From NCBI RefSeq assembly GCF_006337065.1, contig NZ_CP040872.1:3162001-3226000 (forward strand): a stretch of 64,000 nucleotides of DNA. Reading direction: 5' to 3'. This stretch comes from Agromyces laixinhei. GTDB lineage: Bacteria; Actinomycetota; Actinomycetes; Actinomycetales; Microbacteriaceae. A program made the position numbers and the translations under genes. Numbering within the stretch: position 1 is the stretch's first letter; every line of letters starts with the position of its first letter. Positions 1-64,000 of this stretch are shown here, one piece after another. The notes beneath the pieces are model-generated. The model did no database searches. It worked only from the letters and a program-made list of their open reading frames with translations, and was not told the DNA's origin.

Positions 1-2
1 CG

Positions 3-1082
3 GCCACCGAACTCGCTCCGTTCGCGGCCGAACGCGACCGGTCCAAGCACTTCCCCCTCGACGCGCTCGAGGAGGCCGGCCGGCTCGGCCTCGGCGGCAT
101 CTACGTGCGCGAAGACGTCGGCGGGTCGGATCTCGGCCGATTCACCGCTGCGCTGATCTTCGAGGAGCTCGCGCGGGGCGATACCGCGATCGCCGCCTAC
201 CTCTCGATCCACAACATGGTCGCGTGGATGATCGACCGATACGGCGACGACCGGCAGCGCGAGCACTGGCTGCCGGCGCTCACGACCCTCGTGAACCGGG
301 GCAGCTACTGCCTCACCGAGCCGTCGGCGGGGTCGGATGCCGCGGCCATCACGACGCGCGCGCGGCGCGACGACGACGAGTACGTGCTGAACGGCGTGAA
401 GCAGTTCATCTCGGGGGCTGGCGCAGCCGCCGTGTACCTCGTGTTCGCCCGCACCGGCGAGCCGGGGTCACGCGGAATCAGCGCGATCCTCGTGCCCGCC
501 GCGGCATCCGGCCTCTCGTTCGGACCGAACGAGCGGAAGATGGGCTGGAATGCGCAGCCGACGCGGCAGGTCGTGCTCGAAGACGTGCGTGTTCCCGTCG
601 GCAACCGGCTCGGCGCCGAGGGCGACGGCTTCTCGATCGCGATGTCCGGGCTCGACGGCGGCCGCGTGAACATCGCCGCATGCTCGCTCGGGGGCGCTCA
701 GTGGGCGCTCGATCAGACGCTCGGCTACGTGCAGGAGCGGGAATCGTTCGGACACCCCCTCGGCGACCACCAGTCGGTCGTCTTCACCCTCGCCGACATG
801 GCGACCGAACTGCACGCGGCACGGCTGCTCGTGCACGACGCCGCCGCCGCGATCGATTCCGGTGATCACGATGCGACGTCGAAGTGCGCGATGGCGAAGC
901 GCTTCGCGACCGACGCCGCGTTCTCGGCCGCCAACAGCGCGTTGCAGTTGCACGGCGGCTACGGGTACCTATCGGAGTTCGGCATCGAGCGCGTCGTACG
1001 CGATCTGCGGGTGCACCAGATCCTCGAGGGCACCAACGAGATCATGCGCATGATCGTCGGCCGCCGGCTGCTCGGCCGGTGA
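3..1082 (+). CDS. Acyl-CoA dehydrogenase, isobutyryl/short-branched-chain type (5' truncated by window edge)
   Basis: The frame is open from the left edge, so the start lies outside the window. The visible part covers the family from the N-terminal helical domain to the C-terminus. It shows the flavin/substrate region (CLTEPSAGSDAAAI), the middle beta domain (GVKQFISGAG) and the C-terminal motif ILEGTNEIMR, whose Glu is the catalytic base position in most acyl-CoA dehydrogenases. The enzyme would make an alpha,beta-unsaturated acyl-CoA and pass electrons to ETF, and etfBA lie 2-4 kb downstream on the other strand. Resemblance to isobutyryl-CoA dehydrogenase (valine catabolism) comes from memory of the family; substrate is inferred. 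It converges on the TetR gene, leaving about 50 bp between. Confidence 0.9.
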   Translation, partial: ATELAPFAAERDRSKHFPLDALEEAGRLGLGGIYVREDVGGSDLGRFTAALIFEELARGDTAIAAYLSIHNMVAWMIDRYGDDRQREHWLPALTTLVNRGSYCLTEPSAGSDAAAITTRARRDDDEYVLNGVKQFISGAGAAAVYLVFARTGEPGSRGISAILVPAAASGLSFGPNERKMGWNAQPTRQVVLEDVRVPVGNRLGAEGDGFSIAMSGLDGGRVNIAACSLGGAQWALDQTLGYVQERESFGHPLGDHQSVVFTLADMATELHAARLLVHDAAAAIDSGDHDATSKCAMAKRFATDAAFSAANSALQLHGGYGYLSEFGIERVVRDLRVHQILEGTNEIMRMIVGRRLLGR

Positions 1083-1134
1083 AGCGGCCGGTAAAGCGGC
1101 CGATGACACGGTCGCAAGCGGGCTCGCGCCCGGC

Positions 1135-1725
1135 TCAGCCGTCGCCGGCCAGCAGCCCGTTGTGCAGCAGGTCGAGCGAGTTCGCGCTGATGCTCGCCGC
1201 CGTGTGACTGCCGCCGGGGCGGTACCAGTGCACCGTCGACCACACCGCATCGCGGATGAACCGGAACGCGAGGCGCGGATCGATGGTGCCCCGGAACACG
1301 CCGCTGGCCTGCCCCTCCACGATCTGTCCGAGCCAGATCTCCTCGATGCGCGCGGCCCCGTCGACGAGGAACTCGAACCCGGGCTGGGTCATGAGGAACC
1401 CGGTCTCGTTCTGGTAGATGCTCACCTCGGCGGGGCGCTCCTCGATCGTGCGATACGCGTGCTCGATGAGCTGGTCGAGGTGCTCGCGGGCACTGCCGTT
1501 GCTCGCGACGATGCGCTCGAACGCCGAGAGGGTGTCGTGCTGGAAGGTGCGCAGGATCTCCTGGAGCACCGCCTCCTTCGACGCGAAGTGGTGATAGAGG
1601 CTGCCCGAGAGGATGCCGGCCTCGTCGGCGATGTCGCGCACCGTCGTCGCCGAGTACCCCCGCGAGGCGATGAGCCGCGTCGCGATGGCGACGATCTGGT
1701 CGCGTCGTCCGGAGCCGTCGCCCAC
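1135..1725 (-). CDS. TetR-family repressor, KstR2-like
   Basis: This 196-aa protein has an N-terminal TetR helix-turn-helix (about residues 8-55) with the stretch ATTVRDIADEAGILSGSLYH. That stretch and the C-terminal FRFIRDAVW...WYRPGG closely resemble mycobacterial KstR2, a repressor of sterol-ring/propionate-side acyl-CoA catabolism whose ligand is an acyl-CoA. It starts at GTG one base after the stop of the cytochrome b gene, so it is the last gene of an etfB-etfA-cytochrome b-tetR operon. A sequence matching the KstR2-type palindrome AnCAAGnnCTTGnT lies upstream of etfB at 5166-5179, suggesting autoregulation. The ligand here is unknown, since no sterol pathway is visible. Confidence 0.88.
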   Translation of the reverse strand: MGDGSGRRDQIVAIATRLIASRGYSATTVRDIADEAGILSGSLYHHFASKEAVLQEILRTFQHDTLSAFERIVASNGSAREHLDQLIEHAYRTIEERPAEVSIYQNETGFLMTQPGFEFLVDGAARIEEIWLGQIVEGQASGVFRGTIDPRLAFRFIRDAVWSTVHWYRPGGSHTAASISANSLDLLHNGLLAGDG

Positions 1726-1726
1726 G

Positions 1727-2743
1727 TCAGCGCCCGCTGACCTTTCCGAACAGCCGGGCGATCGGCGCCAGCACGAGCGGGCGCGCCGCGACCCAGGCCG
1801 CCGCGATCACCACGAGCGAACCCGCGAAGATCCAGAATCCGGTCCAGTTCACGACGTCTTGACTGGCGTACATGTGGTTGAGGTTGCGCAGCGCCCCGGT
1901 CGCGAAGACGAGCCCGACGTGCACGATGATGAACAGCACGAAGTAGAGCATCACCGGGAAGTGCACCGCGCGGGCCCACTCCACCGGGTAGATGCGGTTC
2001 AGCACCTTCGCGTTCTTCGGCCAGAGGCCCGACATGCGCACACCGGTGATCACCGCGAGCGGCGCCGCGATGAAGACGGTGACGAAGTAGGCGATCTGCT
2101 GCAGGCTGTTGTAATTCACCCAGCCGTTCTCGGTCGGCCAGTCGAGCGAGATGTACTGCAGCAGCGCCGACAATGCGTTCGGGAAGACCTCCCAGCTCGT
2201 CGGCACGAGGCGCATCCACTGCCCGGTCACGAAGAGGAGCACGACGAACACCAGCCCGTTCACGAGCCACAGGATGTCGAGCGACTGGTGGAACCACAGC
2301 GGGAGGCTGATCTTGCGTTGCGGGTTCCAACGCGGTGACCAGAACGCCGTCGGTCGTTTCTGCGTGCGCACCTGCAGGCCCGAGCGGATGATGAGCACGA
2401 TCAGGAACACGTTGAAGAAGTGCTGCCAGCCGATCCACGCGGGGATGCCGACGGGCGCCGACTCTGGCAGGTGGTACTCGCCCGGGTACGTCACGAGAAA
2501 TTCCTGCATCGGCGGCAGGGCGAGCAGCCAGTTGACCCCGACGACGAGCCCCGTCGCGGCGAGCAGCAGCCCGAAGCCGCCGATGACGAGCGAGCCGGCC
2601 CATTGCGCACGGGAGAACGGGCCGTACAGTTTCGGCCACGGCTCGGCAGCAGGGTGAGCGGATGCCGCGGCGACCGCCGTCGAGCGACGGGGCTGCGCCA
2701 TCGGGGTGCGCTGCGGCGCCATCGGGGTGCGCTGCGGCGCCAT
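1727..2743 (-). CDS. Membrane cytochrome b (b/b6, Ni-hydrogenase-type) linked to EtfBA; probably the 3' part of a longer frameshifted gene
   Basis: The protein has at least five strongly hydrophobic segments and carries His residues in helices (WQHFF, LWFHQS, RAVHFP, IIVHVGL) as expected for a di-haem cytochrome b of the hydrogenase/formate dehydrogenase type. It would sit in the membrane and could take electrons to quinone. Lying directly behind etfB-etfA, it is a plausible electron acceptor for ETF (inference). The ATG at 2743 lies inside a 21-bp tandem repeat encoding RTPMAPQ and has no visible RBS. The Ala/Pro-rich frame beginning at 3360 has a good RBS, is in register with EtfA, and would read into this frame if two bases near 2760 were absent. 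I therefore think the native gene is 1727-3360 and that this is its membrane half. Confidence 0.8.
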   Translation of the reverse strand: MAPQRTPMAPQRTPMAQPRRSTAVAAASAHPAAEPWPKLYGPFSRAQWAGSLVIGGFGLLLAATGLVVGVNWLLALPPMQEFLVTYPGEYHLPESAPVGIPAWIGWQHFFNVFLIVLIIRSGLQVRTQKRPTAFWSPRWNPQRKISLPLWFHQSLDILWLVNGLVFVVLLFVTGQWMRLVPTSWEVFPNALSALLQYISLDWPTENGWVNYNSLQQIAYFVTVFIAAPLAVITGVRMSGLWPKNAKVLNRIYPVEWARAVHFPVMLYFVLFIIVHVGLVFATGALRNLNHMYASQDVVNWTGFWIFAGSLVVIAAAWVAARPLVLAPIARLFGKVSGR

Positions 2744-3360
2744 CGGGGTGCGCTGCGGCGCGCCGTCGGGGTGCGGTCCGGCACCGGCACCGGCGCGGAC
2801 GCGGGAGCGGGAGCAGAGACGGGCGCGGGGCTCGGCTCGGGAGCGGCCGCAACAACGGGAGTCGCGACGCGCTCGGGCCTGGCGGGCGCGGAGCCCGCGG
2901 GCGGCCAGGGCTCGCCGTCGGCCGTGCGCGGCAGTCCGCGGCGCAGTGCCACGCCTCCGGCCGCTGCAACGACCCCCGACGTGACGGGCACGGCCGGCGC
3001 CGCTGCCGCGGGGACCGCAGACACGGGCTCAGCGTCCACGACCGTCGCTGCCGCGGCCGCCGGAACAGCCGGTGCCGCAGCGGCCGCGGATGCCGGCGGC
3101 CAGGGTTCTCCACCGGGCACGCGAGGCAGCCCGCGCCGCACCGCCCGAGCGGGTGCGGCAACGCTCACGGCGGCCGAAACGCCAGTCGGGGCATCCGCGT
3201 CGGTCGCTGCGGCCGCCGGCTCGGCAGCCACCGACTCGACGGCCGCATCGGCAACGCCCACAGCCGGCACGCCCTCGGCGATCTCGAACACCGGGGGCCA
3301 GGGATCTCCTCCGGCGACGCGGGGCAGGCCCTGCCGCGTCGTTCGCCCGTACGTCGCCAT
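2491..3360 (-). CDS. Ala/Pro-rich N-terminal half of the cytochrome b gene with three RGLPR-GG-PWPP motifs (out of frame with the membrane half)
   Basis: It starts at ATG 3360 with a GGAAGG sequence upstream, 6 bp after the etfA stop. Residues 1-200 are low-complexity Ala/Pro/Val with three spaced copies of R-x-GLPR-(V/T)-x-x-G-(D/E)-PWPP at about residues 9-23, 75-89 and 140-154. After residue 200 (position about 2760) the frame becomes Arg/Ser-rich nonsense until 2491, while the other frame continues as the cytochrome b. The switch falls in a run where one repeat unit has GCGCGCCGCAG and the others GCGCCGCAG, a two-base difference. In the restored frame the junction reads RTPTAPQ-RTPMAPQ-RTPMAPQ, matching the repeat. 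Sequencing error, real inactivation and reversible slippage cannot be separated here. The linear motifs may be docking sites for EtfBA (speculation). Confidence 0.6.
   Translation of the reverse strand: MATYGRTTRQGLPRVAGGDPWPPVFEIAEGVPAVGVADAAVESVAAEPAAAATDADAPTGVSAAVSVAAPARAVRRGLPRVPGGEPWPPASAAAAAPAVPAAAAATVVDAEPVSAVPAAAAPAVPVTSGVVAAAGGVALRRGLPRTADGEPWPPAGSAPARPERVATPVVAAAPEPSPAPVSAPAPASAPVPVPDRTPTARRSAPRWRRSAPRWRRSAPRWRSPVARRRSPRHPLTLLPSRGRNCTARSPVRNGPARSSSAASGCCSPRRGSSSGSTGCSPCRRCRNFS
2697..2785 (-). repeat. 21-bp tandem repeat (RTPMAPQ codons), site of the frameshift
   Basis: About four copies of a 21-bp unit (on the minus strand CGCACCCCGATGGCGCCGCAG, 21 nt, with small variants) occur in a row. 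The copy nearest the 5' end of the gene has two additional bases (GCGCGCC instead of GCGCC), which shifts frame between the Ala/Pro-rich part and the membrane part of the cytochrome b gene. Confidence 0.7.
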
Positions 3361-3366
3361 CGAGCG

Positions 3367-4347
3367 CTACGCCTTCCGCGCCTCGAGCGCGGCGATCAAC
3401 TGCGGCACGACCGTGAACAGGTCGCCGACGATGCCGAAATCGGCGACCTCGAAGATCGGGGCGTCCGCGTCCTTGTTGATCGCGACGATCGTCTTGGCGG
3501 TCTGCATGCCCGCCTTGTGCTGGATCGCGCCCGAGATGCCGAGCGCGATGTAGAGCTGCGGCGAGACCGAGACGCCGGTCTGGCCGACCTGGTGCGACTG
3601 CGGAACATAACCGGCGTCGACCGCGGCACGCGATGCCCCGACTGCCGCGCCGAGCACATCGGCGAGCCGCTCGACGAGTTCGAACTGCGCCTCGGAGCCG
3701 AGGCCCCGCCCGCCCGAGACGACTTTCGCGGCGCCGCGGAGTTCGGGACGCGACGAGGTGGCGACCTCCTCTTCGAGGGCGCCGGCCACGGCCGCCTTCC
3801 GGCCGGATGCCGCCACCGCGAGCCGCTCGGTCGAGACGGGCTGCGCTTCGGCGCGGGCATCGATCGAGCCCTCGCGAACGGTGATCACGGGCGCGCCCCA
3901 GGTGACCGCGGAGTCGACGTTGTAGGCGCCGCCGTACACGGAGTGATGGGCGACGACGCCCTCGGCGTCGCGGGAGATTCCGACGGCGTCGACGGCGAGG
4001 CCCGAGCGTGAGCGCGCCGCGAAGCGAGCGGCGACCTCGCGCCCCTCGATCGAGTTCGACACGAGGATCGCGTCGGGTCGCACGAGGTCGGCGGCCGCGA
4101 CGAGCGCATCGGCAGCGGGAACCGTGAGCGCTGTGCGGGCCTCGGGGTGTTCGGCGACGAGCACGTGGGTCGCGCCGAGCGCGGCGGCATCCGCTGCTGC
4201 CTGCTCGCCGTCGCCCGCGACGATCAGGGCGACCGGGGTGCCGGCGGCTGCGGCGGCACCGAGCAGCCCGGCGGCGCTCGCCGCGAGCGCGCCCGAGGGC
4301 ACCACGTCGAGCAGCACGAGGATCGAGTCGGCGTTGTAGTCAGTCAT
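3367..4347 (-). CDS. etfA: Electron transfer flavoprotein, alpha subunit
   Basis: This 326-aa protein matches EtfA in length and layout: an N-terminal ETF domain ([11 protein letters not shown]..., [12 protein letters not shown]) and a C-terminal FAD-binding domain containing [17 protein letters not shown] followed by [19 protein letters not shown]. With EtfB it forms the soluble FAD/AMP heterodimer that collects electrons from acyl-CoA dehydrogenases. The start ATG has AGGGAA upstream and lies 11 bp after the etfB stop. Operon order is etfB-etfA-cytochrome b-tetR. No ETF:quinone oxidoreductase is seen, so the adjacent cytochrome b may take that role. Confidence 0.97.
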
Positions 4348-4358
4348 CGTCGATTCCC

Positions 4359-5135
4359 TTACGCGAGCCGGTTCTGGACGAGGTACTCGGCGAGGCGCTC
4401 GCCGGCATCGCCCTCGTCGACGATCTTGGTGCCCGCAGCGCGCGGCGGCTTCTCGGCGAGCGAGATCACGATCGAGCGCGACGCGTCGGTGGTCTCGGCA
4501 TCGATGCCGAGGTCGGCGAGCGAGAGCGTCTCGAACGGCTTCTTCTTCGCCGCCATGATGCCCTTGAAGTTCGGGAACCGGGCGTCGGGCAGGCGCTCGG
4601 TGATCGAGACCACCGCGGGCAGCGTCGCGGTGACCGCCATCGTGCCGTGGTCGCTCGCTCGCTCGCCGCGCACCTCGGCCTCGGTGATCTCGACCGTGTT
4701 CAGGCTCGTCGCGTTGGGCACATCGAGCATCTCTGCGAGCATCGCCGGAAGCACCCCGCCCGAGCCGTCGGTCGACTCGTTGCCCGCGATCACGAGGTCG
4801 AACTCGAGACGCTGCAGCGCGGCCGCGAGCACCTCGGCGGTGAGCCCGACGTCTGCGCCGAGGAGCGCCTCATCGGCGACCTGCACCGCGGCCGCAGCCC
4901 CCATCGCGAGCCCCTTGCGCACGGTCGCCGAGGCGGATTCGGGCGACATCGACAGCACGACGACCTCGGTGCCGGCGTGCGCGTCGGCGTACGAGAGCGC
5001 GACCTCGAGCGCGCGCTCGCTGATCTCGTCGAGCACGGTCTCGCTCGCCGCGCGATCGGCGATGCCGGTCTGCAGGTCGAGCTTGCGGTCTCCGTACGTG
5101 TCGGGGACCTCCTTGATCAGGACGACGATCTTCAT
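4359..5135 (-). CDS. etfB: Electron transfer flavoprotein, beta subunit
   Basis: This 258-aa protein begins [20 protein letters not shown], typical of EtfB, and has the AMP-binding signature region [20 protein letters not shown] (about residues 117-136). It pairs with EtfA encoded next. The start ATG follows GGAGCGGA. It is first in the operon, and the 5136-5299 region before it is shared with a divergent acyl-CoA dehydrogenase and holds a KstR2-like operator. Confidence 0.97.
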
Positions 5136-5165
5136 TCCGCTCCTTCGACGAGTCGTTCCATCCTA

Positions 5166-5179
5166 ACCAAGCACTTGTT
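5166..5179. promoter_or_regulatory. Candidate KstR2-type operator between etfB and the divergent acyl-CoA dehydrogenase gene
   Basis: The sequence ACCAAGCACTTGTT fits AnCAAGnnCTTGnT, the palindrome I recall for mycobacterial KstR2, at every fixed position. It sits 31 bp upstream of the etfB start and about 120 bp upstream of the dehydrogenase start. A KstR2-like regulator is encoded at the end of the etfB operon. Confidence 0.65.
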
Positions 5180-5299
5180 TGCCTGCATAGCGTCCGGTTT
5201 TGTGGGGTGGCGCCAAACCAGCTCGCGCAACCGCCGGTCGCGATCGTGGAACCCGCACAGTTCGGGATGCCCCCGAGCGTGCCGGGTTACGCTGCGGGC

Positions 5300-7096
5300 A
5301 TGAGTGGATTCCGACCCCCCGTTGCAGATATCGCCTTCACCCTCGAGCATGTCGTCGACTACGACGCCGTCGCGCAGCTGCCCGGATACGAGCACGCCGA
5401 CTTCGAGACGGTCTCAGAGGTGCTCGACGAGGTCGGCAGCTTCATGGCCGAGATGGTGGCTCCCACCAACCGTGCCGGCGACCTCGAGGGTTCGAAGCTG
5501 AACGCCGACGGCACCGTCACCACGCCGACGGGATTCAAGGAGGCGTACTCCGCCTACGTCGACGCCGGATGGGGATCGGTGCCGCTGCCCGAGGAGTACG
5601 GCGGCGGCGGGTTCCCGCGCTCGGTCGGCCTCGCCATCCAGGAGCTCACGACGACCGCGAACATGGCCTTCGCTCTCGCGCCGCTGCTCACGCAGGGTGC
5701 GATCGAGGCGCTGCTGCACTACGGCACCGACGAGCAGAAGCAGCAGTGGCTGCCGAAGATGGTCACGGGTGAATGGGCCGGCACCATGAACCTCACCGAG
5801 CCGCACGCCGGCTCCGACGTGGGCGCGCTCACCACGAAGGCCGTGAAGCGCGAAGACGGCACCTACGCCATCTCGGGCCAGAAGATCTTCATCACCTTCG
5901 GCGACCACGACCTCAGCGAGCAGATCGTGCACCTCGTGCTCGCACGCACGCCTGACGCGCCGGCCGGCACGAAGGGCATCTCGATCTTCATCGTGCCGAA
6001 GTTCCTAGTGAACGAAGACGGCTCACTCGGCGAGCGCAACGGCGTGCACACCGTCGGCGTCGAGCACAAGATGGGCATCCACGGTTCGCCCACGTGCGTG
6101 CTGTCGTATGAAGACGCGACCGGCTACCTCGTCGGCGCCGAGAACATCGGCATGCGCATCATGTTCGTCATGATGAACAGCGCCCGGCTCTCGGTGGGCA
6201 TGCAGGGACTCGCCGTGGCCGAGCGCGCCTACCAGCAGTCGCTCGACTACGCGCAGGAGCGCATCCAGGGCCGCGCCATCGGCGCAGCTCAGGACTCTCC
6301 CATCATCGACTTCCCCGACGTGCGGCGCATGCTCATGACGCAGAAGGCATACATCGCCGCCATGCGACGCATGATGCTGCTGACGGCGAGCTATACCGAC
6401 CAGTCGACCCACAACCCCGACTCCGCGACCCGCGCTCGTGCCGACGAGATCGTGGGTCTGCTGACCCCGATCTGCAAGTCGTTCGGCACCGACCTCGGCA
6501 ACGAGCTCACCTCGCTCGCGCTGCAGATCCACGGCGGCATGGGCTTCATCGAAGAGACCGGCGCCGCACAGCACTACCGTGACGTGCGCATCGCCGCGAT
6601 CTACGAGGGCACGAACGGCATCCAGGCCGCCGACCTCGTCGGACGCAAGCTCCCCGTGCGCGACGGGGCATCCGTGCTCGAGTTCATCGCCACCATGCGC
6701 GAACTCGACGGCGAGCTCGCTGCGGCCGGCGACGAATTCGCGTCGATCCGCACGCAGCTGAATGCCCAGCTCGACGCGCTCGAGCAGACGACGGCGTGGA
6801 TGCTCCGCACCGGCGCGACCGACCCGAACGCCGTGCTCTCGGGCTCGACGCCCTACCAGCGCATCTGGGGCCTCGTCGTGGGCGGATGGCTCATGGCGAA
6901 GTCGGCGCTCGCCGCTCGCGGACTCGATGACGACGGCATCGCCGAGACGCAGCTGCCGCTGGCCCGGTTCTACGCCGAGCAGCTGCTGCCGCAGGCCGCG
7001 GGCCTCGTCGGCGCGGCCACCGCCGGCTCGCGCGACCTGTTCGCGCTCGACGCCGCCGCGCTCGGCGACGCGTCGGTCCGCGGAGTGCGCGTCTGA
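5300..7096 (+). CDS. Acyl-CoA dehydrogenase, large FadE5-like form
   Basis: The 598-aa enzyme is longer than a normal 380-aa acyl-CoA dehydrogenase. It has an extra N-terminal segment (MSGFRPPVADIAFTLEHVVD) and a C-terminal extension after residue 460, as in the FadE5/FadE-type actinobacterial group. Visible motifs are NLTEPHAGSDVGALTT, SGQKIFITFG and the catalytic IYEGTNGIQ with Glu near residue 436. It probably oxidises saturated fatty acyl-CoAs and reduces ETF encoded by the divergent operon. I chose ATG 5300 because the family N-terminus begins there, although the frame is open further upstream. The shared divergent region and operator suggest joint control with etfBA. Confidence 0.95.
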   Translation: MSGFRPPVADIAFTLEHVVDYDAVAQLPGYEHADFETVSEVLDEVGSFMAEMVAPTNRAGDLEGSKLNADGTVTTPTGFKEAYSAYVDAGWGSVPLPEEYGGGGFPRSVGLAIQELTTTANMAFALAPLLTQGAIEALLHYGTDEQKQQWLPKMVTGEWAGTMNLTEPHAGSDVGALTTKAVKREDGTYAISGQKIFITFGDHDLSEQIVHLVLARTPDAPAGTKGISIFIVPKFLVNEDGSLGERNGVHTVGVEHKMGIHGSPTCVLSYEDATGYLVGAENIGMRIMFVMMNSARLSVGMQGLAVAERAYQQSLDYAQERIQGRAIGAAQDSPIIDFPDVRRMLMTQKAYIAAMRRMMLLTASYTDQSTHNPDSATRARADEIVGLLTPICKSFGTDLGNELTSLALQIHGGMGFIEETGAAQHYRDVRIAAIYEGTNGIQAADLVGRKLPVRDGASVLEFIATMRELDGELAAAGDEFASIRTQLNAQLDALEQTTAWMLRTGATDPNAVLSGSTPYQRIWGLVVGGWLMAKSALAARGLDDDGIAETQLPLARFYAEQLLPQAAGLVGAATAGSRDLFALDAAALGDASVRGVRV

Positions 7097-7111
7097 GCTG
7101 ACGACGCCGGC

Positions 7112-8005
7112 TCAACCGGCCGCGTCGGCGAACTCGCGCGCGACCTTCGCGACCTGGTCGACGTAGTCGTTGTCGTGGTTGTACGAGTAGACGGCGGCCC
7201 GCCACCCCTCGGAGCTGAGCATCGGACCCGATGCGCAGAGGTAGCGGGCCGTCGTGAGGGCGGCGTCGTCGATCTGGTGCGGGTCGGCCGCGCCGTCGCC
7301 GTTCGCGTCGGCGGCCCATTTCGCCCAGGTGGAGGGGATGAACTGCATCGGCCCGACCGCGCGATCCCACGTGGGGTCACCGTCGAGCTCGCCGCCGTCG
7401 GTGTCGGCGATCGTCGCCACGCCGTTGCCATCGAGGGCCCTGCCGATGATCGCGGGCCGGCTGTTGCCGCTCTCGTCGAGCTTCGAGGCGCCGTGGCTTC
7501 CGTGATCTGATTCGATGCTGCCGATGGCGGCGATCGTGGCCCACTCGAGGCCGCACTCGGCCTCCTCCTCGGAGATCAAGACGTGGGCGAGTGCATACGC
7601 CGTCAACGCGCGCTCGGGAATGCCCGTGGCCGCGGCGACTCGCGCGATCCACTCCGGGTCGACCGACGGCACCGATGCCGGCATCGCGTCGGGAAGGTCG
7701 GTCGGCTCATCGGTCTGCTCGGTGTTGCCCTCGAGCTGCTCGTTGTAGTCGTGGCCGTCGGGCGTCGTCACGGGCGGCATCGCCACGGCGGGGCCGTAGG
7801 CGTCTGGTGCGGCGAACCCGTCGGGGTTGGTCGCCATGCCGACGACGTTCACCGCGTAGACGACCCCGATCACGAGGGCTGTGGCCCCCGCCACGAGACC
7901 GATGATGCCGGCGCCGCGGCGCACGAGCTGCAACTTCGTCGCCCGGGTACCGCTCGGACGACGCTCGCCGTACTCGTCGGCGTCGAAGTCGTCGTTCCAG
8001 GACAT
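7112..8005 (-). CDS. Membrane-anchored lytic murein transglycosylase (SLT/MltB-like)
   Basis: The 297-aa protein has a short cytoplasmic N-terminus, one membrane segment (about residues 27-50, GAGIIGLVAGATALVIGVVY) and a Pro/Glu-rich linker. The transglycosylase domain follows, with the catalytic Glu in AIGSIESDHG, then AVGPMQFIPSTW and SYNHDNDYV, typical of the family. It would cleave peptidoglycan outside the membrane. The start at 8005 is supported by GGAGCG about 9 bp upstream; the frame is open further upstream but that part is basic low-complexity. It converges on the dehydrogenase gene with a 15-bp gap. Confidence 0.9.
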   Translation of the reverse strand: MSWNDDFDADEYGERRPSGTRATKLQLVRRGAGIIGLVAGATALVIGVVYAVNVVGMATNPDGFAAPDAYGPAVAMPPVTTPDGHDYNEQLEGNTEQTDEPTDLPDAMPASVPSVDPEWIARVAAATGIPERALTAYALAHVLISEEEAECGLEWATIAAIGSIESDHGSHGASKLDESGNSRPAIIGRALDGNGVATIADTDGGELDGDPTWDRAVGPMQFIPSTWAKWAADANGDGAADPHQIDDAALTTARYLCASGPMLSSEGWRAAVYSYNHDNDYVDQVAKVAREFADAAG

Positions 8006-8185
8006 CGGTGTCTCGCTCCGTTCGGGCGGTGGTTCAGGGTGCCCGCGGGGGTCGGTCGCCGGCTCGCTCGAAGCCCGGCGTCGATCTCCCCGCCTGCTCA
8101 GCGTACTCGCGTGCCGTGATCGCCGCACTCGGAGTGCACAGGCCCGCGGCGGACGGCGGGCTGCGGCAGTGGGCGGGCGCCCCGT

Positions 8186-9070
8186 CTACGTGATCGAACG
8201 CAGCGCGTACTGGCGCACGCGCACGAAGCGCGTCGCGGCGCACGTCGACAACAGGGGTTCGGAGCGGGTCTCCTCCAGCTCGACCACGATGTCGCCGCCT
8301 GCGCCGCTCGCGAGCCGAACGCGCCAGCCGGCGTCGGCGGCCTCCTCGGCGATCGGCGCGAACGACCCGATCCGATCGTCGCCCCACGCCTCGCGCGCGA
8401 AGTGCTGGGCGGCCTGCACCGGATGCGTCAGCGAGCTGCGCCCGCGGTATCGCTCGGGCACGAGACGCCCGTCGTCGAAGGCATCGGCGATGCGCACGGG
8501 GTCGCCGTCGTCTGCGTAGCCGTAGTAGAGCCCGTGCGGAAAGACCACCATGGTGCCGGCGAAGCGGTCGCCGCCGAGATGCGAGCACTCCCAGGCCTCG
8601 TCGGGGCGAGCCTCGGCGAGCGCGGTGATCACCCGGCGACCGCGCACGGCGCAGCACTGGTCGTGCCTGGCATGAGTGCAGACGCAATAGACGGGCCGTG
8701 TCGATGGGGTGCCGGTGGATCCGTCGAGCGGCACGTCGAGCAATGCCGCGGCATCCGCCGCCTCTCCCCACACGACGCTCTCGCGACCGGGCCGCGAATC
8801 GACGATCGCCCACCGCTGCGCGGCCGGAGTGCGGCGCCGGCCGGTGCGGCGGATCGCGAGGGGTCGCATGCCGGCCGCCTCGATGCGCCGCACCAGGGCG
8901 CGACCGAGTTCTCGGTCGAACGGCTCGTCGAGCAGCGCGTTCTGGCCCCAGCTTCCCACCACCTCGATGAGGAACCAGCGCAAGCCGCGCGGGCCGGTGC
9001 CGACGAGCGGATCGTTCCGCTCTCGGGCGCGATCGCTGCACGGCGCCCAGTGCTCGGCCGCCAGTGTCAC
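8186..9070 (-). CDS. Sucrase/ferredoxin-like family protein (thioredoxin-like [2Fe-2S] candidate)
   Basis: This 294-aa protein shows the Suc_Fer-like family signature VYCVCTHARHDQCCAVRGR (Cys129, 131, 139, 140) followed by ECSHLGGDRFAGTMVVFPHG (Cys162, His164). These conserved Cys/His residues suggest an iron-sulfur site in a thioredoxin-like fold. The family name is historical and does not imply sucrose cleavage. Its start overlaps the stop of the upstream JmjC gene by 4 bp (ATGA, 9067-9070), so it is the third gene of a coupled operon: repeat peptide, JmjC oxygenase, this protein. I infer that it could supply electrons or act in the same modification pathway; no direct evidence exists in the sequence. 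Confidence 0.85.
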   Translation of the reverse strand: MTLAAEHWAPCSDRARERNDPLVGTGPRGLRWFLIEVVGSWGQNALLDEPFDRELGRALVRRIEAAGMRPLAIRRTGRRRTPAAQRWAIVDSRPGRESVVWGEAADAAALLDVPLDGSTGTPSTRPVYCVCTHARHDQCCAVRGRRVITALAEARPDEAWECSHLGGDRFAGTMVVFPHGLYYGYADDGDPVRIADAFDDGRLVPERYRGRSSLTHPVQAAQHFAREAWGDDRIGSFAPIAEEAADAGWRVRLASGAGGDIVVELEETRSEPLLSTCAATRFVRVRQYALRSIT

Positions 9071-10302
9071 GCCGGAGCCACCACGAAGCCCTCGCGCACG
9101 AGCCGGCGCACGACGACGACCGCGCTCTCGGCGTCGAGCCCCGGCAGCTCGTCAGCCGAGACGGTATCGCCCGTTGCGAGCCGGAGCACGGCCGGCTCCG
9201 CCTCGACCGGAAGCGACAGCGTCTTCGTGCGCGCCACGATGCGCACCCGGTCGTCGATCGTCGTGACGCGAACCGGCAGCGACTCGCGCCACCGCACGGG
9301 CGTCGACCCGTCCAGCGCTGCGAGCGCCTCGACGGTCGCGAGCGGCGCGACCGGTTCTGCGCGGGTCTCGGCGCCGAAGCGAGCACTGAGCACGGCGACC
9401 GGCCGCGAGGCATCCGTCTGCTGCAGTGTCTCGACGAGCGCCTGCACCGTCTGCGCGACGATCGGCGCGAGCGCCTCGGAGTCGTGCAGGTCGAGGCCGA
9501 GCGGCAGCGACGCGCGCAACTCGGCGTTGTCGCCGAGTTGCCGGAGCAGTGCGTCGGCGAGGTCGGCGCGCGTGTAGGCGGCCATGCCGATGGTCAGGTG
9601 CACGGATGTCGCGCCGAGCGCCGTCGCCGAATGGATCCATCCGCGCGGCAGGTACAGCGCGTCTCCGGGTCGCAGCACCGCGTCGATCTCTGGTTCGCCC
9701 GTGGCCGCGCGTGCGACGGCGGCTCGGTGCTGGTCCCACGGCTGGCTGCGCAGCGGGTCGACCAGCACCGGCGCGTGGATGCGCCAGTGCTTCTCGCCCG
9801 AGATCTGCAGCACGAACACGTCGTGGGTGTCGTAGTGCGGGTCGAATCCCCGCGACGACGGCGGGGTGACGTAGGCGTTCACCTGCGCCGGGTGCCCGAG
9901 GTCGTCGACGAGTTCGCGCGTGAAGTCGATGATCGGCGGCCACAGCCGGTGCAGCCCCTGCAACACGATCGTCGCGCCGCCCGCGAACTCGGCGAGCACC
10001 TTGTCGCTCGAGACCTGGTCGGGGATCTCGGCGCCGAAGCCGCCCGACGCGGTGTAGTCGGACGCCGAGAGCACCGAGCCCTCGTTCGCCATGCGGATGA
10101 ACGGGGTGCGCACCCCGCGCCGCGTGACGAGTTCGTCGACGGCGGCTGCAGAGAAGAGGTCGCCGAAGCCGCGCTCGAGGTCGGCGGCCGTGGAGAGCAA
10201 CGGCTCGCGGCCCCAGTACCGCAGGCCGAATTCGTCAGGCGAGACCCGGATGCAGCGCGAAAGCGCGGGCCGACTGCTCGACCCGCGCTCGTGGCCGGTC
10301 AC
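9067..10302 (-). CDS. JmjC/cupin Fe(II)-2-oxoglutarate oxygenase (ribosomal-oxygenase-like)
   Basis: The 411-aa protein contains a JmjC cupin core with the metal triad His156-x-Asp158 (FDPHYDTHDVF) and distal His224 (LPRGWIHSAT). Between these is the double-stranded helix segment LQISGEKHWRIH. The same layout is found in bacterial YcfD/RoxA and human MINA53/NO66, which hydroxylate Arg or His in ribosomal proteins. A helical/winged C-terminal part follows. The GTG start overlaps the stop of the upstream repeat-peptide gene (10302-10304), and the downstream gene overlaps by ATGA, implying translational coupling of all three. The adjacent peptide, rich in His, Asp and Asn repeats, is an obvious candidate substrate (inference); a ribosomal protein is the alternative. 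Confidence 0.88.
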   Translation of the reverse strand: MTGHERGSSSRPALSRCIRVSPDEFGLRYWGREPLLSTAADLERGFGDLFSAAAVDELVTRRGVRTPFIRMANEGSVLSASDYTASGGFGAEIPDQVSSDKVLAEFAGGATIVLQGLHRLWPPIIDFTRELVDDLGHPAQVNAYVTPPSSRGFDPHYDTHDVFVLQISGEKHWRIHAPVLVDPLRSQPWDQHRAAVARAATGEPEIDAVLRPGDALYLPRGWIHSATALGATSVHLTIGMAAYTRADLADALLRQLGDNAELRASLPLGLDLHDSEALAPIVAQTVQALVETLQQTDASRPVAVLSARFGAETRAEPVAPLATVEALAALDGSTPVRWRESLPVRVTTIDDRVRIVARTKTLSLPVEAEPAVLRLATGDTVSADELPGLDAESAVVVVRRLVREGFVVAPA

Positions 10303-10559
10303 TACGCCGAGCCGTCGGCGCCGCCATCGTGGCCACCGGGGTTCGCACCGCCGTCGGCGGTACCCTCGCCCGCAGCCGCTGATCCGTCGGCGCCGCCATC
10401 GTGGCCGCCGGGGTTGGCGCCGCCGTCGGTAACGCCCTCGCCTTCGGCCGCGGAACCGTCGGCACCACCGTCGTGGCCCGTGGGGTTGGCGCCGCCGTCG
10501 GCAGTGCCTTCGCCCTCGGCGCCAGGCTCGCGGGTGATGTCGTCATCGTTGATCGTCAT
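10302..10559 (-). CDS. 85-aa peptide of three 24-residue Gly/Asp/His repeats; candidate substrate of the JmjC oxygenase
   Basis: The start ATG 10559 has AGAGGAAC upstream. A 13-residue leader-like acidic N-terminus (MTINDDDITREPG) is followed by three near-identical 24-residue units that run exactly to the stop codon. Each has the core DGGANP(T/G)GHDGGADGSA preceded by A(E/A)GEG. The composition (Gly, Ala, Asp, one His and one Asn-Pro per unit, no Cys or aromatic residues) is unlike a folded protein and suggests a repeated substrate or RiPP-like precursor. It is the first gene of the operon with the JmjC oxygenase and Suc_Fer-like protein, with overlapping stop/start codons. I do not recognise a named family. 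The frame continues upstream to 10682 but without an RBS. Confidence 0.75.
   Translation of the reverse strand: MTINDDDITREPGAEGEGTADGGANPTGHDGGADGSAAEGEGVTDGGANPGGHDGGADGSAAAGEGTADGGANPGGHDGGADGSA
10305..10520 (-). repeat. Three tandem 72-bp repeats inside the peptide gene
   Basis: Each unit encodes 24 residues, and the three units fill codons 14-85 of the peptide gene without interruption. Differences are a few substitutions (T/V, A/T, T/G, E/A), so the period is conserved at both DNA and protein level. Confidence 0.85.
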
Positions 10560-10671
10560 GAGAGTTCCTCTCTTCGCCTGCATGCACAGCGTATCGAGCG
10601 CATCTGCTCGGCGGAACGGGTTGACAGGGAAGGGCAGACGAGTGGCTGGGGCATCCGCGTCTCGGAGAAAT

Positions 10672-10682
10672 GTGTAGTACAC
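10672..10682. promoter_or_regulatory. Inverted repeat GTGTAGTACAC before the zinc-ribbon/MarR pair
   Basis: GTGTA-G-TACAC is a perfect 5-bp palindrome 10 bp upstream of the GTG at 10692, in the intergenic region shared with the divergent repeat-peptide operon. Its position over the likely promoter fits autoregulation by the MarR-type protein encoded second in the operon (inference). Confidence 0.45.
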
Positions 10683-10691
10683 TAACTATTC

Positions 10692-10928
10692 GTGCCCAAT
10701 GAAATGAATCCGTTCGCCGGCCGCCGGGGGTTCTGGAACCGGCTGAACCGCATCGTCTACACGTTCACCGGCCCCGCCCAAGTGGGCATCGGGCATGGCA
10801 AGACCGAGGCGCCCTACGAGCCGCCCGCGAATCCCAGGTGTCCGATCTGCGGCCGGCCGATGGCAGACCACGTCGTGCAGCGCGGTGACGCCAACTCGCC
10901 CACGCACCTGATCTGCCCCGGCCGATGA
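10692..10928 (+). CDS. Small zinc-ribbon protein (78 aa)
   Basis: A short basic N-terminus (NPFAGRRGFWNRLNRIVYTF) with a Pro-rich linker leads to CPICGRPM...HLICPGR. The C-x2-C plus the later Cys and His residues could bind one zinc. It starts with GTG at 10692, with an in-frame ATG at 10704; neither has a convincing RBS, so leaderless translation is possible. Its last codons overlap the MarR gene by ATGA (10925-10928), implying co-translation. Function unknown; a co-factor or partner of the regulator is a guess. Confidence 0.8.
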   Translation: MPNEMNPFAGRRGFWNRLNRIVYTFTGPAQVGIGHGKTEAPYEPPANPRCPICGRPMADHVVQRGDANSPTHLICPGR

Positions 10929-11395
10929 GCGAGACGACGAGCGGGTCCCAGGTCACGACCGGCGACCTGCTGCAACTGGATCAGCAGGTGTGCTTCGCGC
11001 TCGCGGTGGCATCCCGCAACGTGATCGCCCTCTACCGCCCGGTGCTCGAACCGCTCGGGCTGACGCACCCGCAGTACCTCGTCATGCTCGCACTCTGGGA
11101 GCAGAGCCCGCGCACCCTCGGCGGGCTCGGCGCGGAGTTGATGCTCGAGTCCGCGACGCTGACCCCGATCGTGAAGCGCCTCGAGTCCGCGGGCTTCGTC
11201 ACGCGAGCACGCAGCACGACCGACGAACGAGCACTCTCGATCGAACTCACCGATACCGGGCGGGCGCTTCGCGCCGAATGCCTCGCGGTGCCGCCGCAGA
11301 TCATCGAACGACTCGGACTGCCGGTCGACGAGCTCGAGCGCACGCGCGACGCGCTGCACCGGCTGATCGCCGCCGCGCATCCGCGCGCGAACTGA
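10925..11395 (+). CDS. MarR-family redox regulator, OhrR-like
   Basis: The 156-aa protein carries the OhrR-type N-terminal signature LDQQVCFAL...YRPVLEPLGLTHPQYLVML, with Cys23 at the peroxide-sensing position. The winged helix follows (LESATLTPIVKRLESAGFV, RSTTDERALSIELT). OhrR proteins release DNA when this Cys is oxidised by organic hydroperoxides. The usual partner ohr is not seen nearby; instead the gene is coupled to a zinc-ribbon peptide. GTGTAGTACAC upstream may be its operator. Confidence 0.88.
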   Translation: MSETTSGSQVTTGDLLQLDQQVCFALAVASRNVIALYRPVLEPLGLTHPQYLVMLALWEQSPRTLGGLGAELMLESATLTPIVKRLESAGFVTRARSTTDERALSIELTDTGRALRAECLAVPPQIIERLGLPVDELERTRDALHRLIAAAHPRAN

Positions 11396-11422
11396 GCGCG
11401 GGGGCGATCCGGGCGGGCGACC

Positions 11423-11902
11423 TTACGAGATGGAACGCACGATGAGCGTGTGCACTTCGCCCGCGAACTGATCGACTGGTCCGTCAACGATCAGCGCCGG
11501 GGCGACCGTCGTGATCGGCAGCACTGCCACCGCCGACGACCCGCCGCCGGCGGCCCGGCGCCACCCGGCGATCTGCTCCGCCGACGCGGCGTAGACGATG
11601 CGGCCGAGGCCCGCCCACGCATGCGCTGCCGAGCACATCGCGCAATGCTCCCCCGACGTGTACACGGTTGCCGCCGATCGTTCTTCGGGCGTGAGATGCG
11701 CGACGGCCCAGCGAACGATCTCGAGTTCCGGATGCCGCGTCGGGTCGCCGGTGCTCTCTTCGCGGTTGCGATCGGCGAACCGTTCGGCGCCGGCGGCATC
11801 GACGAGCACCGATCCGAACGGTTCGTCGCCCGAGTCGACCGCCTCCCTCGCGAGCCCGATCGCCCGGCGCAGGTGGATGAGGTCGTTCTTCGAGATCGCC
11901 AT
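11423..11902 (-). CDS. Nucleoside/guanine deaminase-family protein
   Basis: The 159-aa protein shows the cytidine-deaminase-fold zinc signature: RHPELE (His57 ligand, Glu59 proton shuttle) and SGEHCAMC (Cys87, Cys90). The sequence FGSVLVD near residue 30 is typical of guanine/tRNA-adenosine deaminase relatives. Substrate is uncertain: a soluble purine deaminase is more likely than TadA, given the context and C-terminus. It converges on the MarR gene and has 15 bp before the LysR gene stop. Confidence 0.87.
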   Translation of the reverse strand: MAISKNDLIHLRRAIGLAREAVDSGDEPFGSVLVDAAGAERFADRNREESTGDPTRHPELEIVRWAVAHLTPEERSAATVYTSGEHCAMCSAAHAWAGLGRIVYAASAEQIAGWRRAAGGGSSAVAVLPITTVAPALIVDGPVDQFAGEVHTLIVRSIS

Positions 11903-11917
11903 TCCACGAGTCTGGCC

Positions 11918-12877
11918 TCAACGGGCCGCAGTCGTCGCGCCGGCGAGCCGCATGGTCGCGCCGGCCCTCGCCGCGAACGCGGTGGCGCTCGCGGTGATCG
12001 TGTGCCGCATGACGTCGACCGCCGCGGCCGGTGCGACGTCGGCGGGGCGGGCGACGCTGATCGTGCGCTCGAGCGGCCTCCGCCCGGGCGCCGTCGCCGC
12101 GAGCCGCACCGATCGCAGCCCGGGGCGATCGATGAGCACCATCGCGGGCACGATCGCGACCCCGAGCCCGCGTTCGACGAAGCGCAGCACGGCATCCATC
12201 TCGGCACCCTCGAGCACCGCTTCAGGTGTCAGATCGGCGGCGGCGAAGGCGGCATCGGTGGCCCTGCGCAGGTCATAGCTCGAGCTGAAGACGATCTGCG
12301 GCAGCGCCGCGACATCCGCGAACTCGATGGTGTCACCGGACGTGACGGGCGGCCTGTCGGCCGAGGAGATCACCACGAGCTCTTCGACGAGCAAGGGCGT
12401 CACGGTGAATCGTTCGGCCGGCACGGCATCCGTCGTCGTGATCAGTGCCAGGTCGAGTTCGCCGCCGGCGAGTTCGTCGAGTAGTCGGCGCGACCCCTGT
12501 TCGGAGAGGTGCAGTTCGATGGCCGGATGCTCCGCATGGAAAGCGCTGAGCACCTCGGCGACGAGGCTGATGCACAGGGTGGGCGTCGCGCCGAGTCGCA
12601 CCCGGCCGCGCTCGAGACCGGCGAGTTCGGCCAATTCGCGCCGGACTGATTCGGCGTCGGCGAGCATGCGGCGCGCGAGCGGCAGCAGAGACTCCCCGGC
12701 GATCGTCAGCGTGCTGCCGCCCCGGGCACGATGGAACAGCTGGGTACCGAGATCGTGTTCGAGCGCGGCGATCTGGCGGCTCAGCGAGGGCTGGGCGAGG
12801 TAGAGCTCTTCGGCGGCGCGGGTGAAGTTGCCGAACCGGGCCACCTCGACGAAGCTGCGCAGCTGCTCGAGATTCAT
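11918..12877 (-). CDS. LysR-family transcriptional regulator
   Basis: This 319-aa protein begins MNLEQLRSFVEVARFGNFTR, with a classic LysR helix-turn-helix (LYLAQPSLSRQIAALEHDLG) and an effector-binding domain from about residue 90. It is divergent from the FAD-dependent reductase gene with 77 bp between the starts, so that gene is the likely target. The effector is unknown. C-terminal residues after 295 are Ala-rich and poorly conserved-looking. Confidence 0.92.
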   Translation of the reverse strand: MNLEQLRSFVEVARFGNFTRAAEELYLAQPSLSRQIAALEHDLGTQLFHRARGGSTLTIAGESLLPLARRMLADAESVRRELAELAGLERGRVRLGATPTLCISLVAEVLSAFHAEHPAIELHLSEQGSRRLLDELAGGELDLALITTTDAVPAERFTVTPLLVEELVVISSADRPPVTSGDTIEFADVAALPQIVFSSSYDLRRATDAAFAAADLTPEAVLEGAEMDAVLRFVERGLGVAIVPAMVLIDRPGLRSVRLAATAPGRRPLERTISVARPADVAPAAAVDVMRHTITASATAFAARAGATMRLAGATTAAR

Positions 12878-12954
12878 ATCGATAGCCTCCGCGCATCATC
12901 ATAACGTCTTATATGCATTGGAGTAATCCGACGGCCGAACCTAGCGTGGAGCGC

Positions 12955-14748
12955 ATGAGTAGTTCAGGCAGCACCGCTTCAGGCAGCACCGCTTCAGGCA
13001 GCACCGCTTCAGGCAGCACGACGTCAGAGCGCCAGATCTCTACGACCGTGCTCGTGATCGGCACCGGTGGATCAGGCCTGCGCGCCGCGATCGAACTCGC
13101 CGAGGCGGGCGTCGACGTGCTCGCCCTCGGCAAGCGCCCGAAATCCGACGCCCACACCTCGCTCGCGGCCGGCGGCATCAACGCCGCCCTCGCCACGATG
13201 GATGCCGACGACAGCTGGCAGCAGCACGCCGCCGACACCCTGAAAGAGAGTTACCTGCTCGCGAACCCGCACACGGTGGAGATCGTCACCTCTGGTGCGG
13301 CCCGCGGCATCGAAGACCTCGAGCGCTACGGCATGCCGTTCGCCCGCGAAGACGACGGCCGCATCTCGCAGCGATTCTTCGGCGCCCACTCCTACCGCCG
13401 CACGGCGTTCGCGGGCGACTACACGGGGCTCGAGATCCAGCGCACCCTCGTCAACCGGGCCGCGCAACTCGACGTGCCGATCCTCGACACGGTCTACGTG
13501 ACCCGCATCCTCGTGAACGACGACGGCGCGGTCTTCGGCGCCTACGGCTTCGACCTCGACGACGGCACGCGCTACCTCATCCACGCCGATGCCGTGATCC
13601 TCGCCGCGGGCGGCCACACCCGCATCTGGCGGCGCACCTCGTCACGGCGCGACGAGAACACCGGCGACTCGTTCCGCCTCGCCGTCGAGGCCGGCGGGCG
13701 CCTCCGCGACCCGGAGCTCGTGCAGTTCCACCCGTCGGGCATCATCGAGCCCGAGAACGCGGCCGGCACCCTCATCAGCGAGGCGGCACGCGGCGAGGGC
13801 GGCATCCTCACCAATGGCCTCGGCGAGCGCTTCATGCACAAGTACGACCCCGAGCGACTCGAGCTCTCCACGCGCGACCGCGTGGCGCTGGCCTGCTACA
13901 CCGAAATCAAGGAGGGGCGCGGAACCCCCAATGGCGGTGTCTGGCTGGATGTCTCGCACCTTCCCCGTGAGACGATCATGCAGCGCCTCCCCCGCGTCTA
14001 CCAGACCATGCTCGAGCTGCAGATGCTCGACATCACGAAGCAGCCGATCGAGATCGCGCCGACCGCGCACTATTCGATGGGCGGCGTGTGGGTGCGACCA
14101 GACGACCACGGCACGGATGTCCCCGGGCTCTACGCCATCGGCGAGGCATCCAGCGGCCTGCACGGCGCCAACCGACTCGGCGGCAACTCGCTCATCGAAC
14201 TGCTCGTCTTCGGACGCATCGTGGGCCGGGCTGCTGCGGCCTACGCCGGCTCGTTGGACACGCAGCGGCGCTCGGCCGACGCGGTGCAGGCGGCGCGCGA
14301 CGAGATCGACGAGCTCCTCGCATCCGACGGGCCCGAGAACGTGCGCGCCCTGCAGCGCGCGATCCGCGACACCATGACCGAGCATGCCGGCGTCGTGCGC
14401 GACGAGCAGGGGCTCCTCACCGGGCTCGCCGAGCTCGACGCCATCGAGGCCCGCATGGCGGATGTCGGCGTGCATCCCGACATCGCCGGGTACCAGGATC
14501 TCGCGCACGCCTTCGATCTGAAGTCGGCCGCGCTCGCTGCCCGAGCCACGATGTCGGCCGCATTGGAGCGCCGCGAGACCCGCGGCTGCCACAACCGCAG
14601 CGACCACCCCAAGACGGATGATTCGCTGCAGGTGAACCTGGTCTGGTCGCCCTCGGCCGGGGTGACCCGCGAGGAGATCCCACCCATCCCCGAGGAGATC
14701 GCCGCGCTCATGCGTGAGGTCTCGGTGGCGGGCAAGCTCGTGGAGTAG
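12955..14748 (+). CDS. FAD-dependent succinate dehydrogenase/fumarate reductase-type flavoprotein (aspartate-oxidase-like)
   Basis: After a Gly/Ser/Thr-rich tail the 597-aa protein has a dinucleotide-binding motif (VLVIGTGGSGLRAAIELAEAG), the HTSLAAGGINAAL region and the catalytic-arginine segment EAARGEGG. It also has HYSMGGVWV and a C-terminal domain with NLVW. This matches SdhA/FrdA/NadB relatives. No iron-sulfur or cytochrome subunit is adjacent, so it may be a soluble oxidase/reductase of an unknown dicarboxylate or similar substrate. ATG 12955 is preferred (GTGGAGCGC just upstream) over ATG 12913. Its 3' end overlaps the convergent WYL gene by about 40 bp. Confidence 0.9.
   Translation: MSSSGSTASGSTASGSTASGSTTSERQISTTVLVIGTGGSGLRAAIELAEAGVDVLALGKRPKSDAHTSLAAGGINAALATMDADDSWQQHAADTLKESYLLANPHTVEIVTSGAARGIEDLERYGMPFAREDDGRISQRFFGAHSYRRTAFAGDYTGLEIQRTLVNRAAQLDVPILDTVYVTRILVNDDGAVFGAYGFDLDDGTRYLIHADAVILAAGGHTRIWRRTSSRRDENTGDSFRLAVEAGGRLRDPELVQFHPSGIIEPENAAGTLISEAARGEGGILTNGLGERFMHKYDPERLELSTRDRVALACYTEIKEGRGTPNGGVWLDVSHLPRETIMQRLPRVYQTMLELQMLDITKQPIEIAPTAHYSMGGVWVRPDDHGTDVPGLYAIGEASSGLHGANRLGGNSLIELLVFGRIVGRAAAAYAGSLDTQRRSADAVQAARDEIDELLASDGPENVRALQRAIRDTMTEHAGVVRDEQGLLTGLAELDAIEARMADVGVHPDIAGYQDLAHAFDLKSAALAARATMSAALERRETRGCHNRSDHPKTDDSLQVNLVWSPSAGVTREEIPPIPEEIAALMREVSVAGKLVE
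12964..13023 (+). repeat. 15-bp tandem repeat encoding SGSTA at the flavoprotein N-terminus
   Basis: Three perfect copies and one imperfect copy of TCAGGCAGCACCGCT follow the start codon, giving a flexible SGSTA-type tail before the FAD domain. The copy number is a multiple of whole codons, so length variation would not change frame. Confidence 0.85.
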
Positions 14749-15769
14749 CGACGAGGGCTGCTCGCCCCACGTCAGCTGTCACGACCGCTGGGATCGCGAA
14801 CCTCGATTCGTCGTAGCGATGGGCGAGGGCGGCTGCGCGCTCATGCAGGGCGTCACGCAACGCGTCTGGGGCGAGGGCCTCGGCGTCGGTGTCGAGCTGC
14901 CACACCGCCCATACCGCGTGCCGGAGATCCTCGAAGGTCACGTTCAGCCGAACCCAGCCGTCGGCTTCGGGTTCCTCCGCCCGAACGGCACGTGCGGTGT
15001 TCAGCAGCTCTTCTCGGCGCCCGGGCGCGACTCTGACCAGCACCGGGATGTGATCTTCCGAGAGGAAGCGCGCGCTGCGTTCGGCCCAGATGCGATCGAG
15101 GTCGACCTGGCCCGGGCGTTCGGCAGGTTCGGGGAGTTCTTCGGCCTCCAGCATCCGCGACAGTCGGTAGGTGCGGTCCTCACCGGACTTGGCCGCCAAC
15201 AGGTAGGTGCGGTCACGAACGGTGACCAGGCCGATCGGGTCCACGGCGTGCCAGCGCGGCGTCGTGTCTGGTGCGGCGTAGTGGAATCGCAGCTTGCGCC
15301 CCCTGAGCACCGCACCGCGGGCCGTCTTCATCACCGTGCCGACCACCTCCTCGGCGACGAGTCGACGCGAGAGCAGATCGGTCTTCGGCTCGACGAGGAA
15401 CCGCTGGGCGGCGTCGCCCACGCTGGCCCGATGGCCTTCGGGCAGGGCATCGACGATCTTGCGCATGGCCGAGGCGAGCGCCGTACCGAGGCCGAACGCC
15501 TGTTCCGCGCGCCCCGACCCAGCGGTCAGGAGGGCCAGGCCCTCGTCGTGGTTCAGCCCGGCGAGCTCGGTGCGGAAGCCGGGCAGCAGCGAGAAGCCGC
15601 CATGTCGGCCGCGGTCGGCGTAGACCGGAACGCCTGCAGTGGACAATGCGTCGATGTCGCGCAGCACGGTGCGAACCGACACTTCCAGCTCGGCGGCCAG
15701 CTCACCCGCGGTCATCCGCCCGCGCTGGCGGAGCAGCAGCGCCAGCGAGACCAACCGATCGGCACGCAT
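14708..15769 (-). CDS. WYL-domain transcriptional regulator (YafY/DeoR-like)
   Basis: The 353-aa protein begins MRADRLVSLALLLRQRGRMT and has a DeoR-type HTH (residues 1-60, TAGELAAELEVSVRTVLRDI). A WYL ligand-sensing domain follows (about 140-210, LRFHYAA...VDPIGLVTVRDRTYLLA) and a C-terminal WCX-like region. It is divergent from a RidA gene, with a strong palindrome between them that is the probable operator for both. Start 15769 was chosen from the conserved N-terminus; the RBS is weak. The 3' end overlaps the convergent flavoprotein gene. Confidence 0.9.
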   Translation of the reverse strand: MRADRLVSLALLLRQRGRMTAGELAAELEVSVRTVLRDIDALSTAGVPVYADRGRHGGFSLLPGFRTELAGLNHDEGLALLTAGSGRAEQAFGLGTALASAMRKIVDALPEGHRASVGDAAQRFLVEPKTDLLSRRLVAEEVVGTVMKTARGAVLRGRKLRFHYAAPDTTPRWHAVDPIGLVTVRDRTYLLAAKSGEDRTYRLSRMLEAEELPEPAERPGQVDLDRIWAERSARFLSEDHIPVLVRVAPGRREELLNTARAVRAEEPEADGWVRLNVTFEDLRHAVWAVWQLDTDAEALAPDALRDALHERAAALAHRYDESRFAIPAVVTADVGRAALVATPRACPPPRPHA

Positions 15770-15790
15770 GGTTCCATTCTCGCAAACAAA

Positions 15791-15809
15791 CACGACACAA
15801 GGTGTCGTG
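15791..15809. promoter_or_regulatory. Palindromic operator between WYL regulator and RidA gene
   Basis: CACGACACAAGGTGTCGTG is an 8+8 bp perfect inverted repeat with a 3-bp centre, flanked by outer GCAAA and TTTGC arms. It lies 22 bp upstream of the regulator start and about 80 bp upstream of ridA. Such ACGACAC-type palindromes are common for YafY/WYL repressors (general knowledge), so autoregulation is likely. Confidence 0.65.
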
Positions 15810-15891
15810 ATTTGCGGGAAGGCTGGTCTCACGTGGCGTCGAAGACGGCGACAACAGACCCGCCGCAGAGCAGGCGCGTGCAACGATTGGA

Positions 15892-16293
15892 ATGACGATG
15901 GAACGAACAGCAGTCAACCCGGTGACCTGGTCGCTGGAGATGGGATTCAACCAGGGCGAGGTCGTCTCCGGGCACTCCCGGACCTTGTACATCTCGGGGC
16001 AGACCGCGATGAGCGGCGACGGCCGACCCGAGCACGACGGGGACATCGCCGCGCAACTGGGACTCGCCGTGGACAATCTCGAAGCCGTGCTCGCCGAGGC
16101 CGGCATGTCGCTGGCGAACCTCGTGCGGCTCAACGTCTACACCACCGACGTCGATGCGCTGTTTCCGCACTACGGCGTGCTGGCGGCCCGGCTGGGTGCC
16201 GCGGGCGTCGCCCCGGCGACCACGATGCTCGGGGTGACGCGGCTCGCGATCCCCGGCCAGATGGTCGAACTCGAAGGTACCGCCGTCGCGTAG
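15892..16293 (+). CDS. RidA-family enamine/imine deaminase
   Basis: This 133-aa protein has the YjgF/RidA core: SRTLYISGQTAM near the middle of the N-terminal half, LVRLNVYTTDVD, and PATTMLGVTRLAIPGQMVELE at the C-terminus. RidA proteins hydrolyse reactive 2-aminoacrylate-type enamines; some subgroups act in specific catabolic paths. Two in-frame ATGs (15892, 15898) are possible starts with poor RBS. It is the presumed target of the divergent WYL regulator. Confidence 0.92.
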   Translation: MTMERTAVNPVTWSLEMGFNQGEVVSGHSRTLYISGQTAMSGDGRPEHDGDIAAQLGLAVDNLEAVLAEAGMSLANLVRLNVYTTDVDALFPHYGVLAARLGAAGVAPATTMLGVTRLAIPGQMVELEGTAVA

Positions 16294-16316
16294 TCGCGCC
16301 CTCGCCGGGCCTACTG

Positions 16317-16350
16317 CAAGGGCCGGATCGCGTCAGCGACCCGGCCCTTG
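16317..16350. terminator. Bidirectional hairpin terminator after ridA
   Basis: CAAGGGCCGG and CCGGCCCTTG form a perfect 10-bp stem with a 14-nt loop, placed between the convergent ends of ridA (16293) and the membrane protein gene (16368). Confidence 0.7.
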
Positions 16351-16367
16351 ACGCCATCCTTCGCGGA

Positions 16368-17318
16368 CTATCGAGCGTTGCCGAAGAAGATCGGGGTTTC
16401 GGCAAAGATGTACTCGACACCCCAGACGCCGCCGGCGGCACCCTCGGCCGGGATCTCGATGATGACGTTGCCGGTGCCGCTTGCATCCTTGTAGAGCTCG
16501 GCGACATCCGAAAGTTGACCGTCCATCACGACGAACGCGCCCTCGTACGACTGACCGGCGGGGCTCACGTAGGTGAACTGCAGCTCGAACGGTCGGCCGG
16601 AATCATCACCGAGGTATGTCACCGTCACCGGCAGGATCGCGTACACGTTGCCTGGTGCGGGGTCGGCGTTGAACTGGTTCGCGGCCTTCACATCTGCGGT
16701 GGCGTCGAGGGTCGGCGCCGCCGCAGTGACCTCCCACACCGGGCCTTCGAACGTGTCGATGGCCACGGTCGAGCCGAACGGTGCCGGGTTGTCGCGCGCG
16801 CCGAGTTCGTCCCCAGCAGATGCCCCTTCCGCGGGCGCTTCGGCGACGTCGTCGCCTTCCTCGACAACGGCCGGTGCGTCCACACCGGTCGCCTCGTCGA
16901 CGGCGGCGACGAACGCTGCCGCGTACACGAATCCCATGACGATCGAAAGGATCAGGGCCAAGCCCGACAGGGATGTTCCGATGATGGCCAGCAGCTTCGA
17001 CTTGTTCTTCAGGAACAAGCCGATCACACTGAGCACGAGGCCGACGAACCCGAGAAACCCGCCGAATGCACCGATGATCGGAATGAACGCGAGCAGCAGG
17101 CCGACACCACCGAGGGCGATCGCGGCGATTCCGAGGCCGTTCGTCTTCGACGCTGCCGGTGCCGGTGCCGGCGGCTCGTACTGCGGTGCTGCACCGTGCT
17201 GCTGCACTACGACGGCCGAAGTGCCGTACGGCTGCCCGCTCGGCGGAGCACCGTACGGTGAGACTGGTTGTGAAGTTGGTTCCGGCTGCTGCCCCGGAAG
17301 TGGCGGTGTTGTGGACAT
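16368..17318 (-). CDS. Pro-rich membrane protein with extracellular DUF4352-like domain
   Basis: This 316-aa protein has a Pro/Gln-rich cytoplasmic N-terminus (about 1-60), two or three membrane segments with DUF4190-like character (GIAAIALGGVGLLLAFIPII; LSGLALILSIVMGFVYAAAF), an acidic linker, and a C-terminal beta-rich domain with VWEVTAAAPT and YEGAFVVMDG. A domain of that type is common in actinobacterial surface proteins of unknown function. ATG 17318 is supported by AGGGTGAACGG directly upstream, although the frame is open to 17753. Function unknown. Confidence 0.8.
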   Translation of the reverse strand: MSTTPPLPGQQPEPTSQPVSPYGAPPSGQPYGTSAVVVQQHGAAPQYEPPAPAPAASKTNGLGIAAIALGGVGLLLAFIPIIGAFGGFLGFVGLVLSVIGLFLKNKSKLLAIIGTSLSGLALILSIVMGFVYAAAFVAAVDEATGVDAPAVVEEGDDVAEAPAEGASAGDELGARDNPAPFGSTVAIDTFEGPVWEVTAAAPTLDATADVKAANQFNADPAPGNVYAILPVTVTYLGDDSGRPFELQFTYVSPAGQSYEGAFVVMDGQLSDVAELYKDASGTGNVIIEIPAEGAAGGVWGVEYIFAETPIFFGNAR

Positions 17319-17364
17319 CCGTTCACCCTGACAGATGCAGCGAGACGCTCTGAACCACGACGCT

Positions 17365-17380
17365 CCCCCAGTATTGGGGG
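17365..17380. promoter_or_regulatory. Palindrome CCCCCA-GTAT-TGGGGG between divergent genes
   Basis: A 6+6 bp perfect inverted repeat with a 4-bp centre lies in the 126-bp gap between the membrane protein start (17318) and the MmcQ/YjbR start (17445). It may be an operator; no regulator is encoded next to it. Confidence 0.35.
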
Positions 17381-17444
17381 GCCGGCGGCGCGGGGCCGTG
17401 CCGCCCGTCGCAAGCGTGTCTGCGGTGCGGCTTATGCTCACGTC

Positions 17445-17834
17445 GTGGCCACCTTCGACGACCTGCGGCGTACCGCTCTCACGCTGCCCGGCAGCGAAGA
17501 GCGTGCGACCACGGGCGGTGCCGCGTGGTTCGTTCGCGGCAAGCTGTACGCGTGGGAGTGCCATCCGTGGCCGAGCATCCCTGCCGACATGCGCGAGATC
17601 ATCGCGGCCGAACTCGTCGTCGGGGTGAAGGTCGCCGACACGTTCGACGCGCTCGCTCTGGTCGAGATGGCGCCAGCCGTCTTTCTCCGCACCACGACGA
17701 CCTGGGGCGAGCCGAAGGTCGCATTCCGCCTTGCCGGCATCGACGAGGAGCATCTCGCCGAGCTCGTGACGGAGGCGTGGCGCGTTCAGGCTCCGAAATA
17801 CCTGCGGCGTGAGTTCGACGACGTCGGCGTGTAG
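17445..17834 (+). CDS. MmcQ/YjbR-family protein
   Basis: The 129-aa protein begins with GTG and has the family pattern: FDDLRRTALTLPGSEE at the N-terminus, AWFVRGKLYA, then a C-terminal alpha/beta CyaY-like fold ending AWRVQAPKYLRREF. The family is often called DNA-binding on structural grounds, but its role is not established. There is no clear RBS. It converges on a membrane protein gene 13 bp away. Confidence 0.85.
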   Translation: MATFDDLRRTALTLPGSEERATTGGAAWFVRGKLYAWECHPWPSIPADMREIIAAELVVGVKVADTFDALALVEMAPAVFLRTTTTWGEPKVAFRLAGIDEEHLAELVTEAWRVQAPKYLRREFDDVGV

Positions 17835-17846
17835 CGCATCGTTCGC

Positions 17847-18386
17847 TCAGTGCACGAACGAGCTCAACCAGATGACCGCAAGCCCGAGAACCATCGTGAT
17901 CACCGAGCTCAGCAACCGCGCGTACCAGGGGCCGCGGTTGCGCTCTGAATTGATCCAGCCGATGACCGCGAGACTGACGATGCCGATCCACAGTGCGATG
18001 TAGTACGCGACATACTGGTCGACCCATCCCAGCGTTGCGAGCGCGAGCACCAGCACGGGCAGCAGCATCGCCAGCAGCATCCCGACGGAATGCAGTGCGG
18101 AGCGCGTGATTGCACTGCCGATCGGAATCGCACGGCCATGCGCCGTGCGCCGGCTCGCGACGACGACGGCGTAGACATGCGTCAACCAGAACACGCCGAC
18201 CGTGCCGACGATGAAGAGCAGCACCTCGAGGTCGGTGTCGAACTTCCACCCCACGGCGACGAGAGCCGTGACGAGCACGAACCCGTACACGGCGTGCTCG
18301 GTGTTGTAGGCACCGAGCACGAACCTCACGGGGCGTGCTGCGGTCTGTGCGCCGGCATGACGGGCTTTCGGAGCCTCTTCGCCCAT
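17847..18386 (-). CDS. Polytopic membrane protein of unknown function
   Basis: The 179-aa protein has four to five hydrophobic segments (FVLVTALVAVGW; VLLFIVGTVGVFWLTHVYAV; SVGMLLAMLLPVLVLALATLGW; YYIALWIGIVSLAVIGW; LLSSVITMVLGLAVIWLSSF). I recognise no family motif. The start at 18386 (MGEEAPK) is a choice; ATG 18413 is an alternative in the same frame. Confidence 0.7.
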   Translation of the reverse strand: MGEEAPKARHAGAQTAARPVRFVLGAYNTEHAVYGFVLVTALVAVGWKFDTDLEVLLFIVGTVGVFWLTHVYAVVVASRRTAHGRAIPIGSAITRSALHSVGMLLAMLLPVLVLALATLGWVDQYVAYYIALWIGIVSLAVIGWINSERNRGPWYARLLSSVITMVLGLAVIWLSSFVH

Positions 18387-18449
18387 GCACACAGATTCCC
18401 ACGCTGCGGGCATTCTGGCGAGTACGCGGTCGTTCTGGCGGGCTCCTGG

Positions 18450-19640
18450 TCAGCCCCCAGCGAGGCAGATGTCGCGGAAGAGCTCGGCGTGCAGCCGGTT
18501 CCACGCTTCGGTGACCGGCTCGGGCCACGATGAGAACTTCGCGACGACGGTGTGGCTCGCGGGGTCGACCCAGATGAACTGACCGTGGATGCCGACCGCG
18601 TAGTAGTCGCCGCGGTCGCTGCCGGTGATCCACCATTGGTTCGCGTACGATCCACCGGCGTGCACGCGCTGGAAGGCCGTACCGGTCGCGGCCGCGGGGT
18701 CTCCGCCGGCGCGAGTGCGGCGAATCCACTCGGCTGAGACGATCCGGTCGCCGGCGATGACGCCCTCGCCGAGCATGAGCTCGCCGACGCGGGCGAGGTC
18801 TCGCACGGTGCACGAGATGCCGCCGTTGGCGAAGCCGAACCCGCCCGGGTCGACCGTGATGCTCGCGTCGTGCTCGCAGCCGAGCCGCGACCACAACCGC
18901 TGCGACACCGCGTCGGCGTAGCGAAGACCGGTGACGTTCTCGACGATCCACGCGAGCACGTCGGTGCCCGCCGAGCAGTACTTGAACCGTTCGCCGTGCC
19001 GCGCGCCGCCGCGCAGCGTAGCGAGGAAGGCGTAGGTGTCGGCCGGGTCTCCGGCGAGCCGGGGCCGCCATCCGGCCACCCGATCCTGGGACTGCACGTG
19101 CGAGGAGGGGTTGCGGTAGTCCTCGTCGTAGTCGACATCGACGGTCATGTCGAGCACGTGCTGCACGGTCGCGTCGCCGTAGGCGCTGCCCGCGAGGGCG
19201 GGAACGTAGTGGTCGACGCGCTGCGACGGATCGATGAGGCCGTCGTCGACAAGGGTTCCCACGGTCAGCCCGCAGATCGACTTCGAGACGCTCATCAACA
19301 GGTGGGGCGTGTGCGGCGTGAAGCCGTCTCGATAGTGATCGGCGATGACCCTGCCCCCGCGAACGACGACGAGCGCGTCGGTGTAGCTCTCGTCGAGGCG
19401 GTGCTCGAGATCGGGAAGCGAGCCGAGCAACGCGTTCAGGCCATGACCGGCGTGCGCTGTCTGCACCGATGAGCGGTGAGAGATCGGCGCGGTCGGCACG
19501 ATCTCGGCCACGTGTGCGAACGCCCACCGATTGTAGGGAGCGTCCTGCCACGTCTCGAGACTCGGTTCACCGGGTTCGGCATCCGGAAATCGCGGCGTGT
19601 GGGCGGTGCGGGCGGAACCCGTCGGCAGCAGGGAGGTCAC
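18450..19640 (-). CDS. Serine hydrolase, class C beta-lactamase / NylB-like
   Basis: The 396-aa protein has the nucleophile motif Ser117-Val-Ser-Lys120 (LLMSVSKSICG) and a Tyr motif at 221 (FKYCSAGTD) as in 6-aminohexanoate-oligomer hydrolase and esterase EstB relatives. No signal peptide is seen, so it is probably cytoplasmic. It starts with GTG overlapping the stop of the upstream ABC ATPase by 4 bp (GTGA, 19637-19640), making it the sixth gene of the oligopeptide transporter operon. The likely role is hydrolysis of an imported amide or ester; the substrate is unknown. Confidence 0.9.
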   Translation of the reverse strand: MTSLLPTGSARTAHTPRFPDAEPGEPSLETWQDAPYNRWAFAHVAEIVPTAPISHRSSVQTAHAGHGLNALLGSLPDLEHRLDESYTDALVVVRGGRVIADHYRDGFTPHTPHLLMSVSKSICGLTVGTLVDDGLIDPSQRVDHYVPALAGSAYGDATVQHVLDMTVDVDYDEDYRNPSSHVQSQDRVAGWRPRLAGDPADTYAFLATLRGGARHGERFKYCSAGTDVLAWIVENVTGLRYADAVSQRLWSRLGCEHDASITVDPGGFGFANGGISCTVRDLARVGELMLGEGVIAGDRIVSAEWIRRTRAGGDPAAATGTAFQRVHAGGSYANQWWITGSDRGDYYAVGIHGQFIWVDPASHTVVAKFSSWPEPVTEAWNRLHAELFRDICLAGG

Positions 19641-20470
19641 GACAGGATCCTGTTCTCGCTGGAGGCGGTCGATTCGGTGCGGAGCTCGTGGAGTGGCACG
19701 GCACCAGGGGTTTCGGGCATGGCGGCGAGGAGTCGCTGCGTGTACTCGTGCGCAGGATGCACGAGCACGTCTGAGGCGGGCCCGACCTCGACGAGCGCTC
19801 CGTTGCGCATCACCCCGGCGGTATCGCTCATATACCGCACGACATCGAGGTCGTGCGAGATGAGCAGGTAGCTGAGCGAGTGCTCTCGACGCAGTTCCTG
19901 CAACAGGTTGAGCACCTGCGCCTGCACTGAGACGTCGAGCGCGCTCGTCGGCTCGTCGAGCACGAGCAGCCTCGGCCGAGTGGCGAGGGCACGCGCGATG
20001 CCGACGCGCTGGCACTGGCCGCCCGAGAGTTGGTGCGGCAACCGTTCTCCGTGCGCGGCGGTGAGACCGACCTCGTCGAGCAGTTCGCGGGTGCGCTGGG
20101 CGAGGGCCCGGCCACGCAGTTCGGTATGGGTGCGCAGCGGCTCGGCGATCGATTGCTCGATCGTGAGCCGCGGGTTGAGGGCGGCGCCGGGATTCTGGAA
20201 GACCATTCCGGTGCGGGCGCGGAGTGACCGCAGCGCACGGCCCCGCAGCGGACCGAGCGCTGTGCCGTCGATGCGGGACTCCCCCGACGTGGGTTCGACG
20301 AGCCTCAGCGCACAGCGGGCCACCGTGCTCTTGCCCGACCCCGACTCGCCGACGAGGCCGAATGTGGTGCCGGCCTCGACATCGAACGAGACACCGTCGA
20401 CGGCGCGAACCTGGCTCCCGTGAGCCTTGTAGACCATCACCATCTTCTCGACGGTCAGCATCGCGCTCAT
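19637..20470 (-). CDS. Oligopeptide ABC transporter ATP-binding protein (DppF/OppF-like)
   Basis: The 277-aa ATPase has Walker [13 protein letters not shown], signature LSGGQCQR, Walker [13 protein letters not shown] and the switch-region SHDLDVV. It ends without the full Cys-rich oligopeptide C-terminal extension found in its partner. ATG 20470 overlaps the stop of the upstream ATPase by ATGA. It pairs with the other ATPase to power import through the DppBC-like channel. Confidence 0.94.
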
Positions 20471-21426
20471 CGTGCACCTGCTCGGATGCAGGCCGCCTCG
20501 TGGAGCGGGGCGATGGGTTCGAGCCCCGGGTCGATCTCGGCGCAGCGGTCGATCGCGAGGGGGCAGCGATCCCGAAAGGAGCAGCCGGCGAGTCCGAGCA
20601 GATTTCCCGGCACCGTGCCGGGAATCGCCTCGAGCGGCTGGCCGGGAACGTGCCTGGCCGGGAGCGCGCCGAGCAGTCCCCTGGTGTACGGATGGGCCGG
20701 CGCCTTCAGCACCGCGTCGGTGGGTCCGCTCTCGACGACCCGACCGGCGTAGAGCACGGCGACGCGGTCGCACACCTCGCGCACGACACCGAGGTTGTGG
20801 GTGATGAGCAGCACGCCGAACCCGAAGCGGTCACGCAGCGACAGGATGAGGTCGAGGATCTGCTTGGCGATGGTCACGTCGAGCGCGGTCGTGGGTTCGT
20901 CGAGGATGAGCAGACGAGGTTCGCAGAGCAGCGCCATCGCGATCATCGCGCGCTGCAACATGCCGCCCGAGAGTTCGTGCGGGTAGCTGCGGAAGATGCG
21001 CTCGGGGTCGGGCAGTCCGACCTGCCCGAGGTATTCGAGGATGTGAGCCGTCGACGCAGCACGGCCGAGCCGGCGGTGCCGTGCGACCACGTCGCGCATC
21101 TGCTCGCCGAGTGTGAAGACGGGATTGAACGCAGTACCGGGGTTCTGGAACACGATGGAGATCACGTCGCCTCGTGCGGACCCGCTGCCGTCGTACGGCT
21201 GCTCGATTCCGTCGAGCAGGACACGCCCGCTCGGCACGGCGCCGTTCGGCAGCAGGCCCAGCACCGCGAGCCCGGTGAGGCTCTTACCGCACCCGGTCTC
21301 ACCGACGATGCCGACGACCTCCCGTGATGCGATCGAGAGAGTGATGCCCCGCACCGGCCGGTTGGTGAGCGCCCCGCGCTCCTCGAACGCGATCTCGAGG
21401 TCGTCGATGTGGAGAAGTTGGGTCAT
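20467..21426 (-). CDS. Oligopeptide ABC transporter ATP-binding protein (DppD/OppD-like)
   Basis: The 319-aa ATPase has GIVGETGCGKS (Walker A), ELSGGMLQR (signature), LLILDEPTTALD (Walker B) and ITHNLGVV. It ends in the oligo/dipeptide-transporter C-terminal domain with AGCSFRDRCPLAIDRC, which in relatives holds an iron-sulfur-like Cys motif. The start ATG overlaps the permease stop (ATGA, 21423-21426). Confidence 0.95.
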   Translation of the reverse strand: MTQLLHIDDLEIAFEERGALTNRPVRGITLSIASREVVGIVGETGCGKSLTGLAVLGLLPNGAVPSGRVLLDGIEQPYDGSGSARGDVISIVFQNPGTAFNPVFTLGEQMRDVVARHRRLGRAASTAHILEYLGQVGLPDPERIFRSYPHELSGGMLQRAMIAMALLCEPRLLILDEPTTALDVTIAKQILDLILSLRDRFGFGVLLITHNLGVVREVCDRVAVLYAGRVVESGPTDAVLKAPAHPYTRGLLGALPARHVPGQPLEAIPGTVPGNLLGLAGCSFRDRCPLAIDRCAEIDPGLEPIAPLHEAACIRAGAR

Positions 21427-22316
21427 CGTTTCACCTGCCGAGGGTCGAAGAAGTCGCGGAGCGAGTCGCCGAGCAGATTGAAGCCGAGCACGGTGACGAA
21501 GATGGCGAGACCGGGGAACGTCGAGATCCACCACGCGGTGAAGATCTGGCCGCGGCCCTCGGCGACCATGAGCCCCCAATCGGGTGCCGGCGGCTGTGCG
21601 CCGAGGCCGATGAAGGCGAGTGAGCCGGCGGCCAGCACGACGGCGCCGACATCGACGGTGGCCTGTACGAGCACGGGCGTCATGCAGTTTCGCAGGATGT
21701 GGCGGGGCAGGATCCGCCACGCGGGCACCCCTGCCGAACGTGCGGCTTCGACGAACGGGCGATCGCGCAGTGACCTCGCTTCGGCGCGCACCAGCCTGGC
21801 GTACCAGGGCCACCAGCAGATGGCGAGCGCGAGGCCGGCGTTGGTGAGGCTCGGCCCGAGAATGGCGACGGTGACCATCGCGAGCAGCAGTGGCGGGAAG
21901 GCCTGGAAGATCTCGGTGACCCGCATCAGCACGTCGTCGAGCCATCCGCCTCGGTAGCCGGCGATGGCTCCGAGCGGAATACCGATCAGGGCTGCGATCG
22001 CCACCACCAGGAGCGAGATGGTGAGCGCCGGGGCCGAACCGATGATGACGCGGCTCAGGATGTCGCGGCCGAGTTGGTCGGTGCCGAACCAGTGCAGCGT
22101 GCTCGGCGCGAGGTTGCGGTCGACCACGCTGGTCTCGCCGTAGCCCTGGGCCGGGAACGGCGCGATCCACGGGCCGAAGACGGCGAGCACGACGACGAGC
22201 ACGATGAGGGCGAGACCGAGCGCGGCGAGGCGGTCGGTGCGCAGCACCCGGGCGATGCGGCCGATGGTGCTGCCGCCCATGGGGACGAACGCGGGCAGTG
22301 CGGTGGTCGCGGTCAT
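21423..22316 (-). CDS. Oligopeptide ABC transporter permease (DppC-like)
   Basis: The 297-aa permease has an N-terminal segment, about six membrane helices and the EAA-loop region (EAARSAGVPAWRILPRHILRN), followed by the long periplasmic-type loop before it (VDRNLAPSTLHWFGTDQLGRD) that is diagnostic of DppC/OppC. It overlaps both neighbours by 4 bp. Confidence 0.95.
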   Translation of the reverse strand: MTATTALPAFVPMGGSTIGRIARVLRTDRLAALGLALIVLVVVLAVFGPWIAPFPAQGYGETSVVDRNLAPSTLHWFGTDQLGRDILSRVIIGSAPALTISLLVVAIAALIGIPLGAIAGYRGGWLDDVLMRVTEIFQAFPPLLLAMVTVAILGPSLTNAGLALAICWWPWYARLVRAEARSLRDRPFVEAARSAGVPAWRILPRHILRNCMTPVLVQATVDVGAVVLAAGSLAFIGLGAQPPAPDWGLMVAEGRGQIFTAWWISTFPGLAIFVTVLGFNLLGDSLRDFFDPRQVKR

Positions 22317-23329
22317 GAGAGCCTCACCCTCGGGTCGAGCCGGGCCTGGATCAGGTCGACGACCAGATTCGCGATCAGGTAGCCCGCTGCGCCGAGCAGG
22401 GTGATCGCCATGATGGCGGGATAGTCGACCGCCAGCATCGCGTTGACCGCGAACTGCCCGATGCCGGGCCAGTTGAAGACGACCTCGACGAAGAAGGTGC
22501 CGGTCAAGGTGTAAGCAGCGGCCAGGCCGATGATCGTCATCGTGGGCGGCAGCGCGTTCTTGAGCGCGAGCTTCCAGCGGATGATTCCGCTGCGCAGACC
22601 GAAGGCGCTCGCGGTGAAGACGTAGTCCTGGCCGAGCACCTCGAGCATCGATGCGCGAGTCATCCGCGCGATGAGCCCGAGCGGATAGGCCGCGAGCGTG
22701 AGAGCGGGAAGTATGAGGTGCGCGAGCCCGTCGCCGTACGCGACCCAGTTGCCGGTGATCACACTGTCGAAGAGCGGGAACCCCGTGACGTGGGCGATCG
22801 GCGAGACGTACTCGACCTCGGTGCTGAACTGACCGGTCGCGGGCAGCCAGCCGAGCCGGCCGACGAAGAGCACCTGCAGCAGCAGGCCGAGCCAGAATGC
22901 GGGCATCGAGACCCCGCCGATGGCAAGGAACCGGATGGCGCCGTCGAGCGCCTTGCCCGGTCGCTTCGCGGCGACGACGCCGAGCACGATGCCGAAGACC
23001 ACCGCGATGAGCAGTGCCGCGAACAACAACTCGAGCGTGGCCGGCAGGCGGGTGGCGAGTTCGTCGAGCACGGGTTGCTTCGTCGCGAGGGAGTTGCCCC
23101 AGTCGCCGGTGACCAGCCCGCCGAGATAGGTGAAGTACTGCACGAAGAGGGGCTGGTCGAAGCCCAGCTTCTCACTGATGCGGGCGAGCTCCTCGGGTGG
23201 GGCTTTGGGGCCGGCGTACACGACCGCCGGGTCACCCGGGATGACTCGCGAGAGCACGAACACGACGAGCGTGAGCACGAAGAGCACGAGCACCGCGGTT
23301 CCGAGCCGGCTTGCGAGGAAGCGCAACAT
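22313..23329 (-). CDS. Oligopeptide ABC transporter permease (DppB-like)
   Basis: The 338-aa permease begins MLRFLASRLGTAVLVLFVLT, has the DppB N-terminal region (SRVIPGDPA) and six predicted membrane segments, and ends with LVVDLIQARLDPRVRLS as is usual for the family. It has a good RBS (AGGAGTG) and is separated from the binding-protein gene by 74 bp containing a strong hairpin. Confidence 0.95.
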   Translation of the reverse strand: MLRFLASRLGTAVLVLFVLTLVVFVLSRVIPGDPAVVYAGPKAPPEELARISEKLGFDQPLFVQYFTYLGGLVTGDWGNSLATKQPVLDELATRLPATLELLFAALLIAVVFGIVLGVVAAKRPGKALDGAIRFLAIGGVSMPAFWLGLLLQVLFVGRLGWLPATGQFSTEVEYVSPIAHVTGFPLFDSVITGNWVAYGDGLAHLILPALTLAAYPLGLIARMTRASMLEVLGQDYVFTASAFGLRSGIIRWKLALKNALPPTMTIIGLAAAYTLTGTFFVEVVFNWPGIGQFAVNAMLAVDYPAIMAITLLGAAGYLIANLVVDLIQARLDPRVRLS

Positions 23330-23354
23330 TGAACACTCCTGGATCGGATGGGAA

Positions 23355-23394
23355 GAGCAGTCGGCCGGGCCTGGCGTGGTCCGGCCGACCGCTC
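23355..23394 (-). terminator. Hairpin between substrate-binding protein and permease genes (attenuator or mRNA-stabiliser)
   Basis: A 14-bp stem with one mismatch (GAGCAGTCGGCCGG / CCGGCCGACCGCTC) and a 12-nt loop sits inside the operon. In this position it could stop part of the transcription or protect the upstream mRNA, giving more binding protein than permease, as in many ABC operons (inference). Confidence 0.6.
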
Positions 23395-23403
23395 CGTGCG
23401 AAC

Positions 23404-24999
23404 TCAGTTCGCGGGGCGGATCGGGGCGAAGAAGGTGGTGAACGGGTAGTTCTCATTGAAGTCGGCCACCTCGAGGCCCGTCGGCACGATGCTCACGGCC
23501 TGTGCGTCGTAGAGGAAGATTCCCGGCGCCTGATCCACGAGCAGGTTCATCGCCTCCTCGTACTTCGCCTGCGCTGCATCTCGGTCGCTGCCCGTCAGGG
23601 TGCCCGCCTCATCGACGAGGGCATCGTATTCGGCGTTGCTCCAGTAACTGAGATTGAAGAAGGGCGCCTCACTCGAGTGGAAGAGCGAGTACAGGTTGTC
23701 GGAACCTGCGTCACTGTAGGTCGGCCAGTAGTACACGACGAAGATGTCCTGTGCGGTCGCCGGATCGGCTTTCGCGTTCTCCCATTGCTGGTTGAAGAGC
23801 TCGGCACGCACCTCGACGGTGACGCCGATCTTCGCGAAGGCGTCCTTGATGAGCGGCACGAAGCGAGCCTCGGCGGAGTTCTCGGATGCGTAGGTGAGGT
23901 TCAGCGTGAAGCCGTCGGCATGCCCGGCTTCGGCGAGCAGTGTCTTCGCCGTGTCGAGGTCCTGGCTGTACTGCGGCACGTCCTCCGAGTACGGGAAGAT
24001 CCCCTTGGGAACCGGCCCGTGTGCTTGCGTGCCGTAGCCGGCACCGCCGACTTCGATGATGTCTTCATACGGCACCGCGTAGCTGAGCGCCTGTCGCACC
24101 TTCGGGTCGTCGAGCGGCGGGCGAGTGGTGTTGAAGAATGCCACGAAGTTGAAGGGCGAGTTCGCCGTTCGCACCTCGGAGCCGAGGTCTGATGCCACGG
24201 TGTCGATGTTCTCGAGCGGCAGGCTGGTCGCGAGGTCGACCTCGCCCGCGGTCAGCATCTGCTGCGCGGTCACCGCGTCGGGAGTGATGGCGATGTCGAT
24301 GATGTCGTAGTGCGGCAGCGCCTCTTCGTTCCAGTGATCGTCGTACGCCTCGAGCACGACCTTCTCGCCCGGGCTGTACGACTTCACCGTGTACGGGCCG
24401 GTGCCGGCATCGATGCCGACCTCGAAGTACTGCTCGTCCCCGGCCGAGGCCTCGAGGGCCTTCGGCGAGACGATCCACGCGCCGTAGGTGGATGCCGCGA
24501 CGAGATCCATCGGCGCCGAGTACGCCAGGTGCATGACGACGGTGGAGTCGTCGGTCGCCTCGATGGTTTCGAGCGGCGCCCAGATGAAGGATGCTCCGGC
24601 GTGATCCTTGGCGGCTTCGATGCTCGCCGCGACGGCCTCGGCATCTACTGGTTCGCCATCGTGGAAGGTGGCGCCCTCGCGGATGTCGAAGGTCCACGTG
24701 AGCCCGTCGTCGCTGACCTCCCACGATTCGGCGATGGCGGGGGTGAACTCCTCGGCCGCGCCCTCCGCGTTCTTCCAGAGCAGCGGCTCGTAGACGTTAC
24801 CGAGGTAGAGAGCCTCAGTAGAGAAGGAGCGAACCGGGTCCCAGGTGGTGACCGCGGCCGACGCCGCGACGCTGAGCACCGACGAATCCGTGTTCGCCGA
24901 GGAACCCCCGACGGTGCAGCCGGCGAGGCCGACGACGCCGGCGGCCCCGACGGCCAGGAGAGTGAGGGCGCGACGGGTTCGCGCTCGAGTGACTGCCAT
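23404..24999 (-). CDS. Oligopeptide ABC transporter substrate-binding lipoprotein (SBP_bac_5)
   Basis: The 531-aa protein has a lipoprotein signal peptide (ALTLLAVGAAGVVGLAGC, Cys as the lipidated residue) and the family-5 binding fold (STEALYLGNVYEPLLW; DDGLTWTFDIREGATFHDG; VRQALSYAVPYEDI). It captures a peptide-like solute outside the cell for the permeases encoded downstream. ATG 24999 follows a strong GGAGG. It is divergent from a LysR gene, probably its regulator. Confidence 0.95.
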   Translation of the reverse strand: MAVTRARTRRALTLLAVGAAGVVGLAGCTVGGSSANTDSSVLSVAASAAVTTWDPVRSFSTEALYLGNVYEPLLWKNAEGAAEEFTPAIAESWEVSDDGLTWTFDIREGATFHDGEPVDAEAVAASIEAAKDHAGASFIWAPLETIEATDDSTVVMHLAYSAPMDLVAASTYGAWIVSPKALEASAGDEQYFEVGIDAGTGPYTVKSYSPGEKVVLEAYDDHWNEEALPHYDIIDIAITPDAVTAQQMLTAGEVDLATSLPLENIDTVASDLGSEVRTANSPFNFVAFFNTTRPPLDDPKVRQALSYAVPYEDIIEVGGAGYGTQAHGPVPKGIFPYSEDVPQYSQDLDTAKTLLAEAGHADGFTLNLTYASENSAEARFVPLIKDAFAKIGVTVEVRAELFNQQWENAKADPATAQDIFVVYYWPTYSDAGSDNLYSLFHSSEAPFFNLSYWSNAEYDALVDEAGTLTGSDRDAAQAKYEEAMNLLVDQAPGIFLYDAQAVSIVPTGLEVADFNENYPFTTFFAPIRPAN

Positions 25000-25131
25000 G
25001 TCTGCCTCCAAGGAATGAGTTCGCCACCGCATTGTGGGGAGTTGGGGCTGCGAAGTTCGGCCAGTCTATGGACATCGGGTGATAACACGCCAATACTTAG
25101 TTCTCGCCAAAGTGATGCTCTGGAGGTATCG

Positions 25132-26022
25132 ATGGATCTTCGGCTGCTGCGCTACTTCGTTGCGGTCTGCGAGAGCGGCACGCTGCACGGGGCGGCCGCC
25201 GTCGTGCATGTCGCCCAGCCCTCGCTCAGCCGCCAGATCCGGCGCCTGGAGCACGACCTCGGGTTCGAGCTGTTCGAGCGCTCGGCGCGAGGCTTGGCGC
25301 TGACCGCCGCGGGGCGTCGATTCCTCCCGGTAGCCGAGGACCTGCTCGCGAGGTCCAGTCAGGCCGCCTCGACTGCGCGATCCATTGCACGCGGGACCGT
25401 GCCCGATCTCACCGTGGTCGCGGCCCCGACCACGGTGACCGACGTGATCTCGCCGTACATCGTGCGGGCCGGCGCAACGGGGATCATCGGCAACGCCATC
25501 GAGGCCATGCCCGAGCATGTCTATGCCGCGGTCGAGCGCGGCGACGCCGACTTCGCGGTCGGCACACGGATCCCTCCGGCCGAACTGCAGTCGATGGTGC
25601 TCGGCCACGCCTACTTGTGGGCGCAGATGCCGACGGGGCATCCGCTCGCCACACGTACGAGCATTCCCATCGCCGAACTCACCCGGCAACCTCTCATCGT
25701 CATGAGCCGGGCTCTCGGCGTGCGCCAGATGCTCGATTCCGCGGCCGCACGAGCGGGCCTGTCGTTCACAGCAGCGGTCGAGACCACGTCACCCTCCCTC
25801 GCCCAGGCGCTCGCGGCCGCGGGCCGCGGCATCTGCGTGCTCTCGGATGACCCGCGCTACGACCTCGCTGCTGTGCCCATCTCCGCGCCCGGCGGCGACC
25901 TCATCATCACCCTGTTCGGCGTGTGGGATCGCATGCACTACGCCAGCGCCCGCATCGCGACGTGCCTCGAAGAGCTCAGCGCCTTCAGTGCCGAACTCTA
26001 CCCGCAGACGACGACGGCCTGA
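25132..26022 (+). CDS. LysR-family regulator, divergent from the oligopeptide transporter operon
   Basis: The 296-aa protein begins MDLRLLRYFVAVCESGTLHG with a typical LysR HTH (VAQPSLSRQIRRLEHDLGFE) and effector domain. TGGAGG lies 6 bp before ATG 25132. The 132-bp intergenic space with the binding-protein gene is AT-richer than its surroundings (around 25070-25110), fitting a shared promoter. Effector unknown. Confidence 0.92.
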   Translation: MDLRLLRYFVAVCESGTLHGAAAVVHVAQPSLSRQIRRLEHDLGFELFERSARGLALTAAGRRFLPVAEDLLARSSQAASTARSIARGTVPDLTVVAAPTTVTDVISPYIVRAGATGIIGNAIEAMPEHVYAAVERGDADFAVGTRIPPAELQSMVLGHAYLWAQMPTGHPLATRTSIPIAELTRQPLIVMSRALGVRQMLDSAAARAGLSFTAAVETTSPSLAQALAAAGRGICVLSDDPRYDLAAVPISAPGGDLIITLFGVWDRMHYASARIATCLEELSAFSAELYPQTTTA

Positions 26023-26030
26023 GAAGCCGG

Positions 26031-26843
26031 TCAGGCGGGCTGACGGCGCCAGAGGTACGGCGTCGTCGTCGACACTCTGATCATGCCGGATCGCTCGAGG
26101 ATCGGACGTGAGAACTCGGTCGAGTCGCTGTGGATGAGTGTCTTTCCCAGCGCGAGCGCAGAGCGGGCGCGAGCGGCCGTCAACGCGCGGTAGATGCCTC
26201 GGCCACGCCACTCGGGGCGGGTAGCACCGCCCCAGATTCCGGCGAAGCTGGTGCCTCGCACCGGTTCCAGCCGCCCGACGGATACGATCTCGCCGCCGAG
26301 TTCGGCGACCCACAGTTCCATGCCGTCGCGGAGCGCGAGCCGGCGAAGGTGGGCATCCGCGGTCTCCCTCAACACCGGTTCACCGAACGTTGCATCCTCG
26401 ACCGCGCTCATCGCGCGAACGTCGGCCTCTTCCGTGACGCGCCGCAACGTCACCCCCTCAGGCAGCGGAACGTCGACGGCCAGTGCCGTCGCCTCGCCGA
26501 TCATGATCGATTCCGGTTCATCCGGCATGAAGCCATGTTCCAGCAGCGCCTCGTGCAACCCCGGCGCAGTGTCGTGCGCGCGGGTCTTCCACTCCACCTT
26601 GGTGATCTCAGGGTCGGTCTGGAAATACGTCGACCCCTCTGAGACGAGACGCCGAAGAGCGGGCTCTTCGGTCGCACCGAGGTTCTGATAGGTGACGAAT
26701 CCGCGTCCGTTGGGAAAGGTCACCAGACGTAGCGGGCCATGCCGAGTCACGTTGATCGCACCCGGTGTCTCCGCATCGGTGCGCAACTGTTCGTCGTAGG
26801 CGGAGAGGAACCGCGCCTTCCTCTCCGATTCGTCGCGAGTCAT
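26031..26843 (-). CDS. GNAT-family N-acetyltransferase
   Basis: The C-terminal half of this 270-aa protein carries the GNAT core: VRAMSAVEDATFGEP, ELWVAELGGEIVSVGRL and the acetyl-CoA loop TRPEWRGRGIYRALTAARA. The N-terminal half (GFVTYQNLGATEEP...) is a separate segment common in two-part GNATs. The substrate is unknown. It converges on the LysR gene with an 8-bp gap. Confidence 0.85.
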   Translation of the reverse strand: MTRDESERKARFLSAYDEQLRTDAETPGAINVTRHGPLRLVTFPNGRGFVTYQNLGATEEPALRRLVSEGSTYFQTDPEITKVEWKTRAHDTAPGLHEALLEHGFMPDEPESIMIGEATALAVDVPLPEGVTLRRVTEEADVRAMSAVEDATFGEPVLRETADAHLRRLALRDGMELWVAELGGEIVSVGRLEPVRGTSFAGIWGGATRPEWRGRGIYRALTAARARSALALGKTLIHSDSTEFSRPILERSGMIRVSTTTPYLWRRQPA

Positions 26844-26897
26844 CAGTTGTCACGCTACCGCGCACGCGTCAGCGGATGCGACGACCGCATGACCGGG

Positions 26898-27641
26898 TCA
26901 GCTGCGCGGCGTCCACCCCGACGGCAACGGCCCATCGATCGCCGCCCGCTCCAGGTCGGCCGCCGCAGACCAGCCCTGCGCGGCATCCGTCGCATCGAAG
27001 CCGCCGCGAGCGACACGGAACCCGACGTCGTCATGGTGCATGCGCGGTGCTCCGCCCCGGCGCACCGACGCCCGCACGCTCCACGCATCGTCGGCGAATC
27101 CGCCGCCGCGAAACACGCGGTACGCGTCGTAGCGAGCCGGGTCGAGCAGGTCCCAGCACCACTCCCAGACGTTGCCGAGCGTGTCGAAGAGCCCGTTGAG
27201 ATTCGGATGCTTCCCGCCGACGTCCTGCGGATGCGTCACGCCGTCGGCGCTCGTCCAGGCGACCTCCTCGAGCGGACCGTAGTGCGGCCGAGTCGACCCG
27301 GCCCGGCATGCGAGCTCCCACTCGGCCTCGGTCGGCAGGCGAACCCCGTCGGCATCGACGTGCCAGGTGACGTCTTCACCGTCATACGTGTAGGCCGGTT
27401 CGAGCCCTTCCCACTCGGATGCCGCGTTGCAGAAGCGAATCGCCCGCAGCCAGCTCACGTCGGTTGCCGGGCGGCGCGGATGCGTCGCCGTCTCGCCGAG
27501 CATCTCGCCGAGTTGCTCCTGCGTCACCGGGTAGACGCCGATCTCGAACGGCTCGAGGTCGACGCTCCATCGCGCCTTGCGGCGGGCGTCGTGCAGGGCG
27601 ACGGTGCCGCCGTCGATGCTCGCCATCTCGATGTCCGTCAC
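26898..27641 (-). CDS. SUMF1/FGE-like fold protein lacking the catalytic cysteines
   Basis: The protein has the formylglycine-generating-enzyme fold pattern: GGTVALHD at the start, EIGVYPVTQEQLGEML, VSWLRAIRFCNAASEWEG, RLPTEAEWELACRAG, GNVWEWCWDL and VFRGGGFADDAWSVRASVRR. In true aerobic FGE two Cys near the RGGSW segment are catalytic; here that stretch has no Cys, so sulfatase activation is unlikely. The fold is also used by ergothioneine and other non-oxidising enzymes. GTG 27641 is the preferred start, with GTG 27668 or ATG 27626 as alternatives. Confidence 0.82.
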   Translation of the reverse strand: MTDIEMASIDGGTVALHDARRKARWSVDLEPFEIGVYPVTQEQLGEMLGETATHPRRPATDVSWLRAIRFCNAASEWEGLEPAYTYDGEDVTWHVDADGVRLPTEAEWELACRAGSTRPHYGPLEEVAWTSADGVTHPQDVGGKHPNLNGLFDTLGNVWEWCWDLLDPARYDAYRVFRGGGFADDAWSVRASVRRGGAPRMHHDDVGFRVARGGFDATDAAQGWSAAADLERAAIDGPLPSGWTPRS

Positions 27642-27690
27642 CGACGCAGTCTCGCACGCCGCGGCCACGACCTCTGCATAGGATGGCCGG

Positions 27691-28098
27691 ATGCGTCTCT
27701 TGGATCATCTCGGAATCTCCGTTGAAGACCTGCCTCGCTCCATCGCACAGTTCGATCCGGTGATGGTCGCGCTCGGCTGCACGCGACAGGATGCCGATAA
27801 CAGTGTGTCTTGGTCGAAGGGCGAGGACGAGCTCATCCTCTTCCCCGCACGCGAAACGGGCAGCGGGCCGCACCGGCACGGCAAGGTCGGATGGCAGCAT
27901 CTCGCCTTCCCCGTCGGCTCTCGCGAAGAGGTCGATCGTCTGCACGCGATCGCCGTCGACGCGGGTTGGACGTCTGTGCGCGACCCGAAGGTGTTCACTC
28001 GGTTCAGTGACCGCTACTACGCGTCGTTCGTCGAAGACGACAACGGCATCCGCTTCGAATTCATGTTCAACCCGCCGAAGGACGTTGCCGCAGACTGA
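27691..28098 (+). CDS. VOC-family (glyoxalase/bleomycin-resistance fold) protein
   Basis: The 135-aa protein starts MRLLDHLGISVEDLPRSIAQFD, typical of VOC proteins. It has KVGWQHLAFPV with a metal-ligand-like His and DNGIRFEFMF with a metal-ligand-like Glu near the C-terminus. Substrate unknown. Confidence 0.87.
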   Translation: MRLLDHLGISVEDLPRSIAQFDPVMVALGCTRQDADNSVSWSKGEDELILFPARETGSGPHRHGKVGWQHLAFPVGSREEVDRLHAIAVDAGWTSVRDPKVFTRFSDRYYASFVEDDNGIRFEFMFNPPKDVAAD

Positions 28099-28128
28099 GC
28101 TGTCGACGTCGCACACCTGCCGGCCGAC

Positions 28129-28395
28129 CTACCAGACGGTGCCGCCTCCGACCGAGATGCCGCCCCACGTGAGCGCGATGAAGATCGCGGCGAACACGAC
28201 GGGCGCGATGCCCTTGCCGCTGCGTGCGAGCCCCTTGAGGAGGGCGATCACAGCGAGGATCGCTGCGACGATCGAGAGGCCACCGCCGACGATCAGCCCG
28301 ATGAACAGCGGGATGGGCATGAGCACGAGGCCGGCCAGCGCGAACCAGAACGCGGCCCAGGCAGTTGGATTTCGGCGATCAACGGAGGAGGACAT
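28129..28395 (-). CDS. Small DUF4190-like membrane protein (88 aa)
   Basis: The protein has two long hydrophobic stretches (FWFALAGLVLMPIPLFIGLIVG and LSIVAAILAVIALLKGL) and a third near the C-terminus (VVFAAIFIALTWGGI). It resembles the small integral membrane proteins of the DUF4190 type. Function unknown. The start ATG 28395 follows CCTCCT on the plus strand, that is GGAGGA on the coding strand. Confidence 0.75.
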   Translation of the reverse strand: MSSSVDRRNPTAWAAFWFALAGLVLMPIPLFIGLIVGGGLSIVAAILAVIALLKGLARSGKGIAPVVFAAIFIALTWGGISVGGGTVW

Positions 28396-28418
28396 GCTTC
28401 AGTATCTCGTGTCCGCAC

Positions 28419-28433
28419 CTCACCGTCGGTGAG
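28419..28433 (-). terminator. Short hairpin after the AbiE-type operon
   Basis: CTCACCG-T-CGGTGAG is a perfect 7-bp inverted repeat between the end of the small third gene (28478) and the DUF4190-like gene start (28395). It is a possible weak terminator. Confidence 0.35.
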
Positions 28434-28477
28434 ACCCGCACTGCTCGGCCACCTGCAAGCCGAGAGATCCCGCTCGT

Positions 28478-28759
28478 TCAGCGAAGGCTGAGTGCGCGAT
28501 CCCAACGCTCGAAGCGGCGCTGCGCGACGATCGTGCTGAGCTCCTCACGCAATTCAGGGTGCTCGATGTAGAAACGCACCGCGCAGTACAGGAGCACCGC
28601 GTCCTGCTCGAAAACACCAGCGGTGAACGGAAGCATCACAAACCCGGAAACAGGTCGTCGCTGAGGATCCACTAGCTCAAGCTCCGTGTCCGCCGGGAAC
28701 GGGAGGAGTGGTCGCGCCACCCGACGACCCTCGTAAACGACGACGGCAGAACACGACAT
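28478..28759 (-). CDS. Hypothetical 93-aa protein, third gene of the AbiE-type module
   Basis: The protein (MSCSAVVVYEGRRVARPLLP...RRFERWDRALSLR) begins 4 bp after the stop of the AbiEii gene. It has balanced amino-acid composition and predicted helix in the second half (ELREELSTIVAQRRFERWD). I recognise no domain. Its position suggests co-transcription with the toxin-antitoxin pair, either as an accessory protein or as an unrelated passenger. Confidence 0.6.
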   Translation of the reverse strand: MSCSAVVVYEGRRVARPLLPFPADTELELVDPQRRPVSGFVMLPFTAGVFEQDAVLLYCAVRFYIEHPELREELSTIVAQRRFERWDRALSLR

Positions 28760-28763
28760 GGGG

Positions 28764-29690
28764 TCAGTTCCACGGCCGCGCGTTGTCGATTGCGGTGATC
28801 CATTCATTGAGCTCGATGATGAGCTCGTCGAGTGTCGATGAGACACCGGCTTGCTCTGCTGGTGTCTCGAAGGTGTTCGCCCAGAGCGGGTTCGTGACGA
28901 TCGTCGGCGGCCACGAGCGCGGATGTCTCCCGATCTGAGTCGCTTCCACTGCGCGGGCCTGGAAGACGTCGATCGCAGCCTTCCGTACCACGTCGAGCGA
29001 TCCTGGCGTCGGATAGTAAGCATGCTTGATCGATAGGAGGTCGACGAGATCCCGAACCCGGTCGTTGACGAACGTGGGCGGCTCGTGGGGGTCTGTGCAT
29101 GCGTGAAGCTTCTGTGCGACCTGATATGCCATAGCGATCCCGACGAGCGCGTCAGGAGTCTGGATGCCGAAGAAGTCTGTGGAGGGCGCGGCGATCCGGT
29201 CCGAGTGCTCGCGAATCTGCCCGTCGTCGAAGGCTACCTCAACTTGAACGCGTCGCCATGTGATCCCGCGAAGGGCGAGCAGGACGTCGAAGCGACGCGG
29301 CTTTACGATCCGAGGAGCGTTGATCGTCTGGATCGGCGTGCGAGAAAGGGTGACGGGACCCCATGGCTGCGCCAGCACCTCGTCCAGCGCGAGAACGAAC
29401 TCGTCGACGGAGCCACGGAAGAGGGTGTCGACGTCGCGCGTCGCGCGTGCCGATGCTCCGAGTCGTCGTTCGAGGTAGACACCGCCCTTGAGGAGGAAGA
29501 GCGGCTGCTGATCTTGACCCAATGCTCGCTGGAGTGCGGCGACGACGATCGTCGACGCCAGAATCCATCCCGTGCGGGCAGCGCTCGTGCCGAGCGCAAC
29601 GGATGCTTGACGCACCCACTGTTCCAGTACGCGGGCGCTTGCCGGCGCGCGGTCCTTCTCGGGGAGGGCGGCGAAGGGGTCGTCAGACAT
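28764..29690 (-). CDS. AbiEii/AbiGii-family nucleotidyltransferase toxin
   Basis: The 308-aa protein has the nucleotidyltransferase toxin signature LFLLKGGVYLERRLG followed by RATRDVDTLFRG, where the Asp residues bind metal. Conserved later elements include FDVLLAL and KLHACTDPHEP...RVRDLVDLLSI, as in type IV AbiEii toxins. Such enzymes transfer NMPs to a target and act in abortive infection or toxin-antitoxin addiction. Its start overlaps the 3' end of the AbiEi gene by 8 bp, the usual order antitoxin then toxin. Confidence 0.9.
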   Translation of the reverse strand: MSDDPFAALPEKDRAPASARVLEQWVRQASVALGTSAARTGWILASTIVVAALQRALGQDQQPLFLLKGGVYLERRLGASARATRDVDTLFRGSVDEFVLALDEVLAQPWGPVTLSRTPIQTINAPRIVKPRRFDVLLALRGITWRRVQVEVAFDDGQIREHSDRIAAPSTDFFGIQTPDALVGIAMAYQVAQKLHACTDPHEPPTFVNDRVRDLVDLLSIKHAYYPTPGSLDVVRKAAIDVFQARAVEATQIGRHPRSWPPTIVTNPLWANTFETPAEQAGVSSTLDELIIELNEWITAIDNARPWN

Positions 29691-30270
29691 ACTTCGTTTC
29701 GATCTGTGTTGTCAGGCCTGTCGCCTCAGCGATGGTGATCCGACCCCGTTCGCGGGCAGTGTCGATGGCCGCTCGAAGCAGATGCACCGGGACGCCGGTG
29801 TCGACTCCCTGCTGGATAGCGGTCTTCTCCGTGACCGTGCGGATGCCTTGCCACCAGGAGAGGTCTGCTTCGGCGAGGTGGGCGTGGTGAAGGACGTAAG
29901 CGTCTCCGCCACGCTTGCTGACCCGATGACCTTTGGGGACGGTGACGTGGATTCGGTCTGGGTTGATGTCACAGAGTTCGTGCACCGCCAGCGCGGTGTC
30001 GTGGCTGAGCACAGCGTCCGGAGTGTTGGCCCACAGAACGGCCAGCATGTACTCATCGCGCTCGGTGGCGGGGAGTTCCGGGAATCGATAGATGCCGTGG
30101 CCCACACGCTCGAGCTTGTCCCGACGAGCGAGCCGAGCCAGTTCCCCGGGTGCGGCTCCCATGTTTCGAGCGTCCCGTTCCGTGACAAACCCGTACTGGT
30201 CGAGGGCGACATCCCAGAGATCTTTGCGAAGCACGACTCCCCCAATCAAGTGGCGCAAATAGTGTGCCAT
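29683..30270 (-). CDS. AbiEi-family antitoxin / transcriptional regulator
   Basis: This protein (up to 195 aa) has an N-terminal winged-helix (LWDVALDQYGFVTERDARNM...LARRDKLERVGHGIYRFPEL) and the AbiEi C-terminal domain (VLSHDTALAVHELCDINPDRIHVTVP). AbiEi proteins repress their own operon by binding palindromes upstream. Here GCCAT-AA-ATGGC overlaps the ATG at 30270, so the real start may be a GTG near 30234, where GGGGGAG lies close upstream. Confidence 0.88.
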   Translation of the reverse strand: MAHYLRHLIGGVVLRKDLWDVALDQYGFVTERDARNMGAAPGELARLARRDKLERVGHGIYRFPELPATERDEYMLAVLWANTPDAVLSHDTALAVHELCDINPDRIHVTVPKGHRVSKRGGDAYVLHHAHLAEADLSWWQGIRTVTEKTAIQQGVDTGVPVHLLRAAIDTARERGRITIAEATGLTTQIETKYV

Positions 30271-30277
30271 AAATGGC
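30266..30277. promoter_or_regulatory. Palindrome GCCATAAATGGC at the AbiE promoter
   Basis: A perfect 5+5 bp inverted repeat with a 2-bp centre overlaps the first possible start of the AbiEi gene in an AT-richer stretch (CACTATTTGCG on the coding strand could be a -10 region). It is a plausible AbiEi binding site. Confidence 0.45.
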
Positions 30278-30350
30278 GTACTTTTCGCATACGCTGGAGC
30301 GATCCTGATATCGACGTCGCGTCGACTCCTTCGCCCGCGCCCCTACAACC

Positions 30351-30587
30351 TCACCAACGCTTGACAGTGGGAATCTCCACGGCAAGGTGCTCGAGCAGCT
30401 CGTACAGATCCACTCGGATCAGCCGCCCAACCCTATAACCGCGTACCGTCCCATCCGCGATTCGGCGCCACAGCGTCCTGACCGATATGCCGAACTGTTC
30501 AGCCCCCTCGACAAGCGACACCAGCTTCGGCATCGACGACTCACGACTGGATGCCGCGTGCCACTCCGAACGACCGCTCGAGTTCAC
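30351..30587 (-). CDS. Excisionase/MerR-type helix-turn-helix protein (78 aa)
   Basis: The core LVSLVEGAEQFGISVRTLWRRIADGTVRGYRVGRLIRVDLYELLEHL is a winged HTH of the excisionase (Xis/AlpA) type. I prefer GTG 30587 because GGGAGGGACAGGC lies directly upstream; ATG 30533 would give just the HTH. Such proteins act as excisionases or small regulators of mobile islands. No integrase is in the window, so it may be a remnant or a stand-alone regulator. Confidence 0.78.
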   Translation of the reverse strand: MNSSGRSEWHAASSRESSMPKLVSLVEGAEQFGISVRTLWRRIADGTVRGYRVGRLIRVDLYELLEHLAVEIPTVKRW

Positions 30588-30614
30588 GCCTGTCCCTCCC
30601 TGTCCATCAATCAT

Positions 30615-30626
30615 CTCTGAACAGAG
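30615..30626. promoter_or_regulatory. Palindrome CTCTGAACAGAG upstream of the HTH gene
   Basis: A perfect 5+5 bp inverted repeat with a 2-bp centre lies about 30 bp upstream of the HTH start in an AT-rich gap. It is a candidate operator. Confidence 0.35.
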
Positions 30627-30627
30627 A

Positions 30628-30672
30628 AACCTGAATCAGAAAATATTAGCCATTTTGCCTACTGATCAGGTT
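30628..30672 (-). terminator. Stem-loop downstream of nrdF
   Basis: On the minus strand AACCTGATCAG pairs with CTGATTCAGGTT (11 bp with a 1-nt bulge; 22-nt loop), followed by TCTCTGTT. It lies 19 bp after the nrdF stop in an unusually AT-rich gap, so it probably ends the nrd transcript. Confidence 0.5.
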
Positions 30673-30690
30673 CTTTATGACAAGAAAATC

Positions 30691-32519
<1,829 letters not shown>

Positions 32520-32523
32520 GAAC

Positions 32524-34659
32524 TCAGAGCGCGCAGCTGACGCAAAGTTCCAGCTCAGTCCCCTCGAGGGCCATCTGACGCAGGCGGATGTAGTAGATCG
32601 TCTTGATCCCCTTCTTCCATGCGTAGATCTGCGCCTTGTTGATGTCACGGGTCGTCGCCGTGTCCTTGAAGAACAGGGTGAGCGAGAGGCCCTGGTCGAC
32701 GTGCTGCGTCGCCGCGGCGTAGGTGTCGATGACCTTCTCGTAACCGATCTCGTAGGCGTCCTGGTAGTACTCGAGGTTGTCGTTCGTCATGAACGCAGCC
32801 GGGTAGTACACGCGACCGAGCTTGCCTTCCTTGCGAATCTCGATCTTCGACGCGATCGGGTGGATCGAGGCCGTCGAGTTGTTGATGTACGAGATCGAAC
32901 CGGTCGGCGGCACGGCCTGCAGGTTCTGGTTGTAGATGCCGTGCTCCTGGATCGACGCCTTCAGCGCCTTCCAGTCCTCCTGCGTCGGGATGTGCACGCC
33001 GGCGTCGGCGAAGAGCTGCGTGACCTTCGCGGTCTCGGGCACCCACGCGGCATCCGTGTACTTGTCGAAGAACTCACCCGAGGCGTACTTCGAGTCCTCG
33101 AAGCCGACGAAGGTCTCGCCGCGCTCCTTCGCGATGGCGTTCGACGCGCGCAGCGCGTGGAACAGCACCGTGTAGAAGTAGATGTTCGTGAAGTCGATGC
33201 CCTCTTCGCTGCCGTAGAAGACGCGCTCGCGGGCGAGGTAGCCGTGCAGGTTCATCTGGCCGAGGCCGATGGCGTGCGACTTGTCGTTGCCGTCTTCGAT
33301 CGAACGCACCGAGGTGATGTGGCTCATGTTCGACACGGCGGTGAGGCCGCGGATGGCGGTGTCGACCGTCTTGCCGAAGTCGGGCGAGTCCATCGTGAGC
33401 GCGATGTTCAGCGAGCCGAGGTTGCACGAGATGTCTTTGCCGATCTCGTTGTAGCTCAGGTCTTCGTTGTACGTCGTCGGCGTGTTGACCTGCAGGATCT
33501 CGGAGCACAGGTTCGACATGTTGATGCGGCCCTTGATGGGGTTCGCCGTGTTCACCGTGTCTTCGAACACGATGTAGGGGTATCCGCTCTCGAACTGGAT
33601 CTCGGCGAGCGTCTGGAAGAACTCGCGCGCGTTGATCTTCGTCTTCTTGATGCGCGGGTCGTCGACCATTTCGCGGTACTTCTCGGTGATCGAGATGTCG
33701 CCGAACGGCGTGCCGTAGACCTTCTCGACGTCATACGGCGAGAAGAGGTACATGTCTTCGCCCTTCTTGGCGAGCTCGAACGTGATGTCGGGCACGACGA
33801 CACCGAGCGACAGCGTCTTGATGCGGATCTTCTCGTCGGCGTTCTCGCGCTTCGTGTCGAGGAACCGCATGATGTCGGGGTGGTGCGCGTTCAGGTACAC
33901 CGCGCCGGCGCCCTGGCGGGCACCGAGCTGGTTGGCGTAGCTGAAGGAGTCTTCGAGGAGCTTCATCACGGGGATGATGCCGCTCGACTGGTTCTCGATC
34001 TGCTTGATCGGGGCGCCCGCCTCGCGGATGTTCGAGAGCGAGAGGGCGACGCCGCCGCCCCGCTTGGAGAGCTGCAGGGCGGAGTTGATGCCACGCGAGA
34101 TCGACTCCATGTTGTCTTCGATGCGCAGCAGGAAGCAGGAGACGAGCTCCCCTCGCTGCGCCTTGCCGGTGTTCAGGAAGGTCGGGGTGGCGGGCTGGAA
34201 CCGGCCGCCGATGATCTCTTCGACGAGGTTGACGGCGAGCTTCTCATCGCCCTGCGCGAGACCGAGCGCGGTCATGACGACGCGGTCTTCGAAGCGCTCG
34301 AGGTAGCGCTTGCCGTCGAACGTCTTCAGCGTGTAGCTCGTGTAGTACTTGAACGCGCCGAGGAAGGTCTCGAAGCGGAACTTCTTCGAGTACGCGAGGT
34401 CGTTGAGCTTCGTGATGAACTCGAACGAGTACTGGTCGAGCACCGCCTGCTCGTAGTACTCCTTCTCGACGAGGTAGTCGAGGCGTTCCTTCAGGGAGTG
34501 GAAGAAGACGGTGTTCTGGTTGACGTGCTGCAGGAAGTACTCGCGCGCCGCCTCGCGGTCCTTGTCGAACTGGATCTCACCGTTCTCGCCGTAGAGGTTC
34601 AGCATGGCGTTGAGCGAGTGGTAGTCCATGCCGCTCGACACGCGAGGCGCGTCGATCAC
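32524..34659 (-). CDS. nrdE: Class Ib ribonucleotide reductase, alpha subunit
   Basis: The 711-aa catalytic subunit shows [15 protein letters not shown] at the N-terminus, [42 protein letters not shown], and the thiol pair near the C-terminus (ELCVSCAL) that is re-reduced by NrdH. It reduces ribonucleoside diphosphates. It has no intein or intron. I chose GTG 34659, which overlaps the nrdI stop as GTGA; TTG 34692 and ATG 34629 are also in frame. Confidence 0.96.
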
Positions 34660-35078
34660 TGCGACACCGTCTGTAACTGCTGAGTTGACCAAAATGCGTC
34701 CAATCCATCGTCGACGGCGCGAACGTCGTCAGGTGTTCCGAATACTTCGAAGCGGTAGAGGTGCGGCACCCCGGTCTTCTCGGCGATGATGTCGCCGGCC
34801 AGACCGAAGGCCGTACCGAAGTTGGTGTTGCCCGCGCTGATCACACCGCGGATCTTCGAGCGGTTGTCGGGGTCGTTCAGGAAGCGGATGACCTGCTTCG
34901 GCACGGCGCCCTTGCCGTCGCCGCCGCCATAGGTCGGCACGACGAGCACGTAGGGTTCATCGGCGTGCAGTGCTGCTTCACGCGCATGCAGCGGGATGCG
35001 GGCCGCAGAGCGACCGAGCTTCTCGATGAAGCGCTTGGTGTTGCCCGAGACGCTCGAGAAGTAGACCAGGTTCGTCAT
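34656..35078 (-). CDS. nrdI: Flavodoxin-like NrdI, activator of NrdF
   Basis: The 140-aa protein begins [21 protein letters not shown] (FMN phosphate loop [10 protein letters not shown]) and has [18 protein letters not shown] and [16 protein letters not shown], as in NrdI. It supplies an oxidant to assemble the dimanganese-tyrosyl radical in NrdF. It follows nrdH after 72 bp and overlaps nrdE. Confidence 0.97.
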
Positions 35079-35150
35079 GGTGCGTCCTTCACGACTGCAT
35101 TCCGCCGGCTCGCTCCCCCGAGCTCACCGGCTGCTGCTATGCCAAGGGGA

Positions 35151-35384
35151 TCAGCTCAGGCGGGAGGCGAGTTCGTCGATCTTGTCGGGGCGGAATCCCG
35201 ACCAGTGGCCTTCGTCGGTGATGACGACCGGAGCCTGCAGGTACCCCAGTTCCTTCACCTGCGCGAGTGCGCCTTCATCGACAGAGAGGTCGAGTACGTC
35301 GTACTCGATGCCCTTGCTGTCGAGCGCGCGATACGTCGCGTTGCACTGCACGCAAGAAGGCTTGGTGTAGACCGTGACCGTCAT
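35151..35384 (-). CDS. nrdH: NrdH-redoxin
   Basis: The 77-aa glutaredoxin-like protein has the CVQC redox motif (YTKPSCVQCNATYRALD) and the NrdH-type C-terminus WSGFRPDKIDEL. It reduces NrdE. ATG 35384 has AGGGG upstream. It is the first gene of the nrdHIEF operon. Confidence 0.97.
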   Translation of the reverse strand: MTVTVYTKPSCVQCNATYRALDSKGIEYDVLDLSVDEGALAQVKELGYLQAPVVITDEGHWSGFRPDKIDELASRLS

Positions 35385-35446
35385 TGTTTTCCCCTCGTTC
35401 TCAGGCTCTGGAGGAGCCCATCCCCCGGTGTTTCTTCGGTTCTTCA

Positions 35447-35496
35447 ATACTACATCTTGTGTTCGTAGAACTCGACTGCCACAACATGCTGTAGTT
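35447..35496 (-). promoter_or_regulatory. Pair of NrdR-like boxes upstream of nrdH
   Basis: ATACTACATCTTGTGT (35447-35462) and ACAACATGCTGTAGTT (35481-35496) share ACnACATnnTGTnG-type symmetry with 10 of 14 aligned positions identical. They are spaced 32 bp, about three helical turns, as expected for NrdR box pairs in front of nrd operons. The NrdR gene itself is not in the window. Confidence 0.65.
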
Positions 35497-35508
35497 ACAT
35501 TCGTGTAG

Positions 35509-35594
35509 TTATCCACCGGGTTATCCACGGGTTGTGAACAGCGGATGCTGCAACGACCAGCGGATTCTCGCGGCTCGGCCCGGGGTTATCCACA
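35509..35594. promoter_or_regulatory. Cluster of DnaA-type boxes upstream of the nrd operon
   Basis: TTATCCACC (35509-35517), TTATCCACG (35521-35529) and TTATCCACA (35586-35594, exact consensus) occur in the same orientation within 86 bp. A further TGTGGACGG lies at 35621-35629 on the other strand. Two boxes are separated by 12 bp, about one helical turn. The rest of the 411-bp gene-free gap (35385-35795) holds the NrdR-like boxes and the hairpin after the GH101 gene. Confidence 0.6.
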
Positions 35595-35709
35595 CCCCTC
35601 GAGTTCGAGAACTCTTCGCCTGTGGACGGATGCCGGGCGTGTCGCGAATCGTTGTGACCATCACACTGCCACCAGCCACCGACATCGCCGTGCGCGGGCG
35701 CGCACGGCA

Positions 35710-35743
35710 GTGGCCGGTGAGGATACGCTCCCTCACCGGCCAC
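35710..35743 (-). terminator. Terminator hairpin after the GH101 gene
   Basis: GTGGCCGGTGAGG and CCTCACCGGCCAC form a perfect 13-bp stem with an 8-nt loop, 53 bp after the GH101 stop codon (35796 on the minus strand). Confidence 0.75.
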
Positions 35744-35795
35744 ATCCGGAACTCCCGCTCCGGCAGTCGTCTGCCCTCAGACGACGCCTACCGCA

Positions 35796-38700
35796 TCACG
35801 ACGCGCACACGAGCGTCGCGTCGCCCCAATCGGCGTGATCGTCGCCCGCGTCGTCGGCGTTGCGATCGACGACGAGTTCGAGCAGTTCGACGCCGGAGAC
35901 ATCGACGTCGAGAGCGACGCCCGGGTCGTTCCAGCCGATCACGTCGGTGCGAGTCAGCTCGACGCCATCGCCCTTCACGATGAAGATCACGTCGCCGTTC
36001 TGCTTCGCGTCGTGCGAGTCGTCGAGGCCGACGGTCGCGGTGAATGCCGAGCACGCGCCGCCGGCGAGCACCGTCACGCTCGAGTCGGCATGCGTGCCGA
36101 GACCCTTGTCGAACACCGTGCCGCCGACGGTGAGCGGGAACCCGTCGCCGGCCGCATTCTCGCCGTTGGAGAGGTCGCGCTCGACCGGACCCCACCCGTT
36201 CGTCGACGAGACGAAGGGCAGGTCGCTCACGAACACGGTGCCGGCGGGCGCCACCGGGCCGGTGGGCTCGGTGGGCTCGTCGGAGCACGCGAACTTCGCG
36301 TCGGCCCAGTCGGCGTGGTCGTTGCCGTTGCCGTCGGGCGTGGTGCCCACCACGAGGTCGACGTACAGCGCGCCGGAGATGTCGGCATTGATCGGCACGG
36401 TGGCCGACGTCGCGCCGAGCACCGGCGTGGTGACGATGGTGCGGCCGTCGGCGATCACGCTGAACTGCACCGAGCCGCGCGTGGCCTGCGCGTCATCCAC
36501 GCCGACCTGCGCCGTGAACGCGGTGCAGAAGCCGCCGGTGTAGTAGCGCACGGTGCTCGGCGCGTGCGTGCCGAGGCCCTTCTCGTAGGCAACGCCGTCG
36601 AGCGTGATCGGCGTGCCGTCACCCTCGCCCTGCTCGCCGTTCGACTGGTCGCGCTCGACGGGCCCCCAGCCGTTCGTCGCGCTCACCCACGGATGGTCGC
36701 TCGCGAACACGTCGGCCTGCGGGGCCGTGGGCAGGGTGCGCACATCGACCTCGGTCGAAATGCTGCGCTCGCCGACCGGTTCGGTCGTCGTGGTGTAGCT
36801 CGCGTTCGCTGTGAAGGCGAACTCGCCGTCGGCACTCGCCGGGGCGACCACGTTCCAGTGCGTCACGAGCGACGCGCCCGGTGCGAGTCCGGCCGCGGTC
36901 GCGGCATCCGTCGCCTCGGCAGTCCAGCCCTCCGGCACGTCGAGCGTGACCGCGACATCCGCGATGTCGGCCGGCTCGTCTGAGGTGAAGGTCGTGACGA
37001 ACTCGGCCGGCACACCCTGCTCGATGACGTCGGGCGTGAGGTCGCCGTTCAGCTGGGCGCACGCGGGCACCGCGTCGGATTCGCCGAGGTCTTCGACGAG
37101 CAGGTCGTCGAGGATGACGTCGGCTCCATCGGCGGAGCCGATGCGCTGCAGGCCCACGAACGTGTCGCCGCAGAAGCTCGCGTCGACGGTCTGTTCGAAC
37201 CGGGTGGTCTCGGTGGCCTCGCCGATCGGCTCGGACGAGGTCACCACCGGGTCGGTCGCGCCGTCATAGCCCGCGACCCAGGCGTACTCCCCTGCCTTCG
37301 AGCTCTGGTAGTCGAACGAGACCCGGTACTGGTGGCCCGGCTCGAAGGGAATCGTGTACTCCGAGGTGCGGTAGACCATGCCGGGTCCGCCGCCGGGCGC
37401 GCTGTTCTCCTCATGTGCCATGAGCGACCAGTCGCCGCCCAGCACCATGTCGATCGGCCGGTCGTTCCAGCCCTTCTGGGTGAACGGTTCGTTGCGCTCC
37501 GAGATATGGGTGCGCGGGTCGGTCGAGCCGCCGGCGTCGCCCTTGACGAACGGGCCCCAGCCCTGGTCGACGTCTTCGAAGTCCTCGGCGTAGATCGCGC
37601 CCTCGGGCAGGTCGAGACGGCTCGTCTCGACGACGCGCACGTCATCGATGCGAACGGATGCCTCGCCGGCCTCTGCGCCGATCGTGAGCGTCGGCTTCGC
37701 GCCGCCCCTCGGCACGTCGATCAGCACGCGCAGCCGCTGCATGCCGGTGCCGTGCATCTCATCGGCCGCGACGAAGTTCTCGGCGCCCGACGAGTCGATC
37801 GTCACCGACTGCGAATCGCCCTTCGGCAACTCGACCGAGAGGGTCGTCGGCCGGGTCCTGCCCGGCTCGACCTCGACCCACGCGCTCACCGAGTAGGTGC
37901 CCGGCTTCAGTCGGTCGAGCTTCTGGCTGATCGACGACGCCTCGGTACCGAGGGTCGCTGAGCGGCGTCCGAGGTCGTCGCGCCCCGCGGTCGCACCGCC
38001 GGTGGGGTTCCAAGCGTCGAGTGTGCCGCCGCTGAATCCGGGGTCGTCGATGCCGGTTCCATCGCCGAACTCCGCCTTCTTCGGCAGGTCGCTGCCCGAA
38101 GAGGGGCTCTTGCCGGCCGCGAGCACGTAGGCCTGCGCGGCATCCGCCTCGATCGTCACCTGGCCGTCGACGACCGGAACGTCCGCGACCTTCTCGCGGC
38201 CGGTGTCGGTGAGCGCATAGAGCGACAGTGTGCGGTTCTTCGCGAAGTCGTCGGTGAGGCTCCAGGTGGTGGCTCCGCCGTCGGGGTTGTAGTGGTAGAG
38301 CTTGTCGACCTTCTTGCCCTCCTTCGACGACCACGGCAACAGGTAGGTGCCGCCCTGCAGCACGCTCGCGCCGTCGACCGTGATGTTGCGCTCGGCCGCG
38401 GTCGCGCCGGTGACGCTGACGCCGCCGGTGAGGTCGATCTGTTCCGGCGTCCAGCGCATGATCTCCTCATGCTGCAGGAACTTCGCGGGCAGGTTCGAGA
38501 CCCACACGTTCTGCAGGAACGCGGTGAAGTCGTTCTGGTTGGTCCATCCCTCGAACTCGACCAGGTGCGGCGCGCCGAGCTTGGGGTCGGGGTTCCAGAC
38601 ATCGGCCTGGGTGTTGTTCACGAACCGCAGGATCTGCGAGTTGATGCCCTTGTTGTCGGAGCCGCCGTAGTTCTCGTCGTTCGCCCAGTGCGACCACGTG

Positions 38701-40298
38701 TTGTTCTCGCTGAGCTTGTCTGCCCACTCGGAGCCGACCCGGAAGCCGTGGTCGGTGAGCGAGTCCTGGATCTTCTGGGCGAGCCATCCGTACTGGTAGT
38801 ACACGTCGACGTAGACGAAGTCGAGGTTCTTGTGGGTCGCGTCGGCGAGCTCACCGATGCGCTCGTCGAGCGTGCCCGAGACGATGTCCTCGCGCTGGTC
38901 CATGTAGTACGACTGGTCGAGCCAGTTCCAGCCCTTGGAGTCCTCGTTCGCAAGCGCGTCTGAGAACGACTTCGCCTCGGGGTAGATCTCGGTGGCGTTC
39001 ACATGCACACCGAACGAGGCGTTCCACTTCTCACCCTGTTTCGCGAGGGTGTTGAGATCGTCGAGGCCGCCCGCGCGCTCGTTGAAGTTGTCGCCGAAAT
39101 CGGTGTTCGCCGAGTCGTGGCCCTCGCTCGTGTACCCCTTCAGCATCGCGACCTGGCCGAGACCGTCGGTTGCGAGCGAGACGCGCTTCACGTCGTCGAG
39201 GGTGCGCAGGAACGGATGCGTCGCCTGCGACGCGAAGTTGAACGGAATGTGGGTGACGACGTTGTCGGGCGTCTGGTCGCCCTTGAACGGGGCGACGCGG
39301 ATGTCGCGCATCGCGATCGCGCCGTCCTGCCAGTCGACCGTGCCGTCGTCGTTGGCATCGGGCGTGATGGCGACCTTCACCCACGGCAGCTCTTCTGTTG
39401 TGGTGGCACGGTCGGCCCGCACGAGCCACTGCCCGCTCGAGACTCCGACCTCGACGCCGCCGGCGCCGTCGCTCACGGCCTGCCGGAAGAAGTTGCCCGC
39501 GTCTTTGTTCGCGACTCCGCTCGACGTGTCGTAGAGCGCGTTCGTCGCGAACGCGGCGGCGAGCTGCGAGGTGTTCGCGATGATCGCGTTCGACGCCTGG
39601 GGCTCAGCGTCGAGCGGCGTCTCGGGCGTCACGGGGATGAATGCGTCGCCCGAGACGTTGCGATTCACCGAGAGGTTCGCCGCGGCGACGGATGCTCCGG
39701 CGTCGGCCGATGACACCGTCACGAGGTTCTGCCCGGGGATCTGCAGTGACGTGACGATTGCGCCGGGGTCGGTGATCTTCGTGACCTCGAAGGTCACGAC
39801 GTTGTGCTTGGCCCGCAGCCGCGCCTCGATCACGACGCCCTCGAGGTTCGACGGCGTGATCACGTAGGCGGCGGTCGCCCGACCCGCCCGCTTCGAGGTG
39901 ACGGTCACGGGCTCGTCAGCACCGTTGATGGTGAGGCTCGTGAGCACGTCGGGGTTGCCGCGCAGCGTCGCGTCGGAGTCGCGGTCGGTATAGCCGACGA
40001 CCTGCGGGAAGTCTGCCGAGACGGCGACCTCGAGGTCTCGCGAGACGAGCATGATCTGCCCGTCGGGCGCGGATGCCGCGGCTCCGGTCTGCTCTGCCGA
40101 GGCGGGTGCGGCCGACGCCGGGGCGGCCGACGCGGGGGCCGCCGACGCCGGAGCGGCCGACGCCGGAGCGGCCGACGCGGGCACGGCCGAGATCGGGATC
40201 AGTGCACCGGCCGCGAGCACGCCCGCGAGGCCGATCTTGCCGAATCTGTCGATGAATCCTGGTGAAGAAATGCGTGGCTCCCAGTGCTTCGCCGTCAT
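35796..40298 (-). CDS. Secreted GH101 endo-alpha-N-acetylgalactosaminidase with NPCBM modules
   Basis: This 1500-aa protein has a signal peptide (KIGLAGVLAAGALIPISAVPASA), an Ala/Pro/Ser repeat, an N-terminal beta domain, and a GH101 (beta/alpha)8 core at about residues 300-620. Likely catalytic residues are Asp498 (DFVYVDVYYQYGW, nucleophile) and Glu524 (RVGSEWADKL, acid/base). Galactose-binding-like domains follow (about 730-880 and 890-1060), then a NEW3-like beta-sandwich (VPAEFVTTFTSDEP...) and two C-terminal NPCBM-type carbohydrate-binding modules that share NGWGPVERD and KGLGTHA. GH101 releases Gal-beta1,3-GalNAc from mucin-type O-glycans. No LPxTG or membrane anchor is visible, so it is secreted freely. 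Start 40298 was chosen to precede the signal peptide closely. Confidence 0.9.
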   Translation of the reverse strand: MTAKHWEPRISSPGFIDRFGKIGLAGVLAAGALIPISAVPASAAPASAAPASAAPASAAPASAAPASAEQTGAAASAPDGQIMLVSRDLEVAVSADFPQVVGYTDRDSDATLRGNPDVLTSLTINGADEPVTVTSKRAGRATAAYVITPSNLEGVVIEARLRAKHNVVTFEVTKITDPGAIVTSLQIPGQNLVTVSSADAGASVAAANLSVNRNVSGDAFIPVTPETPLDAEPQASNAIIANTSQLAAAFATNALYDTSSGVANKDAGNFFRQAVSDGAGGVEVGVSSGQWLVRADRATTTEELPWVKVAITPDANDDGTVDWQDGAIAMRDIRVAPFKGDQTPDNVVTHIPFNFASQATHPFLRTLDDVKRVSLATDGLGQVAMLKGYTSEGHDSANTDFGDNFNERAGGLDDLNTLAKQGEKWNASFGVHVNATEIYPEAKSFSDALANEDSKGWNWLDQSYYMDQREDIVSGTLDERIGELADATHKNLDFVYVDVYYQYGWLAQKIQDSLTDHGFRVGSEWADKLSENNTWSHWANDENYGGSDNKGINSQILRFVNNTQADVWNPDPKLGAPHLVEFEGWTNQNDFTAFLQNVWVSNLPAKFLQHEEIMRWTPEQIDLTGGVSVTGATAAERNITVDGASVLQGGTYLLPWSSKEGKKVDKLYHYNPDGGATTWSLTDDFAKNRTLSLYALTDTGREKVADVPVVDGQVTIEADAAQAYVLAAGKSPSSGSDLPKKAEFGDGTGIDDPGFSGGTLDAWNPTGGATAGRDDLGRRSATLGTEASSISQKLDRLKPGTYSVSAWVEVEPGRTRPTTLSVELPKGDSQSVTIDSSGAENFVAADEMHGTGMQRLRVLIDVPRGGAKPTLTIGAEAGEASVRIDDVRVVETSRLDLPEGAIYAEDFEDVDQGWGPFVKGDAGGSTDPRTHISERNEPFTQKGWNDRPIDMVLGGDWSLMAHEENSAPGGGPGMVYRTSEYTIPFEPGHQYRVSFDYQSSKAGEYAWVAGYDGATDPVVTSSEPIGEATETTRFEQTVDASFCGDTFVGLQRIGSADGADVILDDLLVEDLGESDAVPACAQLNGDLTPDVIEQGVPAEFVTTFTSDEPADIADVAVTLDVPEGWTAEATDAATAAGLAPGASLVTHWNVVAPASADGEFAFTANASYTTTTEPVGERSISTEVDVRTLPTAPQADVFASDHPWVSATNGWGPVERDQSNGEQGEGDGTPITLDGVAYEKGLGTHAPSTVRYYTGGFCTAFTAQVGVDDAQATRGSVQFSVIADGRTIVTTPVLGATSATVPINADISGALYVDLVVGTTPDGNGNDHADWADAKFACSDEPTEPTGPVAPAGTVFVSDLPFVSSTNGWGPVERDLSNGENAAGDGFPLTVGGTVFDKGLGTHADSSVTVLAGGACSAFTATVGLDDSHDAKQNGDVIFIVKGDGVELTRTDVIGWNDPGVALDVDVSGVELLELVVDRNADDAGDDHADWGDATLVCAS
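40096..40185 (-). repeat. Six tandem 15-bp repeats (Ala-Pro-Ala-Ser linker) after the GH101 signal peptide
   Basis: Six units of the GCCGACGCCGGAGCG type (plus strand) encode the repeated AAPAS linker directly behind the signal-peptide cleavage site. The period keeps the frame. Confidence 0.85.
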
Positions 40299-40361
40299 CG
40301 ACGGCGTCGTCGCCGCCGGGTGTTCCCGACGGTGAATCGCGCACACTGCCATGACGGCGAT

Positions 40362-40474
40362 GTTTGCGATATCAACAACCAGAATGCGTGACACGGCAGC
40401 CGGATTGCAAGGATTCACGGAATGTTACGGAGCACCGGACGAGAGAGCCTTCGACTGAAAAGTTTGCGTTATCA
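40362..40474. promoter_or_regulatory. Two GTTTGCGWTATCA direct repeats exactly 100 bp apart upstream of GH101
   Basis: GTTTGCGATATCA (40362-40374) and GTTTGCGTTATCA (40462-40474) differ at one base. Both lie in the 255-bp gap between the GH101 gene and the divergent alpha/beta hydrolase. They are candidate binding sites for an unknown regulator. Nothing else is recognised in this gap. Confidence 0.4.
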
Positions 40475-40553
40475 GGGGATACGGCGCGTCGCCACGAACG
40501 GCGGATCGTCTCCCGACGGCGTAGCCTGATCGAGCCAGACGAAGGGACATCCG

Positions 40554-41351
40554 ATGACCGAGTTCGCGACCTCCGCCGACGGCACGCGCATCGCCTACGA
40601 CCGGCAGGGCTCCGGTCCGCCCGTGATCCTCATCGACGGGGCGATGCAGTTCCGTGCATTCGACCCGGCGACGACGCAGATGGCGAAGGAGCTCGCCGGC
40701 CACGGCTTCTCGGTCGTGCACTACGACCGGCGCGGGCGCGGCGAGAGCCCGGCCGAGTCGCCGATCACCCTCGAGCAGACCCTCGATGACCTCCGCGCGC
40801 TCATCTCCGAGGCGACCGAGGGCGCCGACGACGCCGTCGCGCTCTTCGGCGGGTCCTCGGGCGCGGCGATCGCACTCGCGGCCGCGGCATCCGGCATGCC
40901 CGTCTCGAAGCTCGTGCTGTGGGAGACGCCGCTCGGCGACGAACTCGGCACCGACGCGGCGGAGTTCCTCGCCGGCCTGCGCGAGCGCATCGCCTCGCGC
41001 GACGGCGATGCGACCATCGAGTACTACATGAAGGACATGCCGCCCGAGTGGCTCGCGGGTGCGAAGGCGAGCCCGGGCTGGCCGATCATGACGTCGATGG
41101 GGCCGAGTCTCGAGCCCGACGCCGAGGCGCTCGCCTGGACGCAGAGCGCTGCGAGATCGGCGCTCTGGGCCGGGGTCGCGCAACCCACGCTCGTGCTCGT
41201 CGGCGAGCAGACCCTCGACCTCATGCTGACCTCGGCCGACTCACTCGTCGCGAACCTGCCGAACGCTGTACGCTCCGCCGTGCCGGCCTCCGATCACGCG
41301 TGGGAGCCACGGTCGATGGCCCTCACGATCGCGGGTTTCCTCGTCGGCTGA
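40554..41351 (+). CDS. Alpha/beta-hydrolase fold protein
   Basis: The 265-aa protein has VILIDGAMQFRAFD (oxyanion region), VVHYDRRGRGES, the nucleophile elbow LFGGSSGAAIAL and a C-terminal catalytic-type His (PASDHAWEP). It is cytoplasmic (no signal peptide). Substrate unknown. Its start has AAGGGAC upstream. Confidence 0.9.
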   Translation: MTEFATSADGTRIAYDRQGSGPPVILIDGAMQFRAFDPATTQMAKELAGHGFSVVHYDRRGRGESPAESPITLEQTLDDLRALISEATEGADDAVALFGGSSGAAIALAAAASGMPVSKLVLWETPLGDELGTDAAEFLAGLRERIASRDGDATIEYYMKDMPPEWLAGAKASPGWPIMTSMGPSLEPDAEALAWTQSAARSALWAGVAQPTLVLVGEQTLDLMLTSADSLVANLPNAVRSAVPASDHAWEPRSMALTIAGFLVG

Positions 41352-41366
41352 CGGCGTCGCGCATTC

Positions 41367-41642
41367 GGAGTGCCCGGCACTCCGGCGCTCCGGCACTTCG
41401 GCACTTCGGCACTCCGGCACTCCGGCACTCCGGCACTCCGGCACTCCGGCACTCCGGCACTCCGGCACTCCGGCACTCCGGCACTCCGGCACTCCGGCAC
41501 TCCGGCACTTCGGCACTTCGGCACTTCGGCACTTCGGCACTCCGGCACTCCGGCACTCCGGCACTCCGGCACTCCGGCACTCCGGCACTCCGGCACTCCG
41601 GCACTCCGGCACTCCGGCACTCCGGCACCGTGGCCGGAGTGC
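41367..41642. repeat. 31-copy array of the 8-bp unit GGCACTCC framed by hairpins
   Basis: Between 41376 and 41623 the unit GGCACTCC is repeated 31 times without a gap. Unit 2 is GGCGCTCC, and units 3-4 and 17-20 are GGCACTTC. The reverse complement GGAGTGCC stands immediately before the array (41367-41374), and GCCGGAGTGC stands after it (41633-41642). The latter pairs with GCACTCCGGC at 41617-41626 in a 10-bp stem with a 6-nt loop. The array fills the gap between the convergent ends of the alpha/beta hydrolase and GH38 genes. It has no stop in any frame because 8 bp is not a codon multiple, so the open frames across it are artefacts. Confidence 0.95.
41617..41642. terminator. Hairpin GCACTCCGGC-(6)-GCCGGAGTGC at the GH38 end of the array
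   Basis: A perfect 10-bp stem with loop ACCGTG lies 5 bp from the GH38 stop codon. It is the probable original bidirectional terminator from whose left arm the 8-bp array expanded. Confidence 0.6.
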
Positions 41643-41647
41643 GAACC

Positions 41648-44638
41648 TCAGCGCGCGATGCGCAACGTGCGCACCTCGAAGGGGCGCAGTTTCAACTCGC
41701 CGCCCAACCGGGCGTCGTCGAGCGGGTCCTCGATGAGGGTTACTTCTCGCACCTCACGGTGGGCGAAGTTCACCGCGAGCGAGCCGGTGACCCGGCGCCC
41801 GAGCGACTCGTACACACGCACGACCACATCACCCGTACCGTCGTCGGCGAGCTTGACGCCCGACACGACGATGCCATCGCCCTCGACCGACACCAGGGGC
41901 GCGACATCCCGCCCGCCGTGCAGCACGGTGGCCGGCGCGTTGAGTTCGATGCCCGCCCGCGTGGCTTCGGCCGGGCCGGCACCGATGACCATGCCCGTCG
42001 TGATCACGTGACGGCCGTGATCGGTATCGGGGTCGGGGAAGCGCGGGGCGCGCAGGAGCGACAAGCGCACGGTGGTGGTCACCGCATCGCCGTCGACGTC
42101 GCGCGTGGTGTCGTAGCCGTAGATGGAGTCGTTCACGAGGGCGACGCCGAAGTCCGCCTCCCGCACCAGCACGAAGCGGTGCATCGAGGTCTCGAACTTC
42201 GCCGCCTCCCAGCTCGTGTTCGTGTGGGTGACGCGCGACTGGAAGCCGAACTGGGTCTCAGCCTCGGTATGCGCGGCCTGCAGATCGAGCGGGAAGGCGA
42301 GCTTCAGCAGTTTCTCGGTCTCACGCCAGTCGATGTCGTTGACGATCCTCAGCGTCCGCTCGCCGGGTGCCAGCGAGAGTGTCTGCGTGAGCGTCGACTC
42401 CGAGAAGGCGCGCTCGATGACGACCTCGGCCACGCCGTCGACGAGACGCGAGCTGATGCCGACGACCGAGCGCAGATCGGTGACCCGGTTGCGGTAGTAC
42501 CGGTCGATGTCCCAGGCATCCCACATGTTCGGGAAGTCCTGATGCAACTGCAGGAGATTCGCGGCGCTGCCCGCGGCCACCGCCTCGCGCCCTGTGGCAC
42601 GGTCGACCGCGGAAACGATGAGGCCCTCCGCCGAGATCGTCACGCGCACGAGGGAGTTCTCCAGCACGAGGTCGCTGCCGGACACATCCAGAGTGACGGA
42701 ATCGGCGGATGTTGCGGCGGTCGTCGCCCCGAGGGGCGCCGGCCCCGCCACCGAGGCCGGCGAGAACACGAGCGCGCGATCGCCCTCGCCCGCGAGGGAT
42801 CGGCGTGCGGCATCCGAAATCGCCTTCGCCCGCACGATGACGTCGTCGAGCACGGCGACCGCCTCGCGGTGCACCCAGGCGATGGACGTGCCGGGCAGGA
42901 TGTCGTGGAACTCGTGCAGCAGCACCTGCTGCCAGAGCTCGTCGAGCTCGCCCTGCGGGTAGGCGGCGCCGCTGCGCACCGCGTCGGTCGTCGCCCACAG
43001 CTCCGCCTCGATGAGGGCGTGCTCGGCCCACCGGTGGCGCGACTTCGTGCCGTGCTGGCTGGTCAGGGTGCCGCGGTGCAGTTCGAGGTAGAGCTCGCCG
43101 ACCCAGACGGCCGGATGCGTCAGCTCGGCCCTGGCCGCCTCGAAGAAGGCGTCCGGGTGCTCCCATTCGACGCGAGCGCTGCCTTCGAGGTCGTTCATGC
43201 GCTGGGCGCGACCGACCATCTCGCGTGTCGTACCGCCGCCGCCATCGCCCCAGCCGACGGGGGCGATCGAACGGGTCGCGACCCGGTTCTCCTTGAACTG
43301 GCGAGCGGCCTTGGCGACCTCCATACCCGAGAGCTGCGAGTTGTAGGTGTCCATCGGCGGGAAGTGCGTGAACATCTGCGACCCGTCGATGCCCTCCCAC
43401 AGGAAGGTGTGGTGCGGAAAGACGTTCTGCTGGTTCCACGAGATCTTCTGCGTGAAGAACCACTCGAAGCCCGCGCGCCGCATCAACTGCGGCAACGCCG
43501 GCGAGTAGCCGAAGCTGTCGGGGAGCCACACCCCCTTCGAGCGGATGCCGAACTCGCGCTCGAAGAAGCGCTGACCGTACGAGAACTGCCGCACGAGCGA
43601 CTCGCCGGTGGGCATCACCGTGTCGGACTCGACCCACATTCCGCCGAGCGGAAGGAAGCGGCCTTCGGCGATGGCCGAGGTGACCCGCGCGAACACCTCG
43701 GGGCGATGCTCCTTCAGCCACGCGTACTGCTGCGCGCTCGACATGCCGTACTGGAACTCTGGCTGCTCCTCGAGCAGCGCGGTCATCGACGACGAGGTGC
43801 GGGCGACCTTGCGGATGGTCTCGCGCACCGGCCACAACCAGGCCGAGTCGATGTGCGCGTGACCGATGGCCGAGATGCGGTGCGCGCTGGCATCGGCCGG
43901 CGCCTCCAGCACTTCGACGAGCCGTGCACGCGCATCGGGGGCCGTCTCGACGATGCGCTGCAGGTCGAGTTCGTCGAGCGCGTCGTCGAGGGCCTGCAGG
44001 ATCCGCATCCGCCGCGGCGAGGTCGGGGCGAGCTCGGCCTGCAACTCGAAGAGCACCTCGAGGTCGAGGGCCAGTTCGAACACTTCGGGTTCGAAGACCG
44101 CGAGGTCCATCCGGCGTGCGCGGTACAGCCGCTCCTTCGAAGCGGTGAGGATGTCGCCCTCGCGGGTGGGGAGGAAGGGGTGGTAGTCGAGCAGCACCGG
44201 GTTGGATGCCGCCTCGAGGTAGAGCTCGACCGGCTCATCGCCGGCGGCGATCTCGGCGATCGGCAACCACTGGTTGCGCGGGTTGAGGCTCTTCACCGGG
44301 GTTCCGTCGTGGCGGTAGGCGAGCGCCTCGCACTGGAACCCGGTCATGTTCACGTCGAAGCCGAGGTCGATGAGCGCCTCGACCCGGCGGCCGGCCCATT
44401 CCGCGGGCACCCGGCCGCTGAGGCGGAACCAGGTGGTGCCCCACGCCGGGCCCCACGCCTCACCCACCCGCGCCGGCGTGTACTCGAGCGAGAGGCCCTC
44501 GGCCGCGGAGACAGGTTCTCCCGGGAGTTCGTGCGCTTCGACCGTCAGCGGCACGGCCGCCGAGTGGATGGCGGGGCGAATGCGCTCCTCGAGCACTCGC
44601 TTGACGCGGCCGACGGTGAGAGAGGTGTCGTCATGCAT
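41648..44638 (-). CDS. GH38 alpha-mannosidase
   Basis: The 996-aa enzyme has an N-terminal beta domain, then the GH38 catalytic core with zinc-binding AIGHAHIDSAWLWPVRET, the nucleophile in GVWLPDSFGYSPALPQ and FFTQKISWNQQN. The C-terminal beta-sandwich domains follow (ADFGVALVNDSIYGYD). There is no signal peptide, so it is cytoplasmic and acts on imported manno-oligosaccharides released from N-glycans. An ACTAAATCGTTCTAGC palindrome at 44662-44677 lies 24 bp upstream of its start, giving LacI control separate from the transporter genes. Confidence 0.95.
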   Translation of the reverse strand: MHDDTSLTVGRVKRVLEERIRPAIHSAAVPLTVEAHELPGEPVSAAEGLSLEYTPARVGEAWGPAWGTTWFRLSGRVPAEWAGRRVEALIDLGFDVNMTGFQCEALAYRHDGTPVKSLNPRNQWLPIAEIAAGDEPVELYLEAASNPVLLDYHPFLPTREGDILTASKERLYRARRMDLAVFEPEVFELALDLEVLFELQAELAPTSPRRMRILQALDDALDELDLQRIVETAPDARARLVEVLEAPADASAHRISAIGHAHIDSAWLWPVRETIRKVARTSSSMTALLEEQPEFQYGMSSAQQYAWLKEHRPEVFARVTSAIAEGRFLPLGGMWVESDTVMPTGESLVRQFSYGQRFFEREFGIRSKGVWLPDSFGYSPALPQLMRRAGFEWFFTQKISWNQQNVFPHHTFLWEGIDGSQMFTHFPPMDTYNSQLSGMEVAKAARQFKENRVATRSIAPVGWGDGGGGTTREMVGRAQRMNDLEGSARVEWEHPDAFFEAARAELTHPAVWVGELYLELHRGTLTSQHGTKSRHRWAEHALIEAELWATTDAVRSGAAYPQGELDELWQQVLLHEFHDILPGTSIAWVHREAVAVLDDVIVRAKAISDAARRSLAGEGDRALVFSPASVAGPAPLGATTAATSADSVTLDVSGSDLVLENSLVRVTISAEGLIVSAVDRATGREAVAAGSAANLLQLHQDFPNMWDAWDIDRYYRNRVTDLRSVVGISSRLVDGVAEVVIERAFSESTLTQTLSLAPGERTLRIVNDIDWRETEKLLKLAFPLDLQAAHTEAETQFGFQSRVTHTNTSWEAAKFETSMHRFVLVREADFGVALVNDSIYGYDTTRDVDGDAVTTTVRLSLLRAPRFPDPDTDHGRHVITTGMVIGAGPAEATRAGIELNAPATVLHGGRDVAPLVSVEGDGIVVSGVKLADDGTGDVVVRVYESLGRRVTGSLAVNFAHREVREVTLIEDPLDDARLGGELKLRPFEVRTLRIAR

Positions 44639-44661
44639 GGGTCATTCTCCGGGCTCGGGTT

Positions 44662-44677
44662 ACTAAATCGTTCTAGC
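44662..44677. promoter_or_regulatory. LacI-type operator, copy A (upstream of GH38)
   Basis: ACTAAATCGTTCTAGC shares 13 of 16 positions with copies B and C in this locus and is centred on CG, the LacI-family pattern. It lies between the GH20 stop and the GH38 start. Confidence 0.75.
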
Positions 44678-44686
44678 GGGGTGAGT

Positions 44687-46108
44687 CTAGTTCAGGCGAC
44701 CGGCGACGGCGAGGAACTCCTCGTGGGTGAGCGCGCTGCCGCCGTTCCAGGCGCGCTCGGCCATGGCTCGCAGCGGCCCTCGGATGCCGTCGCCGACCTC
44801 TTGCGGCGACTGGGCCGCGGGGTCATCCGACCAGACCGAGAACGCGACGCCGAGCAATGCATCCGGGTAGGGCGCAGCGATCTCCTGCACCCTCCCCCCT
44901 GGCAGGGCGGAGAAGAGGCCGGGGTGCCAGTCTGCGGCCCAGATCCGCTCACTGGTCGGGTAGGAGTATCCCGCCTGCTCGCCGAGGACGTAGTAGAACA
45001 GCGCGTCGTTGAAGTTGACCAGGGCGTGACCCGCGCCGACGGCATCCGCCACCGGCCGCATCTGCGCATGCCAGTTGGTCCACCAGGTGAGCACGATCTC
45101 CTGGTCGAGCGTCACCGCGCTGCTGCGCAGCATCCCGTCGTTCCATGCCCGCGCCGCGAAGCCCCGTTCACGCAGATGAGCGCCGATGCCGTTGACGAAG
45201 CTCGTGAGCAGATCGAAGCCGGTCGCCTCCGGTCCGAACCGCTCACGCGCGGCTTCCGCCAGCACGGGATACTCGTCGATCCGGGCGAAGTCCACGAACT
45301 CGTCGCCGCCGAGGTTCCATCGAGTGCTGCGTGCGAAGACGGGCGCGACATCGTCGATCAGGTTCTCGGCGAATCGCACGGCATCCGCGCGGGTGACATC
45401 GAGCGCATGGTCCGTCTCGAGCGCGCCCGCAGACGGAAGGCGGAGCGACGGATGCTGCGCCAGTGCGTGCCGAAGGTGCCCCGGCATGTCGAGCGAGGGT
45501 ATGACGTCGATGTGCAGGTCTGCTGCGGCATCCAGCACCCGCGCCGCCTCGTCTCGGGTCACGTGCTCGGCCGAGACGATCTCGGGAAAGCGCTCGGATG
45601 CCAGCCGGAAGCCCTCGTTCTCGGAGAAGTGCCACTGGAACGTGTTGATGCCCACGTCTGCCAGCTCGTGCAGCAGCGTGATCATCCACTCGCTCGAGAA
45701 GTACTTGCGGGCCGCGTCGAGGTGGAAGCCGCGTTCGACGACCGCCGGAGCGGACTCCACCCGGCCGCGCGGGATCACGCCGTGCGCCCGCAGGTTCTGC
45801 AACAGCTGCCGCGTGGCCCGGAACACCCCGGCAGGGGTGCCGGCGTTGACCTCGACGTCATCGGCGACCACGACCGAGAACGATTCACCGCTCCATCCGC
45901 CGGCGCGGAGCCGGATGGCGGATCGCCCGCCGTGCTCGATGCCGAGCTCGGCGAGCTCGCGCTCCAGACGTCTCGCCTCTCCTTCGAACTCCGAAGCTTC
46001 GGCGATGACGTGAACCGACGCCTGCCGCCAGTCGCCTCCGGTCAGGGCGACAGACGTCGGCTGCGGAATCGAGAACCACCGCGGGCCGACGGAGTCGGGC
46101 GAGGTCAT
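44687..46108 (-). CDS. GH20 beta-N-acetylhexosaminidase
   Basis: The 473-aa enzyme has the GH20 N-terminal alpha/beta domain and the (beta/alpha)8 core. The catalytic pair Asp269-Glu270 is in RWNLGGDEFVDF, with earlier conserved FHLDAARKYFS and FQWHFSENEGFRL, and LTWWTNWHAQ later. It lacks a signal peptide, so it acts inside the cell, probably removing GlcNAc from imported N-glycan fragments. Its ATG overlaps the permease stop (46105-46108). Confidence 0.93.
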   Translation of the reverse strand: MTSPDSVGPRWFSIPQPTSVALTGGDWRQASVHVIAEASEFEGEARRLERELAELGIEHGGRSAIRLRAGGWSGESFSVVVADDVEVNAGTPAGVFRATRQLLQNLRAHGVIPRGRVESAPAVVERGFHLDAARKYFSSEWMITLLHELADVGINTFQWHFSENEGFRLASERFPEIVSAEHVTRDEAARVLDAAADLHIDVIPSLDMPGHLRHALAQHPSLRLPSAGALETDHALDVTRADAVRFAENLIDDVAPVFARSTRWNLGGDEFVDFARIDEYPVLAEAARERFGPEATGFDLLTSFVNGIGAHLRERGFAARAWNDGMLRSSAVTLDQEIVLTWWTNWHAQMRPVADAVGAGHALVNFNDALFYYVLGEQAGYSYPTSERIWAADWHPGLFSALPGGRVQEIAAPYPDALLGVAFSVWSDDPAAQSPQEVGDGIRGPLRAMAERAWNGGSALTHEEFLAVAGRLN

Positions 46109-47010
46109 CCCTTGACGCTGCCTTCCTCCACCCCACGGAAGAAGTGCTTCTGCAGCACCGCGAACAGCACGATGATCGGCACCAGCGCGATCATGGTGCC
46201 CGCGGCGATCACCCGTGGATTGGCGGCGAAGTTGGAGCTCAGGTACTGCATCCCGACGGTGAGCGTGTAGTTCGCGGGGTCGGACAGCACGACCAGGGGC
46301 CAGAGGAAGTCATCCCAGGCGCCGATGAATGAGAAGAGCGCGACGACCGAGACCATGCCGCGGATGTTCGGCCACACGATGTGGCGCAGGCGCTGCATCG
46401 TGTTCGCACCGTCGATGGTCGCAGCATCCAGGGCATCGGCCGGAACCATGCGGCACGCGGCCATCATCAGCAGCACGTTGATCGCCGCGATCGCGCCGGG
46501 CAGGAACACGCCCCAGAGGGTATTGGCGAGTCCGAGCGACTTGATGGTCAGGTACTGACTCGTCAGCGTCACTTCGGCGGGGAGCAGCAGGGTGGAGAAG
46601 AAGATCGCCAGGATGACCCACTTGAAGCGGAACTTCATGGTGCCGAGCGCATAACCGCCGAGGGTGGCGAAGACGACGTTGGTGATCACCGTGCCGACGC
46701 CGACGAGCAGGGAGTGCCATGCGTAGTCGATCACCGGGATGGTGCGGAACACTTCTGCGTAGTTGTCGAGGGTCGGCGCTGCCGGAATCAACTGCGGCGG
46801 AAAGTCGTAGATGTTCTCGGTCGCACCCTTGAACGATGTCGACATCTGCCAGAGGAAGGGGAACACCATGATCACGAGCACGCCGACCAGCAGTGCGTAC
46901 TTGCCGACCAGTCCGCCCGGTGTGGGCTTCATGATGTCGGCAGAGCCGCGACCGCGGTACGGCTTCTCCTTGCGCGGCTTCGCCGCGGTGTTCGCGCGTG
47001 TCAAGGTCAT
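46105..47010 (-). CDS. Sugar ABC transporter permease (MalG/UgpE-like)
   Basis: The 301-aa permease has six membrane segments and the EAA loop (ALDAATIDGANTMQRLRHIVWP), with the C-terminal end typical of carbohydrate-uptake-1 systems. It overlaps its neighbours by ATGA on both sides. It imports N-glycan oligosaccharides together with the next permease and the lipoprotein; the ATPase is not encoded here and is presumably a shared MsmK-like protein. Confidence 0.94.
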   Translation of the reverse strand: MTLTRANTAAKPRKEKPYRGRGSADIMKPTPGGLVGKYALLVGVLVIMVFPFLWQMSTSFKGATENIYDFPPQLIPAAPTLDNYAEVFRTIPVIDYAWHSLLVGVGTVITNVVFATLGGYALGTMKFRFKWVILAIFFSTLLLPAEVTLTSQYLTIKSLGLANTLWGVFLPGAIAAINVLLMMAACRMVPADALDAATIDGANTMQRLRHIVWPNIRGMVSVVALFSFIGAWDDFLWPLVVLSDPANYTLTVGMQYLSSNFAANPRVIAAGTMIALVPIIVLFAVLQKHFFRGVEEGSVKG

Positions 47011-48068
47011 CGCAACGCCTCCTCGGCTTTCGCCGCCCGATCGACTCGTGCGGATGCTTCGGCCGACGCTGCACGGTCGACCCCCGCGGCCTCATCGGCC
47101 GACGCTGCACGGTCGACTCGCGCGGCTTCCTCAGCCGTCGCCGCGCGGTCGACTCGAGCCGCTTTGGCCGCACGTCTGTTCGAGAGCATCTCCTTGATGG
47201 TGTCGCCGTTGTTCACGAGCGCGACGATCAGCAGGGGAACGAGCGTGAGGAGGAAGAGCACCAGCGAGATCGCGGATGCATACCCCACCTGGCCGTTCAA
47301 CCCCTTGCCCATCGACTGGATGAGCATCACCATGCTCATGGCCCGGCCGCCCGGCCCGCCAGAACCGTTCGAGAGCACGTAGAGCTCGGTGAACACCCGC
47401 ATCGCGCCGACGCACACCAGCACCGAGACGAGCATCATCGGACCGCGCACGCCGGGAACGGTCACCGACCAGAACCGGCGCCACCGGCCGGCTCCGTCCA
47501 TCGCGGCCGCCTCATGCAACTCGCGCCCGACGCTTCCGAGGGCCGCCAGGTAGACGACCATGTAGTAGCCGAGTCCCTTCCAGACCGTCAGCCCGATCGC
47601 ACAGCCGATCAGCAACCAGCGATCGGAGAGGAACTCGATCGGGCGGTCGATGAGCCCGAAGAAGCTCAGCGCCGAGTTGATCGTTCCGCTTCCGGAGAAG
47701 AGGAACTCCCAGACGATCGCCACGACCACCGCGGAGGCGATCACGGGAAAGTAGAACGTGGTGCGGAAGAACCCGATCGCCGGCACCTTGTTGTGCACGA
47801 GCAGAGCGAGCAGCAGCGGCAGGAACGTGAGCAGCGGCACGCACACGACGACGTAGACCAGCGAAGTGGTCAGCGCGTAGCCGAACCTGTCGTCCTGGAA
47901 CATCTTCTCGAAGTTCGCGAGACCGACGAACTCGGCGGGGCGAAGGGGGCGAGCATCCGTGAACGCGAGTGCGACGGTGTTCAGGAACGGCCAGATGGCG
48001 AAGACGAACACCCAGATCACGCCCGGGGCCAGGAGCAGGTACGGCACGTACCAGCGCTGTCGTCTCAT
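47007..48068 (-). CDS. Sugar ABC transporter permease (MalF/UgpA-like) with a repetitive C-terminal tail
   Basis: The protein has six membrane segments and an EAA loop (ELHEAAAMDGAGRWRRFWSVTVPG). The usual end of such permeases lies near residue 295. An additional tail of about 50 residues is made of an imperfect 12-residue repeat of the ARVDRAASAEEA type, four to five copies, highly charged and predicted helical. This tail is on the cytoplasmic side and is unusual for the family. The start ATG 48068 lies 31 bp after the binding-protein gene. Confidence 0.92.
   Translation of the reverse strand: MRRQRWYVPYLLLAPGVIWVFVFAIWPFLNTVALAFTDARPLRPAEFVGLANFEKMFQDDRFGYALTTSLVYVVVCVPLLTFLPLLLALLVHNKVPAIGFFRTTFYFPVIASAVVVAIVWEFLFSGSGTINSALSFFGLIDRPIEFLSDRWLLIGCAIGLTVWKGLGYYMVVYLAALGSVGRELHEAAAMDGAGRWRRFWSVTVPGVRGPMMLVSVLVCVGAMRVFTELYVLSNGSGGPGGRAMSMVMLIQSMGKGLNGQVGYASAISLVLFLLTLVPLLIVALVNNGDTIKEMLSNRRAAKAARVDRAATAEEAARVDRAASADEAAGVDRAASAEASARVDRAAKAEEALR
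47019..47160 (-). repeat. Imperfect 36-bp repeats encoding the permease tail
   Basis: GCCGACGCTGCACGGTCGAC-type blocks recur at about 36-bp spacing (plus strand) and encode the VDRAA(S/T/K)AEEA repeats at the permease C-terminus. The repeats end 9 bp from the stop codon. Confidence 0.65.
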
Positions 48069-48099
48069 GGCCTTCGCCCCCTTCGCTTCTCGTCAGCGG

Positions 48100-49389
48100 T
48101 CATCCGACGAAGTTCTGCTCTGCGTACTCGACCGACTTGTCCAGTGCTTCCTTGGCCGTGATCTCACCCTTGACGGCGAGGGCGATCTGCTGCTTCGCGT
48201 AGGTCTCCATCGCTTCGGTGAACTGCGGGGCGCCCATCATCTGCGCATCGTCCATCTGCGCTGCGGCCAGTTCGTTGGCGGTTTCCTGCATCGGGTTCTG
48301 GGCGACCTCGGCGAAGACCGAGACGTCTTCGTTGGCAGCGATCGTGCCGGGGAAGAAACCGGCCGCGAGCCCCACGAACTCGATCTGGTTGTCAGTGTCG
48401 GTGAGGAACTCGGCGAAGGCCAGCGCGGTCGCGGCGTTCTCGCTGTTCCCCGACACGCTGATGCCCTGCACGAACAGCGGCGGGTTGCCGAAGCCGTTGG
48501 AGACGGCGACATCGGGCAGCAGGTTCGGCGCGTTCACGGCGAGATCCTTGTCGATGTAGTTCGGTCCTGCGGTCGCCCAGGCGACGGTGCCCTTGTTGAA
48601 GTTGTTGATGTTCGCATTGGCCGTTCCCGCATTCTGCAGCGCCTCGGGAGAGACCGCTCCCGCTTCGTACAGTTCGGCGTACCGCTCGACGATCGCCTCT
48701 GCCTCCGGGGTGTTGAACACGAACTCGCCGTCTTTGAAGACGTCGAGCGTGCCGCCGCCGTCGGAGACCATGATCTGCAGCGATTTCGGGCTGGGAACAT
48801 CTGAGATCGTCTGGATTCCGGCAGCAGCGAGGCTCTCGGCAGCATCCAGCGTCGCCTCGAACGTCTCAGGCGTCTCGGTCACGCCGCCCTGGGCGAGCAG
48901 CGCCGTGTTCCAGTAGTTCAGTTCGGTGCCGAGGTACCACGGGAAGCCGAACGATCCGTCGATGCCGTCGTAGGTGTAGGCATCGACACCACCGGTGACG
49001 TACTCGTCGAGGATCTCGGAAGCGCTGGCCAGATCGAGGAGCTGATCGGCCGCAGCGAGCGAGTGCGCATACTCCGGCGGAAGGTTGATGACATCGGGCA
49101 GCTCGCCGGACTCGGCCTGCTGCAGAATCTTGTCCTCGTAGCCGTCGGCAGGCTGATCGACCCAGTTCACGGTCGTGCCGGGGTTCTCCTCTTCGAAGGC
49201 GTCGATGACGCTCTTGAAATAGGGCGTGAACTTGTCGTTCTTCAGCGACCAGGTCTGGAACGAGATCTCGCCGCTGATCTCACCGTCGGCACCGCCGGCA
49301 GCGGGCGCGGATGCTCCGCCCGTGCATGCCGTGAGTGCGAGCGCAGAGGCCAGTGCGAGTCCGGCGGCCACAGTTGTGCGGGTCTTCAT
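48100..49389 (-). CDS. Sugar ABC transporter substrate-binding lipoprotein
   Basis: The 429-aa protein has a lipoprotein signal ([12 protein letters not shown]) and the family-1 solute-binding fold ([51 protein letters not shown]). It probably captures N-glycan oligosaccharides released by the secreted GH18 enzyme. It is divergent from the GH5 gene, with operator copy B in between. Confidence 0.93.
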
Positions 49390-49452
49390 GGACGGTTTCT
49401 CCTTCGAAGTGTCCAGCTGCGGCGCGGCCCGTCAGGTCGTCTCGCAGCCACT

Positions 49453-49468
49453 ACTAAAACGATATAGT
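49453..49468. promoter_or_regulatory. LacI-type operator, copy B (between binding-protein and GH5 genes)
   Basis: ACTAAAACGATATAGT lies 64 bp upstream of the binding-protein start and 82 bp upstream of the GH5 start, so one site can control both divergent transcripts. Confidence 0.8.
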
Positions 49469-49549
49469 GACCATAGCATGCCACGTCGATCTTCGACTCG
49501 TCCAGCGCTGGGCGACACCGGCCACGATGCCGAACCTGAAAGGACCGCG

Positions 49550-50845
49550 ATGACCAGCCTCGCCTCCCCGCTGCGCTTCGGCGCCAACTACACTCCCACC
49601 ACCGACTGGATGCACGCGTGGATGTCGTTGGAGCTCGATGACGTGCGCCGCGATTTCGAGGCGCTCGCCGAGATCGGGCTCGACCACGTGCGGATCTTCC
49701 CGCTGTGGACCCTCCTGCAGCCCAATCGCACGCTCATCCGCGAGCAGGCGGTGGCCGATGTCCGCGCCGTGGTGGATGTCGCCGCGGAGTTCGGACTCGA
49801 TGCGAGCGTCGACGTCATCCAAGGGCACCTGTCGAGCTTCGACTTCATCCCTTCGTGGTTGCACACCTGGCATGACAAGAACATGTTCACCCACCCCGAT
49901 GCGCTCAGCGGCCAGGTGGAACTGGTCACCGGCCTCGGTGAACGGCTCGGCGAGGCGGGCAACTTCCTCGGCTTCACCCTGGGCAACGAGACCAATCAGT
50001 TCTCCGCGCAGAACCACCCTTCGCCGTGGCCCGTGTCGCCCGCCGAAGCCGCGGGCTGGATCACCGCCCTGCTTGACGCCGCTCAGGCCGCCGCACCGGC
50101 TCAGGAGCATGTGCACAGCGAGTACGACGCGGCCTGGTACATGGACGGACACGGCTTCACCCCGGCGCACGCGGCCCGACTCGGCGCGATGAGCACCGTG
50201 CACTCGTGGATCTTCAACGGGACCGCGCAGCGCTACGGCGGCCGCTCGATCGCCTCCGACCGGCACGCCGAGTACCTGATCGAGCTGGCCCGCGGCTTCG
50301 CCACCGACCCGCACCGGGCGATCTGGCTGCAAGAGGTCGGAGCGCCGTCGAACTGCCTCACTCCCGAGGAGACACCGGGCTTCCTCGAGGCCACCGTGCG
50401 CTCCGCCGCCCGCACCGAGAACCTGTGGGGGGTCACGTGGTGGTGCTCCCACGATGTCAGCAGAAGGCTGGCCGACTTCCCCGAGCTCGAGTACACGCTC
50501 GGCCTCGTGGACCAGGACCGACGGATCAAACCCATCGGCCGCCGGTACGCAGAGCTCATCCCGGAACTGCGCCGACGATCGGAGCCGCCGGTTCGCAACC
50601 TCGGCATCGTCATCGAGGTCGACGAGCACGAGACCCCGATCAGCCGGGCTGCGATGAGCCCCGGCGGGTCGATCTTCCAGGCCTGGGTGGATGCCTGCAC
50701 CGCGGGCGTCGATCCCGCCATCGTCACGTCGCTGGATGCGGACAGGCCCGAGATCCTCGCGGCTCGCGGAATCACCGAGCTCGTTCGACCGGCTCTGGGC
50801 GACGAGGCAGCGTATTCCTCGCAGAACACGGTCGTCGCCGACTGA
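49550..50845 (+). CDS. GH5-family glycosidase (beta-mannosidase-like, GH5_18 candidate)
   Basis: The 431-aa enzyme has a TIM-barrel with the acid/base Glu147 in [11 protein letters not shown] and the nucleophile Glu262 in [11 protein letters not shown]. Early elements are [15 protein letters not shown] and [14 protein letters not shown]. It lacks a signal peptide. In bifidobacterial N-glycan loci a GH5_18 enzyme cleaves the Man-beta1,4-GlcNAc core disaccharide, and the present neighbourhood fits that role (inference). ATG 49550 has AAAGGACCG upstream. Confidence 0.88.
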
Positions 50846-50859
50846 TCGGCCGGCCGATC
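50844..50859. terminator. Perfect palindrome at the end of the GH5 gene
   Basis: GATCGGCCGGCCGATC overlaps the GH5 stop codon in the 44-bp gap to the convergent LacI gene. Stem length is 8 bp without a loop, so a terminator role is doubtful. Confidence 0.3.
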
Positions 50860-50889
50860 GGACGGCCCGACGCGGGTCAGTGCCGGGGC

Positions 50890-51912
50890 TCAATGCGGGG
50901 CGGCGGTGCTCTCACGCACGGTGAGTTGCGGCAATGCGCCCACGCGGTCGGGCAGCACCTCGGCCGACTCGATCTGCTCCCGCAGAAACTCGGCCGCGGC
51001 TGCGCCGAGGCCGAAGGTGTCGCGTGTGATGCACGTGATCGAGGGCCGCACGAGCCCGGCGACGACGGAGTCGTCGAATGACGCGATCGACAGCTCATCG
51101 GGCACGGCCACCCGCATCTCCTGCGCGACCCGGAGCCCGGCGATGGCCATCACGTCGTTGTCGAAGACCACGGCGCTCGGGCGTTGCGGGCGACTGAGCA
51201 GACGGCGCATCGCCGTCGCCGCCGCGTTCGGCGAGAAGTCCGTGGCGATGACCTCACCGGCGATCCCGCGCGCACCCAGCCCTTCGAGCACCTCGGTGCG
51301 CATCCTCGTGTGCTGGAACTCCGCCGGCCCGGCGACGAAGGCGATCGAGCGGTGCCCGAGCGCGACCATGTAGTCGAAGAGCGAATGGGCCACGTGCCGG
51401 TCGTCGAGCCAGATGGCCGCGGGATGCCCCGCTTCCGATTCATGACTGCCGATGACGACGGCGGGCAGTGCCATCTCCTGCAGTGCGGCGAGCCGGGGGT
51501 CGTCGTCGCGAGGGTCGATCACGATCACGCCGTCGACCTGGTTGGCGCTGCGCCAGTGACGATAGATCGCCACCTCCTCTTCGATCGAGGAGACCAGCAC
51601 CATCTGCATGGCGATGCGGTACTCGGCCAGCGCGGACTGCACACCGGCGATCAGGTCGGTGAAGAAGGCCTCGGTGCCGAGCGTGCCCGCCGACCGGTTC
51701 ACCGCGAAGCCGATGACGCCGGCACGTGAACCCACCAGCGCGCGGGCGGCGGAACTCGGCAGCCACTGGTGCTCGGCCGCGATGTCGAGGATGCGCTGAC
51801 GGGTCTGGTCGCTGACGCCCGGGCGTCCGTTCAGGGCGAACGACACCGCACCCGGAGACACTCCCGCGAGTCTCGCGATGTCCGTGATGGTGACGCGTTT
51901 CGCCTTCGGCAT
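50890..51912 (-). CDS. LacI-family repressor of the N-glycan locus
   Basis: The 340-aa protein has a LacI HTH at the N-terminus (KRVTITDIARLAGVSPGAVSFALNGRPGVSD) and a periplasmic-binding-fold sensor domain. ATG 51912 follows GAGGAC. Three matching palindromes are found before GH38, between the transporter and GH5 genes, and before GH18, all within 8 kb, so it very likely controls the whole locus. The inducer is probably an N-glycan fragment. Confidence 0.93.
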   Translation of the reverse strand: MPKAKRVTITDIARLAGVSPGAVSFALNGRPGVSDQTRQRILDIAAEHQWLPSSAARALVGSRAGVIGFAVNRSAGTLGTEAFFTDLIAGVQSALAEYRIAMQMVLVSSIEEEVAIYRHWRSANQVDGVIVIDPRDDDPRLAALQEMALPAVVIGSHESEAGHPAAIWLDDRHVAHSLFDYMVALGHRSIAFVAGPAEFQHTRMRTEVLEGLGARGIAGEVIATDFSPNAAATAMRRLLSRPQRPSAVVFDNDVMAIAGLRVAQEMRVAVPDELSIASFDDSVVAGLVRPSITCITRDTFGLGAAAAEFLREQIESAEVLPDRVGALPQLTVRESTAAPH

Positions 51913-51987
51913 GTCCTCACTGTAGCGATACAGGCGGCTCGCCGGTTCGATTGAACCGTGCCGTTGCGTGTTCCGTGACACGCAAGA

Positions 51988-52003
51988 ACTAAATCGCTAT
52001 AGT
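51988..52003. promoter_or_regulatory. LacI-type operator, copy C (upstream of GH18)
   Basis: ACTAAATCGCTATAGT lies 58 bp upstream of the GH18 start and 75 bp upstream of the divergent lacI gene. Confidence 0.8.
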
Positions 52004-52061
52004 TTCGAACGCCATGGGAATCGTGATGTTCTCACGCTCCCCCTCGAAGAAGAGAGAAGCC

Positions 52062-53331
52062 ATGAAACGAACGACAGCACTCGGAGCGGGAACGCTGCTG
52101 GCCGGACTCGCCGCTTTCGGCACTCAGCCTGCATTCGCCGTCGACACCGCCGCCACCACTGCCGGGAACACCGCGCATTGCGAGAGCGAGCCGCTCGCGA
52201 TGGCGTACTACCGAACTTGGCGCGACGTCACGGTGCCGCAGAGCGCGAACTCGAATCTGCCCGACCCGAACGTCAGCCGCATGACCGATCTTCCGACGGG
52301 GATCGATGTCGCGATGGTCTTCGACGCGGGAGACACCGCCGACACCGCGTACTGGGACACACTCCGCGACACCTATGTGCCGGCCCTGCACGCCCAGGGC
52401 ACGAGGGCCGTGTACACCCTGTGGATCGACGACCTGGCGGAAGCCGACATCCCGCTGACCGAAGCCGCCTATCGCGCCTATGCGCAGGAGCTGGTCGACA
52501 CCTACGTCACCCCCCTACGGACTCGACGGACTCGACATCGACGTCGAGTCCTACCCGAGCGGCGATGGCCTCACCCGTGCGATCGGTGTCTTCAACGCGC
52601 TCGGCGAGCTGATCGGGCCGAAGTCGGGCACCGACCAGCTGTTCATCTACGACACCAACCAGTCGGGCGACACGGCCCTGTTCCAGGCGGTGTCCGACAA
52701 TGTGTCGTTCGTGCTGCTGCAGGCCTACGGCCGCGGAACCGCGGGGATGCAGTCGACCTGGAACACCTTCGCCGACGAGATCGCACCGTGCCAGTTCCTG
52801 CCCGGGTTCTCGTTCCCCGAAGAACAGGACCGCACTCGCTGGGGCGACGCCGAGGGTCTGTACGATCCGGCGACGGCACCGTCATCGACGGCCTACCAGT
52901 ACGCGACGTGGCAACCGGAGGGAGCGACCAAGGGCGGCTTCTTCTCATACGCGGTCGATCGCGACGGCAAGGTCTGGGGAGACGACACCATCACCCCGAC
53001 CGTGTTCTCGTGGACGAAGGCGCTGATCTCGCTGCAGGATGAGGCGGCCGGCGTCGTCGACGCCCCGCCCGCCGCGCCCGCTGCGAAGCTGAGCCGTGAC
53101 CGCGTGACGATCACGGGTACCGGGTTCCCGAACGCCCAGATCGATCTCTCCGCCAGGGGTCTCGGCCGTCTGCCCTCCGACGCGCAGACGACGGTCGGCC
53201 ACGACGGCACCTGGTCGGTCACGCTCGACCGGAAGCTCACGTTTCTGATGAGCGTGTCGATCACGCAGAAGTGGTGGAACACCGCGGCCTCCGATGCGGC
53301 GACGGTGCGTTTCACGCCCTGGGCGCACTGA
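52062..53331 (+). pseudogene. Secreted GH18 endo-beta-N-acetylglucosaminidase, frameshifted in a C6 run
   Basis: The gene starts at ATG 52062 with a signal peptide (GTLLAGLAAFGTQPAFA). The first frame runs through AYYRTWRDVTV to TYVTP, then at the run of six C (52510-52515) the coding pattern moves to another frame. That frame continues YGLDGLDIDVESYPSGDG, the GH18 DxxDxDxE active site with Glu at 52546-52548, and ends at 53331. Removing one C restores a single protein of about 422 aa with a C-terminal beta domain (TITGTGFPNAQIDLSARG). The enzyme would cut the chitobiose core of N-glycans outside the cell, supplying the importer. Either the gene is broken or the C6 count is an error or slips. 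Confidence 0.85.
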
Positions 53332-53346
53332 CCCCACGGATCGATG

Positions 53347-53381
53347 GAGGGCGGATGCGGGAATCGGCCGCGTCCGCCCTC
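53347..53381. terminator. Hairpin between GH18 and the HhH-GPD gene
   Basis: GAGGGCGGATGCGG pairs with CCGCGTCCGCCCTC (14 bp, one G-U pair) around a 7-nt loop, between convergent genes, and touches the HhH-GPD stop codon. Confidence 0.7.
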
Positions 53382-53952
53382 ACCCTGTGCCCTTCGCCGC
53401 CGCCTTGGCGGCCTGCTTCGTCGCCCGCACCTTGGCGAGCGACTCGGGGTCGACGATGTCGGCGACCGAGCGGAACGCCCCCTCGTCGCCGTAGGCCCCG
53501 GCGGCCTCGCGCCAGCCGGGAGCCTCGACCCCGCACTGCTTGCCGAGCAGTGCGAGGAAGATCTTCGCCTTCTGCTCGCCGAAGCCCGGGAGCGCCTTCA
53601 GCCGCGTGAGCACCTCTGCGCCGCTCGGCGCATCCAGCGTCCAGATGGCGGATGCCTCTCCGCCCCAGTCCCCGACGACCGCCGCGGCGAGCGCCTGCAC
53701 GCGACCGGCCATCGAGCCCGGGAACCGGTGCACCGCCGGGGTCTGCCTGAAGACCTCGACGAACGCCTCGGGGTCGTAGCCCGCGATCGTCTCGGGGTCG
53801 ATCGCGCCGATGCGCGAGCGGATCTTCTCCGGCCCCGCGAACGCGGACTCCATGGTCACCTGCTGGTCGAGGAGCATTCCCGTGAGCAGCGCGAACGCGT
53901 CGTCGCTGAGCAGCTCGTCGGCGGCCTGCTCCCCCGTGATGTGCAATGCCAT
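53380..53952 (-). CDS. HhH-GPD-type DNA repair glycosylase family protein
   Basis: The 190-aa protein has the helix-hairpin-helix LKALPGFGEQKAKIFLALLGKQ and an N-terminal helical domain (FALLTGMLLDQQVTMESAFAG) as in the small actinobacterial HhH-GPD family. There is no Cys cluster for an iron-sulfur centre. Base specificity is unknown. The C-terminus is Lys/Ala-rich. Confidence 0.87.
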   Translation of the reverse strand: MALHITGEQAADELLSDDAFALLTGMLLDQQVTMESAFAGPEKIRSRIGAIDPETIAGYDPEAFVEVFRQTPAVHRFPGSMAGRVQALAAAVVGDWGGEASAIWTLDAPSGAEVLTRLKALPGFGEQKAKIFLALLGKQCGVEAPGWREAAGAYGDEGAFRSVADIVDPESLAKVRATKQAAKAAAKGTG

Positions 53953-54104
53953 GCCCCCATCCTTCCACTCGGGCGCCGCGGCATCCCGAGCGCTTCGAAT
54001 CGAGCCCGCCGAATGCGGACGAGAACTGACCGCTTCGTTGTCTACCGTCGAAGCAGGCGATTCGATGGAACGGATCGCACCCCACCCTCGGAGGAGTCAC
54101 CATC

Positions 54105-54488
54105 ATGGACTGGAAGATCGAACTCATCTTCGTGCCCGTCACCGACGTCGACCGCGCGAAGGCGTTCTACGTCGACAAGCTCGGGTTCAACGCCGACCAC
54201 GACCAGACCGTCACCGAAGGGCTGCGCTTCGTGCAGCTCACACCGCCCGGTTCCGCCTGCTCGATCGCGATCGGCGAGGGTCTCGGCGGCGGACTGCAGC
54301 CGGGCCAGCAGGACTCGATCCAGGTCGTCATCGCCGACGCCGACGCCGTGCTCGCCGACCTTCGCGCCAAGGGCGTCGAGGCCGACGGCGTCGACGATCA
54401 GGCGTGGGGCCGCTTCATCACGTTGGCAGACCCCGACGGCAATCGCTGGACGCTGCAGGAACTGCCCGACTACAGCCAGCAGGCGTAG
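54105..54488 (+). CDS. VOC-family protein (glyoxalase-like)
   Basis: The 127-aa protein has the duplicated VOC fold: LIFVPVTDVDRAKAFYVDKLGF at the start and FITLADPDGNRWTLQELPDY at the end, with a metal-ligand-like Glu. Substrate unknown. ATG 54105 follows GGAGGAGTCACCATC. Confidence 0.9.
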   Translation: MDWKIELIFVPVTDVDRAKAFYVDKLGFNADHDQTVTEGLRFVQLTPPGSACSIAIGEGLGGGLQPGQQDSIQVVIADADAVLADLRAKGVEADGVDDQAWGRFITLADPDGNRWTLQELPDYSQQA

Positions 54489-54534
54489 CAGTCGCGGGGT
54501 GAGCGGATGCCGCGGCGCCCCCGTCATCGGCAGC

Positions 54535-54567
54535 GGGCCCGCATTCGCGCGACGCGAATGCGGGCCC
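54535..54567. terminator. Perfect 15-bp hairpin between VOC and GH43 genes
   Basis: GGGCCCGCATTCGCG-CGA-CGCGAATGCGGGCCC is a flawless stem with a 3-nt loop between the convergent VOC and GH43 genes, 20 bp from the GH43 stop. It probably ends both transcripts. Confidence 0.85.
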
Positions 54568-54586
54568 TCGTGGCCGATCGGAGGGA

Positions 54587-57574
54587 CTACCCGCAGCCGG
54601 CGGCCGCGACCGAGACCTGCGACCGGTGGCTGCGCCCGTCGGCGGACTCACCCTCGATCGACGCCGAGTCGCCGTCGATCGAAGCCGATCGCGTCGCGAA
54701 CGAGCTCGACACGCCCTTGCCCGGCGTGACCGAGATCGTCTTGGTGCCGTAGGCGGTCGTGATCGTGACGGTCGCGGTGGCATCGTCGGCGTTGCGCACG
54801 GTGACGACCTCGTAGACCTTGCCGGCGACGCAACGCGTGGTCGCCGAGGCCGCGAGGGCGAGGCCGGCTTCGAGCTCGATCTCGGTCGACACCGACGGGC
54901 TGACGAGCCCGTCGACGTACCCGTCGTACGAGGCGATGACGGCGTCGACGTCGGCGGGCACGGCCACCGACGCGGTGCCGTCGACGAGGTGCACCATCTC
55001 GCTCCAGCTGCCGCCGGTGAACGTGACGGCACCCGCGACCTGGCCGCCGTCGGCCGCGGAGACCTCCGCGGTCACGGTGCGACCGTCTGCCGCCAGTGTG
55101 GTGCTCGACGACACCGCGGCGACCGAGGTCCAGTCGTGCATCGCCGTGAGCACCGACTGGGAGACGCTCACGAACGAGCCGTGACGGGGGCTGGCGGGCA
55201 GGCCGCCGACCGGGCGCACGTTCCAGTCCGCGCGCTTCGACAGGCGGTCGGTCTGAGTGCTGCTCGCGATCTCGTCGCCGCTGGTCACGAACGCGCGGTA
55301 CCCGCCGGCACTGAAGTTGTCGACGAGGAAGACGTAGCCGTCGTCGTCGGCGGTGTTGCTCGGGTCGCCTTCGTTCAGCTTGATGATCTGCGGCCCCTCA
55401 CCCACCTGGTTCGTCTCGAGGCGCGTCATGTTGGTGTCGGTCAGCTGCCACGTCGTCTCGGGATCGGCGTTCCAATCCGATCCGGTCGTGGGCGCCGTCA
55501 GCACCTTCGAACGCTCGAGGAAGATGTCCTTTCCCGCCTCGAGGCCGTCTGCGGCGCCGCCCTCTTCGTTCTTCGTGAACCGGTAGTAGTAGTCGCCGAT
55601 CTTCTCGATGGTCGAGTCGATGCGCGCGTAACCGGTGTTCTGCCACTCGGTGGGCGGGTACGTGAACGTCGTGAAGTCACGCGTGAGCACCGTGAACACG
55701 CGGGCGTGGAGGTTGTCGCTGTTCGTGTGCGACGCGTCGGCGTACAACCGAGACGAGAAGTGCACGACGTACGACTGCAGCTCGTCGTCCCAGTACGCCT
55801 CGGGAGCCCACGTCATACCGGCCTCGGGCTGGTTGACGCTGATGCCCGAGTTCTCGCCGTTCGTGCGCTCCCAGTGCACGAGGTCGGTCGACTCCCACAC
55901 GTTGATCTTCAGGCTTCCAGCCGACTGCGCCGGCCCCCAGCCGGTGCCGCAGCTGATGCAGAGGTCGGTGGCGATCATGTAGTACTTGTCGCCGTTCTGG
56001 GAGCGGAGGATGTACGGGTCGCGCAGGCCCGTGGTGTCGGCCGTCGAGGTGATCACCGGGTTGCCGCCGTTGACGGTCTCGAAGGTGAAGAAGTCGTTGC
56101 CCGTGGTGGCGGCCTGGTAGATCTTCTCGTCGCCGTCGGACTTGAAGTACGCGGCCGCGTATCCGGCGTCGGGCGCCGAACGGCCGTGCTCGGCCACGGT
56201 GACCTCGAAGGTGCGCTCGGCCGTCTGCCCGTTGAGCGTTGCGCTGGCGATGAGGGTGACCTCGCGGTCGCCCTCGCCGTATGCGGGTCGCGTGACGAGC
56301 CCGCCGCCGGCGAAGGGGTCGGCCGAACCGACCGAGGGCGCGGCGTATGCGGCATCCGTCGATGTGACGAGCGCCGGGTCGGACGACGTCCAGGTGATGG
56401 CCGCGCCGTTGACCGTTCCCGTCGTCGCCAACGGGAGGTTCTCGGTCGTGCGCTCGTCGAGTGCGATCGCGTCGAGGTCGGCCGAGACGCTCGGTGCGAG
56501 CACCGTCGCGTCGAAGGTGAGCGTCGAGCCGAGCGAGGTCGTCACCGTCAGCGTCACCGGCGTGTCTTCGGTGATCGAACGCGAGACCGCGCCCGTGGTC
56601 GAGATGACCGCCTCGTCGGACGACGACCACGCGAGGGTGATGCCGTTGACGGATGCCGGCAGCGTCAGCGTGCTCGACACCGCATCGAGCGACGGGTTGG
56701 CGCCGAGCATCGCGGCGAGGATGTCGCCGCGGATGAGCCCCTCGGTGGCCGCGGTCTTCTCGGCGGCCGTGGGCATGCTCGCCGAGACGTCGTCAGCGGT
56801 CAGCGCGACATCCCAGAACTTCACGTCGGAGACGTCGGCCCGAAGCAGGGGGTCGCCCTGGTAGAGCGAACGACCGAGATAGCCCAGCACGTCGCCACTC
56901 GGAATGATCGAGCTGAGCGAGCGCGTGTGCGTGACCGTGGAGATCACGACGCCGTCGCGGTACAGCGTCAGCGTGTTGCCCGAACCGACCATGGTCAGCG
57001 TCGTGAACCCGGGGTTCAGCCCGCCGCCTGCCGGCATGCGGGTCTCGCCGTTGCCCGCACCCGACTTCACGCGGATGGCGGCCAGCACCTGATTGGAATA
57101 GCCGCCCTGCGAAGAGCGGGGGCTGAGGAAGATGTGGTTGCCGAGCTGCGTCGTGTCCCACGGGCCGACGCCGGCACCGATGACCCAGCCGAAGTGGTTC
57201 GCGGCGGTCTGGGTGGAGACGGTGTACTCGACGGTGAAGCTGTTGTCCGCCGCCGTGACGAGGCCCTGCGGAAGTGCCGCGTAGCCGTCGGCCTTGAAGC
57301 GCAGCACGTCGCCGCCGCCCGCGGTGACGAACGACTCGTCGGTGAGACCCGTGAGGGTCGCATCGCGGCCGTTGCCCGACACGTCGAGCAGGGTCGAACC
57401 CTCATGCGACATGTCGTAGTGGGCGGTCGGAGCCGGCACTTCGGCGGCATTCGCGGCGAGCGGCGCCGAACCCAGCAGCGACACCGCAAGCGCGGCGACG
57501 ACGGAGGACGCGAGCGCCGGGCGCGTGGAGCGCCGGCGTGGTGCGTTCGCGGACGTGGTCGATAGTGGTCTCAT
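54587..57574 (-). CDS. Secreted GH43 arabinosidase/arabinanase with LamG-like and Ig-like modules
   Basis: The 995-aa protein has a signal peptide (residues about 25-45, LASSVVAALAVSLLGSAPLA), a LamG/concanavalin-like domain (about 50-260, FTVEYTVSTQTAANHFGWVIGAG), and two atrophied bacterial Ig-like regions (about 290-470). The GH43 five-bladed propeller follows, with GLRDPYILRSQNGDKYYMIATD and EAGMTWAPEAYWDDE, and a C-terminal Ig-like domain. It would release arabinose from arabinan or arabinoxylan outside the cell. It precedes araA-araB-araD on the other side of the operon, giving pathway consistency. ATG 57574 has GAGAGGG upstream. Confidence 0.9.
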   Translation of the reverse strand: MRPLSTTSANAPRRRSTRPALASSVVAALAVSLLGSAPLAANAAEVPAPTAHYDMSHEGSTLLDVSGNGRDATLTGLTDESFVTAGGGDVLRFKADGYAALPQGLVTAADNSFTVEYTVSTQTAANHFGWVIGAGVGPWDTTQLGNHIFLSPRSSQGGYSNQVLAAIRVKSGAGNGETRMPAGGGLNPGFTTLTMVGSGNTLTLYRDGVVISTVTHTRSLSSIIPSGDVLGYLGRSLYQGDPLLRADVSDVKFWDVALTADDVSASMPTAAEKTAATEGLIRGDILAAMLGANPSLDAVSSTLTLPASVNGITLAWSSSDEAVISTTGAVSRSITEDTPVTLTVTTSLGSTLTFDATVLAPSVSADLDAIALDERTTENLPLATTGTVNGAAITWTSSDPALVTSTDAAYAAPSVGSADPFAGGGLVTRPAYGEGDREVTLIASATLNGQTAERTFEVTVAEHGRSAPDAGYAAAYFKSDGDEKIYQAATTGNDFFTFETVNGGNPVITSTADTTGLRDPYILRSQNGDKYYMIATDLCISCGTGWGPAQSAGSLKINVWESTDLVHWERTNGENSGISVNQPEAGMTWAPEAYWDDELQSYVVHFSSRLYADASHTNSDNLHARVFTVLTRDFTTFTYPPTEWQNTGYARIDSTIEKIGDYYYRFTKNEEGGAADGLEAGKDIFLERSKVLTAPTTGSDWNADPETTWQLTDTNMTRLETNQVGEGPQIIKLNEGDPSNTADDDGYVFLVDNFSAGGYRAFVTSGDEIASSTQTDRLSKRADWNVRPVGGLPASPRHGSFVSVSQSVLTAMHDWTSVAAVSSSTTLAADGRTVTAEVSAADGGQVAGAVTFTGGSWSEMVHLVDGTASVAVPADVDAVIASYDGYVDGLVSPSVSTEIELEAGLALAASATTRCVAGKVYEVVTVRNADDATATVTITTAYGTKTISVTPGKGVSSSFATRSASIDGDSASIEGESADGRSHRSQVSVAAAGCG

Positions 57575-57609
57575 CGGCGAGAACCCTCTCGGATCTGGTG
57601 TGCGCTCGC

Positions 57610-59121
57610 TCAGATGCCCTGAGCGAGTCGGTAGTACGCCTGGTTCCAGCGCAGCTCGCGCTGGAAGCCGCGCACGGTGGTGTCCTCGTCGATGACGACG
57701 AGCTCGGTCCCAGCGATCTCCGCGAAGTCCCGGAACACCTCGATGCCGACCGCCGTGGTCATCACGGTGTGGTGGGCGGCGCCGGCAGCGAGCCAGCAGG
57801 CTGCGGATGTCGCGAAGTCGGGTGCCGGCTCCCACACCGCGCGCCCGACCGGGAGCTTGGGCAGATCGGGGGCGTCGACGTTCTGCACGACGTTGGCGAC
57901 GAGCCGGAACCGGTCGCGCATGTCGCTCATCGCCACGACGAGGGCGGGCCCTGGATCTGCGGTGAAGACGAGACGCACGGGGTCGTCCTTGCCGCCGATG
58001 CCGAGTTCGTGCACCTCGAGGCGCGGCCTGGCCGACGTGAGCGAGGGTGAGACCTCGAGCATGTGCGCGCCGAGGATGCGCTCCGCACCGGGCACGAGGT
58101 CGTAGGTGTAGTCCTCCATGAGGCTCGCACCGCCCGGCAGCCCCGACCCCATCACGTTCGCGACGCGAACCAGGATCGCGGTCTTCCAGTCGCCTTCGGC
58201 GCCGAAGCCGTAGCCCTCGGCCATGAGGCGCTGCACCGCGAGACCCGGCAGCTGCTTGAGTGCGCCGAGATCCTCGAACGACGTCGTGAACGCGCCGAAT
58301 CCGCCCTCCTCGAGGAAGGAGCGAAGGCCGAGTTCGATCGCGGCGCCGTCACGCAACGACTGGTGTCGCTCCGCACCCGGGAGCAGTTCGCCCGCCACCT
58401 CGTACATCTCGACGTACTCGGCGACGAGCGCATCGACATCCGTTTCGCTCTGCGACTCGACCGCGGCGACGAGTTCGTTCACGCCCCACGTGTTCACCTG
58501 CACGCCGAATCGCAGCTCAGCCTCGGTCTTGTCGCCCTCGGTGACCGCGACGAAGCGCATGTTGTCGCCGAAACGCGCGAGCTTCAGCGTGCGTGATGCC
58601 GCCCAGCCGGCGGCGGCGCGCTCCCAGTCCTCGATCTGCTGCCGCACGACCGGATTCGACACGTGACCGACGACCGTCTTGCGCGCGACGCCGAGCCGCG
58701 TCTGGATGTAGCCGAACTCGCGGTCGCCGTGCGCGGCCTGGTTCAGGTTCATGAAGTCGAAGTCGATGTCGGCCCAGGGCAGTTCGACGTTGGCCTGCGT
58801 GTGCAGGTGCAGCAGGGGCTTCCGCAGGGCGTCGAGGCCCGCGATCCACATCTTCGCAGGGCTGAACGTGTGCATCCACGCGATCACGCCGATCACGTCG
58901 TCACGCGTGTTCACCTCGAGTGCGAGTCGGCGGATCGAGTCGGAGTCCTTCAGGACCGGCTTCCACACGACCTTCACGGGAAGGCCGCCGAGGCCCGCGA
59001 CGACCGCCTGGGACTGCTCGGCGACCTGACGGAGGGTCTCCTCGCCGTACAGGCTCTGGCTGCCGGTGACGAACCACACCTCGTAGGACTCGAGCGAGGT
59101 GGAGAGGGGCTGACGGGGCAT
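57610..59121 (-). CDS. araA: L-arabinose isomerase
   Basis: The 503-aa enzyme begins with [24 protein letters not shown] and has the family features [17 protein letters not shown] ([16 protein letters not shown]), [10 protein letters not shown], the metal-site region [14 protein letters not shown] and YRLAQG at the end. It converts L-arabinose to L-ribulose. ATG 59121 follows GAAGGAACCACC. It is 95 bp downstream of araB. Confidence 0.97.
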
Positions 59122-59216
59122 GGTGGTTCCTTCGCTGGTGGATCTGTTCGTTCTGATCGTTCTTGGTCGTACGGGTCGTACGGGTCGTGAGATTCGTGCG
59201 ATTCCGGATGTCGCGG

Positions 59217-60824
59217 TCAGAGCACCCGCACGGCGGTCCGCTCGACCTCGAGACCCGCGTGATACCGGGAGAGATAGGCGGCGAAGCCGGGGACGTCCTC
59301 GGGGTCGGGGTCGACGACGTTGAAGTCGTCGCCGCGGAAGACGCGTTCGCGCAGGTAACCGTCGAGGTCGAGACCGTCTGACGCGGACAGGTACGACGCC
59401 AGCACGGCGATGCCCCACGCGCCGCCTTCGGACGCGGTCTCCCCGACCGCGACGGGAGCGTCGAGGGCTCCGGCGAGGAAGCGCTGCGCGACGCCGGCGG
59501 TGCGGAACATGCCGCCGTGTGCGAACATCCGATCGAGTTCGACGCCTTCGCCCGCGAGCACGCGCATGCCGAGGCTGAGCGTGCCGAAGACACCGTAGAG
59601 CTGCGCGCGCATCACGTTGGCGAGCGTGAAACTGCTGTCGGGCGTGCGCACGAACAGCGGCCGCCCCTCGCTGAGCCCCGCGATCGGCTCGCCGGCGAGA
59701 TGGTTGTAGGCCAGGAGGCCGCCGGCATCGGGATCGCCGTCGAGCGCCTCGCGGAAGAGCGCCTCGAACACCTCGTCGGAACTGTGCCCGCCGCCCGTGA
59801 CCTCGGCGAAGCGGGAGAACATTCCCACCCAGGCTGCGAGCTCGCTCGCGCCGTTGTTGCAGTGCACCATCGCGACCGGGTCGCCGGCCGGCGTGGTGAC
59901 GAGGTCGAGTTCGTGGTGGATGCCGGCGAGCGGCCGCTCGAGCACGACCATGGCGAAGATGCTCGTGCCCGCGCTGACGTTGCCGGTGCGGGGCGCGACC
60001 GAGCAGGTTGCGACCATGCCGGTGCCCGCGTCGCCCTCGGGCGGGCAGAAGGGGATGCCGGGCGACAGCGCACCCGAGGGATCGAGGAGGGCAGCGCCGT
60101 CGGCCGTGAGCTCGCCGGCCTGCTGCCCCGCGACGAGCACCTCGGGCAGCAGTTCGGCGACCTTCAGCCCGAACGCGCGTTCTTCGACCAGCCCGTCGAA
60201 CTTCGAGAGCATCGAGGCGTCGTAGTCGCCGGTGGCGGCATCGATGGGGAACATGCCCGACGCATCGCCCACACCGAGCACCCGGCGCCCGGTGAGCTTC
60301 CAGTGCACGTAGCCGGCGAGCGTCGTCAGGAAGGCGGCGTCGGCGACGTGCGGCTCGTCGTCGAGCACCGCCTGGTAGAGGTGCGCGATCGACCAGCGCA
60401 GCGGGATGTTCACGCCGAGCAGGGCGGAGAGCACCTCGGAGGAACGACCGGTGCTGGTGTTCCGCCACGTGCGGAACGGCACCAGGAGCTCGTCGCTCTC
60501 GTCGAAGGCGAGGTAGCCGTGCATCATCGCCGAGACGCCGATCGCCCCGGCCGTCGTCAGCTGCACCCCGTGCCGGCGCTGAGCGTCGGCGACCAGTTCG
60601 GCGTGGGCGGCCTGCACGCCGGTCCACACGTCATCGAGCGCGTAGGTCCAGACGCGGTGCTCGAACCGGTTCTCCCACTCGTGACTGCCGACGGCGAGCA
60701 CGGTGGCCGGGTCGTCTGCCAGCACCAGGCACGCCTTGATGCGCGTCGAGCCGAGCTCGATTCCGAGCGACGTGCGACCTTCGAGGATCGCCGCCGCCGC
60801 GGCATCCGTCATCGTGCCACTCAT
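59217..60824 (-). CDS. araB: Ribulokinase, FGGY family
   Basis: The 535-aa kinase has an N-terminal nucleotide-fold ([19 protein letters not shown]), [14 protein letters not shown], and FGGY signatures in the C-terminal half ([35 protein letters not shown]). In context it phosphorylates L-ribulose. Its ATG overlaps the araD stop by ATGA (60821-60824). Confidence 0.93.
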
Positions 60825-61528
60825 CGGCGCTCGTCCCCGCTCTGGCCGTATACGTTCTGGTACCGATCATAGAGACGGTCGACGGCGGCCTGCGGGATCG
60901 GGATCAGCGGCCCCGCCTCTCGTGCGAAGTGCACGGTGCGGGCGACGTCCTCGACCATGACCGCGGCCTTGACCGCGTCTTTCGCAGAGGTGCCGATGGT
61001 GAACGGGCCGTGGTTCTGCATGAGCACCGCGCGCGAGCGATGCCCGGAGAGGGTCTCGACGATGCCGCGACCGATCGAGTCGTCGCCGATGATCGCGAAC
61101 GGACCGATCGGGATCGGGCCGCCGAACTCATCGGCCATCGCCGTGATCACGCACGGGATCTCTTCGCCCCGCGCAGCCCACGCGACCGCGTAGGTGGAAT
61201 GGGTGTGCACCACTCCCCCGACGGCGGGCATGTTGCGATACACGTAGGCGTGCGCCGCAGTGTCGCTCGACGGGCTGCGCTCGCTCCCGGGCGTACCCGG
61301 GATCACGTTGCCGTCGAGGTCGCAGAGGATCATGTTCTCGGGCGCGAGGTCGTCGTAGGAGACCCCCGACGGCTTGATCACGAACAGGTCTGCGCCGGGC
61401 ACGCGGCCCGAGACGTTGCCGCCGGTCCAGACCACCAGGCCGTAGCGCACGAGCTCGCCGTGCAGCTTCGCCACATCCTCACGGACGACGGCGATCGCGG
61501 CATCCGTCTCGGGGCTCCACTCCGCCAT
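60821..61528 (-). CDS. araD: L-ribulose-5-phosphate 4-epimerase
   Basis: The 235-aa class II aldolase-fold enzyme has GLVVWTGGNVSGRV, VIKPSGVSYDDL, the zinc-binding VVHTHSTYAVAWAARG and a third His in VLMQNHGPFTIG. It yields D-xylulose-5-phosphate. It is encoded 3 bp from the upstream permease gene. Confidence 0.96.
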   Translation of the reverse strand: MAEWSPETDAAIAVVREDVAKLHGELVRYGLVVWTGGNVSGRVPGADLFVIKPSGVSYDDLAPENMILCDLDGNVIPGTPGSERSPSSDTAAHAYVYRNMPAVGGVVHTHSTYAVAWAARGEEIPCVITAMADEFGGPIPIGPFAIIGDDSIGRGIVETLSGHRSRAVLMQNHGPFTIGTSAKDAVKAAVMVEDVARTVHFAREAGPLIPIPQAAVDRLYDRYQNVYGQSGDERR

Positions 61529-61531
61529 GAC

Positions 61532-62584
61532 CTACTCCCGCTTCCGCGAGACGACGCGCTGGAGCAGCACGAACACGAGCAGGATGCCGCCGGTGATGAT
61601 GGTCGTCATCTCGGGGCGGATACCGCCATCGCGGGTGATGAGCACGTTCATGAGTCCGAGCACGAGGGCGCCGATGACCGAGCCGAGCACGTAGCCGTAC
61701 CCACCGGTCAGGAGGGTGCCGCCGATCACGGTCGCCGCGATGGCGTCGAGCTCCCAGCCGATGCCGGTGATGTTCTGCGCGATTCCGAGCCGTGACGTGT
61801 AGATCACCGCGGCGACGCCCGAGAGCGTGCCGCTGATCACGTACACGAGCACCTTGGTGCGCGGCACCGGCAGACCCATGAGCTGCGTCGAGCTCTCCGA
61901 CCCGCCGATCGCGTACACCGTGCGGCCGGTTCGTGTGCGGTGGAGCACCACGAAGGCCACGATCACCACGATGGCCGCGATCACGACGCCGGGGGTGACG
62001 ACGAGGTCGTTGACCTTTTCGCCGTCGATCACCTTGAGCTGCGTTCCGAGCCAGCGGATGGGCGACTCATCGGAGAGCCGCTCGGGAACCGTGCTGAGCA
62101 GCGATGCCAGCCCTCGTGCCAGGAACATCATCGCCAGTGTCGCGATGAACGGCTGCACGTTGAAGTACTGGATCAGGATGCCCGAGATCAGGCCGAAGAC
62201 GGCACCGAACGCGACCATGAGCACGATGACGAGATACGGATTCCACCCGGCGCTCGAGAGCATCACGCCCGCGACGCTCGAGAACGCGATGATGGCGCCG
62301 ACCGAGAGGTCGATCCCGCCCGTGAGGATCACGAACGTCATCGCCACGGCCAGCACGATGAGGTGCGCGTTGTTGATCAGCAGGTTCGACATCGTGTTGA
62401 ACTGCAGGATGCGCCCGTAGGTGACCTCGCCGTAGATCACCATGGCCACGAAGATGAGCACCGCGGCGATCGTCGGCAGTGCCGAGGGGTTCGTGCTGAG
62501 GATGCGCCGGAACCACCCCGCGAAGCCGGTCGCGGCGGTCGGGGAATCGAGGGTCTGCGACTCGGGAGTCTTCACGTCGGTCAT
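61532..62584 (-). CDS. Sugar ABC permease, RbsC/YjfF-like
   Basis: The 350-aa permease has about ten hydrophobic segments and the family motif region GGIDLSVGAIIAFSSVAGV with DAIAATVIGGTLLTGGYG. It overlaps the next permease by ATGA. With the paired permease and ATPase it resembles the YtfQRT-YjfF (galactofuranose) arrangement of two different permeases, here probably for arabinose (context). Confidence 0.93.
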   Translation of the reverse strand: MTDVKTPESQTLDSPTAATGFAGWFRRILSTNPSALPTIAAVLIFVAMVIYGEVTYGRILQFNTMSNLLINNAHLIVLAVAMTFVILTGGIDLSVGAIIAFSSVAGVMLSSAGWNPYLVIVLMVAFGAVFGLISGILIQYFNVQPFIATLAMMFLARGLASLLSTVPERLSDESPIRWLGTQLKVIDGEKVNDLVVTPGVVIAAIVVIVAFVVLHRTRTGRTVYAIGGSESSTQLMGLPVPRTKVLVYVISGTLSGVAAVIYTSRLGIAQNITGIGWELDAIAATVIGGTLLTGGYGYVLGSVIGALVLGLMNVLITRDGGIRPEMTTIITGGILLVFVLLQRVVSRKRE

Positions 62585-63681
62585 GCCGGCACCTCCTGCT
62601 TCGTCGACTCGGTACTGCTACTGGATTGGATGGGCTCGGGTGTGCGTGGTCGTCGACGACGGACGAACCAGCTGCGCACGCGCTCCGACTGGAGCAGGCA
62701 GAGCACGACGATCACGATCGCCTTGAACGCGGGTGTCGCCGACGAGGAGATGCCGAGGAAGAGGATGGTCTTGTCGAGGGTGGCGATCAGGAGCGCACCG
62801 ACGACTGCACCGCCCAGCGAGAACTTGCCGCCGGCGAGGGAGGTGCCGCCGATCACGACCGCGAGGATCGCGTCGAGCTCCATCTGGTACCCGGTGCGGG
62901 ACACGTCGACGGTCATCACCGTGCCGACCGACATGATCCCGGCGACGCCGGCGAGCAGCCCGCTGACGATGTAGACGGTCAGGAGCAGGCCCTTCGGCTT
63001 GATGCCGGCCATGCGGCTCGCCTTCGGGTTGATGCCGGTCGCCTCGATCATGAGGCCGAGGGCGCTGCGCCGCACGACGAGGCCGACGATCACGACGATG
63101 AGGATCGCCAGGAGGAAGACGACGGGCAGCCCGATGAGGAAACCGTTCGCGATCCATTCGAACGGGTCGTTCGAGGCGGCCGTGTTCTGGCCCCCGGTGA
63201 TGACCTTGGCGAGACCACGACCGGCGAGCATCATCACGAGCGTGCTGATGAACGGCTGCAATCCGACGTAGGCGACGAGCACGCCGTTCACTGCGCCGAG
63301 CACGGCACTGACGATGAGGGCGAGCCCGACCGCCGCGAGCATCGCGCCGCCGGATCCCGTGTCGGAGGCGCTCTTCAGGAACTCCATGGAGACGGCTCCG
63401 GACACCGCCATGATCGAGCCGACCGAGAGGTCGATGCCGCCCGTCGCGATCACGAGCGCCATGCCGATCGCGATCATGATGATCGGGGCCGAGGCACGAA
63501 TGATGTCGACCATGTTGCCCACGAGGTGACCGTTGGCCGGGTTGAGGGAGACGGCCAGGTACGACGGGTCCTTCACGACGTTGAGGGCGAGGAGCGCGAA
63601 GATCGCGACGATCCCCCAGAAGAACGGCCGCCGGACGAGGTCGGTCAACCACGTCATGCCGCCGGTGGTCTGCGTGTTCAT
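62581..63681 (-). CDS. Sugar ABC permease, RbsC/YtfT-like
   Basis: The 366-aa permease carries ATGGIDLSVGSIMAVSGAVSM and DAILAVVIGGTSLAGGKF, the conserved segments of the ribose-type permease family. The C-terminal tail is Arg/Pro/Ser-rich. It overlaps the ATPase gene stop by ATGA (63678-63681). Confidence 0.93.
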   Translation of the reverse strand: MNTQTTGGMTWLTDLVRRPFFWGIVAIFALLALNVVKDPSYLAVSLNPANGHLVGNMVDIIRASAPIIMIAIGMALVIATGGIDLSVGSIMAVSGAVSMEFLKSASDTGSGGAMLAAVGLALIVSAVLGAVNGVLVAYVGLQPFISTLVMMLAGRGLAKVITGGQNTAASNDPFEWIANGFLIGLPVVFLLAILIVVIVGLVVRRSALGLMIEATGINPKASRMAGIKPKGLLLTVYIVSGLLAGVAGIMSVGTVMTVDVSRTGYQMELDAILAVVIGGTSLAGGKFSLGGAVVGALLIATLDKTILFLGISSSATPAFKAIVIVVLCLLQSERVRSWFVRRRRPRTPEPIQSSSSTESTKQEVPA

Positions 63682-64000
63682 TCGTTCACCTCCGCGATGA
63701 TGTCGTCTTCGGCCTCGACGAGGCTGCTGTGGGCGGCGGCTTCCACGCCGTGCGCCGCGATGACGTCGACGATCCTCTGGGCGGTCACGTCGGGTCCGTT
63801 CACGATCTCACCGATCTTCTGATGGTCTTTGAGCACGACGATGCGCTCGCTGAGTCGCACAACCTCCTCGAGCTCGGAGGAGATGAAGACGACCGACATG
63901 CCCTCTTCGGCGAGTTCGGCGACGGCCTCCTGGATCTCGGCCTTGGCTCCCACGTCGATGCCGCGGGTGGGCTCGTCGAGGATGAGCAGTTCCGGTTTGG
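63678..64000 (-). CDS. Sugar ABC ATPase, C-terminal part (YtfR/AraG-like), cut by window edge
   Basis: The frame is open to the right edge. The visible 107 codons give Walker B (ELLILDEPTRGIDVGAK) and SVVFISSELEEVVRLSERIVVL, as in the second half of two-domain sugar ATPases. The N-terminal part is outside the window. Confidence 0.9.
   Translation of the reverse strand, partial: KPELLILDEPTRGIDVGAKAEIQEAVAELAEEGMSVVFISSELEEVVRLSERIVVLKDHQKIGEIVNGPDVTAQRIVDVIAAHGVEAAAHSSLVEAEDDIIAEVNE

Follow-up and report, generated by a model that had tools for sequence, protein, structure and literature searches.

JmjC enzymes in RiPP clusters are already known. In biphenomycin biosynthesis, BipG is described as hydroxylating ornithine in an alphaKG/Fe(II)-dependent manner (PMC12707348), and PbsQ/BpmG are relatives (PMC12257519); co-expression with PbsQ and PbsCDE was reported to yield a shift of +15.99 Da (PMC12707348, PMC12257519). 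Another report, on fish and algal proteins, notes that JmjC proteins of PF08007 can carry an RRE-like fold and that their bacterial homologs, about 30% identical, are found in RiPP-like contexts (PMC12710340). Among the ribosomal oxygenases (ROX), a winged helix is described for MINA, NO66, and YcfD (PMC6182338), and in NO66, Tyr328 and Ser421 are reported to hydrogen-bond the target His (PMC9994133). Finally, Aim32 is described as a thioredoxin-like [2Fe-2S] ferredoxin (TLF) with the ligand motif CX8CXnHX3H, the C-terminal part of which aligns with Suc_Fer proteins (PMC8482512).

The window analyzed here (the whole stretch of 64,000 nucleotides from Agromyces laixinhei) carries three genes on the minus strand, and their layout proved to be the one given in the initial annotation: a gene for an 85-aa repeat peptide (10302-10559), the candidate substrate; a JmjC oxygenase gene (9067-10302; 411 aa; PF08007, E 3.6e-30) with an intact HxD...H metal triad (H156, D158, H224); and a Suc_Fer-like gene (8186-9070; 294 aa; PF06999, E 1e-14). 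The peptide stop TAG and the JmjC start GTG have 1 nt in common (TAGTG junction, 10300-10304), the JmjC stop and the Suc_Fer start overlap by 4 nt (GTGA junction, 9067-9070), and AGAGAGG is found 7 nt upstream of the peptide ATG. The peptide begins with an acidic 13-aa segment, MTINDDDITREPG (10521-10559), which is a candidate leader or recognition motif, and continues with three 24-aa repeats up to the stop codon, encoded by a tandem array (10305-10520) of 3.0 copies with a period of 72 nt and no indels. The trio is not a local oddity, as it recurs across actinobacteria.

Six equal-length Agromyces orthologs of the peptide (15 pairs) gave dN values of 0.000-0.063 versus dS values of 0.082-0.832, a pattern indicating that the peptide is under purifying selection; since the differences are mostly silent, translation of the peptide and selection on its sequence are very probable. 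Searching for homologous proteins returned 134 at E≤1e-3, so a chance ORF was ruled out; among the 120 of them listed, the entries that carry a name are called 'hypothetical protein', and that of Leifsonia poae 'BatC protein'. There was no matching model for the peptide in Pfam or NCBIfam, and none in NCBIfam for five related peptides. As a measure of repeat number, each of the 80 tiles listed contained 1 to 7 matches to the DNA pattern described below, and the peptides of two of the 72 close loci (L182 and L185) were acidic and non-repetitive. The suggestion that the acidic N-terminus acts as a leader held in part: a motif (N/S/D)DD(D/E)(I/M) recurred in 61 of the 85 survey peptides and was absent, as judged with the same regular expression, from 24, some of which have very short N-termini without anything resembling DD(D/E)(I/M). 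A conserved leader was consequently dropped as a requirement. When the window's peptide was used as the query, the diverged peptides of four genomes (G037, G040, G050, and G054) were missed.

The JmjC protein alone was searched in an even sample of 394 genomes of the class and matched at E≤1e-15 in 124 of them (57 of 137 genera). We examined 103 loci, 93 from these 124 genomes and ten (L002-L007, L009-L011, and L014) found only in the search of Agromyces relatives; the 31 genomes left out had weaker or partial matches, the best of which (G152) was cut by a contig end. The JmjC start was set by hand from match coordinates at L173, and the two matched pieces of the JmjC at L189 were kept as such. 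Scoring with a profile of 120 close homologs was used to grade the loci as close (at least 300 bits), middling (190-300 bits), or remote (below 190 bits), and a peptide was counted if it was short, Asp-containing, of small-residue composition, and ended between -160 and +60 nt from the JmjC start. Such a peptide lay directly upstream of the JmjC gene in 72/72 close, 13/14 middling, and 0/17 remote loci, and at 2 of 552 control gene starts (L041 and L084), both of which turned out to be the JmjC frame with its start wrongly placed. An earlier criterion (Asp making up at least 16% of the last 50 residues) had given 43/72, 13/14, and 5/17, with 9/556 for the controls; it missed plainly present peptides, including the window's own, and was therefore changed after the peptides had been seen. 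The composition criterion is thus post hoc, and its sole independent test is provided by the loci of other classes of the phylum, where the JmjC identity is 35-40% and where a peptide was found at 12 of 13 loci from 12 genomes (one of them, G464, contributing two). Those loci were searched from -220 to +60 nt, all positives fell between -12 and +28, and the 12 peptides had 32-45% Asp in their last 40 residues; the contig of the thirteenth locus provides only about 130 nt upstream. Altogether, peptide-positive loci span 24 family codes.

The reverse direction was followed with a DNA pattern, DGG(A/S)-x5-DGGADG, in which the N, P, x, G, and H positions were left free and which matched at least 119 tiles in named genomes. 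Among the 119 listed, 93 had the JmjC gene immediately downstream in the same orientation, and two further tiles (L067 and L133) had peptide and JmjC in one open frame, so that 95 of 119 show the short gene beside the modifying enzyme that is expected of a RiPP precursor. Nine tiles ended or were masked before the JmjC site, 14 were chance matches (lying in a long unrelated ORF or outside any ORF), and only one, from Dactylosporangium vinaceum, had a peptide of this type with no JmjC behind it. Each of the three proteins was used to query 37 Agromyces genomes; 10 of these carry the complete trio and 27 lack it entirely. The initial annotation had regarded a JmjC gene occurring mostly without such a peptide as an argument against its proposal; in close and middling relatives the situation is the reverse, and the 17 remote ones are without the peptide. 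Its view of a conserved three-gene unit whose peptide is the likely substrate was thus borne out. Given how constant the pairing is, we consider with good confidence that the peptide is the probable substrate of the adjacent JmjC, and from the co-occurrence we infer a dedicated enzyme.

In up to 8 kb around the trio (81 tiles), no other gene family was present in more than four genera, and there was no conserved protease, exporter/transporter, or second modifying enzyme. Some RiPPs have no protease in their cluster, and a distant protease could act here. With the leader motif missing from 24 of 85 peptides and no conserved protease or exporter nearby, there is no support for the peptide being processed and released. 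Spread by phage was rejected, as no phage match was found, and so was spread by plasmid, as the 46 plasmid records retrieved all showed less than 60% identity (42 were from Streptomyces).

The JmjC-fold 2OG oxygenase is common to the window's JmjC protein and NO66/RIOX1, MINA53/RIOX2, and YcfD. In the predicted model, the JmjC part is accompanied by a helical part (residues ~245-329) and a C-terminal winged-helix-like domain (~335-408), corresponding to the ROX layout of JmjC, helical dimerization part, and winged helix; the C-terminal domain is modeled as strands followed by helices (335-403), which is the order required in PMC12710340. Among solved structures, those of the His hydroxylases NO66 and MINA53 are closest in sequence, and NO66 ranks first by fold. 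The metal triad was present in 54/54 aligned JmjC sequences and throughout the 103 survey loci, except that H224 is a gap in one. Unlike NO66, MINA53, and YcfD, however, the window's JmjC is paired with a repeat peptide gene, and proteins of its type have additional conserved residues (R65, Q115, H118, and R339).

The third protein scored 55.5 bits against PF06999 (cut-off 34.9). Its AlphaFold2 model, built with 36 sequences, had a pLDDT of 93.1 and a pTM of 0.91, and the top fold match was an Aquifex thioredoxin-like [2Fe-2S] ferredoxin, though a weak one (E 7.8e-3, TM 0.70 on target); no match had an E value under 1e-3. The match makes sense given that Suc_Fer proteins align with the C-terminal part of Aim32, itself a ferredoxin of this type; the Suc_Fer-like protein probably contains, as modeled, a thioredoxin-like [2Fe-2S] ferredoxin domain. 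As in Aim32/Apd1, the family is PF06999 and C131-x8-C140 matches the CX8C reported for Aim32 (PMC8482512); this pair and H164 were present in 36/36 sequences. Unlike in the bis-His TLFs of the Aim32/Apd1 type, the second His of HX3H is replaced at position 168 by Asp (34/36) or Cys (2/36), three further cysteines (C11, C139, and C277) are invariant, and the protein is encoded with an oxygenase and a peptide. Since Asp and Cys can bind metal and the second His is gone, the alignment suggests a variant [2Fe-2S] cluster site, with C131, C140, H164, and D168 as candidate ligands. The gene followed JmjC in 61/72 close, 13/14 middling, 0/17 remote, and 12/13 other-class loci. Its absence from 11 of the 72 (both loci of family f53, four of five of f47, and five others) indicates that this partner is common but dispensable. 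Among the matches listed, phmmer, a less sensitive search, found it in 43 of the 63 pattern tiles with more than 900 nt after JmjC and gave no match in 20.

Our preferred reading, to which we give a probability of about 0.58, is a compact RiPP-like unit in which a ROX-type JmjC beta-hydroxylates aspartates of the peptide with the help of the ferredoxin; its chemistry, product, and function are what we infer from the locus. The short Asp-rich repeat peptide would be made first, and translational coupling would then yield JmjC, which perhaps docks the peptide via its C-terminal winged-helix domain. The enzyme would move along the repeats, hydroxylating the Asp beta-carbon mostly in Asp-Gly contexts, and the product would be a poly-(beta-hydroxyaspartyl) peptide, potentially a good chelator of metal ions. 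The [2Fe-2S] ferredoxin might keep the oxygenase iron reduced or loaded, or might carry out a second redox step; its role as a redox helper of JmjC is a tentative assignment that falls somewhat short of even odds. Dense beta-hydroxyaspartate would favor metal binding, which for the modified peptide we consider conceivable and on the unlikely side. In its widest form, the proposal would describe a phylum-wide, unrecognized class of ribosomal peptides, poly-(beta-hydroxyaspartyl) repeats that would serve actinobacterial cells as genetically encoded metal-binding polymers, with the winged helix recognizing the peptide and a Cys2-His-Asp ferredoxin keeping JmjC active, a picture that is speculative and that we would sooner doubt than accept.

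The choice of residue is where the preferred reading departs from the initial annotation, which had placed the modification on the His and Asn of each repeat. JmjC hydroxylases act on Asn, Asp, His, Arg, and Lys, and the ROX enzymes of known substrate on His or Arg of ribosomal proteins, which counts against aspartate. An enzyme that hydroxylates the one His and/or the one Asn of each repeat in the window, as NO66 and MINA53 do with His, would agree with its closest solved relatives, and Tyr328, on the target side in NO66, has its counterpart in Y144. The serine that holds the target His in NO66, however, is an invariant glycine in the peptide-linked JmjC classes (Ser421 corresponds to Gly239 in 54/54 aligned sequences and in 72/72 close and 14/14 middling loci). 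Moreover, both residues come and go: His was present in 61 and Asn in 34 of 85 survey cores, and in 2 and 3, respectively, of the 12 peptides from other classes; Micromonospora has repeats such as ATPGQ(H/Q/R)DGG and Geodermatophilus such as AGGGSDGG. A quick JmjC tree of 95 proteins (78 with a peptide; L002-L006, L173, L189, and L196 excluded), in which long branches make the counts approximate, required at least 11 changes for His and at least eight for Asn. Modification of His or Asn is thus quite improbable. Asp, in turn, occurred at least twice in each of the 85 cores and is the sole classical target of JmjC hydroxylation found in all of them; the 12 other-class peptides all contained five or more Asp and a DG dipeptide. 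By analogy with known JmjC chemistry, aspartate is on balance the better candidate for hydroxylation in the peptide. Since Gly and Ala are just as universal (85/85, ahead of Ser in 82, Pro in 79, and Thr and Glu in 68 each), composition alone cannot single out Asp, and the choice rests on chemical precedent. The universality of Gly and Ala also leaves room for another chemistry on the same substrate, such as a crosslink, a change to the Gly backbone or to Ala/Thr, or a second step by the ferredoxin. We regard this as unlikely, given that a crosslink would meet hardly any aromatic residues or Cys in the cores and a Gly-directed change only a single Gly in that of L015.

It is also improbable, in our view, that JmjC modifies some other protein, ribosomal or not, and that the peptide, instead of being its substrate, is an acidic partner acting as inhibitor, metal donor, or chaperone. 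In favor of this, the enzyme shares its fold and domain layout with ribosomal oxygenases, and a coupled small protein can act as a regulator. Repeat number and sequence, however, vary widely while the composition is kept, which fits multi-copy cores and not a folded partner. Furthermore, 27 of 37 Agromyces genomes lack the gene, and a PF08007 search of 25 Agromyces gave scores of at least 105 bits in the six with the trio; of the other 19, 12 had no match and seven only partial ones that did not exceed 25.9 bits and lay in frames of 146-231 aa. This pattern speaks against a housekeeping role in ribosome modification.

As in the biphenomycin-type clusters (BipG, BpmG, and PbsQ), as far as these reports describe them, a JmjC gene stands here with a short precursor peptide gene. 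Those clusters are described as having MNIO, B12-radical SAM, and arginase genes, none of which recurs near the trio in the 81 tiles, JmjC and Suc_Fer being the only recurrent neighbors. Set against biphenomycin-type precursors, only one of the 85 cores contains Tyr and one Trp, and none has Phe or Cys. The passage of PMC12710340 on bacterial homologs mentions neither a precursor family nor an Asp-rich repeat or a partner ferredoxin. A trio of Asp-rich repeat peptide, JmjC, and Suc_Fer was not found in the open-access PMC papers covered, and literature searches with the peptide motifs gave unrelated matches only. If the preferred reading is true, genes now named 'hypothetical protein' and 'cupin domain-containing protein' in databases would belong to a peptide-modifying pathway present in at least 75 of 394 genomes (62 + 13 loci; 73 without the two non-repeat peptides) and, in related form, elsewhere in the phylum outside the class. 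It would also provide bacterial JmjC_2 proteins, a large group, with a candidate substrate, give a bacterial Suc_Fer protein a role, and connect ribosomal oxygenases with RiPP enzymes in a way that can be tested directly.

The survey cores fall into several types, namely EGTADGGSNPEGHDGGADG, DGGADGGADGG runs, GDADGTDGDATDTTDGDAS, and TDTDTTDSTDTDTTD. Type-B cores, which are GDADGTDGDATDTTDGDAS-like (DxDG), presumably resemble calcium-loop fragments. The window's core NPxGHDGG is, we assume, similar to a loop of ribosomal protein uL2; mimicry of this loop was dropped as an explanation because the Asn/His part is not universal. Suc_Fer was also found in three genomes without a JmjC match (G046, G052, and G058), and in a further genome without JmjC (G051), the window's peptide had a weak match (E 1.1e-4) inside an 838-aa frame.

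Among the remote relatives of the JmjC oxygenase (<190 bits against the profile of close homologues, no Asp-rich peptide), genes of family f35 lie downstream of a short peptide whose C-terminal end resembles EVTSRDITAGGDNDGTDSSSDFI, with slight variation among the actinobacterial loci concerned (L199, L202, L206, L207, L209, L210, L212, L213, and L214). This peptide-JmjC arrangement is a second RiPP-like JmjC locus type. Two of these loci, L202 and L207, additionally have a gene for a prolyl oligopeptidase (PF00326) upstream. Other short peptides precede the remote JmjC genes of L194 and L217, the C-terminus being ICDPDPSDDCWIVCNPNYCY in one and GWDWDGTDGYFVTDPDPTDAAWHPA in the other. A further JmjC relative (32% identity) is encoded on a 707-kb plasmid of Streptomyces clavuligerus (NZ_CP065235.1, 165822-167036).

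Within the close class (≥300 bits), the JmjC gene of L182 and L185 is preceded by an acidic peptide devoid of repeats, with the C-terminus DDPEL(A/S)GADL(D/P)EDQ(S/A)(E/D)G(R/Q)GPT(I/V)EPGA, and Suc_Fer is absent from both loci. In the Suc_Fer proteins of two Geodermatophilus loci (L026, L065), Cys occupies the position of Asp168 in the putative [2Fe-2S] cluster site. A single open frame spans peptide and JmjC in L067 and L133, reflecting either a fusion or a frameshift. In Dactylosporangium vinaceum, a DGGA-type peptide starting with NDDDIT (L089:7733-7999, minus strand) has no JmjC gene behind it.

In the window, the operon is separated by 132 bp (10560-10691), which may contain both promoters, from divergent plus-strand genes (10692-11395), namely a 78-aa open reading frame with a weak zinc-ribbon-like match and an overlapping MarR-type gene, for which OhrR was the nearest model, with a score below that model's cut-off. 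The genes downstream of the operon (4359-8128) are ordinary: an electron transfer flavoprotein subunit (4359-5135, minus strand), an acyl-CoA dehydrogenase (5207-7096, plus strand), and an MltB-like lytic transglycosylase (7112-8128, minus strand).
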